Assembly (NCBI GenBank): GCA_950295325.1
Contig: OX485805.1
Location: forward strand, 26,401,501-26,465,500
Source of the DNA: Polytrichum commune
Taxonomy: Eukaryota; Streptophyta; Polytrichopsida; Polytrichales; Polytrichaceae
Reading direction: 5' to 3'
Length of the DNA: 64,000 bases
Shown: positions 1 through 64,000 of the stretch, in pieces
Numbering within the stretch: position 1 is the stretch's first letter
Layout of the letters: each line of letters begins with the position of its first letter
Notes under the pieces: generated by a model
The model's database searches: none
Told to the model about the DNA's origin: nothing
Seen by the model: the letters and a program-made list of their open reading frames with translations, nothing else
Position numbers and translations under genes: made by a program

Positions 1-3000
1 TCCCACTTGAAATCTCGTGCTCCCTTTGTCGTTTTGATGCACGCTCATTCTGTAACAAATAGTTGTCGTCATCAAGGTTTATTGGGACATTAGGGCTTGT
101 GCCTATGTGGTGCCCTTTAGCCTCTTGTGGTGAAACAGGCGGTGTGGATTCAATAGCCTGGTGCAAAACAAACACCCTGATCAATGACCACATCTCAACA
201 CTTCTAAACCCAAAACCCTAAACCTCAACATCATATTCCAAAATTTTTGAGCCATAAATCTTTTGGAAAGCTGGCATTTCATTCCCTTGCAAGTTCTAGG
301 TTGGTTAAAGCACAAATTTGTTCTCCAAATTTCTTGTTTCCCATGCATGGAAGAATGACTGTCTTAGGAGATACAACGACAACCTGCAATGCAACTAACC
401 TTGCCCATGTACTGGGTGACACTTTCATAGTTTGATGACATCGGTCTTATTGTGCATTGTAGGAGTTTGTTGCCAATTTTGAGAATAACCACATATAACA
501 AGTGATGAGATCTGAACCTATAAACTCAACAGATGTGGCTAATTGCAGTCCCTTCAATTATCATAGAAATAATTAACATCAATTATCCAACCTTAATTTG
601 ACGTAACCAATGTGCAAACCTGAGAGGCAGTTATACTTTAACATAGAACATTCCCTCCCCTGCCTCAAACCCATGCAACCATCTTCCTTGTTCAACACAT
701 TTGACTGCAGGCTCCTGGGGCTCACCTACCAAATAATAAGAGAGAAATGTTGTCGCGAGTTCATTTTACAACAATTATCAAGCTCTAGCTCTATCACCCA
801 CTCTGGAGTTTAGTTGTTGCTTTTGTCAATTCCTTACATGTCACATGTATACCTACCTTGAATGAGTAGGTACCGGCAGTATCATGGTCCACTTCTGTAT
901 CTAATTCTTCCCTGGTTTCATCTGTGTCTTCACTGGCAACAGGACCTGGTCCCAAAACAGTCATTTTCAAGCTTTAAAATTTGTTCATAAAGCAAACTGG
1001 AAAACAACAAGACTCTTTTTGGCAGTACCAGTGATTTGAAATTGACCTAATACCTTTATGGAGCCCAAAAATCCCACACATAGAGTTCTACCTTCAAAAT
1101 AGAAAGTGAAAGATGAACCATACTCTGACCGTTCACCTCTAATAGAGTTATTTTCTTAAATTCACATGACTTTTGGTTGTGAAAAGGTTGTTTTGCATAC
1201 AACACCTTCCATGTTCGGTAAGTTTTCAATTCTTGCTTGGAGGTAGTGTGGAGGATTGATTGAAGAACATTCTAAATTCATTGAGGGTCAAACTCAGTTT
1301 GACATGCCTCAATGAACTGAAAAAGAGTTGCTCTTCATTCTAATTCAATCACTACCTCCGAGCATGCACCACAAGTGAAATAATTTATTGATATTGTATG
1401 CAAAAGAACCAATGGTAAATCATAGGGGATCCAACTCCAGATGAAAGGTCCCATTGAGTTAAAGGATAACTCTTATAATATTTACATTGAACTCAGATAA
1501 ATATCAACTTCTATATAATCCTAATCTCATATAAGGCACTTGTGCAAAAATAAGGTACGAAGAAATTGACAAAGATTGACAATAGAGTGCAATGGTTAAG
1601 ACGTACTGGCAGGGAGTGACAACTTAGTGGCATCAATGTGGCCCCCCAGCACTGCTAGGACTAGCTTCTCTTCAGATGTGCGAGGCAGATGCGCAACATT
1701 GTCGAGAAATCTCACACTCCCCCAACCTTCTTGAAGTGCACCATCTCTTGGTTTAACCACCAGGTGTTGCTTTTCTCCTGCGCATTTATACACATACAAA
1801 TATATGTCTGAGAACTACACGAACCAGATATGTCCAATGCACTCAAAGTGAATCTCAATTTACCATCTACTATACATTTTGGAAAGGTAGAATGGCGAGG
1901 GCGCATGGGTGGTGAGGCCATCAATATTCAACCTTTCTGAAATGGTTGGCAGTCAACAGCAGCAGAGTGAGCAAACGGTGCCAGGATGGCCCAAGACATT
2001 CATTCACATGCACATGTGCAACAAGCCGGGACCCATCCAAAGCTACTATATGTGTTGGAACTTGGAACAATGAGGGTGCATGGGCGTTGACACAATTGCC
2101 GTTCCAAAGTTTTAAGGGAGTTGGTGGTTGACCACGACATGTTGAGCACTTGATGCACAAAATGTTTGACCATTGATAACAACATGTTGAGCAAATAGTG
2201 CAAGGATGGCCTGGGACATTAATTTTATATGCACAGGTGCAACGGGCGGGATGGCACATGCCCAACCTATAAATCATTTTGGAACTTTGGAACGGCAAGG
2301 GACAATGGATGTTGACACAGGTTTTGTTCCAAAGTTCCAAAATGGTTGGCCATCGACAGCAACCATTAAGCAAACAAACCATGGATGGCTTGGGACATTA
2401 ATTCATATACACAGGTGCAAAAGCCTGGGTTTGGCATGGGCCAAACTAGTATAGCAACATGACAATTCTAGGTTAACAGATAACCTCTGGTGACTGTTAC
2501 TGATCTAAATCACAGACAGATGCAAAGAGAAAGTGATTCAAAACCTCGACTCATTTGAAGTATCACCACAAACCTGGTTGCTTGCTTATATGAGTCTTGG
2601 ATATGAACTCCACAGTGCCACCAGATGCCTCTAGTAACTTGATCAGATGCTTGTCATGTTCATACTGCCAAATCTCAAGGACATCTTTATCATCCAACAA
2701 AAATAATACAATGAAACCTGATCATAGAGTCTAATCTTTAATAAGCACGACTTACTGAAAGAATTTGACATAAACTTGCCCTCAACTGCAGATATTTCCA
2801 CTGGCAATCCAGATACAGAGAAAGAAAAGCTGGATCTGATGACTTCTGATGCAGTCATGTAGTCACAGCAGTTGAGTTTGAGGTTAGAATTCACATTGTT
2901 CACTTCAAAGTAATATGGTTAGCATGCTCACAGGTGCTTGGATCACTCAATGTATATCAATGTAATAATTGCAGTGGATGGTCAAGGTGAACAATTTGCA

Positions 3001-6000
3001 ATGCAGATGTTTACCAGATGTGTGGGGCCAAGTAAGAAGGTGAAATCTTGTAAGATGCTCTTGCGTGCCTCTGGCAATGCAATCTTAACAGGTGTGGAAG
3101 ATTCCTTCCCATTTAGCACCAAGGTTGGTAAGTAACTGCATGAGCATCACACTGTTAGGATCAAAAACAATACTATAAGTCCACATTATAAAGTAGAAAT
3201 CAACAATTTGAGGAGGTGTGAATGCAGTTGTGTTTAGGTACAACATCAAACTTAATGGAGCTATCCCTTTAACTCAATGGGACTTCACTCTGGGAGTTGG
3301 TCCCCCTATGATTTTCTATTGGATCTTTTGCATACAATATCAATCCTTTCTTGCCACTGGTGGTGCATGCTTGAAGGTAGTGTTTGAATTTGAGTGGATA
3401 GCAACCTATTTCGGTCCAATGAGGACCAAACTCGTTTTAGCACCTCTTGGCATGCCAATATGAGCTTGACCCTAAAAAAACCAATATAGAATGTTCTCTG
3501 TTCAAACCTCCACACTACCTCCAAGGATGCACAACAAACTTACCGAATGTGGAAGGTTTTGTGGGCAAAGCAACCACCTTCTGACCAAAAGTCAAGTTGA
3601 GTTAGAGCTTAATGCTAATACACCAATATAGATACCTTTCAATGAACGCTAGTGTGAATTAGCAGAATACCTGCTAAATGGCAAGATTTCTGTGGTCACT
3701 GCTGTCTCGGTTGAGAATTTCTACATTGACAACAAGGAGTCATGAGCAAATTTTAGTCTCAAGTGAGTGAGCTATACTTTCTCTATACTTAACTGCTTCC
3801 AAGTCATCAATCACAAAGAAAGGATTGCGCAGAGAATCACCTGCCACCAATCAATTTGGACTACTGGCTTGCTGCATGCAACAGCTGCAATGACCATTTT
3901 ACTAACAGCTGACCCTTCATCCACAAGTACGTGGGTGCACCCCTCCCTCCACGTGTCAACAACATAAGCTCCTGGACATCACATATAGCAAACAAAGTGT
4001 GTTTGGGATCACATGAAGAGCTGTTGTTCCTCTTTATAATAATACTTGAAGTAGAATTGGGGATTTGGGGGCTTTTCCTACATTGACAATAATGACACTG
4101 CTTCACAGGTGCAGGGCCACTGAGACAGTTTCATTTGACTAGAGCAAATTATGAAGATATTAAAGTTATCCTTTAACTCAATGGGAGCTTCCATTGGGAG
4201 TTGGTACCCTCTGCTTTTTCATTAGTTGTTTTGCATACAATATCAATAATTTCTTTCCACTTGGGGTGCATGCTCAGAGGTAGTGTTTGAATTTGAGCGA
4301 AGAGCAACCTATTTCAGTTCATTTAGGGCCAAACTCATCATAGCAACTCTGGAAAGTGTTTTATGCAAAACAACCCACTCCCAACCAAATCTCATGTTGA
4401 GTTTAAAGGATAACTCTATTGGTGATGAGACATTAGTGTAAACTCTTACCAGTTAATTCACCCGACTACCCATACCCATCTTAAGTAATCACTATGCCGA
4501 CAGGATTTAGTATAAATGATCAGGAAATAATTCATACGGAACACTTTCATTGTTGTTTGACACACGTGGCTGTGTATATCTGTAGATAACCTTACCATGA
4601 CGCCGGGCAAAATGGCCTGTAGGATTCTCCTTCCCCACATTTGCTGAAGAGATACACAAGAAGAAAGGGATAAATTGGACCCTGCAGAAAACAAGTCACT
4701 GGCTTTGAAATGAATTTATTCCTCAAAATGAAAATTCCTACATCTTCTCATTGACTGGATTGTTTGCTATATGTCATAAAATGCCAGCGGTACACAGTGA
4801 GTACAACCATTTTGAAATCCCTCAATACTTTTGGACTTCGTTTATGTCACACTCCATTTCGACACTAATGCTTAGTTGTTGTGATTGATATACACACTAA
4901 AAGCACAGAGAAGAACCTCATAACAGTGCTTATCTTACATCTTGAACTGTGTACAGAGAGGATTGAAGTAATTCACAAGATGCGCAACAGTAACTTCATA
5001 TCCACAAATGGCTTTTATAAAGCAATTGCCTTATAGAGGACTCTGGCATTGAAAATTAAGCAAAGGAGATCCAAAGGTACCTGAATGAAGTCTGGAGGGT
5101 TCCAAATGTAACAACATCTCCATCATTTAAAGGAGCCTCTTTATCGGGACCAGATGATGCAACAGGTTTTGAGTCAGGTAACTTGTTGACAAAAGTTCCA
5201 AACTTTGAGAGATCCTGCACTTTCAAGGGCATTCGGGGAATGTCTGCAACATCATGGACATCTTTTCTTGATGCCCTAGCCTCCTCAGTTATGAGCTGAG
5301 CATGCAAACGTGATATTGACTTGTCTTTCTGGATGGTGATGTAACAATCTGGGTTCAGCACATAACTTTGTCAATAGCCTCCATATGGACTTGTGAATAC
5401 TTTAGTATCCTTCAGAAGAAGTAATCGGGGCAATGCGGTCATCTATCTACCCTTCTGGAATTCAATTATACCTACAATGTCTTTTGGCTAGGATGTGACA
5501 CAAAATCAGTTACAAGGGAGACATGGACTCTTGGACTAATTGATCATTGGTAGGCTTTCATTAATCGATATGAAGCTTTATAGGATAGGGTTAATCCTGT
5601 GCTGCTCAAAAGTACTCTTATCACACAAACCTGGAAAAGATACAATTACATGTTCTTACATCATCAAAGAATTTATACCTTTTCGTCCCACTGAGTATGT
5701 TGCTGCTGATTTGAGGTAGTAAGCAGGCGGAGCTGAATCATTCCAAAGCACTAAAAACTAGTCAGTAACTGTAATACAATATTTGATGCGTGGAGCATAT
5801 GACTAATTAGAAAAAAGCCTATGTTCACAAGGTTATGCAACATTACTTTTGGAGTCATCAGATTTCAGAAGAAAAAAAACATGCGTACAATTCTTACATA
5901 ACCTCATTGAAAAAGAGAACCTCCAGACTTTTGGAACCCATCATTTTTATCATTTAAGTATTTAGGGTTCAGGGTTCAGGGTTCAGGGTTCGGCCTTTCC

Positions 6001-6913
6001 TCGTATTGCTAGGAAAGCTTACGACAAAGATTGAATGTTATACAGTAATGGTAAAGAGAATACTGCAAATAAGGATACTGATATCACATGTGGACTCAAG
6101 GAAGAGTCATTCTAGTTAATTATTGAATCGAGGGTCAAAGATTACTCTAACATGTCACAGACCTTGCACGGAAAAATCTAGCACCAGATAAATTGCATAC
6201 TTCCTGATAACCTCGCAATCCCACTCACAGAGTGATCAATTTCTGTGTGGGTAGTATAGGTTTTGCACAAATTTCTCAAGGAAATCCCCGCATATGGAGT
6301 TGATAGTTACAAATTTTAAGATTTTCTTCAGATCTCACACTTTTATGTTTCTGCAGAGTCTTTGGTCTGCTCTCCAGATTTGCCTTCCCTACGTTATTAG
6401 AGTTATCCTCTAACTCAACATGATTTTTGGTCGGGAGTTGGTTGTTTGACATACAAGACCTTCCATGTTCGGTAAGTTTTCGGTGCATGCTTGGAGGTAG
6501 TAGTGTGGAGGTTTGAATGAAGAGCATTCTATATCAATTCATTGAGGGTCGAACTCAATTTGGCATGCCAAGGGGTGCTGAAATAAGTTTGGCCCTCAAT
6601 GAACCGAATTAGGTTGCTCTTTAGACAAATTCAAACACTACCTCCGAGCACGCACAACAAGTGGAAAGACATTATTGATATTGTATGAAAATCAACTACT
6701 GGAACACGATAGGGGACGAACTCCCAACGAAAAGTCCCATTGAGTTAAAGGATAACTCTATTATGCACAAAATTTAAAATATCTTAACCCAAACTCAGAA
6801 ACCACAGATGTGTGAAAAAACAAGATGGAATTAACGGTGACGACGGTGGGAAAGGAATATGTGTGATAGAGCTTACAAACAGCAGCATCCACAGCTTCCA
6901 AAAGCCAAACCAT
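1..6913 (-). CDS. NBS1: NBS1/nibrin-like DNA-repair protein, 3' end beyond window
   Basis: Nibrin is the FHA/BRCT subunit of the MRE11-RAD50-NBS1 complex, which senses double-strand breaks and recruits ATM in the nucleus. Exons, in reading order: 6913-6877, 5750-5679, 5348-5081, 4681-4596, 3971-3841, 3720-3671, 3135-3015, 2664-2574, 1777-1607, 945-857. A probable exon starts at 725, and another at 157 runs off the edge. Every listed junction is GT-AG and the phases agree. The protein opens MVWLLEAVDAAV. An FHA domain follows (SVGRK, SISRLHAQ, LSKFGTFVN), then BRCT sequence (REGCTHVLVDEG, KPVVQIDWW) and a second BRCT-like part (YLPTLVLNG, DFTFLLGPTHL). Exon 9 has the nibrin-like LVLAVLGGHIDATKL. 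The last exon is acidic, then basic (NLDDDNY, SKRQRE). Between 857 and 157 the model is uncertain. The C-terminal MRE11/ATM-binding part lies outside the window. Confidence 0.87.
1143..1474. repeat. Foldback MITE, copy 1
   Basis: This is one of five related 250-365-bp elements whose ends read agagttatc...ggataactct, with halves that are largely reverse complements of each other. It lies in the NBS1 intron between exons 9 and 10. The left end is more diverged than the right. No coding capacity is seen. Confidence 0.75.
3258..3608. repeat. Foldback MITE, copy 2
   Basis: Same family as the copy at 1143. It lies in the NBS1 intron between exons 6 and 7. The flanks share cttaatg at 3251-3257 and, overlapping the right end, at 3608-3614, which may be a target-site duplication. 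The centre is a near palindrome around the tggcatgcca motif. Confidence 0.75.
4163..4417. repeat. Foldback MITE, copy 3 (internally deleted)
   Basis: Both ends are well kept (agttatcctttaactcaat and gttt aaaggataactct), but roughly 100 bp of the middle and right arm is missing compared with the other copies. It lies in an NBS1 intron between exons 4 and 5. Confidence 0.75.
5964..5991. repeat. Interstitial telomere-like repeat, four AGGGTTC units
   Basis: Four perfect tandem copies of agggttc, one base off the plant telomere unit agggttt. They sit in the NBS1 intron between exons 1 and 2. Such short tracts are common in plant genomes; no function is inferred. Confidence 0.7.
6398..6760. repeat. 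Foldback MITE, copy 4
   Basis: This is the best-preserved full-length copy: both termini (tagagttatcc and ggataactcta) match exactly as inverted repeats. It sits in the first NBS1 intron. Its right half resembles the reverse complement of its left half. Confidence 0.8.
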
Positions 6914-8010
6914 GGCTACGTCACCACGGCTATCGCCTCAAACTCGAACCACTTCCGGAATTTCGATGAAATACTACTCCGTCGTTGCTGGTCTGCACAG
7001 GAATCTGATATTCAAGCAACCCATTATCCTCAATCTTTCACATGTTTTACATGGCGCCAATGACAATATGTTTAAAGGCATGTGTGCCGGAGACAACGAT
7101 TTTCAAGGCCGAGATCCTCCTCCATTCGCAACCAGCTTGGAAACATGGTATCGCAAGTAGCCATTACTTACTAAACTACAATTGCTCAATTGGGCAGATA
7201 CCTAAGTCAGTCATTGAGAATTTGCTAATTAAGTATGTCTCCGATTCTTCTCCTTCGTTGGTGGATGCAAAAATTCTGAAACAAGTGGCCTACTTCGAAT
7301 GAGTTTTCGCGGGCTCAAAGCTCCGAACCATGGGTTTCATCCCTATTGTGGATGAAACCGTCGACAATGGATGAAAGTTTCATCTATATATTACACACAT
7401 ATACAGACCATTTCACAAAATCCTTTTAAGTACAGAGAAGTCACTGGTGCCAATATGATAATTTTCCATCGAAGAATTTTTTTGTGTGGATCTTCCTGGA
7501 GGAGAACTTGAGCATGGGATGCTAGCATTTCGTATTAGATGAAATTGGACTGCTGAATTCTAACTTAGTCACATTACATTTTCGCAATACATTTTCCCGG
7601 TTCTACTCTACCATCAGGGTTTTAGGTAGTTTTGCATTCACAAAATTCTTTCTGGGTTATCCCGCCTTTAGACACTGTCAACTAATTAAAGCAAAGGAGC
7701 AGAAATTTGAGCATCACGATGCCACCCTAGTTGTTGGAAATTGTGATAGGTTTGCAACCCATAACAGTGACAGGAACATCTGATGGAAGGCTGTGAAGGT
7801 ATGATCTGAGTGACCTATTTGCCCTGCTGAGAGTGTACTCTAATGTCTTCTTCATTATGTAGACGGTTAACTTGACGATGAGGACATTCTGCCAATTTTG
7901 TTGCATTTTGAGCAGGTTGTTTTGAAAGTGCGAGATGTTGTTGTGCAAGCGCCTGTTACAACGAGAATCATGATAGTGCTATGTTTGATAAGCCTCTGAT
8001 TCCTTATTTA
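6914..8010. other. NBS1 upstream region, no gene identified
   Basis: GC content rises around 6,830-7,000, as expected for the NBS1 5' end and promoter. Short plus-strand open frames here, including one beginning at 6912, have no recognisable motif and were not called. From about 7,300 to 8,010 the DNA is AT-rich and I see no gene, RNA or clear repeat. Confidence 0.4.
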
Positions 8011-8880
8011 ACAGAGTAGGCAGAACAATTTTTTCCTGTTTCTTAAACCCTAAACCTTCAACCCTAGTGAGGAAATTCAAACCTTCGGCTTCCTCTCCAG
8101 ATAGCCAGAGCTTCTTAGTGGCTTCACTTGATCGTATGCAAGGATTTGACCGTCCATCCTCACACACCGTGATACATTGCAGGTCATTAACCTATGTCTG
8201 TCAACAAGTGACTCCGTGACACCTAGAAATTGCGTTGCGAAAATGATAATCAACTGTAGGGCGTGGAGGAGGAGGAATTGTTCGCTTTGTGATGGAGGTG
8301 AGTGCTATATTTGTTTTGCATCCGACTCATTGTTAAGTAGAGCAAGCACAAGTAGAATGTCCTGCTCCTAAAACCCTAAACCCTGGTGAGGAAATTTGAA
8401 CCTTCAGCTTTCTCTTCCAGCTAGCCGGAGCTCCTCAGTGGCTTCATTTGGTCGTATGCTAGGATTTGAGTGTCAATCCTCACACTCTCTGGGTGCATTG
8501 CAGGTTGGTGAACTATGTCTGTCTACAAGTTGCTCCAGACACTTAGAATTGGCCTTGCAAGATTGAGCTTCAACTCTAGGGCGTGATTCCTGGTTTAGTA
8601 GAGTAGGCAGAACAAAAGTATCCTGCTCTTAAACCCTAACCCCTAGTTGGGAAATTTCAAGCTTAAGCTTTCTCTCCGGATAGCCTTAGCTCCTTAGTGG
8701 CCTTACTTGATCCTATACAAGCATTTGAGTGCCAATCCTCGCACTCCCTTTTTCATTGCAGGTTATTGAGCTATGTCTGTCTACAAGTGACTCCGAACAC
8801 CTAGAAATTGCCTTGCAAAAATGAGTGTCAACTCTGGGAGGAGGAAAGGTTCACTATTAGACGGAGGTGAGAGGTGAAAC
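8011..8880. repeat. Three diverged tandem repeats of about 260-330 bp
   Basis: Units begin near 8011, 8339 and 8603. Each runs through a cctgctcttaaaccctaa-like start, a tttctctccagatagcc segment, a cattgcaggtt segment and an atgtctgtctacaagt segment. The third unit ends just upstream of the PPR gene's first exon, so the array may include its promoter or 5' leader. The recurring aaaccctaa motif resembles a telobox. Confidence 0.65.
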
Positions 8881-8940
8881 CATTGGCATCCCTTCACATT
8901 GAAACTTCTCTGACACGGATGAAGGTGGAGGGACAACAAC

Positions 8941-11900
8941 ATGGCACGGTGTCCACTTTCCAGCGTACTCTCCCACAGACGAATTGCACAGAGCGTTCAG
9001 ATATACCGAGATGCGATAGGACACCGGAATTCGTCCCGAGGTGTGTGCATGGGGTCTTCAAGACAGATAACTGGATTTGGCAGTGACCAAATAGAGGGAA
9101 GCTTTGGGGTTAATCCTGACTTTGGGATTGACGTTTTCGAGCTGATTAAGAATGGTCCAGAGAAAGGCTCTGCAACACCGCCAAAAGGAAGACTGAATGA
9201 TAGAGCTGTCCCAGCGTCTGCTTTACGTGGGAGTGCTTCGGAGGCCGTTGTTCGGGATGATGCAGTTTCTATTGCAGCTGAACCGTCCAGGGTTTTGCAG
9301 GGAGGTGAAGGGGCAAGGGTAATGAGGGAGTCACTGCACGGCACTGCGAATCCTATTTCCGGTATATCCCTCAAACAGAAAGCTGCATAAGATGTTTTAT
9401 AAAAGAAGGCGTTGTGATGCTCAAGGATTTGTAACCTATCCTGGAAAGATTATAGATATCCTTTTCACTTAATGGAACTTTTCGTTGGGAGTTGGTCCCC
9501 TATGATTTTCCATTGGTTGTTTTCCATATTATATCAATGAATACCTTTCCACTTGTGGTGCATGCTTGGAGGTAGTGTTTGAAATTGAATGAAGAGCAAC
9601 CTGTTTCAGTTCATTGAGGACCGAAATCATTTTAGCACCTCTTGGCATGCCAAAATGAGATTGACTCTTAAGGAACTTATGTAAAATGTTCTTATTTCAA
9701 CCTCCACACATCCTCCCAGCAAGCACCAAAACTTACTGAACATGGAATAGTATGCAAACCGACCAACTCCTGACCAAAAGTCCTGCTAAGTTAAAGGATA
9801 ACTATATTTCATCTAGGATTCACAGAACGTGTGACGATTGGAGTATCTTTGATCAATGGTGCATGTAAACGATACTGTCATGTGATGGAAAGGCTGGGCC
9901 TGAATGAACACTCTTGAAACGTGTGATCAGGTCAATACGCCCCCCAACTCCTCACATTAGTCTTGCTTATTTTGATGACTAGTAACATAGCATTAGGATT
10001 CACCATCATGGGTGAGACAAGCTTGTACAATATTCTTTGCATCCAGCACCTTGTTCAAGGTGCCCAAGTTTGCTTGAACCATCATGTCAATTCTCGGTGG
10101 ATAGCATTTTCTTTGGACATTGTGGACAAACTAGAACTAATGAAGACCAAAATGTGTGCATGGTTTGATGCAGTATTTATTAAGAAAATAATGTCAATGA
10201 TCGACCAGGATGGCTGGAACCCAAAGACGGTGGAAGCTCTCAAGGATCTTCAAATCCCATTCACTTCATTCCTCGTTGAAGACTCATTAAGGCGGTTGAA
10301 AGAACCCAAGTCAGCCTACAAGTTTTTCCTGTGGGCTGGGACCCAGCCAAGGTACAAACACTCAGCATACGCATATAATTTGATCGTTCAGAGGCTGGTG
10401 GGTTCAGAGGACTTTGTGAGGTGCAGACAAGAGATAGTTCTGGACATGGAAAAGCGAGGTGTGAAGATGTCTGGGGCCACATTACGGGTCCTTCTTTTAA
10501 GTTACCGAAACTTAGGTCAGCCCCTGGAAGCACTTCAGTCCTTCCGGTCTGCACAGACATTGAAATGTCAACCTGACTCCAATTTGTACAACATTCTTAT
10601 CGAGGTTCTACTGAAAGGAGGCTATTGTCACAGAGCCTTTTGGAGCTACCGGCAGATGATAAAGGCGAACTGCCCACCGAGTGCATATACTTACAGTCTT
10701 TTGATACATGGCTTTCGCCAGGTGAAGAGGGTGGGGATTGCAAGTTTGTTTCTGGAGGAGATGTCCCGAAAAGGATTTACACCAAATGTGGTCATTTACA
10801 ACTCCATGATTGATACACTTGGGAAGATGGGAAAGCTGGAGTCTGCGAAGAAGCTCTTTGAGAATATGAAGGCACAGGATGCATTGTTGCCGAATGTAGT
10901 GACGTACAACAGCCTCTTGAATGCTCTTAGTAAAACCGGAGATTGGCAGGAATCGAGGCGATTGTTTGAGGAGATGAAAGAGTCGAAGTGCATTATTCCA
11001 GACGTTGTGTCTTACAGTTGCCTCATCAATGGGCTTGGGAAGGCAGGGGAATGGGAAGCTGCACTTGAGGTTTTGTCTGAAATGCAGGCAAAAGGGTGTG
11101 ATCCAAATGTCGTAACATTCAATACAGTGATTGACTATCTTGGAAAAGCTGGACAGTTTGAGAAAGCATGCCAACTTCTGGAGGAGATGAAATCTCGAGG
11201 ATGTGAGCCTGATGTACGCACCTACAACTGCTTGATCAGCACTTTGGGGAAGGCTGGGCAGAGTGATAGGGCGTTGTCACTATTTAAAGAAATGCAAGAG
11301 AAAGGTTGCACTCCAGACACATTTTCATACAACTCCCTCATTTATGGACTCGGTAAGAGTGGGCAAACACAAGGAGCCTGCAAATTGTTGGAAGAGATGG
11401 AGCGGTCTGGTTGTTCGCCGGATGTGATGACCTACAGCTCATTGATCACAGGGTTAGGCCGAGCTGGGGAGGTAGACAGAGCGTATAAATTGTTCTTCGA
11501 AATGAAGCGCCGGGGCCGAAACCCCGACTCGGTTACATACACTGCCTTGATTGATGCGCTTGGCAAAGTCGGTCGTGTCGATGACGCACTCGAGCTTCTT
11601 GATGAAATGAAACAACAGGGCGTCAAACCAGGAGTGGCAACATACAATGTGCTCATTTCAGGGTTCGGGAAGGCGGGGGACTTGATTGAAGCGGTCAGCC
11701 TTCTCAAGGAGATGAAGGCAAGGGGATGTGTGCCGGACGTGGTTACATACAGTTGTTTGATTAACGGGCTCCTCAAAGCTGGCCAAATCGACGAGGCGAG
11801 GAAAGTGATCAAGAAAATGAATAGGGAGGGTTGTGTTCCGGATGTTGTCACATACAACACCATGATCAATGGCCTTGGGAAAGCAGGGCGATTGGATGAT

Positions 11901-12734
11901 GCTGGTCGTCTCTTTGATGAAATGAAGTTAAAAGGATGTACTCCCGACTTGGTGACATACAATACCTTAATTACGAGTCTCGGAAAGGCAGCCCGAGTTG
12001 AGAGTGCTTGTATCCTTTTTGAGGAGATGGAACTAAATGGTATCATCCCCGACACATTTACTTATTGCTCCATTATCAGCATCCTTGGCAAAGCAGGTCG
12101 CGTCGATGATGCAACCATTGTTTTTGCTGAAATGAAGTTAAAAGGATGCAAACCTGATGTGAGTACGTATAATGCATTTCTCAGTGCATTAGGCAGGTGT
12201 GGCCGTTACGTTGAGGCTCGCAATGTGTTCCGGGAAATGGGACTGAACGGACTTGTCCCGGATGTTTTAACCTATGATGCTCTCCTGTCGGGTCTTTCCG
12301 GGACACAGGAAATCAATGAAGCGTGTGCTCTGTTGAGAGAAATGATTGAGCAGTGTTGCGACTTCGACCGTATTAAGTTTGAGGACTTTCTGCAAATGCT
12401 CTGCAGTTCGAGAAACTTTGAGAAAGCTCGCGAGCTTATGGATCTTGCAAGCTCCAAGGGGAGAACACCAAGTGCGGGTGCGTACCATGTGCTTATCGAT
12501 GCGCTCGCTCGTGAAGGCAGTGTGACGGAAGCATTTAACACTTTTGAGGATTTGAAAGAACGGGGTGGGAAACCGGATGCTGCAAACTATGCAAGCTTGA
12601 TCGATGCACTTGGGAAGGTTGGTCGTGTGGATGCTGCCTTTGAATTGTACGAGGAGATGACCACACGAGGTTTCAAGCTCAATCCCCGCACATACAGCCG
12701 TTTGCTCCGGAAGCTCCAAGATTTTGGTGGATAG
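8941..12734 (+). CDS. P-class pentatricopeptide repeat protein, probably organellar
   Basis: P-class PPR proteins bind specific organelle RNAs and stabilise, splice or help translate them. Codons 10,174-12,734 encode about 22 tandem 35-residue repeats of the form PDVVTYNTLINGLGKAGR...A..LFDEM...G. There is no C-terminal E, DYW or SMR domain. The protein ends RLLRKLQDFGG. I propose a first exon at 8941-9361: it is open for 140 codons, Arg/Ser-rich with few acids at its start like a transit peptide, and its GTATAT donor leaves phase 1. That matches the acceptor gatgcag before 10,174, giving ISVFIKKIMSMIDQ and a protein of about 993 residues. The intron holds a MITE. Alternatively the main exon alone is used, starting at an in-frame ATG at 9963 or 10,140. 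The PPR call is near certain; the first exon is moderate. Confidence 0.93.
9452..9815. repeat. Foldback MITE, copy 5
   Basis: Same family as the four copies in NBS1 introns. It lies in the proposed PPR intron. Ends read gatatccttttcactt and gttaaaggataacta, and the internal ggtgcatgcttggaggtag and cattgagg segments are kept. Confidence 0.75.
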
Positions 12735-12814
12735 GGGTAGACAATTCACTTTTTCTTTCCAGTCATTGGAAGGCACTGCAGGTCTCACAGTGCTGAAATA
12801 ATGGCCAGAGTTAT

Positions 12815-13018
12815 AACTCTTTTGAGGATCTGAAAGAACAGGGCGGGAAACCAGATGCTGCAATCAACGTAAGCCTGATCGATGTACTTCCAAAAGCTGG
12901 TCGTGTGGATGCTGCCTTTGAATTGTACAAGGAGATGATTACACGAGTTTTCAAGCTCAATCCTCACACATACAGCCGTTTGCTCCAGAAGCTACAGGAT
13001 TTTGGTGGACAAGGGTAG
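12815..13018 (+). pseudogene. Duplicated 3' end of the PPR gene
   Basis: This segment repeats 12,535-12,737, offset by 280 bp, and lies directly after the PPR stop codon. It still reads openly through the last full PPR repeat and the C-terminus (FEDLKEQGGKPDAA, LYKEMITR, SRLLQKLQDFGG) to a TAG two codons later than the original. It has several amino-acid replacements and no start codon of its own. It is most likely a relic of a local tandem duplication, now part of the 3' flank. Confidence 0.85.
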
Positions 13019-14109
13019 ACAAATCCACATCTTCAAGCCCTTTGGTACTACATGTTCTTTCCAGTCAAAGTGTGTTTTGGTGGTTGGTGGTTGTAATTTA
13101 CTTTCTTCAGCTCTATTTTTGAGGGATAAGATGCATTGATGACAACCATCACCACGACAACTATGCTACCTTGCCCAACTACGATACAAGGAGTAGTTGT
13201 GATGAGGTTGTAGTTTACTTTCTTTGGTTCTATTTGTGGTTACTATGTGGCATCAGGAGTTAACTTCAAGGCCAAAGTATGGAAGAGGATTTGTGGAATG
13301 CAATTACTCTTAGACAAAATTTCCACTAAAATCCATAAATTGTTCATCTCCATTCCACGGATTGCACCAATAGGAGGGATGATTATTGAGTCAAACCTAC
13401 TCCTTGACTACAAGAGTAGTTGTGTGTACACAAAAAAACATCGTAGTTGTGGTTGAAGGTGGGCCCAAGCCCCAACTCAACCACTGTGGTGATTGTGTGT
13501 AAGCACACCTGAGCATTGTTGAAGGAATGGTAGAGTTACAGGTGGCACTCTTCTTGTTAATGCCCCCAGACTGACCTCTTCAAAGAGGGTGGATTTAACT
13601 TGTTGGGTACGTCGCATGTACAATAGGAAGAATGATGGATACTCCAGATTTAGCACAAGAACCTAGCAACCTGGTTCATTGTTGTATCTCTTTACTGAGC
13701 ATTCAGAATAGTGAAAAGGTAATTGCTGATTCATTAACTCTCCCTGCCTGTCTACACAACAATTTGAACTGCAATTATGCAGTCTTTCCGCACCATGTCA
13801 AAGCTGTGCATTCACTGGCTAACATTGCCTGTCACAATCTTTTGTATGCAGATGATTACCATGTTGGAAGCTATTCGTATTTGAAATAGGTCTCCCAAGT
13901 CCCATGATCTCTTTCTACACTGGACACATACTGTGATCTAGCCACATGATCTAAGTAGTTGACATGTTAAGACATATAGTAGACTTTGTGTTGACAGCTC
14001 AAGAGTTTGCATGGATGTGGGAGCCTAGATTTTTTTTGGCTCATTTTGTGCATTTGGAAAGGAGCATCCTAAAATACAAACTCATGCTTTTTCAACATAC
14101 ATATGAACA
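13019..14109. other. Gene-poor stretch
   Basis: Downstream flank of the PPR gene. Short open frames only, no family motif. Two diverged copies of a ggttgtagtttactttctt-like segment occur near 13,090 and 13,210. Nothing else is recognised. Confidence 0.35.
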
Positions 14110-15430
14110 ATCCTCATCGTCCAATATTTAAAAATATACTAAATCTTGAAATCATCTCAATTCCCAGAGTGTTGGTACTCTAGCCAGGAAAGTTGCTGTA
14201 CTCTTGTACTGTTTGTCGATACCCATCATGATTCAGCTTTAGCAAAGATTTTGGGTGACCTGAGGTAGAAGTTGAATTGAGAGACAAGACTCTCGAAACA
14301 CATGGTATATCTTGAACTTCCGACCCTGAAGACTTTGTACATCAGCTGGCATGAATGGGAACATTTCAACCTTTCAAAGTAGGAACAAATTGGAGATGCC
14401 ACATTTTTCCAATACTTTCACAACAATATTAGACACAAAGATAAGAAAAATCCTCCAAACTTTGGACATAATTGTACAGTTTTACCTTAGAAACTTAATG
14501 TGGCAAGAGTCTTTTGTTCCATTTGAGACAGTAGCAATAAAATGTTTTTCTAACTTCAAGGAGATTGTTACTTATAAACAATGTGCCTCCACAAAACTAA
14601 ACCATTAAATTTAATTCCCTTCAAAACAAATGTTTCATGTTAAATGTGTGAATGCTTTCCTGATCTCGTTTCCTTCACATTCTTGACCGTCAAAGAGACA
14701 AGAGGTATTCTAAAAACCTTCCAGAATCTAAAGTGAAGTAGGGATCAGAAATCCTGTTGAGATAATGATTGGACTTCACAGTTCGAGGTGGCCTGTGTAA
14801 TATTTTGAGAATATTTCATGCTGCTGGGAATTGCTATGTAAATTGTCATGGGAATCAGTTCAATATTCGACTGTCACCTTTGGTGTATGTCATTCTCGTA
14901 GGCTCATGTCCACATAGGTGATCGTGAAGAATGTCAGCTTTCTCGTCTAGGAATTTAAACTTTCTAGAACCCTTGGTCCCTGATCGTTGTTGAACTATGT
15001 TATGGATGGGCAGAGATTTGCTTTCCTATGCAGAGTGCAATCATTCCATCCTCCAAGGTCTATATTTTCATATCCAATGTCTTGTCTGTTCAGTTTTCAG
15101 CCTTATTTCACACCAATAGAATGAGGTTGTGTCTACTAGTGAGACACAGAGAGAGATCTCAAATCAAATTCTAACCACATTAGTAGCAATGATTCATGGA
15201 TTGCTTGGCCTCTGTGTGTTACTTTTACTGTGTCGAGAATATTTGAGCATTGTACTCAGAATATATTCTGTCACCCTTTTTGTTATTCCATATTCGTTAT
15301 TTTGTTTGGCCTGAAGAGGATCTCCGGAAAATATTCCAACAATCATACTGTAAGACAGAAAGATGAACGACTTCATGGAATAGCACAGGAAGCCATCATA
15401 TTTCATACGAATTGCTGATAAGAATCAGCA
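14110..15430 (+). repeat. Dispersed repeat in two blocks
   Basis: Block A (about 14,110-14,720) recurs in reverse orientation at 28,190-28,800. Block B (about 14,790-15,430) recurs in reverse orientation at 41,600-42,250. Shared landmarks include ttcccttcaaaac and gtcaaagagacaa for A, and catgctgctgggaatt and ggcctgaagagga for B. No protein domain is seen, so this is an unclassified repeat or old segmental duplication. Confidence 0.7.
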
Positions 15431-18402
15431 CCAGGTAAGTAATGCAGACGACCAAAACTTCAAAAAACTTCTACTTTAGAATGAAACCAAATCGTTTGTT
15501 TAGGGGCCAATTTCTTGGCTTCAGCGACCTCAACATTTTGTAGGCAGGCAATCCCCAGTGATGTTCGTATAAGGTCTATGATAAGATGATCATTGTGAAC
15601 CCATAAATCATGTTTGTACTGGTAAACACCTGAGTCACGAAAATGTGTCCCTCCAGACCTAAGCTTGCGACATCTGCAGCCGTCTATCCATTTTGCTGCC
15701 AGCTTCTAAGGTTTGCATGCTAAATGTACATTTCATACAACTTCACTTCTGAATGTTGGAATCTGAGACTATGTCCATGTTTCTGAAACACGGTTGCACA
15801 CAGAATTCACAACGCAATGATTTGTGCCATGTGAGGAATTGGATGGTCGAGCACCGTTGGCAATGAGACCGAGTTCTAAGTGCTATTGAATTCAAAGGGG
15901 GCAACGCACGAATCGGCACTGAGGCGAATCGCTTTGCGGGAGTGGCCCAAAATGGACAAAACGTTAGCTACAATGTGCTTGGCAGACAGACCAGCTATCA
16001 TCCATCTGATCCTGGGATGTGCCATGGTCAATGTAGATTTGGGCGAACCAACCCATACACTCGTTCCTTGTTGGATGCCTAAACCCTTGCCTCCAAGGAA
16101 CCAGTGTATGGGTTGGTTCACCCCAGCCGGTCAATGTATCTATCAGGGAGAATCATCGGTTATCAGTGTAGCATTGCCACCAAGGAAAGTAAGTCTAAGT
16201 AGCACGGTGGACAATGAAATCAATCACACAAGTAGATGATGGTGTAGTTTTCCTTCACATACATCTTGGGGGTAAAAGTATGGACCCACATGGGTGCACA
16301 AAAGGGGTATTCATTGTGCCTAGAAGTTACGAAATATACATAAGGTACAGGTTTTATTCAGTTTCGTTTTGTAAATATACTAGGCATATTACTCATATAA
16401 TCCTAGTTGTATTTCTATCTTCAGGTAGTCAATTGTAATGAAGTGGGTAATCTACAAGATGTCCAAATGAATATTTCATTCAATATATTGACCACATCCG
16501 TTCATGAAATTTGAGGTTTAGGATGAGAGCGGGAAAACCACTATTTGGAAGCCCTAAAGGTTTCTCATTGTGGAGGTTGCAAGTGGAGTGAGGGGGGAGA
16601 TCGTAGTTGGTTCTTCTTCTCTTCTTGTGGTTGCTTCTTGTTCCGGTAATGAGAATGTTGTTGTGAACTGTGGTGTTTTGTAGGTTGTTGTAGCATCAGC
16701 GTTTAGACATCAATTTATGGTGTCCATCTCCATCTTCAACATCAACAATTTGCGGCCATTGCCTTACTTTTGCTAGTGCATTATTACTTATACCGCATTT
16801 CGGTTCAACCGAGTGGGTTGGTGTTTTTGAGTGATGGCCATCACCTACTTCCGTTCATATTGAAAACGAGAGTGGGATCGGTATATGTCTTGTTAGGGTC
16901 ACCGGCTCCTACAATCCCAATCTTATTATTCAAGTGTTACTCACATTGTCCAAGGATAGGCTCACAAGAATTAAGTTTGGTATGTAGTATGTCAAAATCT
17001 AAAGTTTGACTATCTAGAGCCGGGGATAGTGATTGTTCACTAAAATTGGGATGTGATTGTATGATATCATTTATCTCTCAAAGAGTAGTTGAAGGAGTCA
17101 AGAAAAGAGGTAAAAAAGCAAAGTTGGCCAAAACATTAATCACCAAGACTTGGTATTTGAGAAGGGTCTATAGGATGCATCGCAAAATTGGCAAATAGGT
17201 GGATTGAGTATCAACAACCAATTGAACTCTTGGATCAGCCTTCCAATACGGAAATAGGATTATGTTGGTATTAACATAAGAATAGGTCAATGTGAATCTA
17301 TGACTTGATAGATCATTTGACGGTAGAGTTAGAAACCATTATTGCATTAGTTACAATAACTTCTATTGTAGAAACAATTTTGTACGAATTACAATGAATG
17401 GGCGAATGTTCAATGATTTTATCAATGTTAAATAAATTTGCCTTGCTAAAAATATTTTAGCCATATTTTTCACATAATTTTTTTGGCACACATATGATTG
17501 GGTCTAGACGTTTTATTTATATTTCATTTGTGTATGTATTCGAGAGAATCTTCTAGTAATGTATTCGTACACATATCATTTTCATGAAGGAGAAATCTTG
17601 TATATTAGGGGTATTAATTTCATGGTCACACACACATGTGGTTCACGGTTCTAAACAAATAGTGCACCCCCCGAGACAAATAATGTCTCCAATTCTCTTA
17701 AGTTATTAATACAAATCAAGGAAGAATGTTTGGAATGGCAGTGTTACTGGACATCTATATTTGTGTGGTGGGTGATTAGGTGCGGATCTAAGAAAAGACA
17801 CCAAGACATGCTCGGAATTTGTTAAGCATGCTAGACTCTATAGTCAACATGATCAGGGGGACCTATGTGACCTCATGGCTCATTGTCAGAGGACTTTAAT
17901 CATGAATAACAATTCAAGAGTAGCTTCAAAACTTTCTGGGATTGTTTCTGGCTTCTTCAGATACATTTGTGGACATATAGAAATTTCAACCTTGCGAAAC
18001 CAAGTAGTAAAAGGTAGTAAACAACAAAAAGCAACCAAATAACACCTGTCTACATTAGCCCAACAACAGAACTTCCTCACGGTTCTTTCATAAACAACGG
18101 GCCAATAATCAATCCATTGAACATGTTGTTCTTGCTCACCATATCAGCTTCGTAAGGTACACAAATTACTGCATTCACCACAGAAATTTTCACATAACAC
18201 ATAGAAGACATTCGACAAAGGATCTCAAGTATGTAGAATTTTTTCCTTGCTCATCTCTACGCTTTCTCTTTTATTATTTTCAAAGCCTTGTTGATAATTT
18301 GTAGACCATGCAGGATCTATGAGAATTAGGAACCCTGATAAAATTAGATGCTGTCTTTTCCTGTTCCAAGCCCAATAATCCAGCTTCATCATATCTTGCA
18401 GT
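15431..18402. other. Gene-poor stretch with one strong hairpin
   Basis: AT-rich from about 16,300 on. The only structured element I see is the inverted repeat at 16,045-16,119. The 119-codon frame at 15,880-16,239 overlaps that hairpin and has no recognised domain, so it was not called a gene. No RNA gene or complete transposon is recognised. Confidence 0.35.
16045..16119. repeat. 26-bp inverted repeat able to form a hairpin
   Basis: The arms at 16,045-16,070 and 16,094-16,119 are reverse complements with a single mismatch, around a 23-nt loop. The core is aaccaacccatacac / gtgtatgggttggtt. Size and near-perfect pairing resemble a young miRNA precursor or a MITE remnant; the sequence alone cannot decide. 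Confidence 0.6.
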
Positions 18403-21400
18403 TCAAACTTTGGTACAAACTAATTCAGAATCATCCTTCATGACGTCATCTCGTGGGATACGCACGTTTTTCAGAAGTCTCGCTGCCATTGACCCCAACC
18501 TTCCTGCCTCCCAATCTCGTACATGAGATTCTCTAGGAGCCTCCTTCGAATCGGTGTCCGAGACCTCTTTGACTTCATTGGGTTGCAAATCTATCTTGCT
18601 TTGTAGGGTGTTACAACTAGTTTCGCATCCATCCTTGTTGGTAGGATAATCTGAATCTGAATCGGATTCATCGCATTTGCTACTTGTTGAATTTTCTTTC
18701 AAGTCCACAGGTTCTTGTGTGAACGAAATCTGAAGCAACACACACCAACACATGGTCAAAAGAACCGAGATTGGTGATTGCAAACTAGTTTAATCCCCCA
18801 TCCTACATACATATATGTATTTTCACTCAGCTTTATAGCTCTACAATCCACAACGTCCAAACATTTGACAAATTGCGATGCCAAACATGCCAAACATGTT
18901 GTAGCTACAACAAATTGCGGGATCCATTAGAGTATTCCATAAAGTTTCTGGAGAAAACTCCAGGTGACTTGGCAAAAATGTGAGATTGAGAAGTTATGCA
19001 TAAAGTGACCCAAGTTTTCTTAAGGCTTAAACTACCATGCTAAAAGAGTGGGGCCGGGCTATAACAAACCAGCTTTCTAGCTTGTCGAACTAGGATTGGT
19101 GGCCCACGCTAGTCTTGGGTAGGCCAAGCCAATATTTTAGGGTGGAGGGTCTCATGGGTCAGACCCTATTATTGATCCTAAAGTTTTTCAGAGTTTTTGG
19201 ATCCAAAGAGGATGTCCAAGGAAGTACTATGCTCACAAATGAAAGTCCAAAAAGGGGGAGCAAACCTTACCATGGAAGAGTCCTTATACCGCATAATATA
19301 AAGATCAATATTGGGATGTTGGTACTTTGCATCCATCTGCCATGATGCAAATGAACCTCAGTATAAATCTCCACAAAGTGAATCAGGATAAAGTTTTCTA
19401 AACCTTTACAGGTTCCAAGTTCATACTTGAACCAAGCAGATATGCATCACTACATCATAAATAAGGAATTTTGATCAAAGAACAAGTACAAGCAATTACA
19501 AAAATAGTCTATTGCCCTTGTCAAAATGGGTTTTAACCTTCCAAGGCAAACACAGAATGCCACTAAACTGTGGATACCTAGTACATGAAATTGATAGGTG
19601 CATGCCAATGTAAACTTCGCCTACAACTCTTTTCCATCAGTTTCGTCCATCATAACACTTGTTATCATACTTTGGTCAGGCCTAGAAGGATTGCAGTGCA
19701 AAGTAGGCAGTTCAAACCTTTGAATGTGGGATCTTCTTGATCTCAAAATGGTGAGAGAAAAGGTCACGCAGTTGCTCCCGTACTCCACTACACCGGAATT
19801 CATAACCCAGCTATCCAAACCACAACTTACATAAGAATATCAAACAATCCCATGTTACCCTTGAAAAGACATTTTGTTCAAGATACCTCCACATATGACA
19901 AAAACCAAAAATTCAAGTGCACAATACCTCAACCAAGTTCAAGATGATATCAGCATCTACTCTAAATAGTTTATAGGTATTCAAATCCATGTGCAGATGC
20001 GGTTGAAATACCACTTGTCTCTAATGTAGAGTATCTAAGATGGTACTTGAACAAAAATATATTATGGAAATTGAAAGTCTCTTACTCAAAAGTCGTGAAC
20101 ATATAATTTGCTAATGCAGATAAGAAAAGTGCATACCAACAGGGTAGTTTTAGGGCCTGAAAGAGCCAATATAGATTCAAGCAGTGGTGGGAGCAAATGC
20201 TCCTTGTATACCTGTGTAGGTTAAATAAAGTATGTTAGCTATAATATTTGTAATTCTAAATCCTCTCCACACAATAAAAACAACTGTCTATCACTTCACA
20301 TGTATACCACAAAGTCCAAGCTTCATATAAAGATCAAAATATCTGCAAACAACAAGCTATAAATAAACTTAACTCTTGAACCGCATTTGTATCCTAGAAT
20401 GATTAAGAAGTCCATGGATGTGGAAGAGGAGGCAAATTTACATACTAAATCTGTGCCAACTATGTAGTCAAATGGAGGCTCCAGTACTTCAGCTTGAAGA
20501 TGGTTACCCCAGTCAAGCTCAGCAACCTGTATTGATCCAACCGGACCTACATATTGCAAACTTTAAACCAGTGTGAATAATCACTTGGCTTCAGAAATCG
20601 TATCAAAGGATAGTTGCAAAACATGTGCAAAGAACTCTTACAATGAATCTTACCATTTGTAAAAACGCTTAGTGAAAAACTATTAATGATCTTTTTATTT
20701 GTGGAGGAAGATCAAGTCTGAGTAATGTACCCAAATGAGGATATTCTGCTGCAGATGACTTCGCAACAATCATATTCCTCTCCACATTTCTCAAGAGGAT
20801 TGGTAGAACTTCTACCTGGTCCGTTACCACCACATCGCATCCCAATAATGCCATCCCTGTTGTTCATGATATTATCAGTTTCTTGCAACAGCGACAGTGC
20901 ACATTACAACAAAATCCAAATGTTCTTGAGTTTCACAAGGCAAACAAATACACAAGGTTCACAATATAGGTATTCTGGTTTGTAGTGATGGAAATATAAC
21001 TAACCTAATCCGGACAAGCCACACCCTGCTCCAAGCTCAACGACACGTTTGCCATGAAGTTTTGCCCGACAAAACTCCCCTTTCCTACTATTCTTCTCCT
21101 GCACACAATATATCCACCAATCCATTGATGGGATGGAGTAACAATTTGTTCAGTTCTAGAAGAGATATTTTCTTCCTCTATGTGAGCCTTACAAATAGAC
21201 CATTCTAGATGATTCAATCTATAACTCAAGTTTACAGAGAGACTCGATATTCTGCTTTCAACACCTTTGATAGAGCATAATGCAAAACCAGGGGCAAAGC
21301 CGTACCAAATACTTTACAAATACAAACGATGAATCCCACACAGTGGTTCCCAAGTGCTTTGAGTTCGGATCCTACAAAACATACAATATCATCCATGATA

Positions 21401-21925
21401 ATTGTCTGTTAGAATGAGAGGTCGCTTTGGCAAGGGGATTGGAACATCAGTACTGAATTACCAACATAAGCTTGATGGTTAGTCACGTGCAGTTACCGAA
21501 GTACAAGGTAAATGACTCAATACAACATTTGGGCACACCTGGGAAAGTAACAATTTGTGGCCTAGAACTTCAATATCCACTTTGCATGTGTGAGGAGTAT
21601 TGAATCTACACATACAACACAAATAACGAAATGGAGACTGTCAGAATGTTGTGGAGCTTCGTGGAGTGCACCAATGCAATGAGCACGAAATGTTTCTGGA
21701 ATACCCCTAGTAATGTAGCACCCATAAGTGTAGAGACAATGTACACATGGCAGAACATAAATGAAAAAAAAGGAGAACTCAACAAGCCATGACAAACATA
21801 TACTTGATTAAAAAACTTGGGCACAAAAGAGGTGAGGACAGACAACATACACATCTTCCATATTGCTTGTCAATAACCTCAACTTCGTTCCCTTCACCAA
21901 AGATATAGATTATCTGTAGGTTTCT
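18403..21925 (-). CDS. METTL21-type protein lysine methyltransferase, first exon unresolved
   Basis: The family is seven-beta-strand, SAM-dependent enzymes that methylate lysines in chaperones or translation factors. Exons in reading order: 21925-21851, 21371-21306, 21098-21005, 20856-20731, 20546-20446, 20211-20137, 19810-19718, 19336-19271, 18729-18403. All junctions are GT-AG in matching phase, giving 340 codons before the stop. Motifs run in family order: NSKHLGTTVWDSS, the SAM-binding VVELGAGCGLSGLG, CDVVVTDQ, VAELDWGN, then FDYIVGTDLVYKEHLLPPLLE (motif IV region), LGYEFR and MDAKYQHPNIDLYIM. The acidic/Ser tail ends in RDWEAGRLGSMAARLL, a segment I also recall from plant relatives such as At1g08125. 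The start codon lies upstream of 21,925, probably in or before the GC-rich 22.6-23.0 kb. Confidence 0.87.
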
Positions 21926-22069
21926 CTGCAATGCAAAGAAGCAGCATAAACCCTTTGCCTCCCAAACAAGTGCATTTCAAACCTTATACTATATTCAACA
22001 AACAGCTATTCCATGTTTGTTTCCAGAAGAGAACATAGATGAAACTGGACTTTTTTTTCCAGTGCACAA

Positions 22070-22495
22070 ATTGGAGACAAAGTCACAGGATAGGTGGCAG
22101 AGAACTAGCATGTCAAACACATCAACATGCACATCAACCTTTGTAAGTTCTTTGTACCCAAAAAAATATGTCTGAACTGTCTTGGTTTTCCAACTCTCCT
22201 CCAATTTACCCTTTTAAGTGCAGAAACTGCAATCCCCCAAATAAACTAAAAAGCAGGAGAAGGAGAAAAATTCACAGGATAGGTGGCAGAGAACTGGCAT
22301 GTCAAAATCATCAACAACATACAGATCAACATCTTGTATATAGGTTCACTATACCCAAGAACTTATGTTTAAATATCCCAAGCTCAAAGGTCTGAACGAT
22401 GGCACATGCGCAATACAATATAGCTCATTTATTTCAACTCTCGTCCAAATTACTTATCCTTTAGAAGCAGAAACTGCATTTTCCAGAGTGGATAA
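22070..22495. repeat. Two diverged tandem repeats, offset 189 bp
   Basis: The segment tcacaggataggtggcagag occurs at 22,083 and 22,272. In both copies similar catcaac, tatgtctgaa/tatgttta and agcagaaactgca segments follow. They lie upstream of the first resolved methyltransferase exon, probably in its first intron. Confidence 0.6.
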
Positions 22496-22559
22496 AGCAG
22501 GAAGAGAGCATTTAAATACCAGGACAATGCATGCCACAACCGACCACCAGTCGGCTACC

Positions 22560-23042
22560 ACATGAAGGTGAACCCAAGCTACCTAGGGTCGGCGGCGACA
22601 CAGCATTTCCTCTGGGCCGTCGCAGCACCTTGCTCACGCAGAAATTTGGTCCAGCTAGAAATTGCAGAAGAGCTCAGACCTGAACCCTGTTCTGGAGCAG
22701 GATCTCCTGGCGTACATCACAAAATTCACCTCTCAAAATTTGGGGATGGGAGCTCTTCCATCCAAGGACCGGAGCTGCTGTCTCCTCGACCTCTGTGCCC
22801 ACTGCAGCAAATCTCGATGCATCCCAAGCACCTTCTCCGAATAATCTCCTAGAGAATGACGTAAATGGGTGTGCCTCATTCGGAGAACATCGGAACCAAG
22901 AATGGTGCCAGTTTAAATCTACGCCAGAAGAAGTTATTTCAATGTAGGAGCCGTCGCAGACAGCGGGGAAGCGCAAAGGACAGGAGCTGAGAGGAAGGTG
23001 GCCGCTGTTGGCCGCTGTTGGCCGCAGCCTTGACTCCCCCAA
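22560..23042 (-). promoter_or_regulatory. GC-rich block, likely 5' end of the methyltransferase gene
   Basis: Base composition rises sharply here and falls to AT-rich DNA beyond 23,050, the usual look of a gene start in this window. On the minus strand 22,674-23,042 is one open frame. It contains a possible GTACGC donor (after 22,710-22,720) in the right phase for the next exon, but the encoded residues are not clearly family-like. No TATA box was assigned. This is inference from position and composition. Confidence 0.35.
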
Positions 23043-25800
23043 GCGTCAGCGTCTGATTGCCACGTTTTGGGCCTGAACTACAATTGATATGTGCAATTAG
23101 GTTGCCCGGGCCCACACTAATTTATCGACATTCCACACTATTTTGAATATCCGCTGTAACAAATACAGTTCTTATTTTCTTGCTGTAGTTGCTATACTTT
23201 TGGATAAATGAATTTTGAGTGTGTTTGTGTTATGGTGTTGACCCAAAGTAATTGTATGGGTAAATAGGCAACCTATACATAAAGGCAACCCAATTGCACA
23301 TATCAATGTACAATTGGCATTAGTGCCCATCTAAATAACAAAGGAAAATTAAGAGGTACATTAGCTACGATAAAACATTTTGAACCAAATTATTTTTCCT
23401 ATTTCTACAGTACAAATTATTTGCAGGTGCACTATACAATATTTTATATCTTATGTCCATGTTCAAATAGGTGTGCATTTGAAGAAATATTTGAGGTGAG
23501 GCTTCACCACTATTACTGAGGTAAATGGTGTTTAGTAGACAAACTTACCCCATAATTATGTGGTTAATTCATCTCAAGTGGGTCCATGGCCTCCTATGTT
23601 GATCATGGGGTCATTTCGTTTAAGATAATTTACATGATATTACATAATGGATTGCATTTTCACCTTGGGTAATAGTGGTAGAGTCCCAACTCAAAGAGAT
23701 TGGCATCTAGCCTTGGCCCATTTGAAGGACTTTCAACCCAAGAGAAGGAGGTGGATAGTATATCACAAGAACATGACAAGACTTAGTGTAACTAGGGTTA
23801 CGCATTGTTTTCATGCATGATCTTGGATATGCATATACATGGGACATGCTATGAGATTGTCCATGGTAAGTCACACTATACAATAAATATGGCCACGTTG
23901 TTGAGCATTATCTGTGTAATGCTATGTGGCACCTCCTACATTGTTGCAACATAAAATAAAATAAACATGTTATAGCCCAACTTTATCAATAATTTGTGAC
24001 TTTCAAATTGATACATGCATTGCAAAATAATACGTGTTCCAAATTAAGGTGCTAAGAGTGTGTCCACCCACAACTCCTCTTATTTGTGCTTGATATCCTT
24101 GATTCTTGAGGTTTTTAAGGTATGACATTTATGCTTGTTGCTCCATTTATGACCACAATCTTTCATTATCAACCGATTATGTTTGATGTGTTCCTTGAAC
24201 TAACCTAAACCCGTGCTTCCAAATTTGTGCTTCCATGGTCCCATTCTTGTATCTTAGGAGGCTTTGGTAGGATAGTAAAATGGGGGTTAAATGCCTCATA
24301 AGAGAGGAGCTCTTTTCATATTTGATGTATCAATTAATAAACTGTGTGAATTGTTGCTCACATGTTGAGTACAACTTTTAATCATGAAATATGAAAAGCA
24401 TGAGATATGAAATAGAAGTTGACATATGGAATATTGAAACTATTGAACAACAAAATTAAGTTGAACTTGAATAGATAAGAAGTGAAAATTCCCAAGTTTA
24501 TAACATAGATTAATAATGATAATATAAAAATATAAATAGAACTACGAGACCATTTTATAAAATAAAATATAAACATGAAAGAGAACCTTTATAGGCATTA
24601 AAATTTTGCTTGCCAACCCCTCACACATAATTCGAATGTAAATAATGTGTGGGGTATGTCAAATAGGGTGCTTGTGTTTCTCCACCATGTGCAAACTAAA
24701 TAGGTCATTAGTGTGACTAACACTAATTCTCCAATATTTCATAAACATCTATAATACTTACCTTAAATGTGATAGTAACTATGATAAATAAGCATGAAGA
24801 CACTCACACATTCCATGTGTCAAGAGGCAAAATTGGCCATATCTCAAAAAATTGGAACCACAAGTCAACACAATAAGTCACTATAATCGAAAGGTCACAC
24901 TAATGACCCTATTTGGTGTACGTAGTTGACATCAATTATGAATTTCCTTGCACATTAGAAGTGACATGTATGTTAATAAATGAAGAAGGGGACCATAGCA
25001 TAAATTTCCCTTTCTTCAATATAGCTTGATGCTAAACATCCACCAACATTACCAAGGCAAAAAAGGGTCTAGTAAACCCCCATTTGTGGTTAGTACATCA
25101 TCTCAAGTGAAGCCCCCTAGACTGATTCAACCCCTCCGATGCTCATTATGGGATCAATGGTCTGAGACGACCCTAAACTACCAGGTGATAATGGAGAGGT
25201 ACCTATTTTCGAATGAAGTGGTTGGCGGTTCGATTCCCACTATGAAATCTTCCTCTCTACTTCATGAAAAAAAAACTAGCTAGGTAGGTATGAAGCCAAG
25301 AGCCCATCACAAGGTAGGCAGTAAACCCCACCATGCACCAAGAGGATTCTTGAGCAGGGTAGGGCCAACAGATTGAAATTCACGTCGGATTGCTTGATGT
25401 TTGTTGGTTATTTATTATTTAATTTTGAAATCAAATCATCATAAAAAGGAAACTACATGCTATATTATGATTTACTTCGTATTCACCTTGGGATAATGTT
25501 GATGAAGAACCAACTCAAAGAGATGGGTGTCTAGCCATAGCCTTCAATTTGTTGATGTCCTTAACTAGGTGAATTATAGTCTAAATTTATCAATTGTAGA
25601 CCCCAAATCACCCTAGAGAATTTTATTTACAATTTTTACAAGCGGTCCACAAGGGGTCGTGGTTTTGAAAGTGGGCCCCACTTCCCCTTTTGCATCCTAG
25701 AAGGATTTTATATTCACTCTATTACATATACTAACTGAAAGCCTGCAGTGTGAAAAGGGTGTTTTCCTCTCTCTGTCTCTTCTTCCGAAGCCTCGTGTGT
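23043..25800. other. AT-rich gene-poor stretch with a diverged repeat pair
   Basis: No gene seen. The segments around 23,500-23,740 and 25,080-25,560 share pieces (tcatctcaagtg, attcaccttggg, ccaactcaaagagat, tctagcc), so they are old copies of one repeat. The ggttcgattcc motif at about 25,228 resembles a tRNA B box, but no tRNA fold could be completed. Confidence 0.35.
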
Positions 25801-25812
25801 TCGGTGTTGTGT

Positions 25813-25826
25813 AAACCCTAGCCCTA
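25813..25826 (+). promoter_or_regulatory. Telobox upstream of TIM22
   Basis: The motif aaaccctagcccta lies about 100 bp before the TIM22 ATG. Teloboxes (AAACCCTA) are frequent near the 5' ends of plant translation and organelle-biogenesis genes, so a promoter or 5' leader position fits. Confidence 0.5.
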
Positions 25827-25923
25827 ATTAATTCTCTTTGAGTCTCGTGCGTGCATTGTCGTCGTCGTCGTTTGTTCGAATCGTCGGACTTCACTCATCC
25901 AGCGAAGTCCGGTAGTTACAGCC

Positions 25924-27812
25924 ATGGCTGAAGATCCTGCTACAGTCACACCAGTGCCGTCAGGCAGTGTGGAGCCGACGTTGAGGCTGCCGTCTCCCGA
26001 AGAGATTCGTGCACAAGACATCTTCAACAATTGTGCAGTTCGCACTGTCGTCAGTGGAGTGATGGGTAATTACCATCTTCCGATGATGTATGGCGGATCC
26101 ATCATGTTCATATGATGTTCTTAATGCATTCCACCTCCATTCATTCATTGTTCTCATGATACAGGGGATGATAGGTTACTCAGGAAAAATAATATTTCAG
26201 AATTTTGTTTTTGCGTAAACCCTAATCATCAATGTTTAGAAATACATAAGCATAGCCTATTGTACCTATTGGACAGGATCGTGCACACGATATATTCAAC
26301 AATTGTGCCGTTCACTCTGTCGTCAGTGGAGTGATGGTCAAGCATGTTCCCATGATGGTGGATCGATGATGTTGAGATGATGTTCTTGATGATGTACTCC
26401 TTCAATCATTGTTCTCGTGGCACAGAGGATCAGAGGTTATTAAAAAAAAATTGCATTCCAAAATTTGCACATTTTTGCTTAAACCCTAAGCTTTAATGTT
26501 TAGAAATGTATGAGCATGGCCGATTTTGTACTTATTGTTCGGGATGCAGGTGGCGGTATGGGAGTATTCATGGGGATGTTGTTTGGTGCACTTGAGACAC
26601 CTCTTCACGGAGACACCATGACAGCACGCCAACATTTTGTGCACGCAGCTCGAACCATGGGATCAAAGAGCGTGCAGATGGCTAAAACCTTTGCTGTCAT
26701 GGGTGCAATTTTCTCTGGAACTGAATGTCTAATTGAGAAGGTACTGTTCTATTTTCTGGAACTATATGGTTTCTGATCACCTACTGCCCAAAATGTCGAG
26801 ACTCCCAAAACTGCAAGCTCAAGTTCAAATACTCCTTGCATTCATTATGGGAGGTCATCAAAAAAATTTCATCATTAATATCTCTACCTCCTGATTCTGA
26901 CTGAAATAACTGGGAGCGATGCTCTAATTTTGTATACCATGAATGTCTACCAAACCTGCGTTTTGTGGAGTCTTATTTTTGTGAACACAACTCTCAACTT
27001 ACAGACTTGGGAATGGGACTCTGAACTTACAAAGTTAATGACTCTCAACAAAGTTATTGTAACTCTTAGTCGTAGGGGGTGTTTTTGTGAGGTTCTTCTT
27101 AGTTGAAGGAGAAGAATTTAGAACCTATTCTCAATTTACAATTTCCAGAGTTGTGAATGTGACTCTCAACTTACAAAGTTAATAACTTTGAACAAATTTA
27201 ATATAACACTCTGTTGTAGGGATGTACTTGAGGTTCTTCTTTGATGGAGGAAAGGTCAGTGATTATGTTGGTCTTAATATTGCTCATTCCTCAATATTCC
27301 TGCAGGCAAGGGCTAGACATGATGCTACAAATACTGTAGTGGCTGGGTGTGTAACTGGAGGGAGCATGTCAGCAAGAGGTTTGTTCTCCTTCCTTACCAC
27401 TGAGAATTAATCAACGTCGATCTTAAGGCTCCTTGTGCAAATGATCTGATTTTGAACTATTTGTATTAGGATCTTGGTTTACTATGCTGACACCTTCTTC
27501 CTTTCAGGCTATATGTAGCCTTCCCTCTTTTGATCGTGAGGGGATAATGTGTGCTTTTTAGATCTTAGTAGCGGTCCTACTTATGGATTGGTTCAAGATG
27601 GGTTTTCTTTTATTGACCACTTGATTGTGTTTGTTTTAGCTATCATGTTCTATACCTTTTTTCATGTCTTTTATATCTTCTTTCGAAGCCCGGTTATTTA
27701 TGGCAATTGAACTTGGTGTGGTGCAGCTGGACCACAGGCCGCCTGTCTTGGTTGCGCAGGCTTTGCAGCCTTCTCCGTGGTGATTGAGAAGATTTTTGAC
27801 CGACATGATTAG
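25924..27812 (+). CDS. TIM22: Mitochondrial import inner-membrane translocase subunit TIM22
   Basis: TIM22 forms the channel of the carrier translocase, which inserts multispanning proteins into the mitochondrial inner membrane. Exons are 25,924-26,065, 26,550-26,740, 27,306-27,378 and 27,727-27,812, all GT-AG with matching phases, giving 163 residues, close to the usual plant length. The Tim17/Tim22/Tim23 signatures are intact: EEIRAQDIFNNCAVRTVVSG, GGMGVFMGMLFGALE, DTMTARQHFV, KTFAVMGAIFSGTECLIEK, NTVVAGCVTGGSMSAR and AACLGCAGFAAFSVVIEKIF, covering the glycine-rich membrane segments. The start is the ATG after ttacagcc, with MAEDPATVTPV before the conserved core. Intron 1 contains a second, non-coding-looking copy of the end of exon 1. 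No upstream presequence is expected for this family. Confidence 0.96.
26004..26549 (+). repeat. Tandem duplication of TIM22 exon 1 end and intron 1
   Basis: 26,004-26,276 (last 62 bp of exon 1 plus intron start) is repeated at 26,277-26,549. The second copy keeps caacaattgtgc and gtcgtcagtggagtgatgg, is preceded by an AG acceptor and contains a GT after gtgatg. It lacks one base near its start and the original donor context, so it would not encode the same residues in frame. Confidence 0.85.
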
Positions 27813-27856
27813 TTTGTTCCATTCATTTGTTCACTATAAATCAGAACTACCATGGT

Positions 27857-27908
27857 TTTCCCTGCTTCAAGGGTGGCGTGCAGCCACACCACCCTTGAAG
27901 CAGGGAAA
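27857..27908. repeat. Perfect 20-bp hairpin just after TIM22
   Basis: The arms at 27,857-27,876 and 27,889-27,908 are exact reverse complements (tttccctgcttcaagggtgg on the left) with a 12-nt loop. It starts 45 bp after the TIM22 stop codon, probably in the 3' UTR. It could be an RNA stem, a MITE end or a small-RNA source. Confidence 0.85.
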
Positions 27909-28189
27909 GCTCAGAAAGCAATTTTGACTCATTTTTAGAATATAGAGCCAATTTAACATGTGTAACATTCACAACTTCTGAACTTACAGAGTATTCCGAA
28001 GGTGCAAGGCAGTGGTGAGCAAATATTTTGTTGCATGTACTGGGCCTGACCATTCCTTTATTACTGAAGTAAATGCAGTTTGGGTTAGGTGATCTGTGTG
28101 TATGTTTGAACTTGCTGTATAGATTCGTGAAGCCTCAACCATGAACGTCCAATCTTATATCAACAAGATTTGTGAGAGCGTTTGACCAT

Positions 28190-28800
28190 ACCCTTTGTCT
28201 CTTTGACAGCCACGAATGTGAAGGAAATGAGATTTGGAAAGAATGCACAAATTCAACATTGGGTTTTGAAGGGAATTACGTTCAATAGTTAAGTTTTGGG
28301 GAGATGCGATATTAACATGTAACAATCTCCTTGAAGTTAGAATAACATTTTATTGTAACAATCTCGCATGTAATAAACTCCTCTCACCACATTAAGTGTA
28401 AAAATGTACAATTATGTCCAAAGATTGGAGGATTTTTTTCATCTGTAGTGTCTAATTCTACTGTGAGAGTATTGGACGAATGTGGCATCGCCAGTTTGTT
28501 CCTGCTTTTCCCTGTACTCTTGTAACATTTTGAAAGTTTAAAACGTTCTAATTCATGCCAACTGATGAACAAAGTGTTGAGGCTTGAAACTTCGAGACAA
28601 ACCATATGTGTTTCTCAAGTCTTGTCTCTCAATTTGACTTCTTCCTCGGTTCACCCAAAATCTTTTATATAGATGAATCTTGATGGATATTCACTAAAAA
28701 TTACAAAGAATACAGCAGTTTTCCTGGCTGGACTTACAACATTCTGGAAATTGAGATGGATTTCAAGATTCATCATTGGAATATATTGTTAGATATTGGA
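28190..28800 (-). repeat. Reverse-oriented copy of dispersed repeat block A
   Basis: Read on the minus strand this matches 14,110-14,720, with landmarks ttcccttcaaaac, gtcaaagagacaa, aaatcctccaa and ctagccaggaaa-like segments. It ends about 50 bp before the MULE insertion site. Confidence 0.7.
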
Positions 28801-28853
28801 TAATAAGGGATGTTGATGAGCACAAGTTGGAATCAAGGTATGTAGACCTAAAG

Positions 28854-29370
28854 CCCTAACATTACCAAACCCAAAGGAGGTAAATGCGGTCCACATTTCG
28901 AGGCCTGTCAGAGGCTGCCCTGTACACCACGCCCTCAGCAGCCGGGACCTGCCCCTGCCCGAAACCCACCCCCTGCCAGCCCGGGCCATGCTGTCACGCT
29001 GATGGCGCCAGGCTGTCACCTTTAGGTGCCCACCCACCCCCCGAGGCCACGTCCTCGCCAATGTCTCATCTCATGCATCCAGTCGGCATGTCCATTCTCT
29101 TGTTACAGTGACATCCCATCTGCCTCCATCATGGCATCCCATGGGGACCATGGGCGGCATCCGCCCATCGAGGCGAACCCATCTACCTCGATGGCCGGGT
29201 TTTGAATTATCTATTTAAAGCACCTCCATCCAGCGATGGCTTCTCTTTTTCCTTGTAACCTGCACGCTCCGGATCTCTGCCCCAGTGGAGTGCAGGAGTG
29301 ATGCGGCACTGATGCAGCGAAGATTGCAGCACTGATACTGTGAAGGGATTACGGGCATGATTAGCATGTC
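28854..29370 (+). repeat. Left terminal inverted repeat of the MULE
   Basis: About 517 bp match the reverse complement of 40,819-41,358. The region is unusually GC-rich in its outer 300 bp. It lacks one block of about 30 bp that the right arm has, near 41,170-41,205. Confidence 0.9.
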
Positions 29371-29815
29371 GGATTATTGCCGCACTACAATCTCTTGCAG
29401 GAATTGATGGGAATCAAAGTTTGATTTGCTAAAGTGTGGCTTCGGTTTTCATCTTCCTTTGCAACAATCCATTGAACCTTCCCTCTTCACTTATTGTAAC
29501 CTAATCATCAGCTGCACTACAATCTCCTCCACTTCCTGCTGGGTTTAGAGCAATGATCCACTAAAGTTTGATTTCATGTTTCATATTTCTGGCCACAAGT
29601 CCATTCAACCATCTCTCCTCATTTACTATAACCTAATCATTAGTTGCACCACAATCCCAACCACTTCCTGGTGGGTTTAAAGCAATGATCTGCTAAGGTG
29701 TGATTTCATGTTTCATATTTCTTTGCAGTAGTCCATTCAACCTTCCCTCATCATTGAATGTAACCTAATCATTAGATGCACTACAGTCTCCTCCATTTCC
29801 TGTTGGGTTTACAGC
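29364..29815. repeat. Left subterminal 132-bp tandem repeats, 3-4 copies
   Basis: The landmark gtaacctaatcat recurs at 29,496, 29,628 and 29,760, exactly 132 bp apart. A more diverged unit precedes it (gcactacaatctc at 29,382 and 29,514). The same unit occurs in reverse orientation at the other end of the MULE. Confidence 0.85.
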
Positions 29816-31406
29816 CACCAGGAAAGAGCACCGGATAGACAGTGCGTTCTTTCCACGCACAACGCTCTCACTAACTGCGTTTTTCATACAAATTTGCAGA
29901 TCTGGATTGAGGCATCGCTTTTGTTTCATCTCATGTATTCGTTTATTGCACGTCTCTTCCATAGAGCTATATAGTTATAAAAACGGATTTGACGCCCCTT
30001 TGTCGCTTCTGTGTCAATGTTTTCATCACAGATATAGGGCTTCAATGGGTGACTATGTTACTGGTGCCGCTGTTCAGCCATGTGGTGCATTGCATACCAA
30101 CGTCTAGCTTCTTCTAGATGAACATCTTGCCTCCCAACGGCCACCTTCTATGTCGCGTGCCGTAGAGCCTTCCTACAAGTCCACGTACCAGGAGGTATAC
30201 AAGGCAGACTTTGAGCGGCTCCGCGGTTTACTTCAGACACCCGAACCAGACACTTTCATGTACAAGGATCTCACGTGGGCAATCCACATCCGCGCGAAAG
30301 GGTTTAGGGACGGTCCCAGGACTCATGCTCCAGTTTCCGTAGCGTACATACCATGGGTAAGAGTACATGATTTCGTAAAAGGTGAGGAAGCTCGCATTGA
30401 TGGTCCCTGCAAGTTTGTTTGCCAAGGCTCTCCGTCGAACTAATAGGGAAACTTACGTTCCCCCGATGGAACAACTACTCCACCGTCATGAAGTGTGTTT
30501 GTAACATGTAATTTGAATTCCATTGTGCATGTTCTCATGTTACTGATTTAAATCTTATATGTTCCCATGTGTATGTGACTTGCACTCCCAACACATATTG
30601 TTGATTCCATCGCCGACTACCAGGTATCATTGTCAATATGGCCCAAATGACAATGCCTCGCATATACCAGTGGTTACGAAGGACATGTACCAGAAGAAAC
30701 GAAAGCTCGACGTGAAGGGCAAATATGTTCCAAACGGAAAATGTCACACAGGACCACGCACATCAACGAGGATGCGTGGATCAGGGCAACGAAGGGGTTG
30801 CCAGTGTGGATTTGTCGTGAAACAATTCTACCTGGAGCCCTCAGTTGCAGAAATAACATATTATCAGATGAAGCATGTGAACCTGAATGGGATATTCTGC
30901 CATGGGTCCACAAAGATTGGCCATAAGAGTAGATTCTCCAGCCATCTCTCCGTGCATGTCCGGGAATTCATCATGTGTCATTTGCGGCTGGATTTGTCTA
31001 TCCCCCAAATAATGGGAAAACACAAAAAACGCTTCATGGAAGCGTGCGAGCGAGGGGAGGAGCTCACACGAGACCTCTTCATTTCTGAGCAAGACATCCG
31101 CAATGTCATTGGCTGCCTTGCAATAGAAACATACAAACGCGACAACAACGACGCAAAATTTGTACGCATGTAGGTGCAAGAACATTCTTCTCTCGTGTTC
31201 TACTACATAGAGTCAGGTGTACATGTTCGGGGGACTATTACACGTGATAATATTCCATTCACAATTGGCATCCAGACATCTTGGCAAGAAAAGATGATGC
31301 TAAAGCACGGGCACAAAAAAACCGTTTCCATTGACGCCACATTTGCAACTAACGATAACAAGGTTTGTTGTTACCATACATTCACTGTGAGCATGTTACA
31401 CACCAC

Positions 31407-32402
31407 TGTCGCAACCCTTGCTAGCCCCCCCTTGACTATCTTGCCAATTTTCAATTCTAGCAAAGGTTACGAGTCGCTAACCCTTCGCATACCGCCATGC
31501 TAATGGTTAGCTCCTCTAACCCCGGACCATTAGTTCATAGGAGGGGAACCAACCCTCCTACTTTGATTTCGGGACTCACCCCTTTAATCGGTAACCAACC
31601 CCTTTTATCGGTAACCAATCCTTAGATGTGGACTTCCATCCATGGAAGTCCAATCTTATGTTGATCATCGCGTTGCCGGAGCAACACTACAACAACCCGA
31701 ACCATACTAGGCAACTATGGCCTCACAATGGGCCAAAGCCCATGGAGGCCGTGCCGTTCGGCCTCGGGTGGGTGAGGCCACACCACCTCACCCATATAAG
31801 CCTCTAGGACTCTACACGGGGCCCCTACCCCACCATCAAGAAACCTCTTGTCTCTCTACCAAGAGTTGGGGCCAAGTGTACACTTTCCCTTAGCCGCTGG
31901 GCCTAGAAGCCCCTAGCAGCTTCAGACCATCATAACTTCCTTGTATGATGTCTGATCATAACAACCAACCACTCCATCTTCATCTACGCTTCACGTAGAT
32001 GCCGATGGACTCCTCACTTGCCCCATTCGGGCAAGTATTGAGGAAGTTATGCCTGTTTGAACCTTTGCAGTCCCGGGAATCACTCCCAGGCACTGCTGTA
32101 CAAGGGCGCTGTCCCGGGACAGCGCCCCACTCAAATGGCCATAACTCCTAGCTCACACCTCCGATTGAGGTGATCTTGAGCATTCTAGAATCACCACGCC
32201 ATGAGCTACCCATAGCTCATGGCCTTACCCTCATGCCTCCTAGTCTCCGTGGGTGGGAGGCGTTCCCAACGCCCGGGGCCCTCACCCACACTAGGATCAC
32301 TTGGGCCCTCTCACCAACGGCGCCACAAGTCCCGGGTGTCACTCCGGGGTCCCCCTTGTGCCCATGGTGTTTCGGGCACTCCTCATGGAGAGGTGCGCGA
32401 CA
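31407..32402. mobile_element. Solo LTR of a retrotransposon inside the transposase intron
   Basis: This 996-bp insertion begins TGTCGC and ends GCGACA, a perfect 6-bp inverted terminal repeat of the TG...CA type. It is flanked by the 5-bp direct repeat accac at 31,402-31,406 and 32,403-32,407. Without it the intron would be about 136 bp. There are no gag, pol or second LTR, so it is a product of LTR-LTR recombination. The segments cataactcctagctcac and cctccgattgaggtgat resemble Gypsy LTRs I know from plants; that class is inference. The GC-rich interior includes a 24-bp perfect palindrome. Confidence 0.93.
32104..32127. repeat. 24-bp perfect palindrome in the solo LTR
   Basis: The sequence is self-complementary around the central cccggg, flanked by gggcgctgt and acagcgccc. 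It may be a regulatory or RNA-structure element of the LTR. Confidence 0.85.
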
Positions 32403-34137
32403 ACCACGTTCACGCTAAGTGGTTTGCTGTAACACTATTGGTTTTTTTCCCCTCAAGTATATCCCAAATCGTAACATGTTCTTTTCTTTCCCCTTGCAGT
32501 TTCCATTGTACATCTTCATGGTGTTTGATGACTGGCTGAATGGAGTGCCCGTGGCGTACATTGTTACATCTAGTTCTAAGCAGCATGATCTTGAGCCATG
32601 GATGAAGGCACTCGCAAAAAAGTTGGCATCCCTGCAACCTGACTGGGCGCCGAATTCATTCATTACAGATTGTGCGCAGGCTGAGATTGGAGGGTTGCAA
32701 TCCGTGTGGCCTGGAGTTAAAGTGTTCTTGTGCCTCTAGCATGTTCGTCGTGCATGGTTGAAGCAAGCGGTAGCGAAAATTAAAGACCATGCTATACGGG
32801 CTGTTGTGCTCAAAGGACTGGGTCGAATTATGTACGACACAAAGTGTCCCCGAGGAGATGGAATGGGGCCTTGGGCCATTCGGCAATTGAATGCTCTTAG
32901 AGAAAGTTTCCCCATTGTGAGCAATTTTTGGGCTTACTTTGACAAACAATGGGCAGACAATACTCATATGTGGGTTGTTGGCCATCGTAACCTGCCATAT
33001 GCAGGGCAGGACACAAATGCTGCAATTGAGAGCTACCACTCAAACCTTAAAGCCACCTTGCGTGCATCAAAAGGCAGAGCGCATGGACGTCGCTTGGATT
33101 GGGTCATATACGAGTTGACAGGAGAAATTCTCTCCCATTATTGGTACCAGATAATGAGGAAACAACACAGGTTCGTCCCAAACTTGAAACAAGAGCAATT
33201 TGTTATCAACGCTGTGCTCAAAGCTAGGGAAATCCCTGACAGTTGTGTCACCCTCCCCATTGCAAACGACGGTCCAGCATTGGTAACGTCCATGAATAAC
33301 GCAACGAAGTTGTATTCTGTGTACAGCCCGGACTGTGAATGGGGTTGTTGTGATTGCATATGGGCACTTAAGGGCAACATATGCAAACATCAGATAAAGG
33401 TTCTCATGATACTCTATCCCGAACTTGTTGAAGGAACTATTACACGTTATTGTGGGTCCCTTGCAGACACATATGAGGGTGGTCGTACGAACATGTTGGA
33501 TCCTGTCGTACATTTCCCAGAGGATTGTGATAATACTGGGCCATCTTATACTGCCGCGACGGGTCTGCATGGTGCTACTGCCGCTCGCATCACCGCCAGT
33601 GTTACGGACATGGAAACCACTGTTCGTAACCTTGCAACCGAACTCATGGTGGCTGCCAGAGGCGATACTTTCTTGCTAGAACACCTGCTAGCTGACTTCC
33701 ATATTGTCCGGGAGAAACAACAAACCCTGTTGGCTCAAATGAAACATGGTTTGGTGGAGCCATCGCAAGTGGAATTACATTTCAACTCGAACGACGACGG
33801 TAGTAACATGTCACTGAAGCGGAGGAAGGACTTCCTGGAGCGTCAAAGATAGACATATAATGTTGTTGAACATATATTTTAAATAGACATGCACATGTTA
33901 CTGTGGAAGACGCATGTTACAGACCTTGGCACATGTGTCAGCCATTCCCACATGCGGATGGAAGTTCCAACATTGCCCATATAAAGGCCGTGACGCTTTC
34001 ATCTTCTACACTTCTACACTTCCACCACCCTCTCTTCTTTCACTCTCCCATTTTAGGGACCATAGAAACGTGCAATTCAAGCCACTAGCAGATGGCCTGC
34101 CGTATGTCATTTTGCCTACTACGTCATTCCAAACACC

Positions 34138-34491
34138 ATGCCTCCCTTTCACGTAGCACGCATTAGTGCAGCTGTTTGGAAATGGTTATGCAGATGCCCT
34201 GATGTCATTGGACCAGTTCATGACACGTCTAGCGATGAGGAGTTCTACACGCCGCCAACAACTCCTCTGCGCCTTGCCGACGAGCAGTCCGATGTTCCCA
34301 ACTTCATGCCCCACAAACTTCCTGTGCAGGGGCCACTATCACCAGCGCAAAGTGCCCGGCTGAGGCGAAGACATGCACAGGCTGTCCGGCAGCTCACAAC
34401 CCCACATCTTGCCGTTGCGCCTTCCCCACACGGCCCGTTGTTGGCATACCAACGACCAATTAAGGTGTATAGGCCAAGTTGGGCTCTTTAG
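34138..34491 (+). CDS. Small open frame in the MULE, 117 codons, unknown
   Basis: Begins MPPFHVARISAAVWKWL and continues with a Thr/Pro-rich acidic stretch (SSDEEFYTPPTTPLRL) and an Arg/Ala-rich segment (SARLRRRHAQAV). No family is recognised. It lies about 285 bp after the transposase stop in the same direction, so it could be a separate small gene, a downstream exon or chance. It is richer in GC than the flanks. Confidence 0.3.
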   Translation: MPPFHVARISAAVWKWLCRCPDVIGPVHDTSSDEEFYTPPTTPLRLADEQSDVPNFMPHKLPVQGPLSPAQSARLRRRHAQAVRQLTTPHLAVAPSPHGPLLAYQRPIKVYRPSWAL

Positions 34492-34560
34492 TTTGATTTT
34501 CAAGGACTATCTCATGTTACATTGTGAACAATGTTTTCAAATGAATGATACATTTTCCCA

Positions 34561-34850
34561 GTTTGTGGGTATTGATTTAAGTGTTCCATCTGTAACGAGT
34601 GTTTGTGGGTATTGCTGTAAGTAATATAATCTGTAACGAATGTTTGTGGGTATTGATTTAAGCGCCCCATCTGTAACGATTGTTTGTGGGTATTGAATTA
34701 AGTAATATAATCTATAACGATTGTTTGTGGGTATTGATTTAATTGTTCCATCTGTAACGATTGTTTGTAGGTATTGATTTAATTGTTCCATATGTAATGA
34801 GTGTTTGTGGGTATTGATTTAAGTGTTCCATCTGTAACGAATGTTTGTCT
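34561..34850. repeat. Eight tandem repeats of 40-41 bp
   Basis: The landmark gtttgtgggt starts at 34,561, 34,601, 34,642, 34,682, 34,723, 34,763, 34,803 and 34,843 (slightly diverged). Units read gtttgtgggtattgattta followed by gtgttccatctgtaacga or a variant. The array lies between the 3' ends of the two convergent MULE genes. Confidence 0.93.
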
Positions 34851-35242
34851 TCAACCCCCTGCATTGCACCCAATCACCAACAGTCATCCACACAGCTTGA
34901 CCTTAAATTCCCTTTGCATTAATAGCTACGCCAGAAGCATATGTACTTATTCTCAAACTGGGAAAACAGAATTGGGTCATGTTACAAATGTTGCAATTGT
35001 TACACAGTACAAAGTTCATCACTCATAAAGTACAAAGTATCAATCATAACAACAAACCCACCGATTCTAACACCTACTATTTCCCGTCCTTCCATTGAAA
35101 GCCCATCCAATCACTATTTACCTGCAAGTCCATGAATGCACTATCAAATTTTTAAACTTGTAACATGTACCTTACTTCTAACCTAGGATACAATGCATGT
35201 AACGGGTCTTCAATCTGCCCTGGACGTCTATTAGGAGAGGAT

Positions 35243-38200
35243 CTATTGAGTAGCATCCATGACAGTCTCATGTGCAATCTGGGATACTTCAACAAATGTA
35301 TCGACGGCCACAAGCACGGGCGGATCGTCAACCTGAGATGACGCGGCCGCTTCAAGTTCCTGTCCCAAATTTCGTGTTGCAGCAAGTGAGGGCGTGGGAG
35401 TAAGTGACACTGAATCTTGCCAGTCCAAATCCAATTGACTGGGCAATTCCTCCAAAGACTTCTCTTGAGTCATAGGTATCTCCCATGCGGGTCCAACATG
35501 CACGTCTGCATGTGTGGAGGCAGCGTCCTCTGCATTATATTGGGAGTTTGGTTCCACCCGGGGCTGCACAACCTCTGCCGATTCTGGTATGCTAACACCG
35601 CATACATTGTCGGCCTTGCTGGCATTCGTAACATGCACCTCACATTCTTGAATATCCACTTCGTGTTGGGTGGCTTGTGGAGGATGTACTTCTGATTGTT
35701 GGCAACGTTCTCTACTGATATTTTCTGCAACAGCTCTGAGCTCGTACAAGTACTCAGTGGGTTCCGGCGGTGGGACCATAACATCTGCCAGCCAGTACAC
35801 ACATTGGCATTGTTACGTTTGTAACTTCTGAAATATATGTTGAAAACAGTACATCATGTCACAAATGAAAGTCCACAAATTTACCTGGGTTAGCAAGGAC
35901 ATATCCAATGTCCATGTCCTCTCGGTATTGTAACCATCTGTCGTAACATGCAAGGGAGCGTGAAGACGCACTGGGAGGATCCCGAATGACCCAGGCACTA
36001 ATCCACATCTGTGCGTCATGGAAGGCCATGTCTTGCACTGCTCTAAACTGAGTTGAATTGCACCATTTCCGCAACTCTGCCCACCAGTGAGGGCTGAGAT
36101 TTTGTAACTCCCTCCAAACAGCCTCCACATCTGCAACCCACTGGTGTAGCGAATCCACCGGCCTGGCTCCTGTAAACAACACGGAACCCTCTTCTTTCAA
36201 GTACGACGTTGCTAGCTGCCAAGCATGCGGGCCATCTCCATCGACTTCTTTTGCGACCCCCAACCATTTCATGATGTTGGCTCCAGTGAGGCCATTCTGC
36301 GGGTGTAATAGCACAGGGGGCAATAGGCTATAATACTTAAGAAAACATCGAAAGAGAAGAACAAACCAAGGCACCGGGTACACCCTCTTTACCTGAGATT
36401 GTTGCAATAAGACTTCACGCACATTCCAACCCTCAACAGCTGTATGAGACAAGGGGTAAGGGGGTATGAAGTTGGCGCAAAGAGGATTGGCCAGAAAAGA
36501 GGCATAGAAAGGGTGCCACCCCCAAGTAGCTCGCAGCAAACGCGGGTAATGCTCGTCATCCCATTGTTTCAAGACCTTGGCAATGGCTTCGCTGACCTTT
36601 TTTTGGCGGTCGTCCTCCCATTGCTTTCGTTCTTTGACCACCTTCCGCATGACGAAGATGTGTTGCACGTAAGTGATTAGAGATGCCGTCTCCACGTCCA
36701 TAGCGGTGGCATCCTCAATGTTGTTGACGACCCCCACCACAGCCTACGTGATTAGAGGTGTTATTTCTGGTTTGGCCTGCATCAACAAGTACAGAACATG
36801 TTACGAGCAAGTTAACATTCCTAAACACATGTTACGACTTCATTACCATCTGTCAACACATATTACAACCGCGAATCATAGAGACAACAAGAACGGCAAC
36901 ATGAGTGTGGTCACAAATGAAGAGGAAATGTTACACTGTTACAAGAGGAAATGCATAATATCATAAACTACAAAGAGGGCATAAAAACATATAGGTGTTA
37001 CCTGGTGTGAAGGAGAATAAAATCTGCCGTATGCGGCAAACAGTCTATCCATAAATGTTGGGTGGTTTTTCCATTCATGAACCTGAGCCTCAAAGTCTTC
37101 ATATTTTTCGTTCTCCAAATTAAAGGCTAGAAGACCACATGCCATCAAATGGAATAAGCCTGGGGGTTGTATTGGCGGCCTCAAAGGTGGTTTGGAGATG
37201 TCCATCTTGACAGTCCCGCGCGCTGCAGTTGCGGCTTTCAGGTAGAAAGCATGGCGTTCCTTTCGAAGCCCCAATGCTAAGTCATGCTCCTCTCTTGGAG
37301 TCTCCATATGAGTGGCAGGTGTAACAGGTGGCAGAGGCGCGTCTGGCGGTACATGCACAGCAGGAGAGGGCGGCACCTGCTTAGTAGGAGGGGGAGGCAG
37401 CAAAATGGCAACCCTCTCTGGTGAGGGGCTACGAGTTTGGAGAGGTGTGACTTGAATGGGGTGGGGAGGAGGTAGTCTCTGGCCAGCCGCGGAAGGATGC
37501 GCAGGTCGCGGAGGGTTCGGTGGCCGCTCATCTCCACCAGCCGCATGTCGCGAATGCAGGGGACTCTGTTTTCGGTGTTGAGTTCTGAACTGTCGGCTGG
37601 AATGGAAGACGCGGTGGCCACCCTCCATTTCTGCATGGCTCCGTTTCTTCGGCCGGACAGGGGGCGCCTTGTCCTCATCACTTTCATCATCGGGAAGCTC
37701 AACAAAAGTTGGTGGCTGAGGTGGGGCAGAATCATGCCTGGGAGGGAGTGGCGGTTTGCATTTGGGTTGCGGCCGGAAATCTCTGGGTGGGGGAGGGTAG
37801 GTTGTCAATCTCTCCAGCGTCGCCTCCATGAACGAACGCACCTGAACCCTGGCTCCGGGGGGAGGGATAGTGACATCCCTGAGCTCAGGGTTTAAATCCA
37901 GCCATACCTCATCGTCGTGGAGGTTGTCCCACAATTCCCCATCACCACGCTGAAGAGCAAGTTTGAAATCCTTACCTTGTTTTGCCGTCTTCAGATTGGG
38001 ATACACAGGCAGTTCCCACTTTGCTCCACACGAGTTGACTGGTCCACACGGGCAGCCTCCAACTCGGTGGTCTGTGAGCTGTAGTTTGCTAGGAAATGAT
38101 CCTCTGCAATAGACGCACATCCAATCGTCCCTGGCCTTGTCCCCATTCCGAGTGCGGTTGCGAGTACACTCCAACTTCAACTCAATGTAGACATGCCGCC

Positions 38201-38456
38201 TGACGTACTGCTCCACCCACCCTGCAGAATCCCGGTTGACGTAGTACACAACCTCGTCCCCTTCCGCCATAGTAGCTTCGGCCTCGCAGTCCCTATCCTG
38301 CAAACATCCCTCAGAGTCAATGGCCATGAAGAGGGCACTTAGAAGCCCGAGGAAGAAGGAGGACGGATGAGTGCTTGCGGCACGGGGAATATGGCGGCAG
38401 GTTCCCGGATGCGGGTCGCCGGAGCCCTCCGGAGGAAGGAGGGCAGCGACACCCAT
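35243..38456 (-). CDS. Second gene of the MULE, unknown function, about 919 codons
   Basis: Exons in reading order: 38456-37002, 36743-36393, 36296-35885, 35784-35243. All are GT-AG with matching phases and no internal stop. Keeping the 96-bp intron 36,392-36,297 would also keep the frame. Visible parts: an N-terminal acidic region; a C2H2-like cluster with a Cys-rich extension (WMCVYCRGSFPSKLQL, DHRVGGCPCG) near residues 110-150; a long Pro/Arg/Ser-rich low-complexity middle (about 210-400) with basic PKKRSHAE, a possible nuclear signal; and a Trp-rich ordered second half (WGWHPFYASFL, WLGVAKEVDGDGPHAW, WWAELRKW). The tail is acidic and Gln-rich. It points toward the transposase and ends about 1.4 kb from its stop. 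I recognise no family. An accessory transposition protein (as mudrB is proposed to be) or a captured host gene are both possible. Confidence 0.75.
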
Positions 38457-38909
38457 TCTAACACACTGTAAACCCTAAAAACTAAGAGAAGATGAGTGCA
38501 ATGCCTCTAAGAAGCTGAAGTGACCAGAACACATGGAATGCAGAAAAGATAAAGCACAAAACTTTCAAGTACAATCTGGGCTCCCACGAATGAGGAGGAC
38601 ACCGGAAAAAATAGCCAACACAAACTAACGGAAACTGCGACATGTTACAAGAATGTAGGCTACTTGGATGACACACACCTGTTGTAACCACCGTATGCGC
38701 ACGGTGTGCTTGTCCGACGATGAAGGTAGTCGACAAAAATAGCACGCCTTGCTGGAGTTCCGCAAATTAAGCCTTACACCTGCTGACAATGAGGACATGA
38801 ATTAGAATTGTGGACAACATATTGGCCGGCACACTTGACCACTTCATTCGTACAAACCAATCACTCCATGGACGAGACCAGAGTGCGGCAAAGATTTGGG
38901 TTGTGCAGC

Positions 38910-39852
38910 AAATGATTAGGTCAGGCTATATGAACAGTGATGTTTCATCACATTATTGCAACCTAAACCCAAAATGATTTCACATTTGAACGCATCACTG
39001 TTCTAAACCCATCACAAACTGGACGGGACTGTAGTGCAGCTAATGATTAGGTTACAATAAATGAGGAGGGAAGGGTGAATGGCCTATTGCAAAGATATAT
39101 GGAAAATGACAACATAGTTTAGGAAATCACTGCTCTAAAACCAGCAGGAAGTGGAGGAGATTGTAGTGCAGGTAATGATTAAGTTACAGTCAGTGGCGAG
39201 GGAAGGTTGAATGGATTGCAGCAAAGAAATATGAAAAGGGAAGCCACACTTTAGCACAACATTTTTGTACACCCAGTAGGAAGTGGAGGACACTGTAGTG
39301 CAGCTAATGAGTAGGTTACAATAAATGAGGAGGGAACGTTGAATGGACTATTGCAAAGATATGTGAAACATAAAGACATAGTTTAGCAGATCATTGCTGT
39401 GAACACAGGACGAAGTGGACAGGACTGTAGTGCAACTAATGATTAGGTTGAATGGACTATTGCAAAGAAAAATGAAAATTGAGGCCATAATTTAGCAGAT
39501 CATTGCTTTAAACCCAGCAGGAAGTAGAGGAGACTGGAGTGCAACTAATGATTAGGTTTCAGTAAATGAGTAGGGAAGGTTTTTAGGACTGTTGCAAAGA
39601 AAGAAGAAACATGAAATCACACTTTAGCATATCATTGCTCTAAACCCAGTAGGAAGTGAAGGAGACTATAGTGCAGCTAATGATTAGGTTACATTCAATG
39701 AGGAGCCAAGGTTGAATAGGTTGTTGCAAAGAAATATGAAAAATGAAGCCTAACTATAGCACACCATGTCCCTAAACCTAGCAGGAAGTGGAGGAGACTA
39801 TAGTGCAGCTAATGATTAGGTTACAATAAATGGGGAGGCAAGGTTGAGTGCA
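38910..39852. repeat. Right subterminal 132-bp tandem repeats, about eight copies
   Basis: The landmark gcagctaatgattaggtt (or variant) occurs at about 38,907, 39,036, 39,168, 39,300, 39,432, 39,541, 39,673 and 39,805. Most spacings are exactly 132 bp; one unit is shortened to 109 bp. The units are the reverse complement of those at 29,364-29,815. Confidence 0.9.
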
Positions 39853-41016
39853 TTGGTTGCCCACAAATATGAATCATGAAGCCACACTTTAGCACCTCAT
39901 TCATCTAAACCCATCACTTCCTACAAGATGTTGTGTTGCGGCAATAATACTAGGTGTTTGGCAAATGAGTATGTTATAATCACAGAGAAACGATGGTTCA
40001 ATAGACATTTCCACCCAAATATGAAAAACAAAGCACTCTTGACCAAGTCATTGTTGCACTCCAATCAGTTCGTGGGACATACTGTACCACAAGAATAATC
40101 CAAGGTGTGCAGCAAAATATAAGGTTACAGTCGATCGGAAACAATGCTTGATTGGACATTTGCAAAGAAACATGAAAAGTTCTCTCACTTACCTTGTTTG
40201 TAACCACCATGTTCGAAAGGAAGCGCTGAAGATGTTCATCATGCCTGTAATCCCTTCGCTGCATCAGTGCTGCAATCTTCGCTGCATCAGTGCCGCATCA
40301 CTGCTGCACTCCACTGCGCCAGAGATCCGGAGCGTGCAGGTTACAAGGAAAAAGAGAAGCCATCGCTGGATGGAGGTGCTTTAAATAGCTAATTCAAAAC
40401 GCGGCCATCGAGGGAGATGGGTTCGAGATGGGCACTGGTTGCCCACAAATATGAATAATGAAGCCACACTTTAGCACCTCATTCATCTAAACCCATCACT
40501 TCCTACAAGATATTGTGTTGCGGCAATAATCCTAGGTGTTTGGCAAATGAGTATGTTACAATCACAGAGAAACGATGGTTGAATAGACATTTCCACCCAA
40601 ATATGAAAAACAAAGCACTCTTGACCAACTCATTGTTGCACTCCAATCAGTTCGTGGGACATACTGTACCACAAGAATAATCCAAGGTGTGCAGCACAAT
40701 ATAAGGTTATAGTCCATCAGAAACAATGCTTGATTGGACATTTGCAAAAAAACATGAAAAGTTCTCTCACTTACCTTGTTTGTAACCACCCATGTTCGAA
40801 AGGAAGCACTGAAGATGTTAATCATGCCCGTAATCCCTTCGCAGCATCAGTGCTGCAATCTTCGCTACATCAGTGCCGCATCACTCTTGCACTCCACTGG
40901 GGCAGAGATCCGGAGCGTGCAGGTTACAAGGAAAAAGAGAAGCCATTGCTGGATGGAGGTGCTTTAAATAGATAATTCAAAACCCGGCCATCGAGGGAGA
41001 TGGGTTCGCCTCGATG
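39853..41016. repeat. 582-bp tandem duplication at the right MULE end
   Basis: 39,853-40,434 is repeated at 40,435-41,016 with an offset of 582 bp. The copies share ggttgcccacaaatatgaat at 39,855 and 40,437, and cgagggagatgggttcg at 40,409 and 40,991. The second copy continues into the terminal inverted repeat, so the outer TIR segment is present twice on this side only. Confidence 0.92.
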
Positions 41017-41358
41017 GGCGGATGCCGCCCATGGTCCCCATGGGATGCCATGATGGAGGCAGATGGGATGTCACTGTAACAAGAGAATGGACATGCCGGC
41101 TGGATGCATGAGATGAGACATTGGCGAGGACGTGGCCTCGGGGGGTGGGTGGGCGCCTAAAGGTGACAGCGTGGCGGTCCAGCGTGGACACTGCGACAGC
41201 CTGGCGCCATCAGCGTGGCAGCATGGCCCGGGCCGGCAGGGGGTGGGTTTCGGGCAGGGGCGGGTCCCGGTTGCTGAGGGCGTGGTGTACAGGGCAGCCT
41301 CTGACAGGCCTCGAAATGTGGACCGCATTTACCTCCTTTGGGTTTGGTAATGTTAGGG
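40819..41358 (-). repeat. Right terminal inverted repeat of the MULE
   Basis: Reverse complement of 28,854-29,370 with a few substitutions and an extra block of about 30 bp near 41,170-41,205. It ends at the exact border with the 9-bp target duplication. Confidence 0.9.
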
Positions 41359-41599
41359 GACCTAAAGTGGTCAGTGACCTTAAATAGTTTCAAGTACATA
41401 CCCAAGATTCTACATTGAACTTTCTCAAACAAAACTTCAGAAGCCCTTACCAGGAACTTTTCCAGAAATATTGATTCAACAGGTTGTATATCTCCAATTT
41501 ATTTGCATAAGAAATTGTAGCACCTAGAACTAGATAGGTATCTTGCTCAGATCCCACATTGACAAACCTATTCTGATTCAAACCACAACAGTATAATTG

Positions 41600-42250
41600 T
41601 GCGGAAAAAACTTCAGGACATTTGATGTACTGTACCACATTACACAAATCTCCTCACAGTTTGATAAACAGCTGAAAAGACAAGCCTCTTCAGGCCAAAC
41701 AAAATAGCAACTATGGAATAACATAAGAGGGTGACAACATATTCTGAGTACAATATTCGAAATTGCATAAGAGGGTGACAACATATTCCGAGTACAATAT
41801 TCGAAATTGCATATATTCTCGACATGGTAAAAGTAACATGCAGAGGCCAAGCGATCCATGAGAATTCTCTAATGTGGTTAGGATTCAATCTGAAATCTCT
41901 CTCTCTCTCTCTCTCAACCTCGTTTCATAGGTGTGACATAGGGCTAGAAAGTGAACAAGCAAGACTATGGCTATGAATATGCCTACAAGAAGACATTGGA
42001 GGACAAAATGATTGCATTCTACACAGGAAAGCAAATTTCTGCCCTTTCAGAGTACAATGAGCAGGGACCAAGGGGTATAGAAAGTTTAAATTCCTGGAGA
42101 TAGAAAGCTGGAATTTTTCACAATATCCAATATGGACATGAACCTACAAGAATGACATACACCGAAGGTGAGAGTCGAATATAGAACTGATTCACATGGC
42201 AGTATACATAGAAATTCCCAGCAGCATGAAATATGCTCAAAAAATTACAT
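41600..42250 (-). repeat. Reverse-oriented copy of dispersed repeat block B
   Basis: On the minus strand this matches about 14,790-15,340. It contains two tandem 43-bp units around 41,720-41,813 (gtgacaacatattc landmark) and a CT microsatellite at about 41,896-41,915. It lies just outside the right MULE end. Confidence 0.7.
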
Positions 42251-42614
42251 GCATTTGCTCTTCAGAAACGACCAAGCATTTGTTCCAGGGCGAACCTGGA
42301 TCTTGGGAATCCCAAATAAAATTGGATTCTGTTTGATTCACACCCAGGAACCCCCTGATGCTCTGATTGAGCACTGCTCATTTAAGCCCAGGGTCTATTG
42401 CATAGACTGACAATCTCAGTCAATACACGAAAGGTATGTGGACCTATTGTGGGCATGCACTTCCAACTCCACAAAGAAATTTTGGCTGCTGGATTGGGTC
42501 ACGAATTGCTCATCCAGTTAGCAACTGCGAATTGTAAAGATTGCCAATTCAAGTTTCAGATTCAGACTCGAGATGCAAAGGTTATAAGAGGTGAAAGTGA
42601 ATATTCTCTCTCTT

Positions 42615-43150
42615 AAGCTGGACCTAAAATTCTTGAGTCTTCATCTGGACATTCAGATGGGTGCAGAATGAACATAATTGATGCATGTGCGTCATTTATG
42701 CAAGGACTTGCGGAATAGAACAGAAGTAAGACAACACTATGATTAAACACTCACGTCTTGCAGAACGGAGCGGCTTTGTTCATATCTCAGATTTTTGATA
42801 TAAAGTTGAGGTACTGAGCTCGACTTAAAGTCCTTGGATTTTCATCTGGAGAATTCGTGAGCACAAAATTGTGAGCTCGCGTGAGGAGACATACTTCAGA
42901 CAATCTTTTGTACAGAGGTCCACTGTGTTGGATCCTTTGTTTTTTTATTTCAACTCCGCTGTTGACTCTGAAATCCTCACATCCTGTATATTGCAATTGC
43001 ACCACTCAAAGAAGAGGGTGAAGAATATGTGAACAATCAAAATCACACTAACTCACCCTTCACCTCAATGCCCATGGAGCGAACCGTGCCTGTGATGGAC
43101 TTACATATGGACTCCAATAACGTGTACTAGCAATCAGGATCTACCTGCTA
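42615..43150 (-). pseudogene. Decayed copies of the L11 gene 3' region
   Basis: 43,035-43,150 matches the last codons of the L11 gene (43,484-43,620) but has lost the frame. The 42,790-42,900 segment matches the L11 3' flank at 43,255-43,360 (atatctcag, ctggagaattcgtga). A third, weaker copy of the flank lies at 42,615-42,680. Together they show repeated partial tandem duplication downstream of L11. Confidence 0.75.
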
Positions 43151-43494
43151 ACCTTGACAATTTCGTAGATGCAAGGACTTTCAAACCAGAAAAAAAGTGA
43201 GACAATGCCATGCTTGAACACTCAGGTCTGCAGAACTGAGCGGCTTCTTCATATCTCAGAATTCAGTACAAAGATGAGGGTAAGCTGGACATAAAATCCT
43301 TGCATTTTCACCTGGAGAATTCGTGATCTCGCTTGCGGAGACATGTTTAGCATAATCTTTGTACAGAGGCTCACAGTAGGCTGAATCCTTGGTTTTTAGC
43401 CTCAACTCCGCTATTGTCTCCGACACCCTCATCTCTTGCCTATTGCATTTGCGCCACCCAAAGGAGAGGGTGAAAAATATGTGAACAATCAAAA

Positions 43495-43947
43495 TCACAC
43501 CAACTCGCCCTTCACCTCAATGCCCATGGAGCGAGCTGTGCCCATGATGGACTTACATATGGACTCCAGCGACATGTACTGGCAATCAGGATCTGCCTGC
43601 TTAATCTTAGCAATTTCATACACATGCTTCGGAGTGACGACTCCCGCAACTTTGTGGCCAGGGTCACCACCGCCAGACTGCAACCCTGCGGCTTTCTTCA
43701 AAAAATAGGAAGTCGAGGGAGACTTCACGACGAACTCGAAGGAGTTGTCCTTGAATGCCGTGACCATGACCGACATGGGGACGTCCGACTTGATGCCCTG
43801 TGTTCGCGCATTGAAGTCTTTGCAAAATGCCATCAGGTTGAGTCGATGCTGCCCTAGTGCCGGTCCTACGGGAGGAGCGGGCTTTGCTTGCCCCGCATTC
43901 ACCACCAGGCGAATTATCGCAGACACCTGCTTCTCCCGACCTGCCAT
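43495..43947 (-). CDS. MRPL11: Mitochondrial ribosomal protein L11 (bL11m), 150 codons
   Basis: L11 binds 23S-type rRNA at the GTPase-associated centre of the large subunit. Intronless frame of 150 residues. The N-terminal domain has VNAGQAKPAPPVGPALGQHR and FCKDFNART; the rRNA-binding C-terminal domain has SYFLKKAAG and KVAGVVTPKHVYEIAKIK. The DPDCQYMSLESICKSIMGTA end is typical of plant mitochondrial L11 (At4g35490-like, 155 residues). It is not the chloroplast form, which carries a transit peptide, and not cytosolic L12. There is no long presequence, as in other plant mitochondrial copies. The start is the only ATG before the conserved block. Confidence 0.96.
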   Translation of the reverse strand: MAGREKQVSAIIRLVVNAGQAKPAPPVGPALGQHRLNLMAFCKDFNARTQGIKSDVPMSVMVTAFKDNSFEFVVKSPSTSYFLKKAAGLQSGGGDPGHKVAGVVTPKHVYEIAKIKQADPDCQYMSLESICKSIMGTARSMGIEVKGELV

Positions 43948-44047
43948 ACTGCCCTTCTACCACACCGACCACTTGCTTGAAACGCAACAATTGCAAGACT
44001 CTCACCGCAGCATCGCCATCGCCATCGTCGAGTGACTTGCGGAGAGC

Positions 44048-44063
44048 TAGGGTTTAGGGTTTT
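44048..44063 (-). promoter_or_regulatory. Double telobox upstream of L11
   Basis: On the minus strand the sequence reads aaaaccctaaacccta, about 100 bp before the L11 ATG. Teloboxes are typical of plant ribosomal-protein gene promoters and leaders. The same motif recurs in the two copies of this flank at 44.85 and 45.1 kb. Confidence 0.65.
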
Positions 44064-44172
44064 GTGGGAGGAGGTTCGTGCTCGTGGGTCTTGGCTTGTA
44101 ATACCCCTTTAAGTTATTAGAGTAACTCCTATGATCACTGTGAAATGATTCTCTCAGGGCCAGTTTACACCA

Positions 44173-44219
44173 TGGACCATGAAGTCGGACCCTTTTCCAT
44201 GGTCCGACTTCATGGTCCA
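44173..44219. repeat. Perfect 19-bp hairpin upstream of L11
   Basis: The arms at 44,173-44,191 (tggaccatgaagtcggacc) and 44,201-44,219 are exact reverse complements around a 9-nt loop. Pieces of the same sequence (acttcatggtcc) recur near 44,690, so this is probably an end or centre of a foldback insertion between the duplicated L11 flanks. Confidence 0.85.
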
Positions 44220-44844
44220 ACTTTCATGCTCTGTTTTCTTGAAAAAACAATTCACAAAATCTTTGGGCCCCCATTAGATGTAAATTGAATGTGGACCAAG
44301 AGGAATGACCATGCACCAAAAAATGAATGTGCTATTTTTTTAATATATGTCAAAAAAAAGGCAGTTTTGAAAGAATTCAAGTTTGACCATTCTTTTGTCT
44401 TCTCTTGTCTTCATCTTCTCTTCCCCCAAAAAAAATCATTAAAAACTTATTATAGCAATAATTCTTTGCATGGGCCCTTGCCCTTTCCTACAAGAGCACC
44501 TCTTTTGCCTCTCCCACCACAAAATCCGTTGGACCGTGTCACTGGATGATGTAGGGCTTAAAGTATGTCTTTTGGAGACCTCGAACTCCATGGTCACTCT
44601 TACATTTTTTTCCTTGGTGTAAACCAAAGTGATCCCAGGACGAGTTCTATAGCCAATCACAGATCTTACACGGTCGTGGGATGACTTCATGGTCCCTAGT
44701 GTAATTAATTCCTCAGTAAATTGGCTTACAAATTTTTTTTTGGCCACTGCCACATACCTTGTGCTCATATGCCAATCGCAAACATAAAGACCATATATAT
44801 CATAAACCTTTCATCGCCCATCCCATGGTGTGATACACATAAGG

Positions 44845-45270
44845 CATTTTGTGAGAGCTAGGGTTTAGGGTTTTGGGGGAGAACGTACGCGTCCATGGGT
44901 CTTGGCTTGTATCTTCCTTAGAGCAACTCCTAAGGCCATTGTAAAATGATGCATTTCTCAATAAATCGGTTTTCAAAGTTTTGTGGGCCACTTCCGCATA
45001 TAGCTCATGAAATCTCACAAAGAAAGTTCATATTTATCATAAATTCTCACTGTCTGCTTATTATTATTGAGCGACAGACACAATATAATGCATCTTGCAA
45101 GAGCTAGGGCTTAGGGTTTTGTGAGAGGATGTTTGAGCTCTTGGGTCTTGGCTTGTGTCCCCATTCCACAATTAAGTTAAGTTAGAACAACTCCTATGGT
45201 CATTGTAAAATGATTCTTGCCATAATTGGCTTTCAAAGTTTTCGGGTAAATATTACATATTCATCTCACA
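44845..45270 (-). repeat. Two further copies of the L11 5' flank
   Basis: Copies at about 44,845-45,010 and 45,090-45,270 match the L11 upstream region at 44,040-44,150. Each has gagctaggg(t/c)ttagggtttt, gggtcttggcttgta and agagcaactcctatgg/cattgtaaaatgat. No L11 coding sequence follows them. Confidence 0.8.
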
Positions 45271-48200
45271 CATAAATTTCTCTTCATTGGCGATCTTTTA
45301 GAGTCCTTGAATGGTGGGAATGGGTTTAGAGTGCTATTTTTCTATCAAAACTATATACTAAGTTTGAATTTTGTGGAAAAAAATGTGAATAACCACCTAC
45401 AAAACATATTGAATTGCAATACCAAGCAATTTTTGTTGACAAAAAGAATTTCAAAAGAAGTATACATATTTTAGAAGAACGGTGTAAGTGGTGTGCAAGT
45501 AGGTGATATTAAGCAAGCATTGTCTAAAATTTGTTTAGAATACGATAGAAGTACATTAAGTTGATTCATGATTTTGGACATTGTTTTTTGATGATGCCCT
45601 CAAGTTTATATTGAATTCAAGAAACATGAAGAAAATTCCAAGTTCAAAATAGTTAAAGTCATGAAATTTACATCCAAACCAAGTTGCACTATTTTCTTTT
45701 GAGAATTACTTTTAGTTATAAGTCTTGAAGATCTCATCTTGATACTTTATGCTTGAATACATGCTTGATACAACAATAGAGGGCATCATGAAAACAAAAT
45801 CTAACTTAAACAACATTTGCTTCTAGGCGTATGACCAAAAAAACAATGGTTCTAGTATATTGGAGAATTTTTTTGGTCCACTTTACCATGCTTGTGTATT
45901 GGTTTGTAATGGCCTTTGACCTTCAATTCTTGAGGGTGGGAAGGGATTTAGAAGGTTGCAAGTCTCTTAATAATTGATGAGCAATAAGGACTTGGAAACA
46001 TATGGGCATTGTGGGTGGGACGAGTATGTAGCCTTGGCACCAAAAAACTTAAAAACTAAAATTTGAAAGGTTGATTTGCAGTGACCATAGGAGCTGCTCT
46101 TAGAGCATGTTCAACAATCAATCTGAATGACATTTTAGATTTTTTTTTAAAGAGCAAGGTTGAATATTATGTCCACCCACACCGATGCCCAAATGTGATC
46201 CAATAATTTTATTGTCCACTGGTTTTTTGCAGACTTGCAACCTCTAACAAACCCCTTTACCGCCTTCAAGAATTGAGGATCAAAGGATCAAAGTATATTG
46301 TTTCATGATACAAATTTATTTATTTGATCAGAATCTAAGTGGTTATATGAATGTGTCAATTCACCGTTAGCAAGTCACATGTGGTTATTAGGTTCATAAA
46401 CAAATGCATCCACATGGTAAGCCCCTACATAGTACTATTAGACTTTAAGGTCCGTTTGAGACAAACATCACTTCAAATACAATACACTCACATGATATGA
46501 TAGACATGGCCAACAACCTACAAATCATGTAGAATGTTACATCTATGGGTACTCAATAGCACGGTCTTCACAAAGATAACATAACAATAAGTTAAGGCAA
46601 GAGTACCTTCTCCAATAAGGCAAGGCAAAGGAGTTCCTCTCAAACTTGGTGAGGGGGGTACACCATGGCTCAACGGGTACTGCTAATCACAATACCTGCA
46701 TGTGATTGGGGCAATGGTGCACCTACATCTTGGGTACCATGGACTATGCTACCTTACCTTGGATAAAAAAATATAGGCGTACAATTATGCTCACATTATG
46801 CATTTCAACATTATTACACCAAAGACCACCGAGAAGGATCATGGGTCATTGCCATTGGGTTTTGTCACTACAAAGTAGATTCAGGGTATTCAAATTTACC
46901 CGAACACCAATTATGGTATTTAGTTACAATAAATTATTTGGAGGTAAGTAATGCTATACCTTTCTTGTAATAACGCGAATTCTCACTAAGTAAAAGTCAT
47001 TTGTGTTGCATAATGTATGTATAATTTATCTAGTCTTTGTTGGTCGAAAAATGAAATCTCTAAATAATTATGAGCAGGAAATGAAATAGATTTTAAGTTG
47101 CTTGAAAACATGAAGGCATGCCTATATATAGACACTTAATCCACAAGAATAAGCTTGGAGGGTTTGCTCACATGAGCCTACTCATGTTCTTGTGTCATTC
47201 ATCATTGACCAAAGACCTAGTTGAAACCCTCCACAATCTTGCATCACTTGACTAGCTTCTATCTAGAAATTTAATGATTTTGGCATTAGCACTGCTAAGA
47301 TTTGGGTTAAGTGTCCTTACTCAAGAACTCATGGAAAAATTAGGGGAGGCATGGCTTTTATAAACTAAGAGGAAAACAAAAAACCATCATCAATTTGATT
47401 TTCTCCCACATCAACTATAATCATACAAATGAAGAAACATGTTATAGTTTTTTTCATGTCATTACTACCAATAAATTGTGCATATTACATATATGTTTTT
47501 GATGTCTAAGTTATGATTGTTCTATTTAAACCACTTGTCCCTTGGGTGGACTTAGGGCTGACATCTGCACATATATAGTGAGATGCACCTATAAAGTGGT
47601 TATGGACAAGTCCTTGCTATTGGATACCATTTATGATACCCATTCGAAATGAATGTTACCTAGAACAATTCCGAATTTTCCTAGATTATAGCTACACCGA
47701 AGATGCTCAGTGTGGGTCTATGACTATTAGAAGGAGTGCCATTGATAAATAGAAGATTGAAATAATGAACAGACTCATCTGTGAATAAAATCATTTAAGA
47801 AGTGTTTTCATTGGTTAAAACTAAGAGACTTTTATAAATGGGGTGGAGAAAACCACGGTCCCAAATGATTGAAATTACGAACCTTATCATTTTCTTAAAC
47901 TTGTAAAAGTTGTTACAAACAACATAAGTAAAATTTTAAACACATCAAAGATCAAATACAACTATTGATGGTATGTATTCGAAAACCATCAGGTAGAGGC
48001 AATGTGGAACTTCATTACCTACAAGTTGGAAAATATAATTAAATTGAAAATGAATTCATTGGCCACGTCTAAAACGACTCCCCAAAACATACACCTTCCT
48101 ACTAATTTTAAGCCATTTAAGGTCTAACCACATCACATAATATTATTCAGATCCATAACAATGTTCTTAAGGCTTGTGATTCATTTTTGTTGTTATTGGT

Positions 48201-48405
48201 GGTGGATGAAATGGATTTTCAATCTAAAGTAACTGAAGTACAACCAGAGCAAATGATTTGAACTTATTGGGTTGAATCAAACGTTACGAATAGATGGATG
48301 TACAACCATTCTAGATGAATGTCCACACAGTCATCCGACTCGCCGCCGGACGTCGAAGCCTTCTTGAAGGAAGGAACTCAATAGGATGGCATCCATAGAT
48401 CCTTT
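45271..48405. other. AT-rich gene-poor stretch
   Basis: No gene, RNA or complete transposon recognised. A reverse-oriented fragment of the L11-flank repeat (tgaccataggagc) lies near 46,083. Frames here are short and without motifs. Confidence 0.35.
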
Positions 48406-48479
48406 TGCGACCTCGCTGCTGAAAAGATGGATCGATGCACGTTTGATTGAGAATTACGACGCTTGCAAGCAGATGACCA

Positions 48480-48790
48480 ATATCAGGTCGTAGGCTAGTA
48501 TCGCTAATTTAATTTTTTTCTTTGACATTATGTCGTTGAGCTGCTGAAGAGTGTGTGAGTTTGACGCGAATGTCAATCTGGAGGAACTCCAATTAAGTGG
48601 ATTCAAGCAGGGTGTGGATGTTCTCATAGGAGATGGCGGATTTTCGATATGCTGAGGTCTTCTGCTTTGCTTCTCCAAATATGTATTTGAACTCCTGAAG
48701 AGTGCGAGTTTGAGGTGAATATTGAGTTGAGTTTGGAGTAACTCCGATTGAGTGGATTCAAGCATGGCGTGGATGCTTAGATAGGAGATG
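48480..48790. repeat. Two diverged tandem repeats, offset 151 bp
   Basis: Landmarks ctgaagagtg, gagtttga, ggagtaactcc and gtggattcaagca occur in both units (for example gaagagtg at 48,546 and 48,697). No coding sense seen. The rest of 48,791-50,043 holds nothing I recognise; it is the upstream region of the TRM-like gene. Confidence 0.7.
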
Positions 48791-50043
48791 CAATAATTAC
48801 GGTTTATTGATCGGCTGACATTGGGAAATAATGATCCTGTTCTACAATTCAGTGGTTAGTGCATGTCTGGATCAAATGATAGAAATTAGTGTACAGCGGA
48901 ACATTATAGGAAGCTCAGAGTAATTCATCTTGATGTTTTCGTCATCCTGTGGTTGTAATACCTGAGAGACTGTTGAGAACCTTGATGGTTGGAGTGTAGC
49001 CTGAGTGTAGATAGCACGATTGGCATCCACTGCACTTGAGCTTGGGATCCACAACATTATCTCCTTCTTTTCTTGTTAACTTAGCACTCCTGATAGTACT
49101 CTCCTACGAAACAAATAATAGAAGAACAGGCACTGAATGTTTCGTATCCTAGTGAATTCTCGTATTCTTGGAGCTGATTGTCCACTGAACTATTCTACTC
49201 CAGTTCGTTTCCCCTTCGATCAGTTCTAAAAGTAATTTTGGAAGCAGAACTATTACACCTGAGCGTAACGCAGAAAGTTTGTTATGTAGAAGGATCAACT
49301 TCAACGTAGCCGAGCGAAATGGTTTAGGATGACAAAGATTTCCATCAATCAAGGTGTTTCTTCGGTCCAGACAGAAGCATTGCCGTTGCAGCATCCTGGT
49401 TTACTATTTGCTTCAAACTACAAAACAAGAGAGTAGATATTCGATGTTATGAAGGGTATTTCTAGCACGGCCAGATTTCGGACTCTTTCTTAGAGCTCTC
49501 ATGTATTGGAAGGTGCACAAATTGTCAACATTTCCCTCTCGCCTTGCTTACGATACGCAAAGATATAGCGAATTCTGATCCAATCTGCAGGAATTTTGAG
49601 CTCCATACAATCACCAGCTCAGTCCACCAGCACTGCACACAAGCAATCATCAACAGTAGGGCAAAACACAAGAATAATAACCTTCGTACCTAAACGCATC
49701 CAGAAACAATAAATGATAAAGTAAATGATCTCTAAGGAACTTGACATGAGTCCCAGACCGCTGTTTCCATCATCTAGGACATTCTTTTCCATTATATTCT
49801 TGAACTCTTGCAAGCAAATACTGCGTATGCCTGTATTTCCTCTTTCCTGACATGGCCTTGGCAAGTAGTGAATATTCACCCCATCTCTTGGTCTTTTATT
49901 GAACAAATTGTAGTGAACATCTAGTCCTGTCAGGCATGCATTTAACTCTTTTCATGGTTAAATTAACTTGGAGTTTGGCTATATAGTGTGATTCACTGTA
50001 TTTTCTCCAAGGCGGATTGTAAACTCGACGAAGGTAAATAAAA

Positions 50044-53000
50044 ATGGCCACAGCCTTACCTGAAGGTGCGAGGAACCTTCTGAGAATGTTGGAGGAGGAT
50101 GCAGACACGCCTGAGGATCAGCTTGGATGTATGAAAGGCATTCTACAATTCTTCGATCGGTATCCTGCCTTCCCCAGTCGTCGCTATGGCCTAACTAAGC
50201 CTGCCATCGCTGCAAATGGTACGTGGGTGCAAGAAACTTTCATCAACCTAGTACACTAATAGCACTTGCTCAAATGAGGTCTTAGTTACATCTTTGTCAT
50301 TCTATCTAGATTTCAAGTCTTAGATACATCAATGAACATTTAACTTGAACAAAGTGAGATTTAGATGGAATGACAAAGATGTAGATACATCGATGTCATT
50401 CTAACTTGTGCAAAGTGTATTTATTTGCTTGTTACATTGTATCTATTCATCTTTGTCATCCTGTCTAGATCTCACTTTGTTCAAGTTTTAACAAGTCTTA
50501 GATACATCAATGTCATTCTAAGTGAGATCTCACTTTGTTCAAGTTGTTAGGGACACGTTTTTCACCCGTTTTCCCACGCATTCCTATTTTTGGATCAGGC
50601 CACTCCTACAGACGTTCCTTTTTTGGTATCACTGCGTGAAATGTGTGAGATAGATCGGAAGTTCTAGGACCCGAGAAGTAAAATCGTAGATTATACGTGT
50701 GTGTTTTCCAGGACAGTCGACGACCCCTGTAACCTGTCAATTACGAGTGACCTGCAATGCCTGTGGTCTTCCTGCTTACGATAAGGTAAGATTTATACCA
50801 CTCTGACTCGTGGTTTTCTTGGATAGCAGAGATCTTCTATTATAATCAGACTGAAGTAGTCCTTCCTCGGTGACGTACTCATGGATAGTCAGTAGTATCC
50901 GTAATATTGAGCTCATTTTGAAATGATAGCATCCAGAACTTCTTGGCGGCTCCAACATACTGTGCATTCTCATGTCTTTGGTGATAGCATCATTTTCAAC
51001 CTGATATATGCTGATACTTAACTAGTTGTGCTTGCAATTATCGTTCTTAATCCTATGTGGAATTTATGTGAACATCAGAGCTGCGCAAATAAGGATATTG
51101 GCGCTAGAAGTGCACATCCATTCCAATCCAGCACAGATTCTTCCAATGAAACCGGTACTTCACGTGCTTCACATTGGTTGAATGATGCCTCTTATGGTCC
51201 CTCTGAGTATGTGCCAAAAAATGCACGGAGACACTTGCAGCCAGAGACATGTACATCGTCCGCGTTGCAGAGGAGAGTTTGTCTTGATGCGAGAGATTCT
51301 TCCATGTCTGCAACCAAAATTTCTAACCTTTGTACACGCGACATTTTGCAAACCTCGTTACACAGAGAAGAGTCAACATTAACCCTTGATACAGTGACCA
51401 AGGAAGTGACCTCTGGTCTGTCAATCAACTTAGAGAATCTGCCCCAGTCAGCCTCTGTTGATTTAGAATTAGGAGATTTACGGCAGGACTTAAAATTTCC
51501 AGTAATGTCCTCCAACGCTGCTGGGACAAGCTCACAGCCACTCCACACCGAAGGCCACGGAGCTTTACGCACTACATATTCACCAGAATTTCAATTACAA
51601 GAAACTAATGTAATTGCAAGGAGCCTTCCAAACTCCCGGCGCTTCTTTGGTGGTGAAAAAATCGCACCCAGGCTAACTGTCGAGCTCGAGGAAAGCCCAA
51701 AGTTAGGTTCCCACAAGACAATGAACCCTCGGAGACAGTGCAATCCAAGTATTTACGAGAAATACGAGCCCACGCATAAAAGATGCTATTTGCGGAATTT
51801 ATTTCGCGCTGGTAAAGCGAAAGATTCTATGCGAACCTCACAGTCCAAAAAGGAGGCTGTGGAGTTCGCGGAAGACTGCATCGGTGACTCACCTCATACA
51901 GCTATTCCCTCGAGGCTATCTACTGCTGGAAGGAACGCATCACAGCTGGAGCAACCGATCATCCAAATCGACAGGCACCGGGGATCCAATTGTATTGATC
52001 GGTTGTTGGGAGCTGAAGAGTGTCCACATCCATATCCAGAACAGAGTATTTATGACGAGACTGGGGATTGTAAATTTCCCATGGTAGAAGCGAATGTACT
52101 CCAGGGCGTGGTGTTAAGTTCACCTGGGTGTTTGCCTTCCGGAGAATGGGATCGGCTAATTCGTATGTCTGAGAAATGGACTTCAAGACAGGAGAGGCTT
52201 GAAAATCGTGAGAATGGAGAGAACAGAATTAGATATCGATCACCTGAGCATCGATCTGTAGATTTCAGACCTCCTTTGTTTCGGAATCAAGAGGCTCGCG
52301 AGGCTCTGGCTTGCAGAGTAGCTGAATCCCAGAAAAAATCATCTGCAACAGAGCCGCTCCTCCCAAGCTTCGAGATGTTTCCAACCACCCAGTGTCCACT
52401 ACATGAAGATTTGAAGCAACAACTAGAGCAGTTTCAGCTGGAAAATGTGGCACATGAGAAAGAATCTCTGAAGCACATCTTGGAGGTCGAAAGGTTAAGC
52501 GGATTATTGCACCACCACCGTCGCATTGCAACACTGAAAACACCATCAAGTCTTGTCACGCAATCTTATTCTTCGGACCTAAACCCAGAACTCCAATACC
52601 TGAAAGGGAAGCGAAATGCACCACCAATAATTGTGGTCCAGGACATAGAGGAGGGATATGCTGGTGCTCCAGCACATGAGGGGATAAGCTTTGCAAGCAT
52701 TGACAGAAAAATAGAACAGAGTGCCCCTGGTCAGGATAATGTGAAGGAACAAGACCCGCTTGTTTCCATCGTCGTTCTGAAGCCTGCCCACACGCAACCG
52801 AATGGAGCTCCTATGAGCAAGAGACTGGAATACATTATCAAAAAGTGTGGTTTCTCAGAGAGGTAACCGAAATTGTAATTACAGCAGGATTGAGCAGAAT
52901 TCCCCTTGTGAAATTCTCTTCCTCTGTTCAAGGAATAGTATCTGTTCCTGACAAAAGCTAATTTTTTTGCAAGAAGTCCCTGTCCTTTCAGCCGTTGACT

Positions 53001-55733
53001 ATTTTTATCATTTTGTGATGGCTGTGCAGGCCGTTTGTGTTTTATCATATGAGCCCATATGGATGATCCGATTTCAATCTAAACTTAGTTCCAAAAAATG
53101 GTCTACCTGCAACGTTAGGTCTTGGTCATTCAACAACCTCTTTTGACAAAATTGGTCCGATTTAATGAATTTTTTTGGCAATATATGCAGGGAGGTTACG
53201 AAGATTGCTTGCAGCAGGCCGAGGAATCAAAGAACATCTCCACGAGAAAAAACACTAGAAGGCAAAGGGAGTCGACCTACTATACGAAGCTCGAATTCCA
53301 TTCTGGTAGGAAACTCAAAGTTACGTCGATACCCAAGGCATGAACCGCCCTCTCCAGAATCTCAATCACTTGGCACAGCAACAATCGGCAGGATCAGCGT
53401 GCAAGAGTTGAACACGAGATCTCAGGAGTTTACTGCTCCCAAGATTAAAGCAGTCTCTCAATCAAAAGGATCGAAGAACCAGTTGAATATGGAAGGACGT
53501 AGTGAGCGGGTTAGAAGACCTTCAATGCTTGATGCGAAGGTGAAGGAAAAAGCTAGAGTGTCTAGGCATGATGCAGGAGCCGCTAAGATCTCTGTGGAGG
53601 TGGTCCTTCTCCAGAATAATCGGCTTGGTAAAGGAATCGACATGAACATGAGGTGTGTTGAGACAGAAGTTCCTTGGAACTGCAGAAACAGGGTCACGAA
53701 AATGTCATCGAGATCTTTAACAGCAACAATGGCATCCAGGTCTTTACCAGGAGGGGATTATCAAAAGTTAAAAACCTGCTCGAAGGTGATGAACCAGAGG
53801 GAAGATACTCATGGAAACAGTCTTCAAACTAGTGACGCATTTCAGAAACATATCGAGAAGATGCAAATCAGGAAGAGAAAATGTCAAGCACAAGTAAAAA
53901 CTAGTGCCGATGTGGAGCGGAGCAATTATAGCAACTTTTCTGGCTCACTTCTCGATTGCCATGCATTACAAATACGGAACAGACTTCAGGTATGCATAAC
54001 GGAATTTTGAATTTGTCTCGCTTGACAAGGCTAGGATCCTCTAGGGAAGGGCATTCCTTGTCACTTGTAAGAATGGGTCCATGGTTGCACATGTATAGTC
54101 AATATAGCATCGAAGTGATGAAATCGCCAGAATGATGCTTTTCAAAACTCCGTAGCTACGGTCAAGCAATTCTAAATCCTGACTCTTCAAACGACTGTGG
54201 TGAGTCTCGAATCCTCAGTGAAGAAATACACTTTCCTTAGAATGAGTGTCAATTATCGTGTGTTTTGTTTCAATTCAGAGCAAACAAATTCAAGTCTTAC
54301 AGTCGACGAAGGAAGTTGTTGCCAACAAGGAACATGGGATAGCAGTGGTTATAACGAAAGAATCACTGGGCAGAAATGGCCTCCTCCGTGAGCCGTGTGG
54401 GCAACCGGTCAAGGAGGTTCAGAAATTTAGCTCAGTGTCCGTCGTGGATCAGAGCACATTCATTCAGAAGGAAATGTGCAGCATGAGCTTCAGAACTGGC
54501 AATTCTGCTCCTATCAACCTTCAAGGTTTGCACCACCTCTTCTATTTTGAAATTTCTTTGCAGAGCTGCGAGAACGATTTGTTTCGTGTTCGTATAGAAA
54601 CTCAATTTGTTGGATTCTTATTGGACAGATGGACGCCTAAATTTTGAAGCCCAGGACTAGTAATTGAGGAAAGAGATAGTATCAACTTTACAGATGCAAA
54701 ACATCAATATAACACATTCACCCTTCAAGGAGATGAGATGTCACAGAAGAACCGCATGTACACAGGCATTATGTGAACCCCAACCAATGTTGTAACTTGT
54801 CATGCATTAGAATTTTTTGTCCTGGCAGATACATTTGAGGGCTCCAAGTGCCAGAATACGGTGTTGGAAACACAGAAGCATCATCTACAATCTGACAGAA
54901 GCTCCTCCACTCCTGTTGTCGGAGGTAGCCCTTGCGAACATGGAAGCAACACTTGTAGGCAGTCGAGCAAGTTGCATCCAAATTTACAACTCCCGCACGA
55001 CACCAGTGCAGAAATTGACCAAATTGAGTCGTCTTTAGCGGATCAAGACAAAGAAGGAAAGGATATGCACAATGTCCTGATTCTTGAAGGGAGAAAGAAC
55101 AAGAATTCAGAGGATTGCAAACGCCTTAACAATGTTGATGGCAGCATGCCTTTAAGGAAGTGCGATGAAAGTGGAGGAGTGGAGATTATGAAGCGTTTGT
55201 TGGATCGCCGACTCCTCAATGACTCCGTAAATGAACTCGTAGAACAGAAACTGGCTCTGTATGCAAGTGCACAGCCGTGGATTGGTTTGACACCATTACA
55301 AGTGAAGTTGAAACCTGTGGGGCAGAATTTGATTGATGAGATTTGGGAGGACCTGGAGAGCATCACATGCAGTATTCCAAAAAGTGTTTGCGACAGAGTC
55401 CAAAACATTATAGACAAGGATTTCCTTTCCCCTAGTTCAAAATGGGATAGTATTGGAACAGAAGTTGATGAAGTGGTAGTAGAACTGGAGAATATGACGT
55501 ATGATGACTTGCTGGAGGAAGTAGTGAAGGAATTAACCCTTCAATTCCGACCGGGTAAGTTATGTTCACAAAATAACGGAGTGCGACCACAATGGCAACA
55601 CCTAAATTTGTAGGTGAGCATGAATCAAGATGCTTCCATGTTTATAGCCAGATTTATTGGAGGGACCCATATGGCCGATTATTTATAAAAATCCCTTCAT
55701 CTTCAGACTGCAGCTGAGACTTCCAGCAAGTAA
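50044..55733 (+). CDS. LONGIFOLIA/TRM-like protein with DUF4378
   Basis: TRM (TON1-recruiting motif) proteins, including LONGIFOLIA, bind cortical microtubules and recruit TON1/PP2A to set division planes and cell shape. Exons: 50,044-50,218, 50,712-50,785, 51,079-52,862, 53,191-53,989, 54,279-54,525, 54,829-55,554 and 55,714-55,733, all GT-AG in matching phase, about 1,275 residues. Without the last splice the frame would read on to 55,613. The N-terminus has NLLRMLEEDAD and QLGCMKGILQFFDR, the LONGIFOLIA-type opening. The C-terminus has the DUF4378 pattern RRLLNDSVNELVEQKLAL, LIDEIWEDLES, SKWDSIGTEVDEVV and YDDLLEEVVKEL. The middle is low-complexity and Ser/Arg-rich, as in the family. I did not find a clear VAKLMGLE motif, so the exact TRM subgroup is open. 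Confidence 0.82.
50265..50555. repeat. Foldback repeat in TRM-like intron 1
   Basis: Segments tacatctttgtcatt(c/cc), tcttagatacatcaatg, aacaaagtgaga and their reverse complements alternate several times, giving a sequence that can pair with itself. It is probably a MITE or a rearranged pair of MITEs. Confidence 0.5.
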
Positions 55734-55739
55734 GTTTAA

Positions 55740-57586
55740 CAATGCTCAATACTAAGCGAATTGTGGCAACTTCATTGTACCAACATTTCTAAAAGCTGTA
55801 CGAATATTTAGATTACTGGAGCATGTTAGTATCTCGTAAGTGCGCAGTAGGTTACTTTGTTACTGACCATCGGCAATCTTGGGACATAGCCCACTGCTTT
55901 TGTGTTGACAAATCTTAACATGTCCCTGAGGTTGCAGGTGTGTGTGTACATAGTCAATACCACTAATATCAGCAGGCATGAATGATGTAGTGCTGATAGA
56001 GGGGGACTTGGGAATGTTTACTTTCAAGGAGGAAAGAGGGGATTGTTTTGTCTGAGGAAATGGTTGCATGCAGGTCATTTAATTCTTTACATCTACAAGG
56101 CAAATCAGAATGTTCTTAGTCCTCAGATACTGAAATTATGGGCATAAAGAAGCTCTAGTAGGTTACAAGAATTTACGAGCTCCGGTGCGCGAATACTTAT
56201 TTCCTGAAAATCACTGGATGTAGGAACATGTGATTGAATCAGGCTGTGAGTGGAAAGGAAGCTTCCCAAACCCGTTTCAGCGCCAGCTGCCATTGCCAAG
56301 ACCTAGACAAGCAGAATTGTTGGAAGGAGATCCAACGAAGTAGGCCAGACTTGAAACTATTGATCACTAAAATTTACAGTGCAACATTTGGTTCCACTTT
56401 GACACCAGCCGACGCTACACAACCTAAAGCTACTCGTGTTTTCCCGCGATCACAAATGTTGCGCAGCTGCCGTGATGCTCAGAAATTCGAGCTGTCCAAC
56501 CATGAAAGGTTCCTCAACCAATCCGTCTAACTCATCTTTTTAGTCTTCTCCACGCTGCCTTCCTCAAAAAATTGTCGCAATTCCCGAAATATGAGATTTT
56601 AGTGCAATCTCTTGTAATTTTATAATCCTAAGGCATTCGAATGCACGTACAATAGAAAAACCAGAACCGGTTGAAATCAACAAGAATGCATGGGGGAAGA
56701 AACTCAACACACGGGCACAATCACAAGAATCCTCTAAGCTGGCACTATCTTAGCATACTCTTTGGATTTACGCAACGGAGCGGGTATGTTTTGCAATCCT
56801 TTGAATGTCCAGAAGATGGGTAGATTTGAGTTAAGGAAGGATGATTAACAATCACAGTGTGCACACGAATCTGAAGCTAGTGAAGTTTTCTAGCCATAGC
56901 CAAGCCATAGCCAACGTTCCCCAACCCCAATTTTCTGATGTCCCAAAAAATTTGATCTTCTAAGTGAAACACAGCCTGCAACCGCGATCTTATTCCAAAG
57001 TTTTCAGAGCAAACCTCATCAGATGCATCAACTTGTGAGCAGTAAAAAATTGACAAAGAAGGTGGCTCACAATTCTAATCTTCTCATATATACCTCGATT
57101 CCTCAACTTCTTCGCCCGCAACTATAATTTCAAGGTCCAACTCCACTACTTCATCTGCACAGGATTCAACAGATGCATCAACTTGTATGTTCCACGAATC
57201 CAATTTCTTGATCACATCCCTAAATGAAGAAAACTCAAAATCTCATTATGTGCAACTGGAATCTAGTACCCAATTTTCCAGAACACATCAATTTGAGGTG
57301 CATCCATTTGTGAGTAATGAAATTCCTACAGAAGTACGTGGACGTCCCAGAATTCCAATCTTAGTCACCTCTCTTCCTCAACCTGTTGGAACTGCAACTA
57401 CGATTGATTCTGAGAACTCCGCCACGTCGTCGACAATGTTTCTCCGACTAATTCATCAGCTTGTGAGCACATAACTTCCTTACAAAACTCTCGTCACATA
57501 CTCTTGAGCTTGAGCTTGAGCCTCATCCCGTCTCTCCACGACCAATTCATTCAAGAGTTTCTACTGACAATTCAAAAACTGGGGCG
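55740..57586. other. Region after the TRM-like gene, no gene called
   Basis: Open frames at 56,234-56,530 (plus, 98 codons) and 57,187-57,474 (plus, 95 codons) show no recognised domain. The segment cagatgcatcaacttgt recurs near 57,018 and 57,170, so a local duplication is present. Nothing else is supported. Confidence 0.35.
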
Positions 57587-58335
57587 TTAATGCTCCTCCA
57601 CTTCACGGCCGATCCCAACAGAATTAGTCCACCAATGGATGGATGCGTTTGTGGATGAGAGTATCGAGAAATTATCATCCATCTCCACTGCAGCTTGATG
57701 CGTCCTTTCTCTATGACTAGATCTTTCTCCTGACCGTAGTTTTTTACACTGTCTGTCATTATAAGGTAAGCGGGTCATCAAATACTTGGACTTCGTGAGG
57801 TCATGCAAAGCTTTCAGTTCAACGCAACCTGATACATCCAAATGGTTCAAGTTCTTCATGATGGGGCAGCTTTCCAATTCATTTGTGAGAGAACAACACC
57901 ATGCCAGATCAAGAAACTCCACATTTATCCATCCCTCAAGGTTCTGGTCCATGATGTCTCAGTTTCACACAATATCTTAAGCTAATTTTGCGCATGCTCT
58001 TGGAATTTGGAAATAGGGGAAAGTCCTCCAATCCCAATGAGACCCAAATTGACAGTTCTTGAAGATTATGGCAATTTCGAAGATCAATTGTTGTGGAATG
58101 GGATATCTCTGTCAAGTGAAGCACTCGCAGGGATGTCAATGGTTTGTAATCTACAACTTTGGCACGACAAGGATCCCATCTCATCCAGACGAGCTTATCT
58201 CGAGTCTCCAACCCTTGAAGATGTTCCAAGCTTGGACACTCGAGCAACTCCAGGCTGCGTAATTGTTCAAGGCCATCTAGGTCCAAGCTTTGCAATCCAT
58301 TGCAATGGTCCACCTTCAGTAAACCAAAAATTCAT
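57587..58335 (-). pseudogene. LRR fragment, resistance-gene type, frameshifted
   Basis: About 240 codons of leucine-rich repeats in the style of plant NB-ARC-LRR receptors: LQSLDLDGLEQLRSLELLECPSLEHL, LRVLHLTEIS, NLQELSIW, then INVEFLDLAWCCSL and LNHLDVSGCVELKAL. The frame shifts between the first part (58,313-57,936) and the second (57,952-57,587). There is no NB-ARC or TIR/coiled-coil domain. The upstream end stops where a dispersed repeat begins at about 58,335, so the rest was lost or displaced. Intracellular pathogen sensing would be the ancestral role; this piece cannot do it. Confidence 0.7.
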
Positions 58336-59025
58336 GTATTGTTGTTGAGCGCATTGTTGCACTTGAAATTGGTGGCACTAGTGATATCATAGCGTAAAGA
58401 AATTTAGCATCACCTTCACTATTTCCCACCCCTCACTATTAGCCCACCTTCACTACTTGGGACATTTAGTGTAGACCAAAACCTTCAAATATTTACTAAG
58501 ATAAGTGGGTATAACTAAACTATCCTCGTAAATGGACACCTATGTTTGAGTGACATGTGGTAATGTGTGGATCTAAGAATGGATATAAAAAAGCATGTGT
58601 CTCAACAAAATTGGAGTGTGCTCAAAAGTTGTTAACCATTCTTAGTTCAATAAAGAACAGAAGTGGAAAGATCCATATGATCATCTAATCCTCACTTGAC
58701 AATGAATAAGATGTTCACGCTCAGTATATCATGAGGATAATGGGTACACACAATTTGAATTTGCTTAATATCTCCCACTAGTTGCGTGTTTTCATCCCTC
58801 CAAGAAGTGGGTGCAAAAGAGAAAAGTGTGTGTGCTTAAGACCCGCTCCCCAAAATGACTTAAGCGTGTAACAAAATACGAGCTCGAGAAAGATCTAGTC
58901 ATAGAGGAAGGACGCATGAAGCTCCAGTGGAGATGGATGATAATTGCTCCATAGTTATATCCACAAACGCATCCATCCATTGCTGGGCTCATTCTGTTGG
59001 GATCGGCCGTGAAGTGTAGGAGCAT
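57590..59025. repeat. Inverted duplication flanking the LRR fragment
   Basis: 57,590-57,740 (landmarks cttcacggccgatcccaaca, catccatctccactg) occurs as reverse complement at about 58,880-59,025. The duplicated part is the C-terminal end of the LRR fragment, so a second piece of the gene lies in opposite orientation about 1.3 kb away. Confidence 0.8.
58333..58595 (+). repeat. Dispersed repeat, copy 1
   Basis: About 260 bp nearly identical to 62,455-62,720 in direct orientation (cattgttg(c/t)acttgaaattgg, aaccttcaaat, cctatgtttgag landmarks). It truncates the LRR fragment. Confidence 0.85.
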
Positions 59026-62000
59026 TGAGTTTGAGGAATAACCGGTTGGAGTTGAAGACTGTGGGAAAATGACCCATCATTTTATGAGGAACTTATAGAA
59101 TATGCCTGAAATTAACAATATAGGAAAACCGGAGGATGTCAACATGTAACCGGTTGGGCTTACAAACACTAAGGATCTCAACCGATTATGAATGCCCAAA
59201 AATCTCTGGTCCACTCCAACCCCGTGAATTTCCACATTCGAACGTAGCATCCTCTCGTCTGGCATCCGACATGAAACCACTTTGTGGCTGATTTATCTCA
59301 ATTAAAATGACATATTTGCATAGACATAGACATAGACATATTTGCCCAATTTTATGTAAATGTTTTTACAGTCTGCCTCAACCAATTTTTTGAAATTAAT
59401 TAATTATTTGGAATTTTTTTGCCCAACTTGCTATCAACCTACGGTATACCTTTTCTCTATCCATTGTAGAAATTTTACCTTCCCTAAGTTTGTGGTTCAT
59501 TCATCTCAATGACTTGGCCTCTAAAAGATGTAAGATCTTTGAAATTAAATATAATGTCAAATAGACCAACCCACCCTACAATATAAAAAATTTAATTAAA
59601 GAAGGAAAAAAAAAACAACTCCCTCAACCAACTGTCCATTCCAATCCATCCCTGTGAAGCTTGCAAGCAATACGAGAGGGAAGTGTTGTGTGCGACATCC
59701 ATCCAACATAAAATCCTTCATCCCTTACACGTTTGTGTTTGATTCATCTCAAATGACTTTGCCTTGACAAATTCAAGATCGTTGAACCTAATTCTAATGT
59801 CAAAATGAACCCTTGTTTTTTATGCTTTTATAATGCTTACTAGAAACAATAATTGAGACCCTATCTTTTATCAAATTGTGTTTTCTAGTGGAATGCCGGT
59901 TACCCCCCCCCCCCCCCCGTCCCATGTGGTCATGTACTTGAGATTGTTTCTAGATTTATTTGCAGATTGTTGAAATTGAAGGTTACATGTTGCAAAAGGA
60001 GGGATTGATGTATGGATCCCCATATCTGATATGGGGATTGACATTATGGATTGTTGTGATATGCTTATGTAATATGCTCATTGTTGCAACAAAAAGCCAT
60101 GACAAGCGGAACATGTATGTAAAGCCATGGCAAGTGGAAGATGTATGTAAAGCTTGATAGTTTTTTGAGATTATGGTGTGATTTGCTTGATGTACTTTGG
60201 TGCTTTGAAATGAAATAGCTACCTAGTGAAATTCCTGCTACCCTGGAGGGTTGATTTGGACAGGATTCCTTCTAGTGTGGCGTGAAGTTAGTAACCATGT
60301 TTCTTCTTCTAGTGCTTTGAAAATCATGTAGCTTCATTGCCCTAATGAGGGGTGGGGGAGGAACTTTGCATTTCTAATGAGCAATTTATTTTTCATTATA
60401 TCATGGTTATTTTCCTTTCATAGAATTATTCTTCCAATAAATTGTGTCTTCTTGCAAAGAGCCCAACAAGATGACTCAATTAGATGTTCTTTTTAACATT
60501 GTTGACCTCCACATTACATTAAGTAGTAATGCTAGCAAGTTACCCTTTGAGTACCCGTAAAATTACCTCAACAAGAGGGAAAAACTTGCAAAGCAAGGGT
60601 GAATGAATTGACAATAAATCAAAAATAATAACTTCAAAAAGGTATCAAAGACGTTTCCAATGTGGGTGTCGGGACACTTTTCCAAAAAATGCAAATACCT
60701 TTTATGACCTCACCAACTTTCCCGTTCCTTTATAGATATTTAGATTTGTTTAAATCATAATTTAGCCTAGATTAGAACCTTTACCACTACTTGGCATTAG
60801 TTTTGTCCTAGAAACCAACATAAATAATTATAATCATTGAAAATAACTACTCAAATAAATTAAAAATAGCCAAAGTAAAACTCAAAGGTAGTGCTTGCTA
60901 CCTTTGCTTTTGAAATAACATTAATCCAGCACACGCCAATTTGATGCTCTTTTGAGAAGGTCATTCCGAGCTTGTTAATTAATGGTATGCATATTCACCA
61001 CAAAAAAATTATGAAAGAATAAAAAGGAAGTGTATTATAGGCGTCAAAAGATATATAATAAAATAACTATAAACATTAATAAACATCAATAAATTTATGC
61101 ATGACTATATTTTATTTTATATAATTTAAACATAAAATCATATAATTGTAACAATTTCATGCTTTATTATGAACTTATTATAAGTTGTGAGGGTCTTTAA
61201 GGATCCATTTATCTCAAATCTTTCCCATTCAAACCTCCTGGCATGATGAATTCATCTAACAACCATACGGGTCTCTTCATTTACAAGTTCCTAGAAATAG
61301 CAAACATACCTAATATCTTTCATGTCTTATTAACGAAGATGGTATATATATATATATGAGCAAAGAAAACAACATGGTAATTGAACTCCTCAATCCCCAA
61401 CGGAACTTGGGTGGTGCACTTAGTTCACATTTTCATGACTACATGTATGCAACCAACAATTAAATGTAGCCTAATTGTTTTGCTTTCAATGTTTATGAAG
61501 AGGGCTATACTTGTTTCATTTCTCAAGATGGGTTGTTTTAAGTGACCCACTCTTTATTGGAAATATGGCAAAGTCGAATATACCCAGGGGGTGGCTTCTT
61601 CATGGGAAACTTAAATGACGTGCTTGGGTCATTATGAAATCAAACCCCCTATATACAAGAAGTTTATAAAGGAAAACATATGTATACGTACTAACAACAA
61701 GCTAAAAAGTGGACTCATGTATTTATACTAAGCTTTTCAATTTCATGTGATAAATGCCTCCACTACATATACAAAGTGTACATCATGACTCAAGTAATCC
61801 TTTATTTATATACAAAATCCATTTTCACTTTTCAAAGAGAAAGTCGTTGAATGTTCTTCATCCATAACATGTAAGTCAATGATTGTACCAAACAAACAAA
61901 GATAAGAGCACACATAGTAAGTGTGATTTTCCATGTAGGCCGCTTGCCCACCGCATTCTAGTGTGAATAAGGACAAACACGCCCAAATGTAGATGCCAAC

Positions 62001-64000
62001 AATATATCCTTTTGGATTGGTAGTGGTGAGATTATATTAGGTTTACCTGGAGAGAAACTTGAAGGAAACACACTTGAGTGTCAACCAAGCTTGTATGGGC
62101 CCCATGGGTTGCAAGATAAGAGCTCGGAGTGGGAGTGGCTTGCGGCTATGTCATGGTGTTGGCTTTTGGCCACTTCGAGGTTTGTTACCAAGTGCTCTTA
62201 TTGACCAAGCAAAACCTTAACGTAACAGTGAAGGCACCGGTTGCGGCTCTCCCCAATAATCACCCCTACAATACTCAAGTCTTTCACGCTATATAGTTCT
62301 TCATTACGGTACTCTCCAACAAGATCCGTATTGAGCAACAATCACCAAGACTAGTGTAGTGCGTTCTAATTCATTACTCCCATGTGCCGTGAATTCTTCC
62401 AATTCACAATCACCATATGCCAAAATAGAGATGCTAAATAAATTCGAAATATTGTGGTTGTTTTTGAGGACATTGTTGTACTTGAAATTGGTGGCACTAG
62501 TCATATCATAGCGCAAAAAAAATTAGTATCACCTTCACTATTTCCACCCCTCACTATTAGCCCACCTTCACTAGTTGGGATTTTTAGTGTAGACCAAAAC
62601 CTTCAAATGTTTACTAAGATAAGTGGGCATAACTGAGTTGTCCTCGTAAATGGGCACCTATGTTTGAGTTACATGTGGTGATGTGTGGATCTAAGAACGA
62701 ACATAAAAAATACATGTTTTATTTTATTTTATTGTTATTTTTTATCCTTTCCTTTCCACATTTTATGCCACATTTTGGTGGGAGGAATGCATTCCATGGA
62801 CTCGACCAAATGACCAGATTGAGTTCAACCATAATTATGTAAAATAAAATGTTGGAGAGAATGTGGCATGGGCTAAAAGTGCCAGTTCTTGGTAGCAAAC
62901 CATGGACAATTCACATGCAAGAACTAGCACAAGTCTTTCTACAAATTTCTGAAGATTGAAGTGGCAACTAAGAGATACCAGATGAAGGGAGAGAGAGAAT
63001 GTTTATCAAGATTGCATAACTTATGTGTGCTTTTAAATCACACAAGAATCGGAGTCTACCAATCTCACTTTCAATTGGCTTCGAACTAACATATTGAGCG
63101 ACTCTAACCCCTACTATTTGTTACTGCAGTATGTGTGTGGCACAATTTGTCCAAGCACGATAAAGCCATAATATGTGGTCTACATTGCTCGTCGTTGATG
63201 CATGTGCAGACAACTTTCTTGGCTTCCTACACACATCGTTAATAAATAGACACTTTCAAATATGTGCAAGAACTTGGACTTTTTAGTCATCTCACAACAT
63301 ATATCAACATATGGAATCGGAAATCAAGATGATTGGCATACACATGTATGAGTTTGCTACACATACCACAAACACATTTGTTATTCATTTCTCTAGGTCC
63401 CTTGTGATCTGATCCAAGCACTATATTCACCTCTTGCTATCCTAAACCCAAATTGGACTAAAAAGAGGAAACTCTACGTAGCAAGCTCCAGGAACACCCA
63501 TAGTTTAGTTGAAGACTTGATCCGGTCATAATGTCACGAAGAACGGTAATAAAGGTTTTATAACACAGACCATGTTCGGGTCTTGTGCCAATCGATCCTA
63601 ATTTGTGGAACGTGGAGGATGTATCTAGACCCTCTTCCATCTTGTTTGCCCAAGGTTTATCCGAGTTGGGCATAGAAGCACATCATGTACTCACGCAAAC
63701 CGTTCACTTCACAGAGATTCCATGTGTTTAATAACTATTTGGGAATATATCTACTATATTCTCAAAATTAACAATTGTTTTTTATGCTTTTATAATGTTT
63801 ACTACAAACAATAATCCAGACACTATCTATTATCAAATTGTGTTTCTAGTGGAATGCCAATTACTCGCTCCCTCCTCCCCTCCCCTCCCTTGTGGTGATG
63901 TACTTGAGATTGTTTCTAGATTTATTTGCGAATTGTTGAAAATGAAGGTTACATGTTGCAAAAGAAGGGATTGATGTTAGGATGTGCCACTTTGGGAATT
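59026..64000. other. AT-rich, repeat-rich stretch without genes
   Basis: No gene is recognised. Contents: a run of 16 C at 59,903-59,918; a short TA microsatellite near 61,340; the second copy of the 58.3-kb repeat at 62,455-62,720; and a direct repeat pair, 59,810-60,000 and 63,770-64,000 (end cut by the window), sharing tttttatgcttttataatg, gtggaatgcc and acttgagattgtttctag. The frames seen are short and lack motifs. Confidence 0.5.
62455..62720 (+). repeat. Dispersed repeat, copy 2
   Basis: Direct copy of 58,333-58,595. The next shared block (59.8 and 63.8 kb) lies about 1.2-1.5 kb further on in both places, in the same order, so both pairs may belong to one larger decayed element. Confidence 0.85.

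What the first reader, a model, noticed from the sequence alone, without database searches (positions are those of the whole stretch)
28854..41358. Intact 12.5-kb MULE with two convergent genes and a perfect 9-bp TSD
Seen: exact inverted termini, gacctaaag on both sides, long TIRs, a MURA-type transposase and an opposing second gene. Known: maize MuDR has convergent mudrA and mudrB, and mudrB is thought to be restricted to close relatives of maize. A MuDR-like two-gene layout with an unrelated second gene would be an independent case of an accessory gene in a MULE.
Basis: partly seen in the sequence, partly recalled or inferred. Interest (0 to 1): 0.85.

Follow-up and report, generated by a model that had tools for sequence, protein, structure and literature searches.

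The report
Moss transposon carrying a partner gene
This is one copy of a family of moss jumping genes that have long carried a second, unrelated gene beside the transposase; branches of the family repeat different short DNA words in their non-coding DNA, as if the second protein recognises its own element and perhaps keeps it from being silenced.

Summary
In detail: a 12,505-bp MULE (28854-41358) with long inverted termini, a perfect 9-bp TSD, a MULE transposase and a convergent second gene. It is not intact: the transposase frame has a TAG (32737-32739) and a solo LTR in an intron. A small third gene (34138-34491) was missed. The second gene is no one-off capture. Of 23 TIR-bounded elements with a transposase hit, 22 carry both genes, convergent. 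Of 112 transposase pieces (38-100% identity), 93 have a homologous second gene within 10 kb, downstream and opposed. The second protein (951 aa, predicted) has an invariant C2HC finger; one subfamily has a Ulp1-type domain behind it. In the window's subfamily, non-coding DNA is rich in GTTACA (consensus CATGTTACA): rank 1-5 of 1282-1928 hexamers in 13 of 13 copies, although in 7 of 9 distant copies little of the central non-coding DNA aligns with the window's. Other subfamilies use other words. This mirrors Arabidopsis VANDAL/VANC anti-silencing, without detectable VANC domains. Best reading: a VANC-like self-recognition system in a moss. Layout and motifs are shown; binding and anti-silencing are inferred.

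The parts
28845..28853 (.). 9-bp target-site duplication GACCTAAAG (left)
   Evidence: identical to 41359-41367
41359..41367 (.). 9-bp target-site duplication (right)
28854..29367 (+). left terminal inverted repeat, two blocks of 97-98% identity
   Evidence: the first 50 bp are found at both ends of three other copies, one of these ends with 1 mismatch
40815..41358 (-). right terminal inverted repeat
29464..29815 (.). 132-bp tandem repeats inside the left end, with TGTAACC sites
   Evidence: sites read
38994..39913 (.). 132-bp tandem repeats inside the right end, inverted relative to the left set, with GGTTACA sites
   Evidence: sites read
30150..33852 (+). MULE transposase gene (exons about 30150-30442, about 30622-31362, 32500-33852); in-frame TAG at 32737-32739
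   Evidence: exon limits read by eye from splice signals and conservation
31363..32499 (+). predicted phase-0 intron of the transposase gene holding a nested solo LTR (31407-32402, TSD ACCAC)
   Evidence: LTR absent from three other copies; edges
34138..34491 (+). small third gene, 117 aa, unknown family
   Evidence: match in 13 of 13 subfamily A copies; dN/dS 0.21-0.45 in the 7 pairs with dS 0.30 or more, 0.24 for L012-L013, 0.90-1.18 in the four pairs of young copies
34561..34848 (.). 40-bp tandem repeat x7.2 carrying CTGTAACG sites, between the convergent genes
35243..38456 (-). second gene, predicted 951 aa; exons 38456-37002, 36743-35885, 35784-35243
   Evidence: open frames, conserved exons, dN/dS; splice sites read by eye
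38052..38117 (-). C2HC zinc finger of the second protein
   Evidence: C, C, H and C invariant in 15 of 15 aligned members

Best explanation
This is one copy of a multi-gene MULE family of a moss. Shown by sequence: the element has its own termini and makes 9-bp TSDs; it encodes a transposase, a small third protein and, on the opposite strand, a long second protein with a zinc finger; transposase and second gene have been inherited together across three deep subfamilies; and subfamilies have their own short word repeated on both strands, in the window's subfamily in introns, spacers and subterminal tandem arrays but almost never in the last 240 bp. Inferred: the second protein binds the word of its own subfamily, marks the whole element as self and lifts or blocks its silencing so that the transposase is expressed, as VANC does for VANDAL elements in Arabidopsis. 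In subfamily B a Ulp1-type protease domain follows, which could remove SUMO or a like modifier from host chromatin proteins. Binding, hypomethylation and protease activity are untested.
For: Pairing: 46 of 58 transposase pieces at 60% identity or more and 47 of 54 at 38-47% have a second gene within 10 kb, downstream and convergent; of 94 pieces with any second-gene match within 10 kb, 93 have this arrangement. 22 of 23 TIR-bounded elements with a transposase hit have both. Co-inheritance: distances correlate at r 0.975 over 20 elements (0 of 5000 permutations as high). Selection: dN/dS 0.17-0.31 for the core exon in the seven pairs with dS 0.38-1.5. Motif: GTTACA ranks 1-5 in 13 of 13 subfamily A copies; the words of subfamilies B and C rank 1-7 in the 9 elements ranked. 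GTTACA density is 4.3-7.5/kb in non-coding DNA of 11 of 13 A copies (3.9 in L016, 2.3 in L007), against 0.5-1.4/kb in coding DNA of A and 0.70/kb in window flanks. It persists although only 88-159 of 1417 central non-coding bp align between the window copy and seven of the nine more distant A copies. Sites lie on both strands (22 and 18), and 0 of 68 are in the terminal 240 bp of the window copy. VANC parallels: family-specific motifs in non-coding tandem repeats and an accessory protein more diverged than the transposase (PMC5735166, passages); Ulp1 domain in some VANC genes (PMC13317346, passages). Ulp1: Peptidase_C48 matched 5 of 5 members, best 27.0 bits against a cut-off of 20.7.
Against: No evidence of binding, methylation change or expression. 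The motif reader could be the transposase, whose history parallels that of the second gene. No VANC domain (DUF1985, DUF287) was found. The words were chosen on some of the same elements; replication in others is only partly independent, as members are related. In subfamilies B and C the own word is also raised in DNA masked as coding: B1 3.8 and 3.1/kb, B3 1.3-1.8, C 1.8-2.6, against 0.37-0.51/kb in window flanks; in L017 non-coding is hardly denser than coding (3.0 against 2.6). L019, of the C type, has no clear word, and L016 has a weak excess of a B word (5 against 1.5, rank 55). Nineteen of 112 transposase pieces lack a second gene within 10 kb in the expected place. The one second-gene-only element read through has stops in all three exon matches.
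Confidence: 0.47

Rival explanations
1. The second protein is a transposition helper (as mudrB is for insertion in maize, or as TnpA binds repeats in CACTA elements): it binds the repeated motif to fold or pair the element for excision and insertion, with no role in silencing.
For: Convergent second gene as in MuDR; [quoted passage not shown] The motif also occurs in subterminal arrays. The TnpA comparison is recalled.
Against: In the window copy sites are dense in introns and central spacers and absent from the terminal 240 bp. Five of 32 TIR pairs hold a second gene and no listed transposase, which a helper alone would not explain; but the one read (L034/L035) has a decayed second gene, so this weighs little.
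Confidence: 0.27
2. The transposase is what reads the motif; the second protein does something else.
For: The transposase history matches the motif groups as well as the second gene does. A transposase must bind its own DNA.
Against: Transposases are expected to bind near the ends, where the motif is lacking: 0 of 68, 0 of 67, 2 of 74, 0 of 51 and 0 of 51 sites lie in the terminal 240 bp of five full elements.
Confidence: 0.13
3. The motif is a site for a host transcription factor or a by-product of tandem duplication, and the second gene is unrelated to it.
For: Some sites are in tandem arrays: 40 sites in the window copy fall into 25 distinct contexts.
Against: The word differs by subfamily within one genome and is near background in the other subfamilies and in window flanks, with the weak L016 exception; most sites have distinct contexts.
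Confidence: 0.09
4. The second gene is a one-off captured host gene fragment (Pack-MULE-like passenger).
For: MULEs often capture host genes (PMC13317346, passage).
Against: Present across three subfamilies in convergent order, under purifying selection and congruent with the transposase.
Confidence: 0.02

Closest known systems
VANDAL elements (VANDAL21/Hiun) with VANC, Arabidopsis
   Same: MULE with accessory genes; an accessory protein more diverged than the transposase; family-specific short motifs in non-coding tandem repeats; some VANC genes carry a Ulp1 domain
   Different: VANC has DUF1985 and DUF287, not detected here; VANDALs are described as lacking TIRs or with short degenerate ones (PMC6446971, passage), here arms of about 0.3-0.5 kb; here a C2HC finger; other motifs (CATGTTACA against YAGTATTAY or AGTTGTCC); anti-silencing is shown for VANC, not here
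Maize MuDR (mudrA/mudrB)
   Same: long TIRs, 9-bp TSD, transposase and second gene convergent (MuDR details recalled)
   Different: second protein 951 aa (predicted) with zinc finger, mudrB about 207 aa (recalled); repeated internal motif; third small gene. No sequence comparison with mudrB was possible
KIU (Kaonashi) MULEs with Ulp1 genes
   Same: Ulp1-type C48 domain with the accessory gene of subfamily B
   Different: no Peptidase_C48 match in the window copy's second-gene exons; KIU elements are non-TIR MULEs (PMC13317346, passage)
Angiosperm MULEs with an antisense plant mobile domain (PMD) gene
   Same: accessory gene on the strand opposite to the transposase (PMC6446971, passage)
   Different: no PMD match in the second-gene exons

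Membership tests
MULE superfamily | MULE DDE transposase domain | tested here: met
   PF10551 E 4.6e-6 on exon 32500-32736, 27.4 bits, just under the cut-off of 27.6
MULE superfamily | 8-11 bp TSD | tested here: met
   9 bp in the window copy and three further copies and in two more distant subfamily A copies
MULE superfamily | SWIM zinc finger in the transposase | tested here: inconclusive
   PF04434 E 0.2, below cut-off; C.C..C.H spacing seen by eye
MuDR | convergent second gene | tested here: met
MuDR | second gene homologous to mudrB | not tested
   no mudrB sequence at hand
VANDAL/VANC | DUF1985 and DUF287 in the accessory protein | tested here: not met
   no match at E up to 1 in the second-gene exons; genome search for DUF1985 empty, but nothing rang in its controls either
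VANDAL/VANC | family-specific short motif repeated in non-coding DNA | tested here: met
   clearest in subfamily A, weaker coding/non-coding contrast in B and C
VANDAL/VANC | sequence-specific binding and hypomethylation | not testable with these tools
   needs protein and methylation data
KIU MULEs | Ulp1 (C48) domain in the accessory gene | tested here: inconclusive
   subfamily B only: 5 of 5 members match PF02902, best 27.0 bits against cut-off 20.7, L020 17 bits and a 141-aa piece of L018 none; PDB 6dg4 Ulp1-like protease E 0.00067; not shown to be in the same transcript; no match in the window copy
PMD-carrying MULEs | plant mobile domain PF10536 | tested here: not met
   no match at E up to 1 in second-gene exons; genome search empty, nothing rang in its controls either

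The most novel reading that the evidence does not exclude
Mosses have an independently evolved counterpart of the VANC system: a MULE-encoded zinc-finger protein family, unrelated to VANC, whose members each recognise the motif of their own transposon lineage (CATGTTACA, TGTTCTGCA, ATGTCCTTCA, CAGTGTCAC, in L033 CATGTTCCAC) and lift silencing from it, with a Ulp1-type protease domain gained in one branch as in Arabidopsis KIU elements.
Probability: 0.4. Interest if true: 0.9.

Novelty: new variant of a known kind. Interest (0 to 1): 0.75.

Why it matters
In the passages I read, sequence-specific anti-silencing by a transposon protein is described for Arabidopsis VANDALs. If a moss MULE reached the same design with an unrelated protein, self-recognition through repeated motifs would be a general strategy of large MULEs. 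The subfamily-to-motif pairs give natural material for finding what sets the specificity, and candidate sequence-specific chromatin factors. It also bears on why MULEs so often carry a second gene.

Tried and rejected
One-off gene capture was rejected. Host origin of the second gene: no Pfam family passes its cut-off on the core exon (weak: HSA E 0.012 in 3 of 19 members, BEN E 0.059 in 2 of 19). The profile search of the core against solved structures listed 25 TAL effector chains at E 3e-5 to 7e-4, with no single stretch passing on its own; I take these as chance from short repeats. The structure of the window's core exon, folded alone, was useless (mean pLDDT 41.4), so no fold search was run. 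DUF1985 and PMD genome searches were empty, but nothing rang in their controls. Paper searches: mudrB, MULE, second gene (one paper); Mutator-like, moss, accessory protein, transposase (one unrelated paper); MULE, VANC, mudrB; VANC, anti-silencing, VANDAL; Polytrichum genome (none); Mutator-like, bryophyte, anti-silencing (none); Mutator, moss, second open reading frame (10 of 145 listed, listing only); MULE, WRKY-GCM1 (8 of 19 listed, listing only). No described moss MULE with a second gene was seen in those listings. Papers: passages only of PMC6446971, PMC13317346, PMC5735166, PMC10398659, PMC8224964; no paper was read whole.

Exceptions looked at: L019 has a withheld stretch (3166 of 10000 bases) downstream, and a homologous second gene lies 27 kb further in the expected direction. 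L032 is broken by insertions and has no recognisable second gene in the 10 kb taken; L033 keeps the Ulp1 part while the rest is disrupted. The other pieces without a second gene were not fetched.

Rows dropped and caps: one search scored 111 of 493 candidates, 133 of 152, 123 of 205, so missing matches do not show absence. One search gave 118 matches, of which 113 were carried into; of 123 and 9 matches were carried into; one search counted 124 ends, of which the 100 listed were paired. L003 and L005 were left out of the trees, L019 and L033 out of the hexamer ranking with named words.
Full report
What is there. The element at 28854-41358 has termini CCCTAACATTACC, arms of 97-98% identity and the TSD GACCTAAAG. 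A search with the first 50 bp found three other full copies (C1:2077055-2087689, C2:24661444-24673668, C2:44901263-44912105), 10.6-12.2 kb long, each with its own perfect 9-bp TSD. The three lack the 996-bp solo LTR that sits in the window copy's transposase intron. The window copy has a TAG in the transposase frame and so is not intact.

Host. The genome is 407.8 Mb in 64 contigs; six contigs of 44.7-77.9 Mb are named, and C7 reaches past 41.1 Mb, which together account for nearly all of it. Its plastid psaB matches best the PDB chains 8htu, 6l35 and 7ksq, which I recall to be from the moss Physcomitrium. Seven chromosomes would suit a Polytrichum-like moss; that is a guess from memory.

Genes. 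The transposase has a MULE domain hit. Between the two convergent genes is a third, small gene (117 aa) with a match in 13 of 13 subfamily A copies, two of them with a stop, and dN/dS of 0.21-0.45 in the seven pairs with dS of 0.30 or more and 0.24 for L012-L013, though 0.90-1.18 in the four pairs of young copies. The second gene, on the - strand, has three predicted exons and 951 codons. Its dN/dS is 0.17-0.46 for exon 1, 0.17-0.31 for exon 2 and 0.25-0.68 for exon 3 in pairs with dS of 0.36 or more, against 0.08-0.25 for the main transposase exon in pairs with dS of 0.2 or more. The accessory gene evolves faster, as VANC does relative to VANA (PMC5735166, passages). The window against its three closest copies gives 0.38-0.88 for the second gene, on few changes; decay is mixed in there.

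Not a one-off. Genome search with the transposase exon gave 112 matches, with the second gene's core exon 118. Of 58 pieces at 60% identity or more (55 loci; three appear as two pieces), 46 have the second gene within 10 kb, downstream and convergent; 5 more have one at 12-19 kb in the same arrangement, though at least one of these belongs to another element; 7 have none listed. For the 54 pieces at 38-47% identity the window's second gene finds almost nothing, but their own second genes, found by reading L017, L018 and L020 and searching with two of them, sit in the same place in 47 of 54; 1 lies upstream and 6 have none listed. By my arithmetic about one such neighbour would be expected by chance. 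The 24-bp terminus (up to 1 mismatch) gave 124 ends; the 100 listed make 32 facing pairs within 70 kb: 22 with both genes convergent (17 of these 10-17 kb long), 1 with transposase only, 5 with second gene only, 4 with neither. L007 and a C5 copy with the same transposase and second-gene scores carry different 9-bp TSDs, so both genes moved together recently; a third such copy on C3 has another sequence at its expected left end and its TSD was not checked.

One protein family. The second proteins of the three subfamilies align over a finger with invariant C, C, H and C in 15 of 15 and over the core exon at 20-26% identity to the window between subfamilies. Transposase and second-gene distances correlate at r 0.975 over 20 elements (0 of 5000 permutations as high) and 0.65 within the 11 of subfamily A (1 of 5000). 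A clear conflict is L012 against L013: transposases 0.019 apart, second genes 0.42 apart (dS 0.017 against 1.8 to saturation), so halves can be exchanged. In subfamily B the second gene is followed on the same strand by a Ulp1-type domain (PDB 6dg4 at E 0.00067). The catalytic His, Asp, Gln and Cys, as I recall them for this family, are all kept in 6 of 7 sequences aligned; L020 has Tyr for Cys, and two of the seven contain stops. Whether it is the protein's C-terminus or a separate gene is not settled.

The motif. In the window copy GTTACA/TGTTAC words are far above first-order Markov shuffles in introns and spacers. The consensus around GTTAC over ten elements and 271 non-coding sites is CATGTTACA. 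The subfamily A word ranks 1st to 5th of 1282-1928 hexamers in 13 of 13 copies; GTTCTG ranks 1st in L020 and L021; GTCCTT ranks 1st, 1st, 2nd, 2nd and 5th in L022, L025, L018, L024 and L023; TGTCAC ranks 7th and 1st in L017 and L026; each is near background in the other groups, except a weak excess of GTTCTG in L016 (rank 55). L033 has an array of CATGTTCCAC. L019, a third withheld, shows no clear word. Other words are also high in single elements (for example tandem units in L013, and G+C-rich repeats in L034). Between the window copy and seven of nine more distant A copies only 88-159 of 1417 central non-coding bp align (L009 and L014: 604 and 715), yet the word persists. Counting only distinct contexts, 25 of 40 sites remain in the window copy. 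In A the word is about 3-13 times denser in non-coding than in coding DNA in 12 of 13 copies (2.1 times in L007), but in the nine B and C elements only 1.2-3 times. The terminal 240 bp hold 0 of 68 (window), 0 of 67, 2 of 74, 0 of 51 and 0 of 51 sites in five full A elements, which argues against simple transposase end-binding sites. Part of the sites are in tandem repeats.

Reading. Family-specific motifs in non-coding tandem repeats, a diverging accessory protein, and a Ulp1 domain in some members are the published marks of VANDAL/VANC (PMC5735166, PMC10398659, PMC13317346, passages only). The second protein shows no VANC domain, so I do not file it as VANC; I propose that it works like VANC. 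Five of 32 TIR pairs hold a second gene without a listed transposase. The one read in full (L034/L035) has 10 identical flanking bases, no transposase match, a remnant of the third gene, a 415-codon open stretch in exon 1 but two stops in the match of each exon, and GTTACA at 2.4/kb, not among its twelve most enriched hexamers. Three of the five share a terminus variant and may stem from one deletion. On checking I lowered the best reading from 0.50 to 0.47 and raised the helper rival from 0.25 to 0.27, because that element's second gene is decayed and the coding contrast is weaker in B and C.

Limits. No expression, methylation or binding data; no other plant genomes could be searched; shuffles were first-order only; candidate lists from the genome tool are capped.

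Noticed in passing
31407-32402: Solo LTR (TG...CA, 5-bp TSD ACCAC) in the transposase intron; related sequence, seen by eye, lies near the expected left end of the C3:19741242 copy (L028) and inside L032.
   Followed up: partly
L012 and L013: Two copies with nearly identical transposase halves but second genes from different lineages: apparent exchange of the second-gene half.
   Followed up: partly
L034 and L035 (C3:56289240-56300470), also C1:42837412, C3:31686895, C1:65746585, C1:31949148: TIR-bounded elements with a second gene and no listed transposase; only the first was read, and its second gene has stops.
   Followed up: partly
34138-34491: Small third gene (117 aa, ends KVYRPSWAL), conserved in subfamily A, no known family.
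   Followed up: partly
L033 about 7138-8400: Long minisatellite of CATGTTCCACAA units inside a subfamily B element, beside an ORF that looks like a BED-finger hAT protein (by eye).
   Followed up: no
9927-12734: 935-codon open frame that looks like a PPR protein (by eye, no domain search).
   Followed up: no
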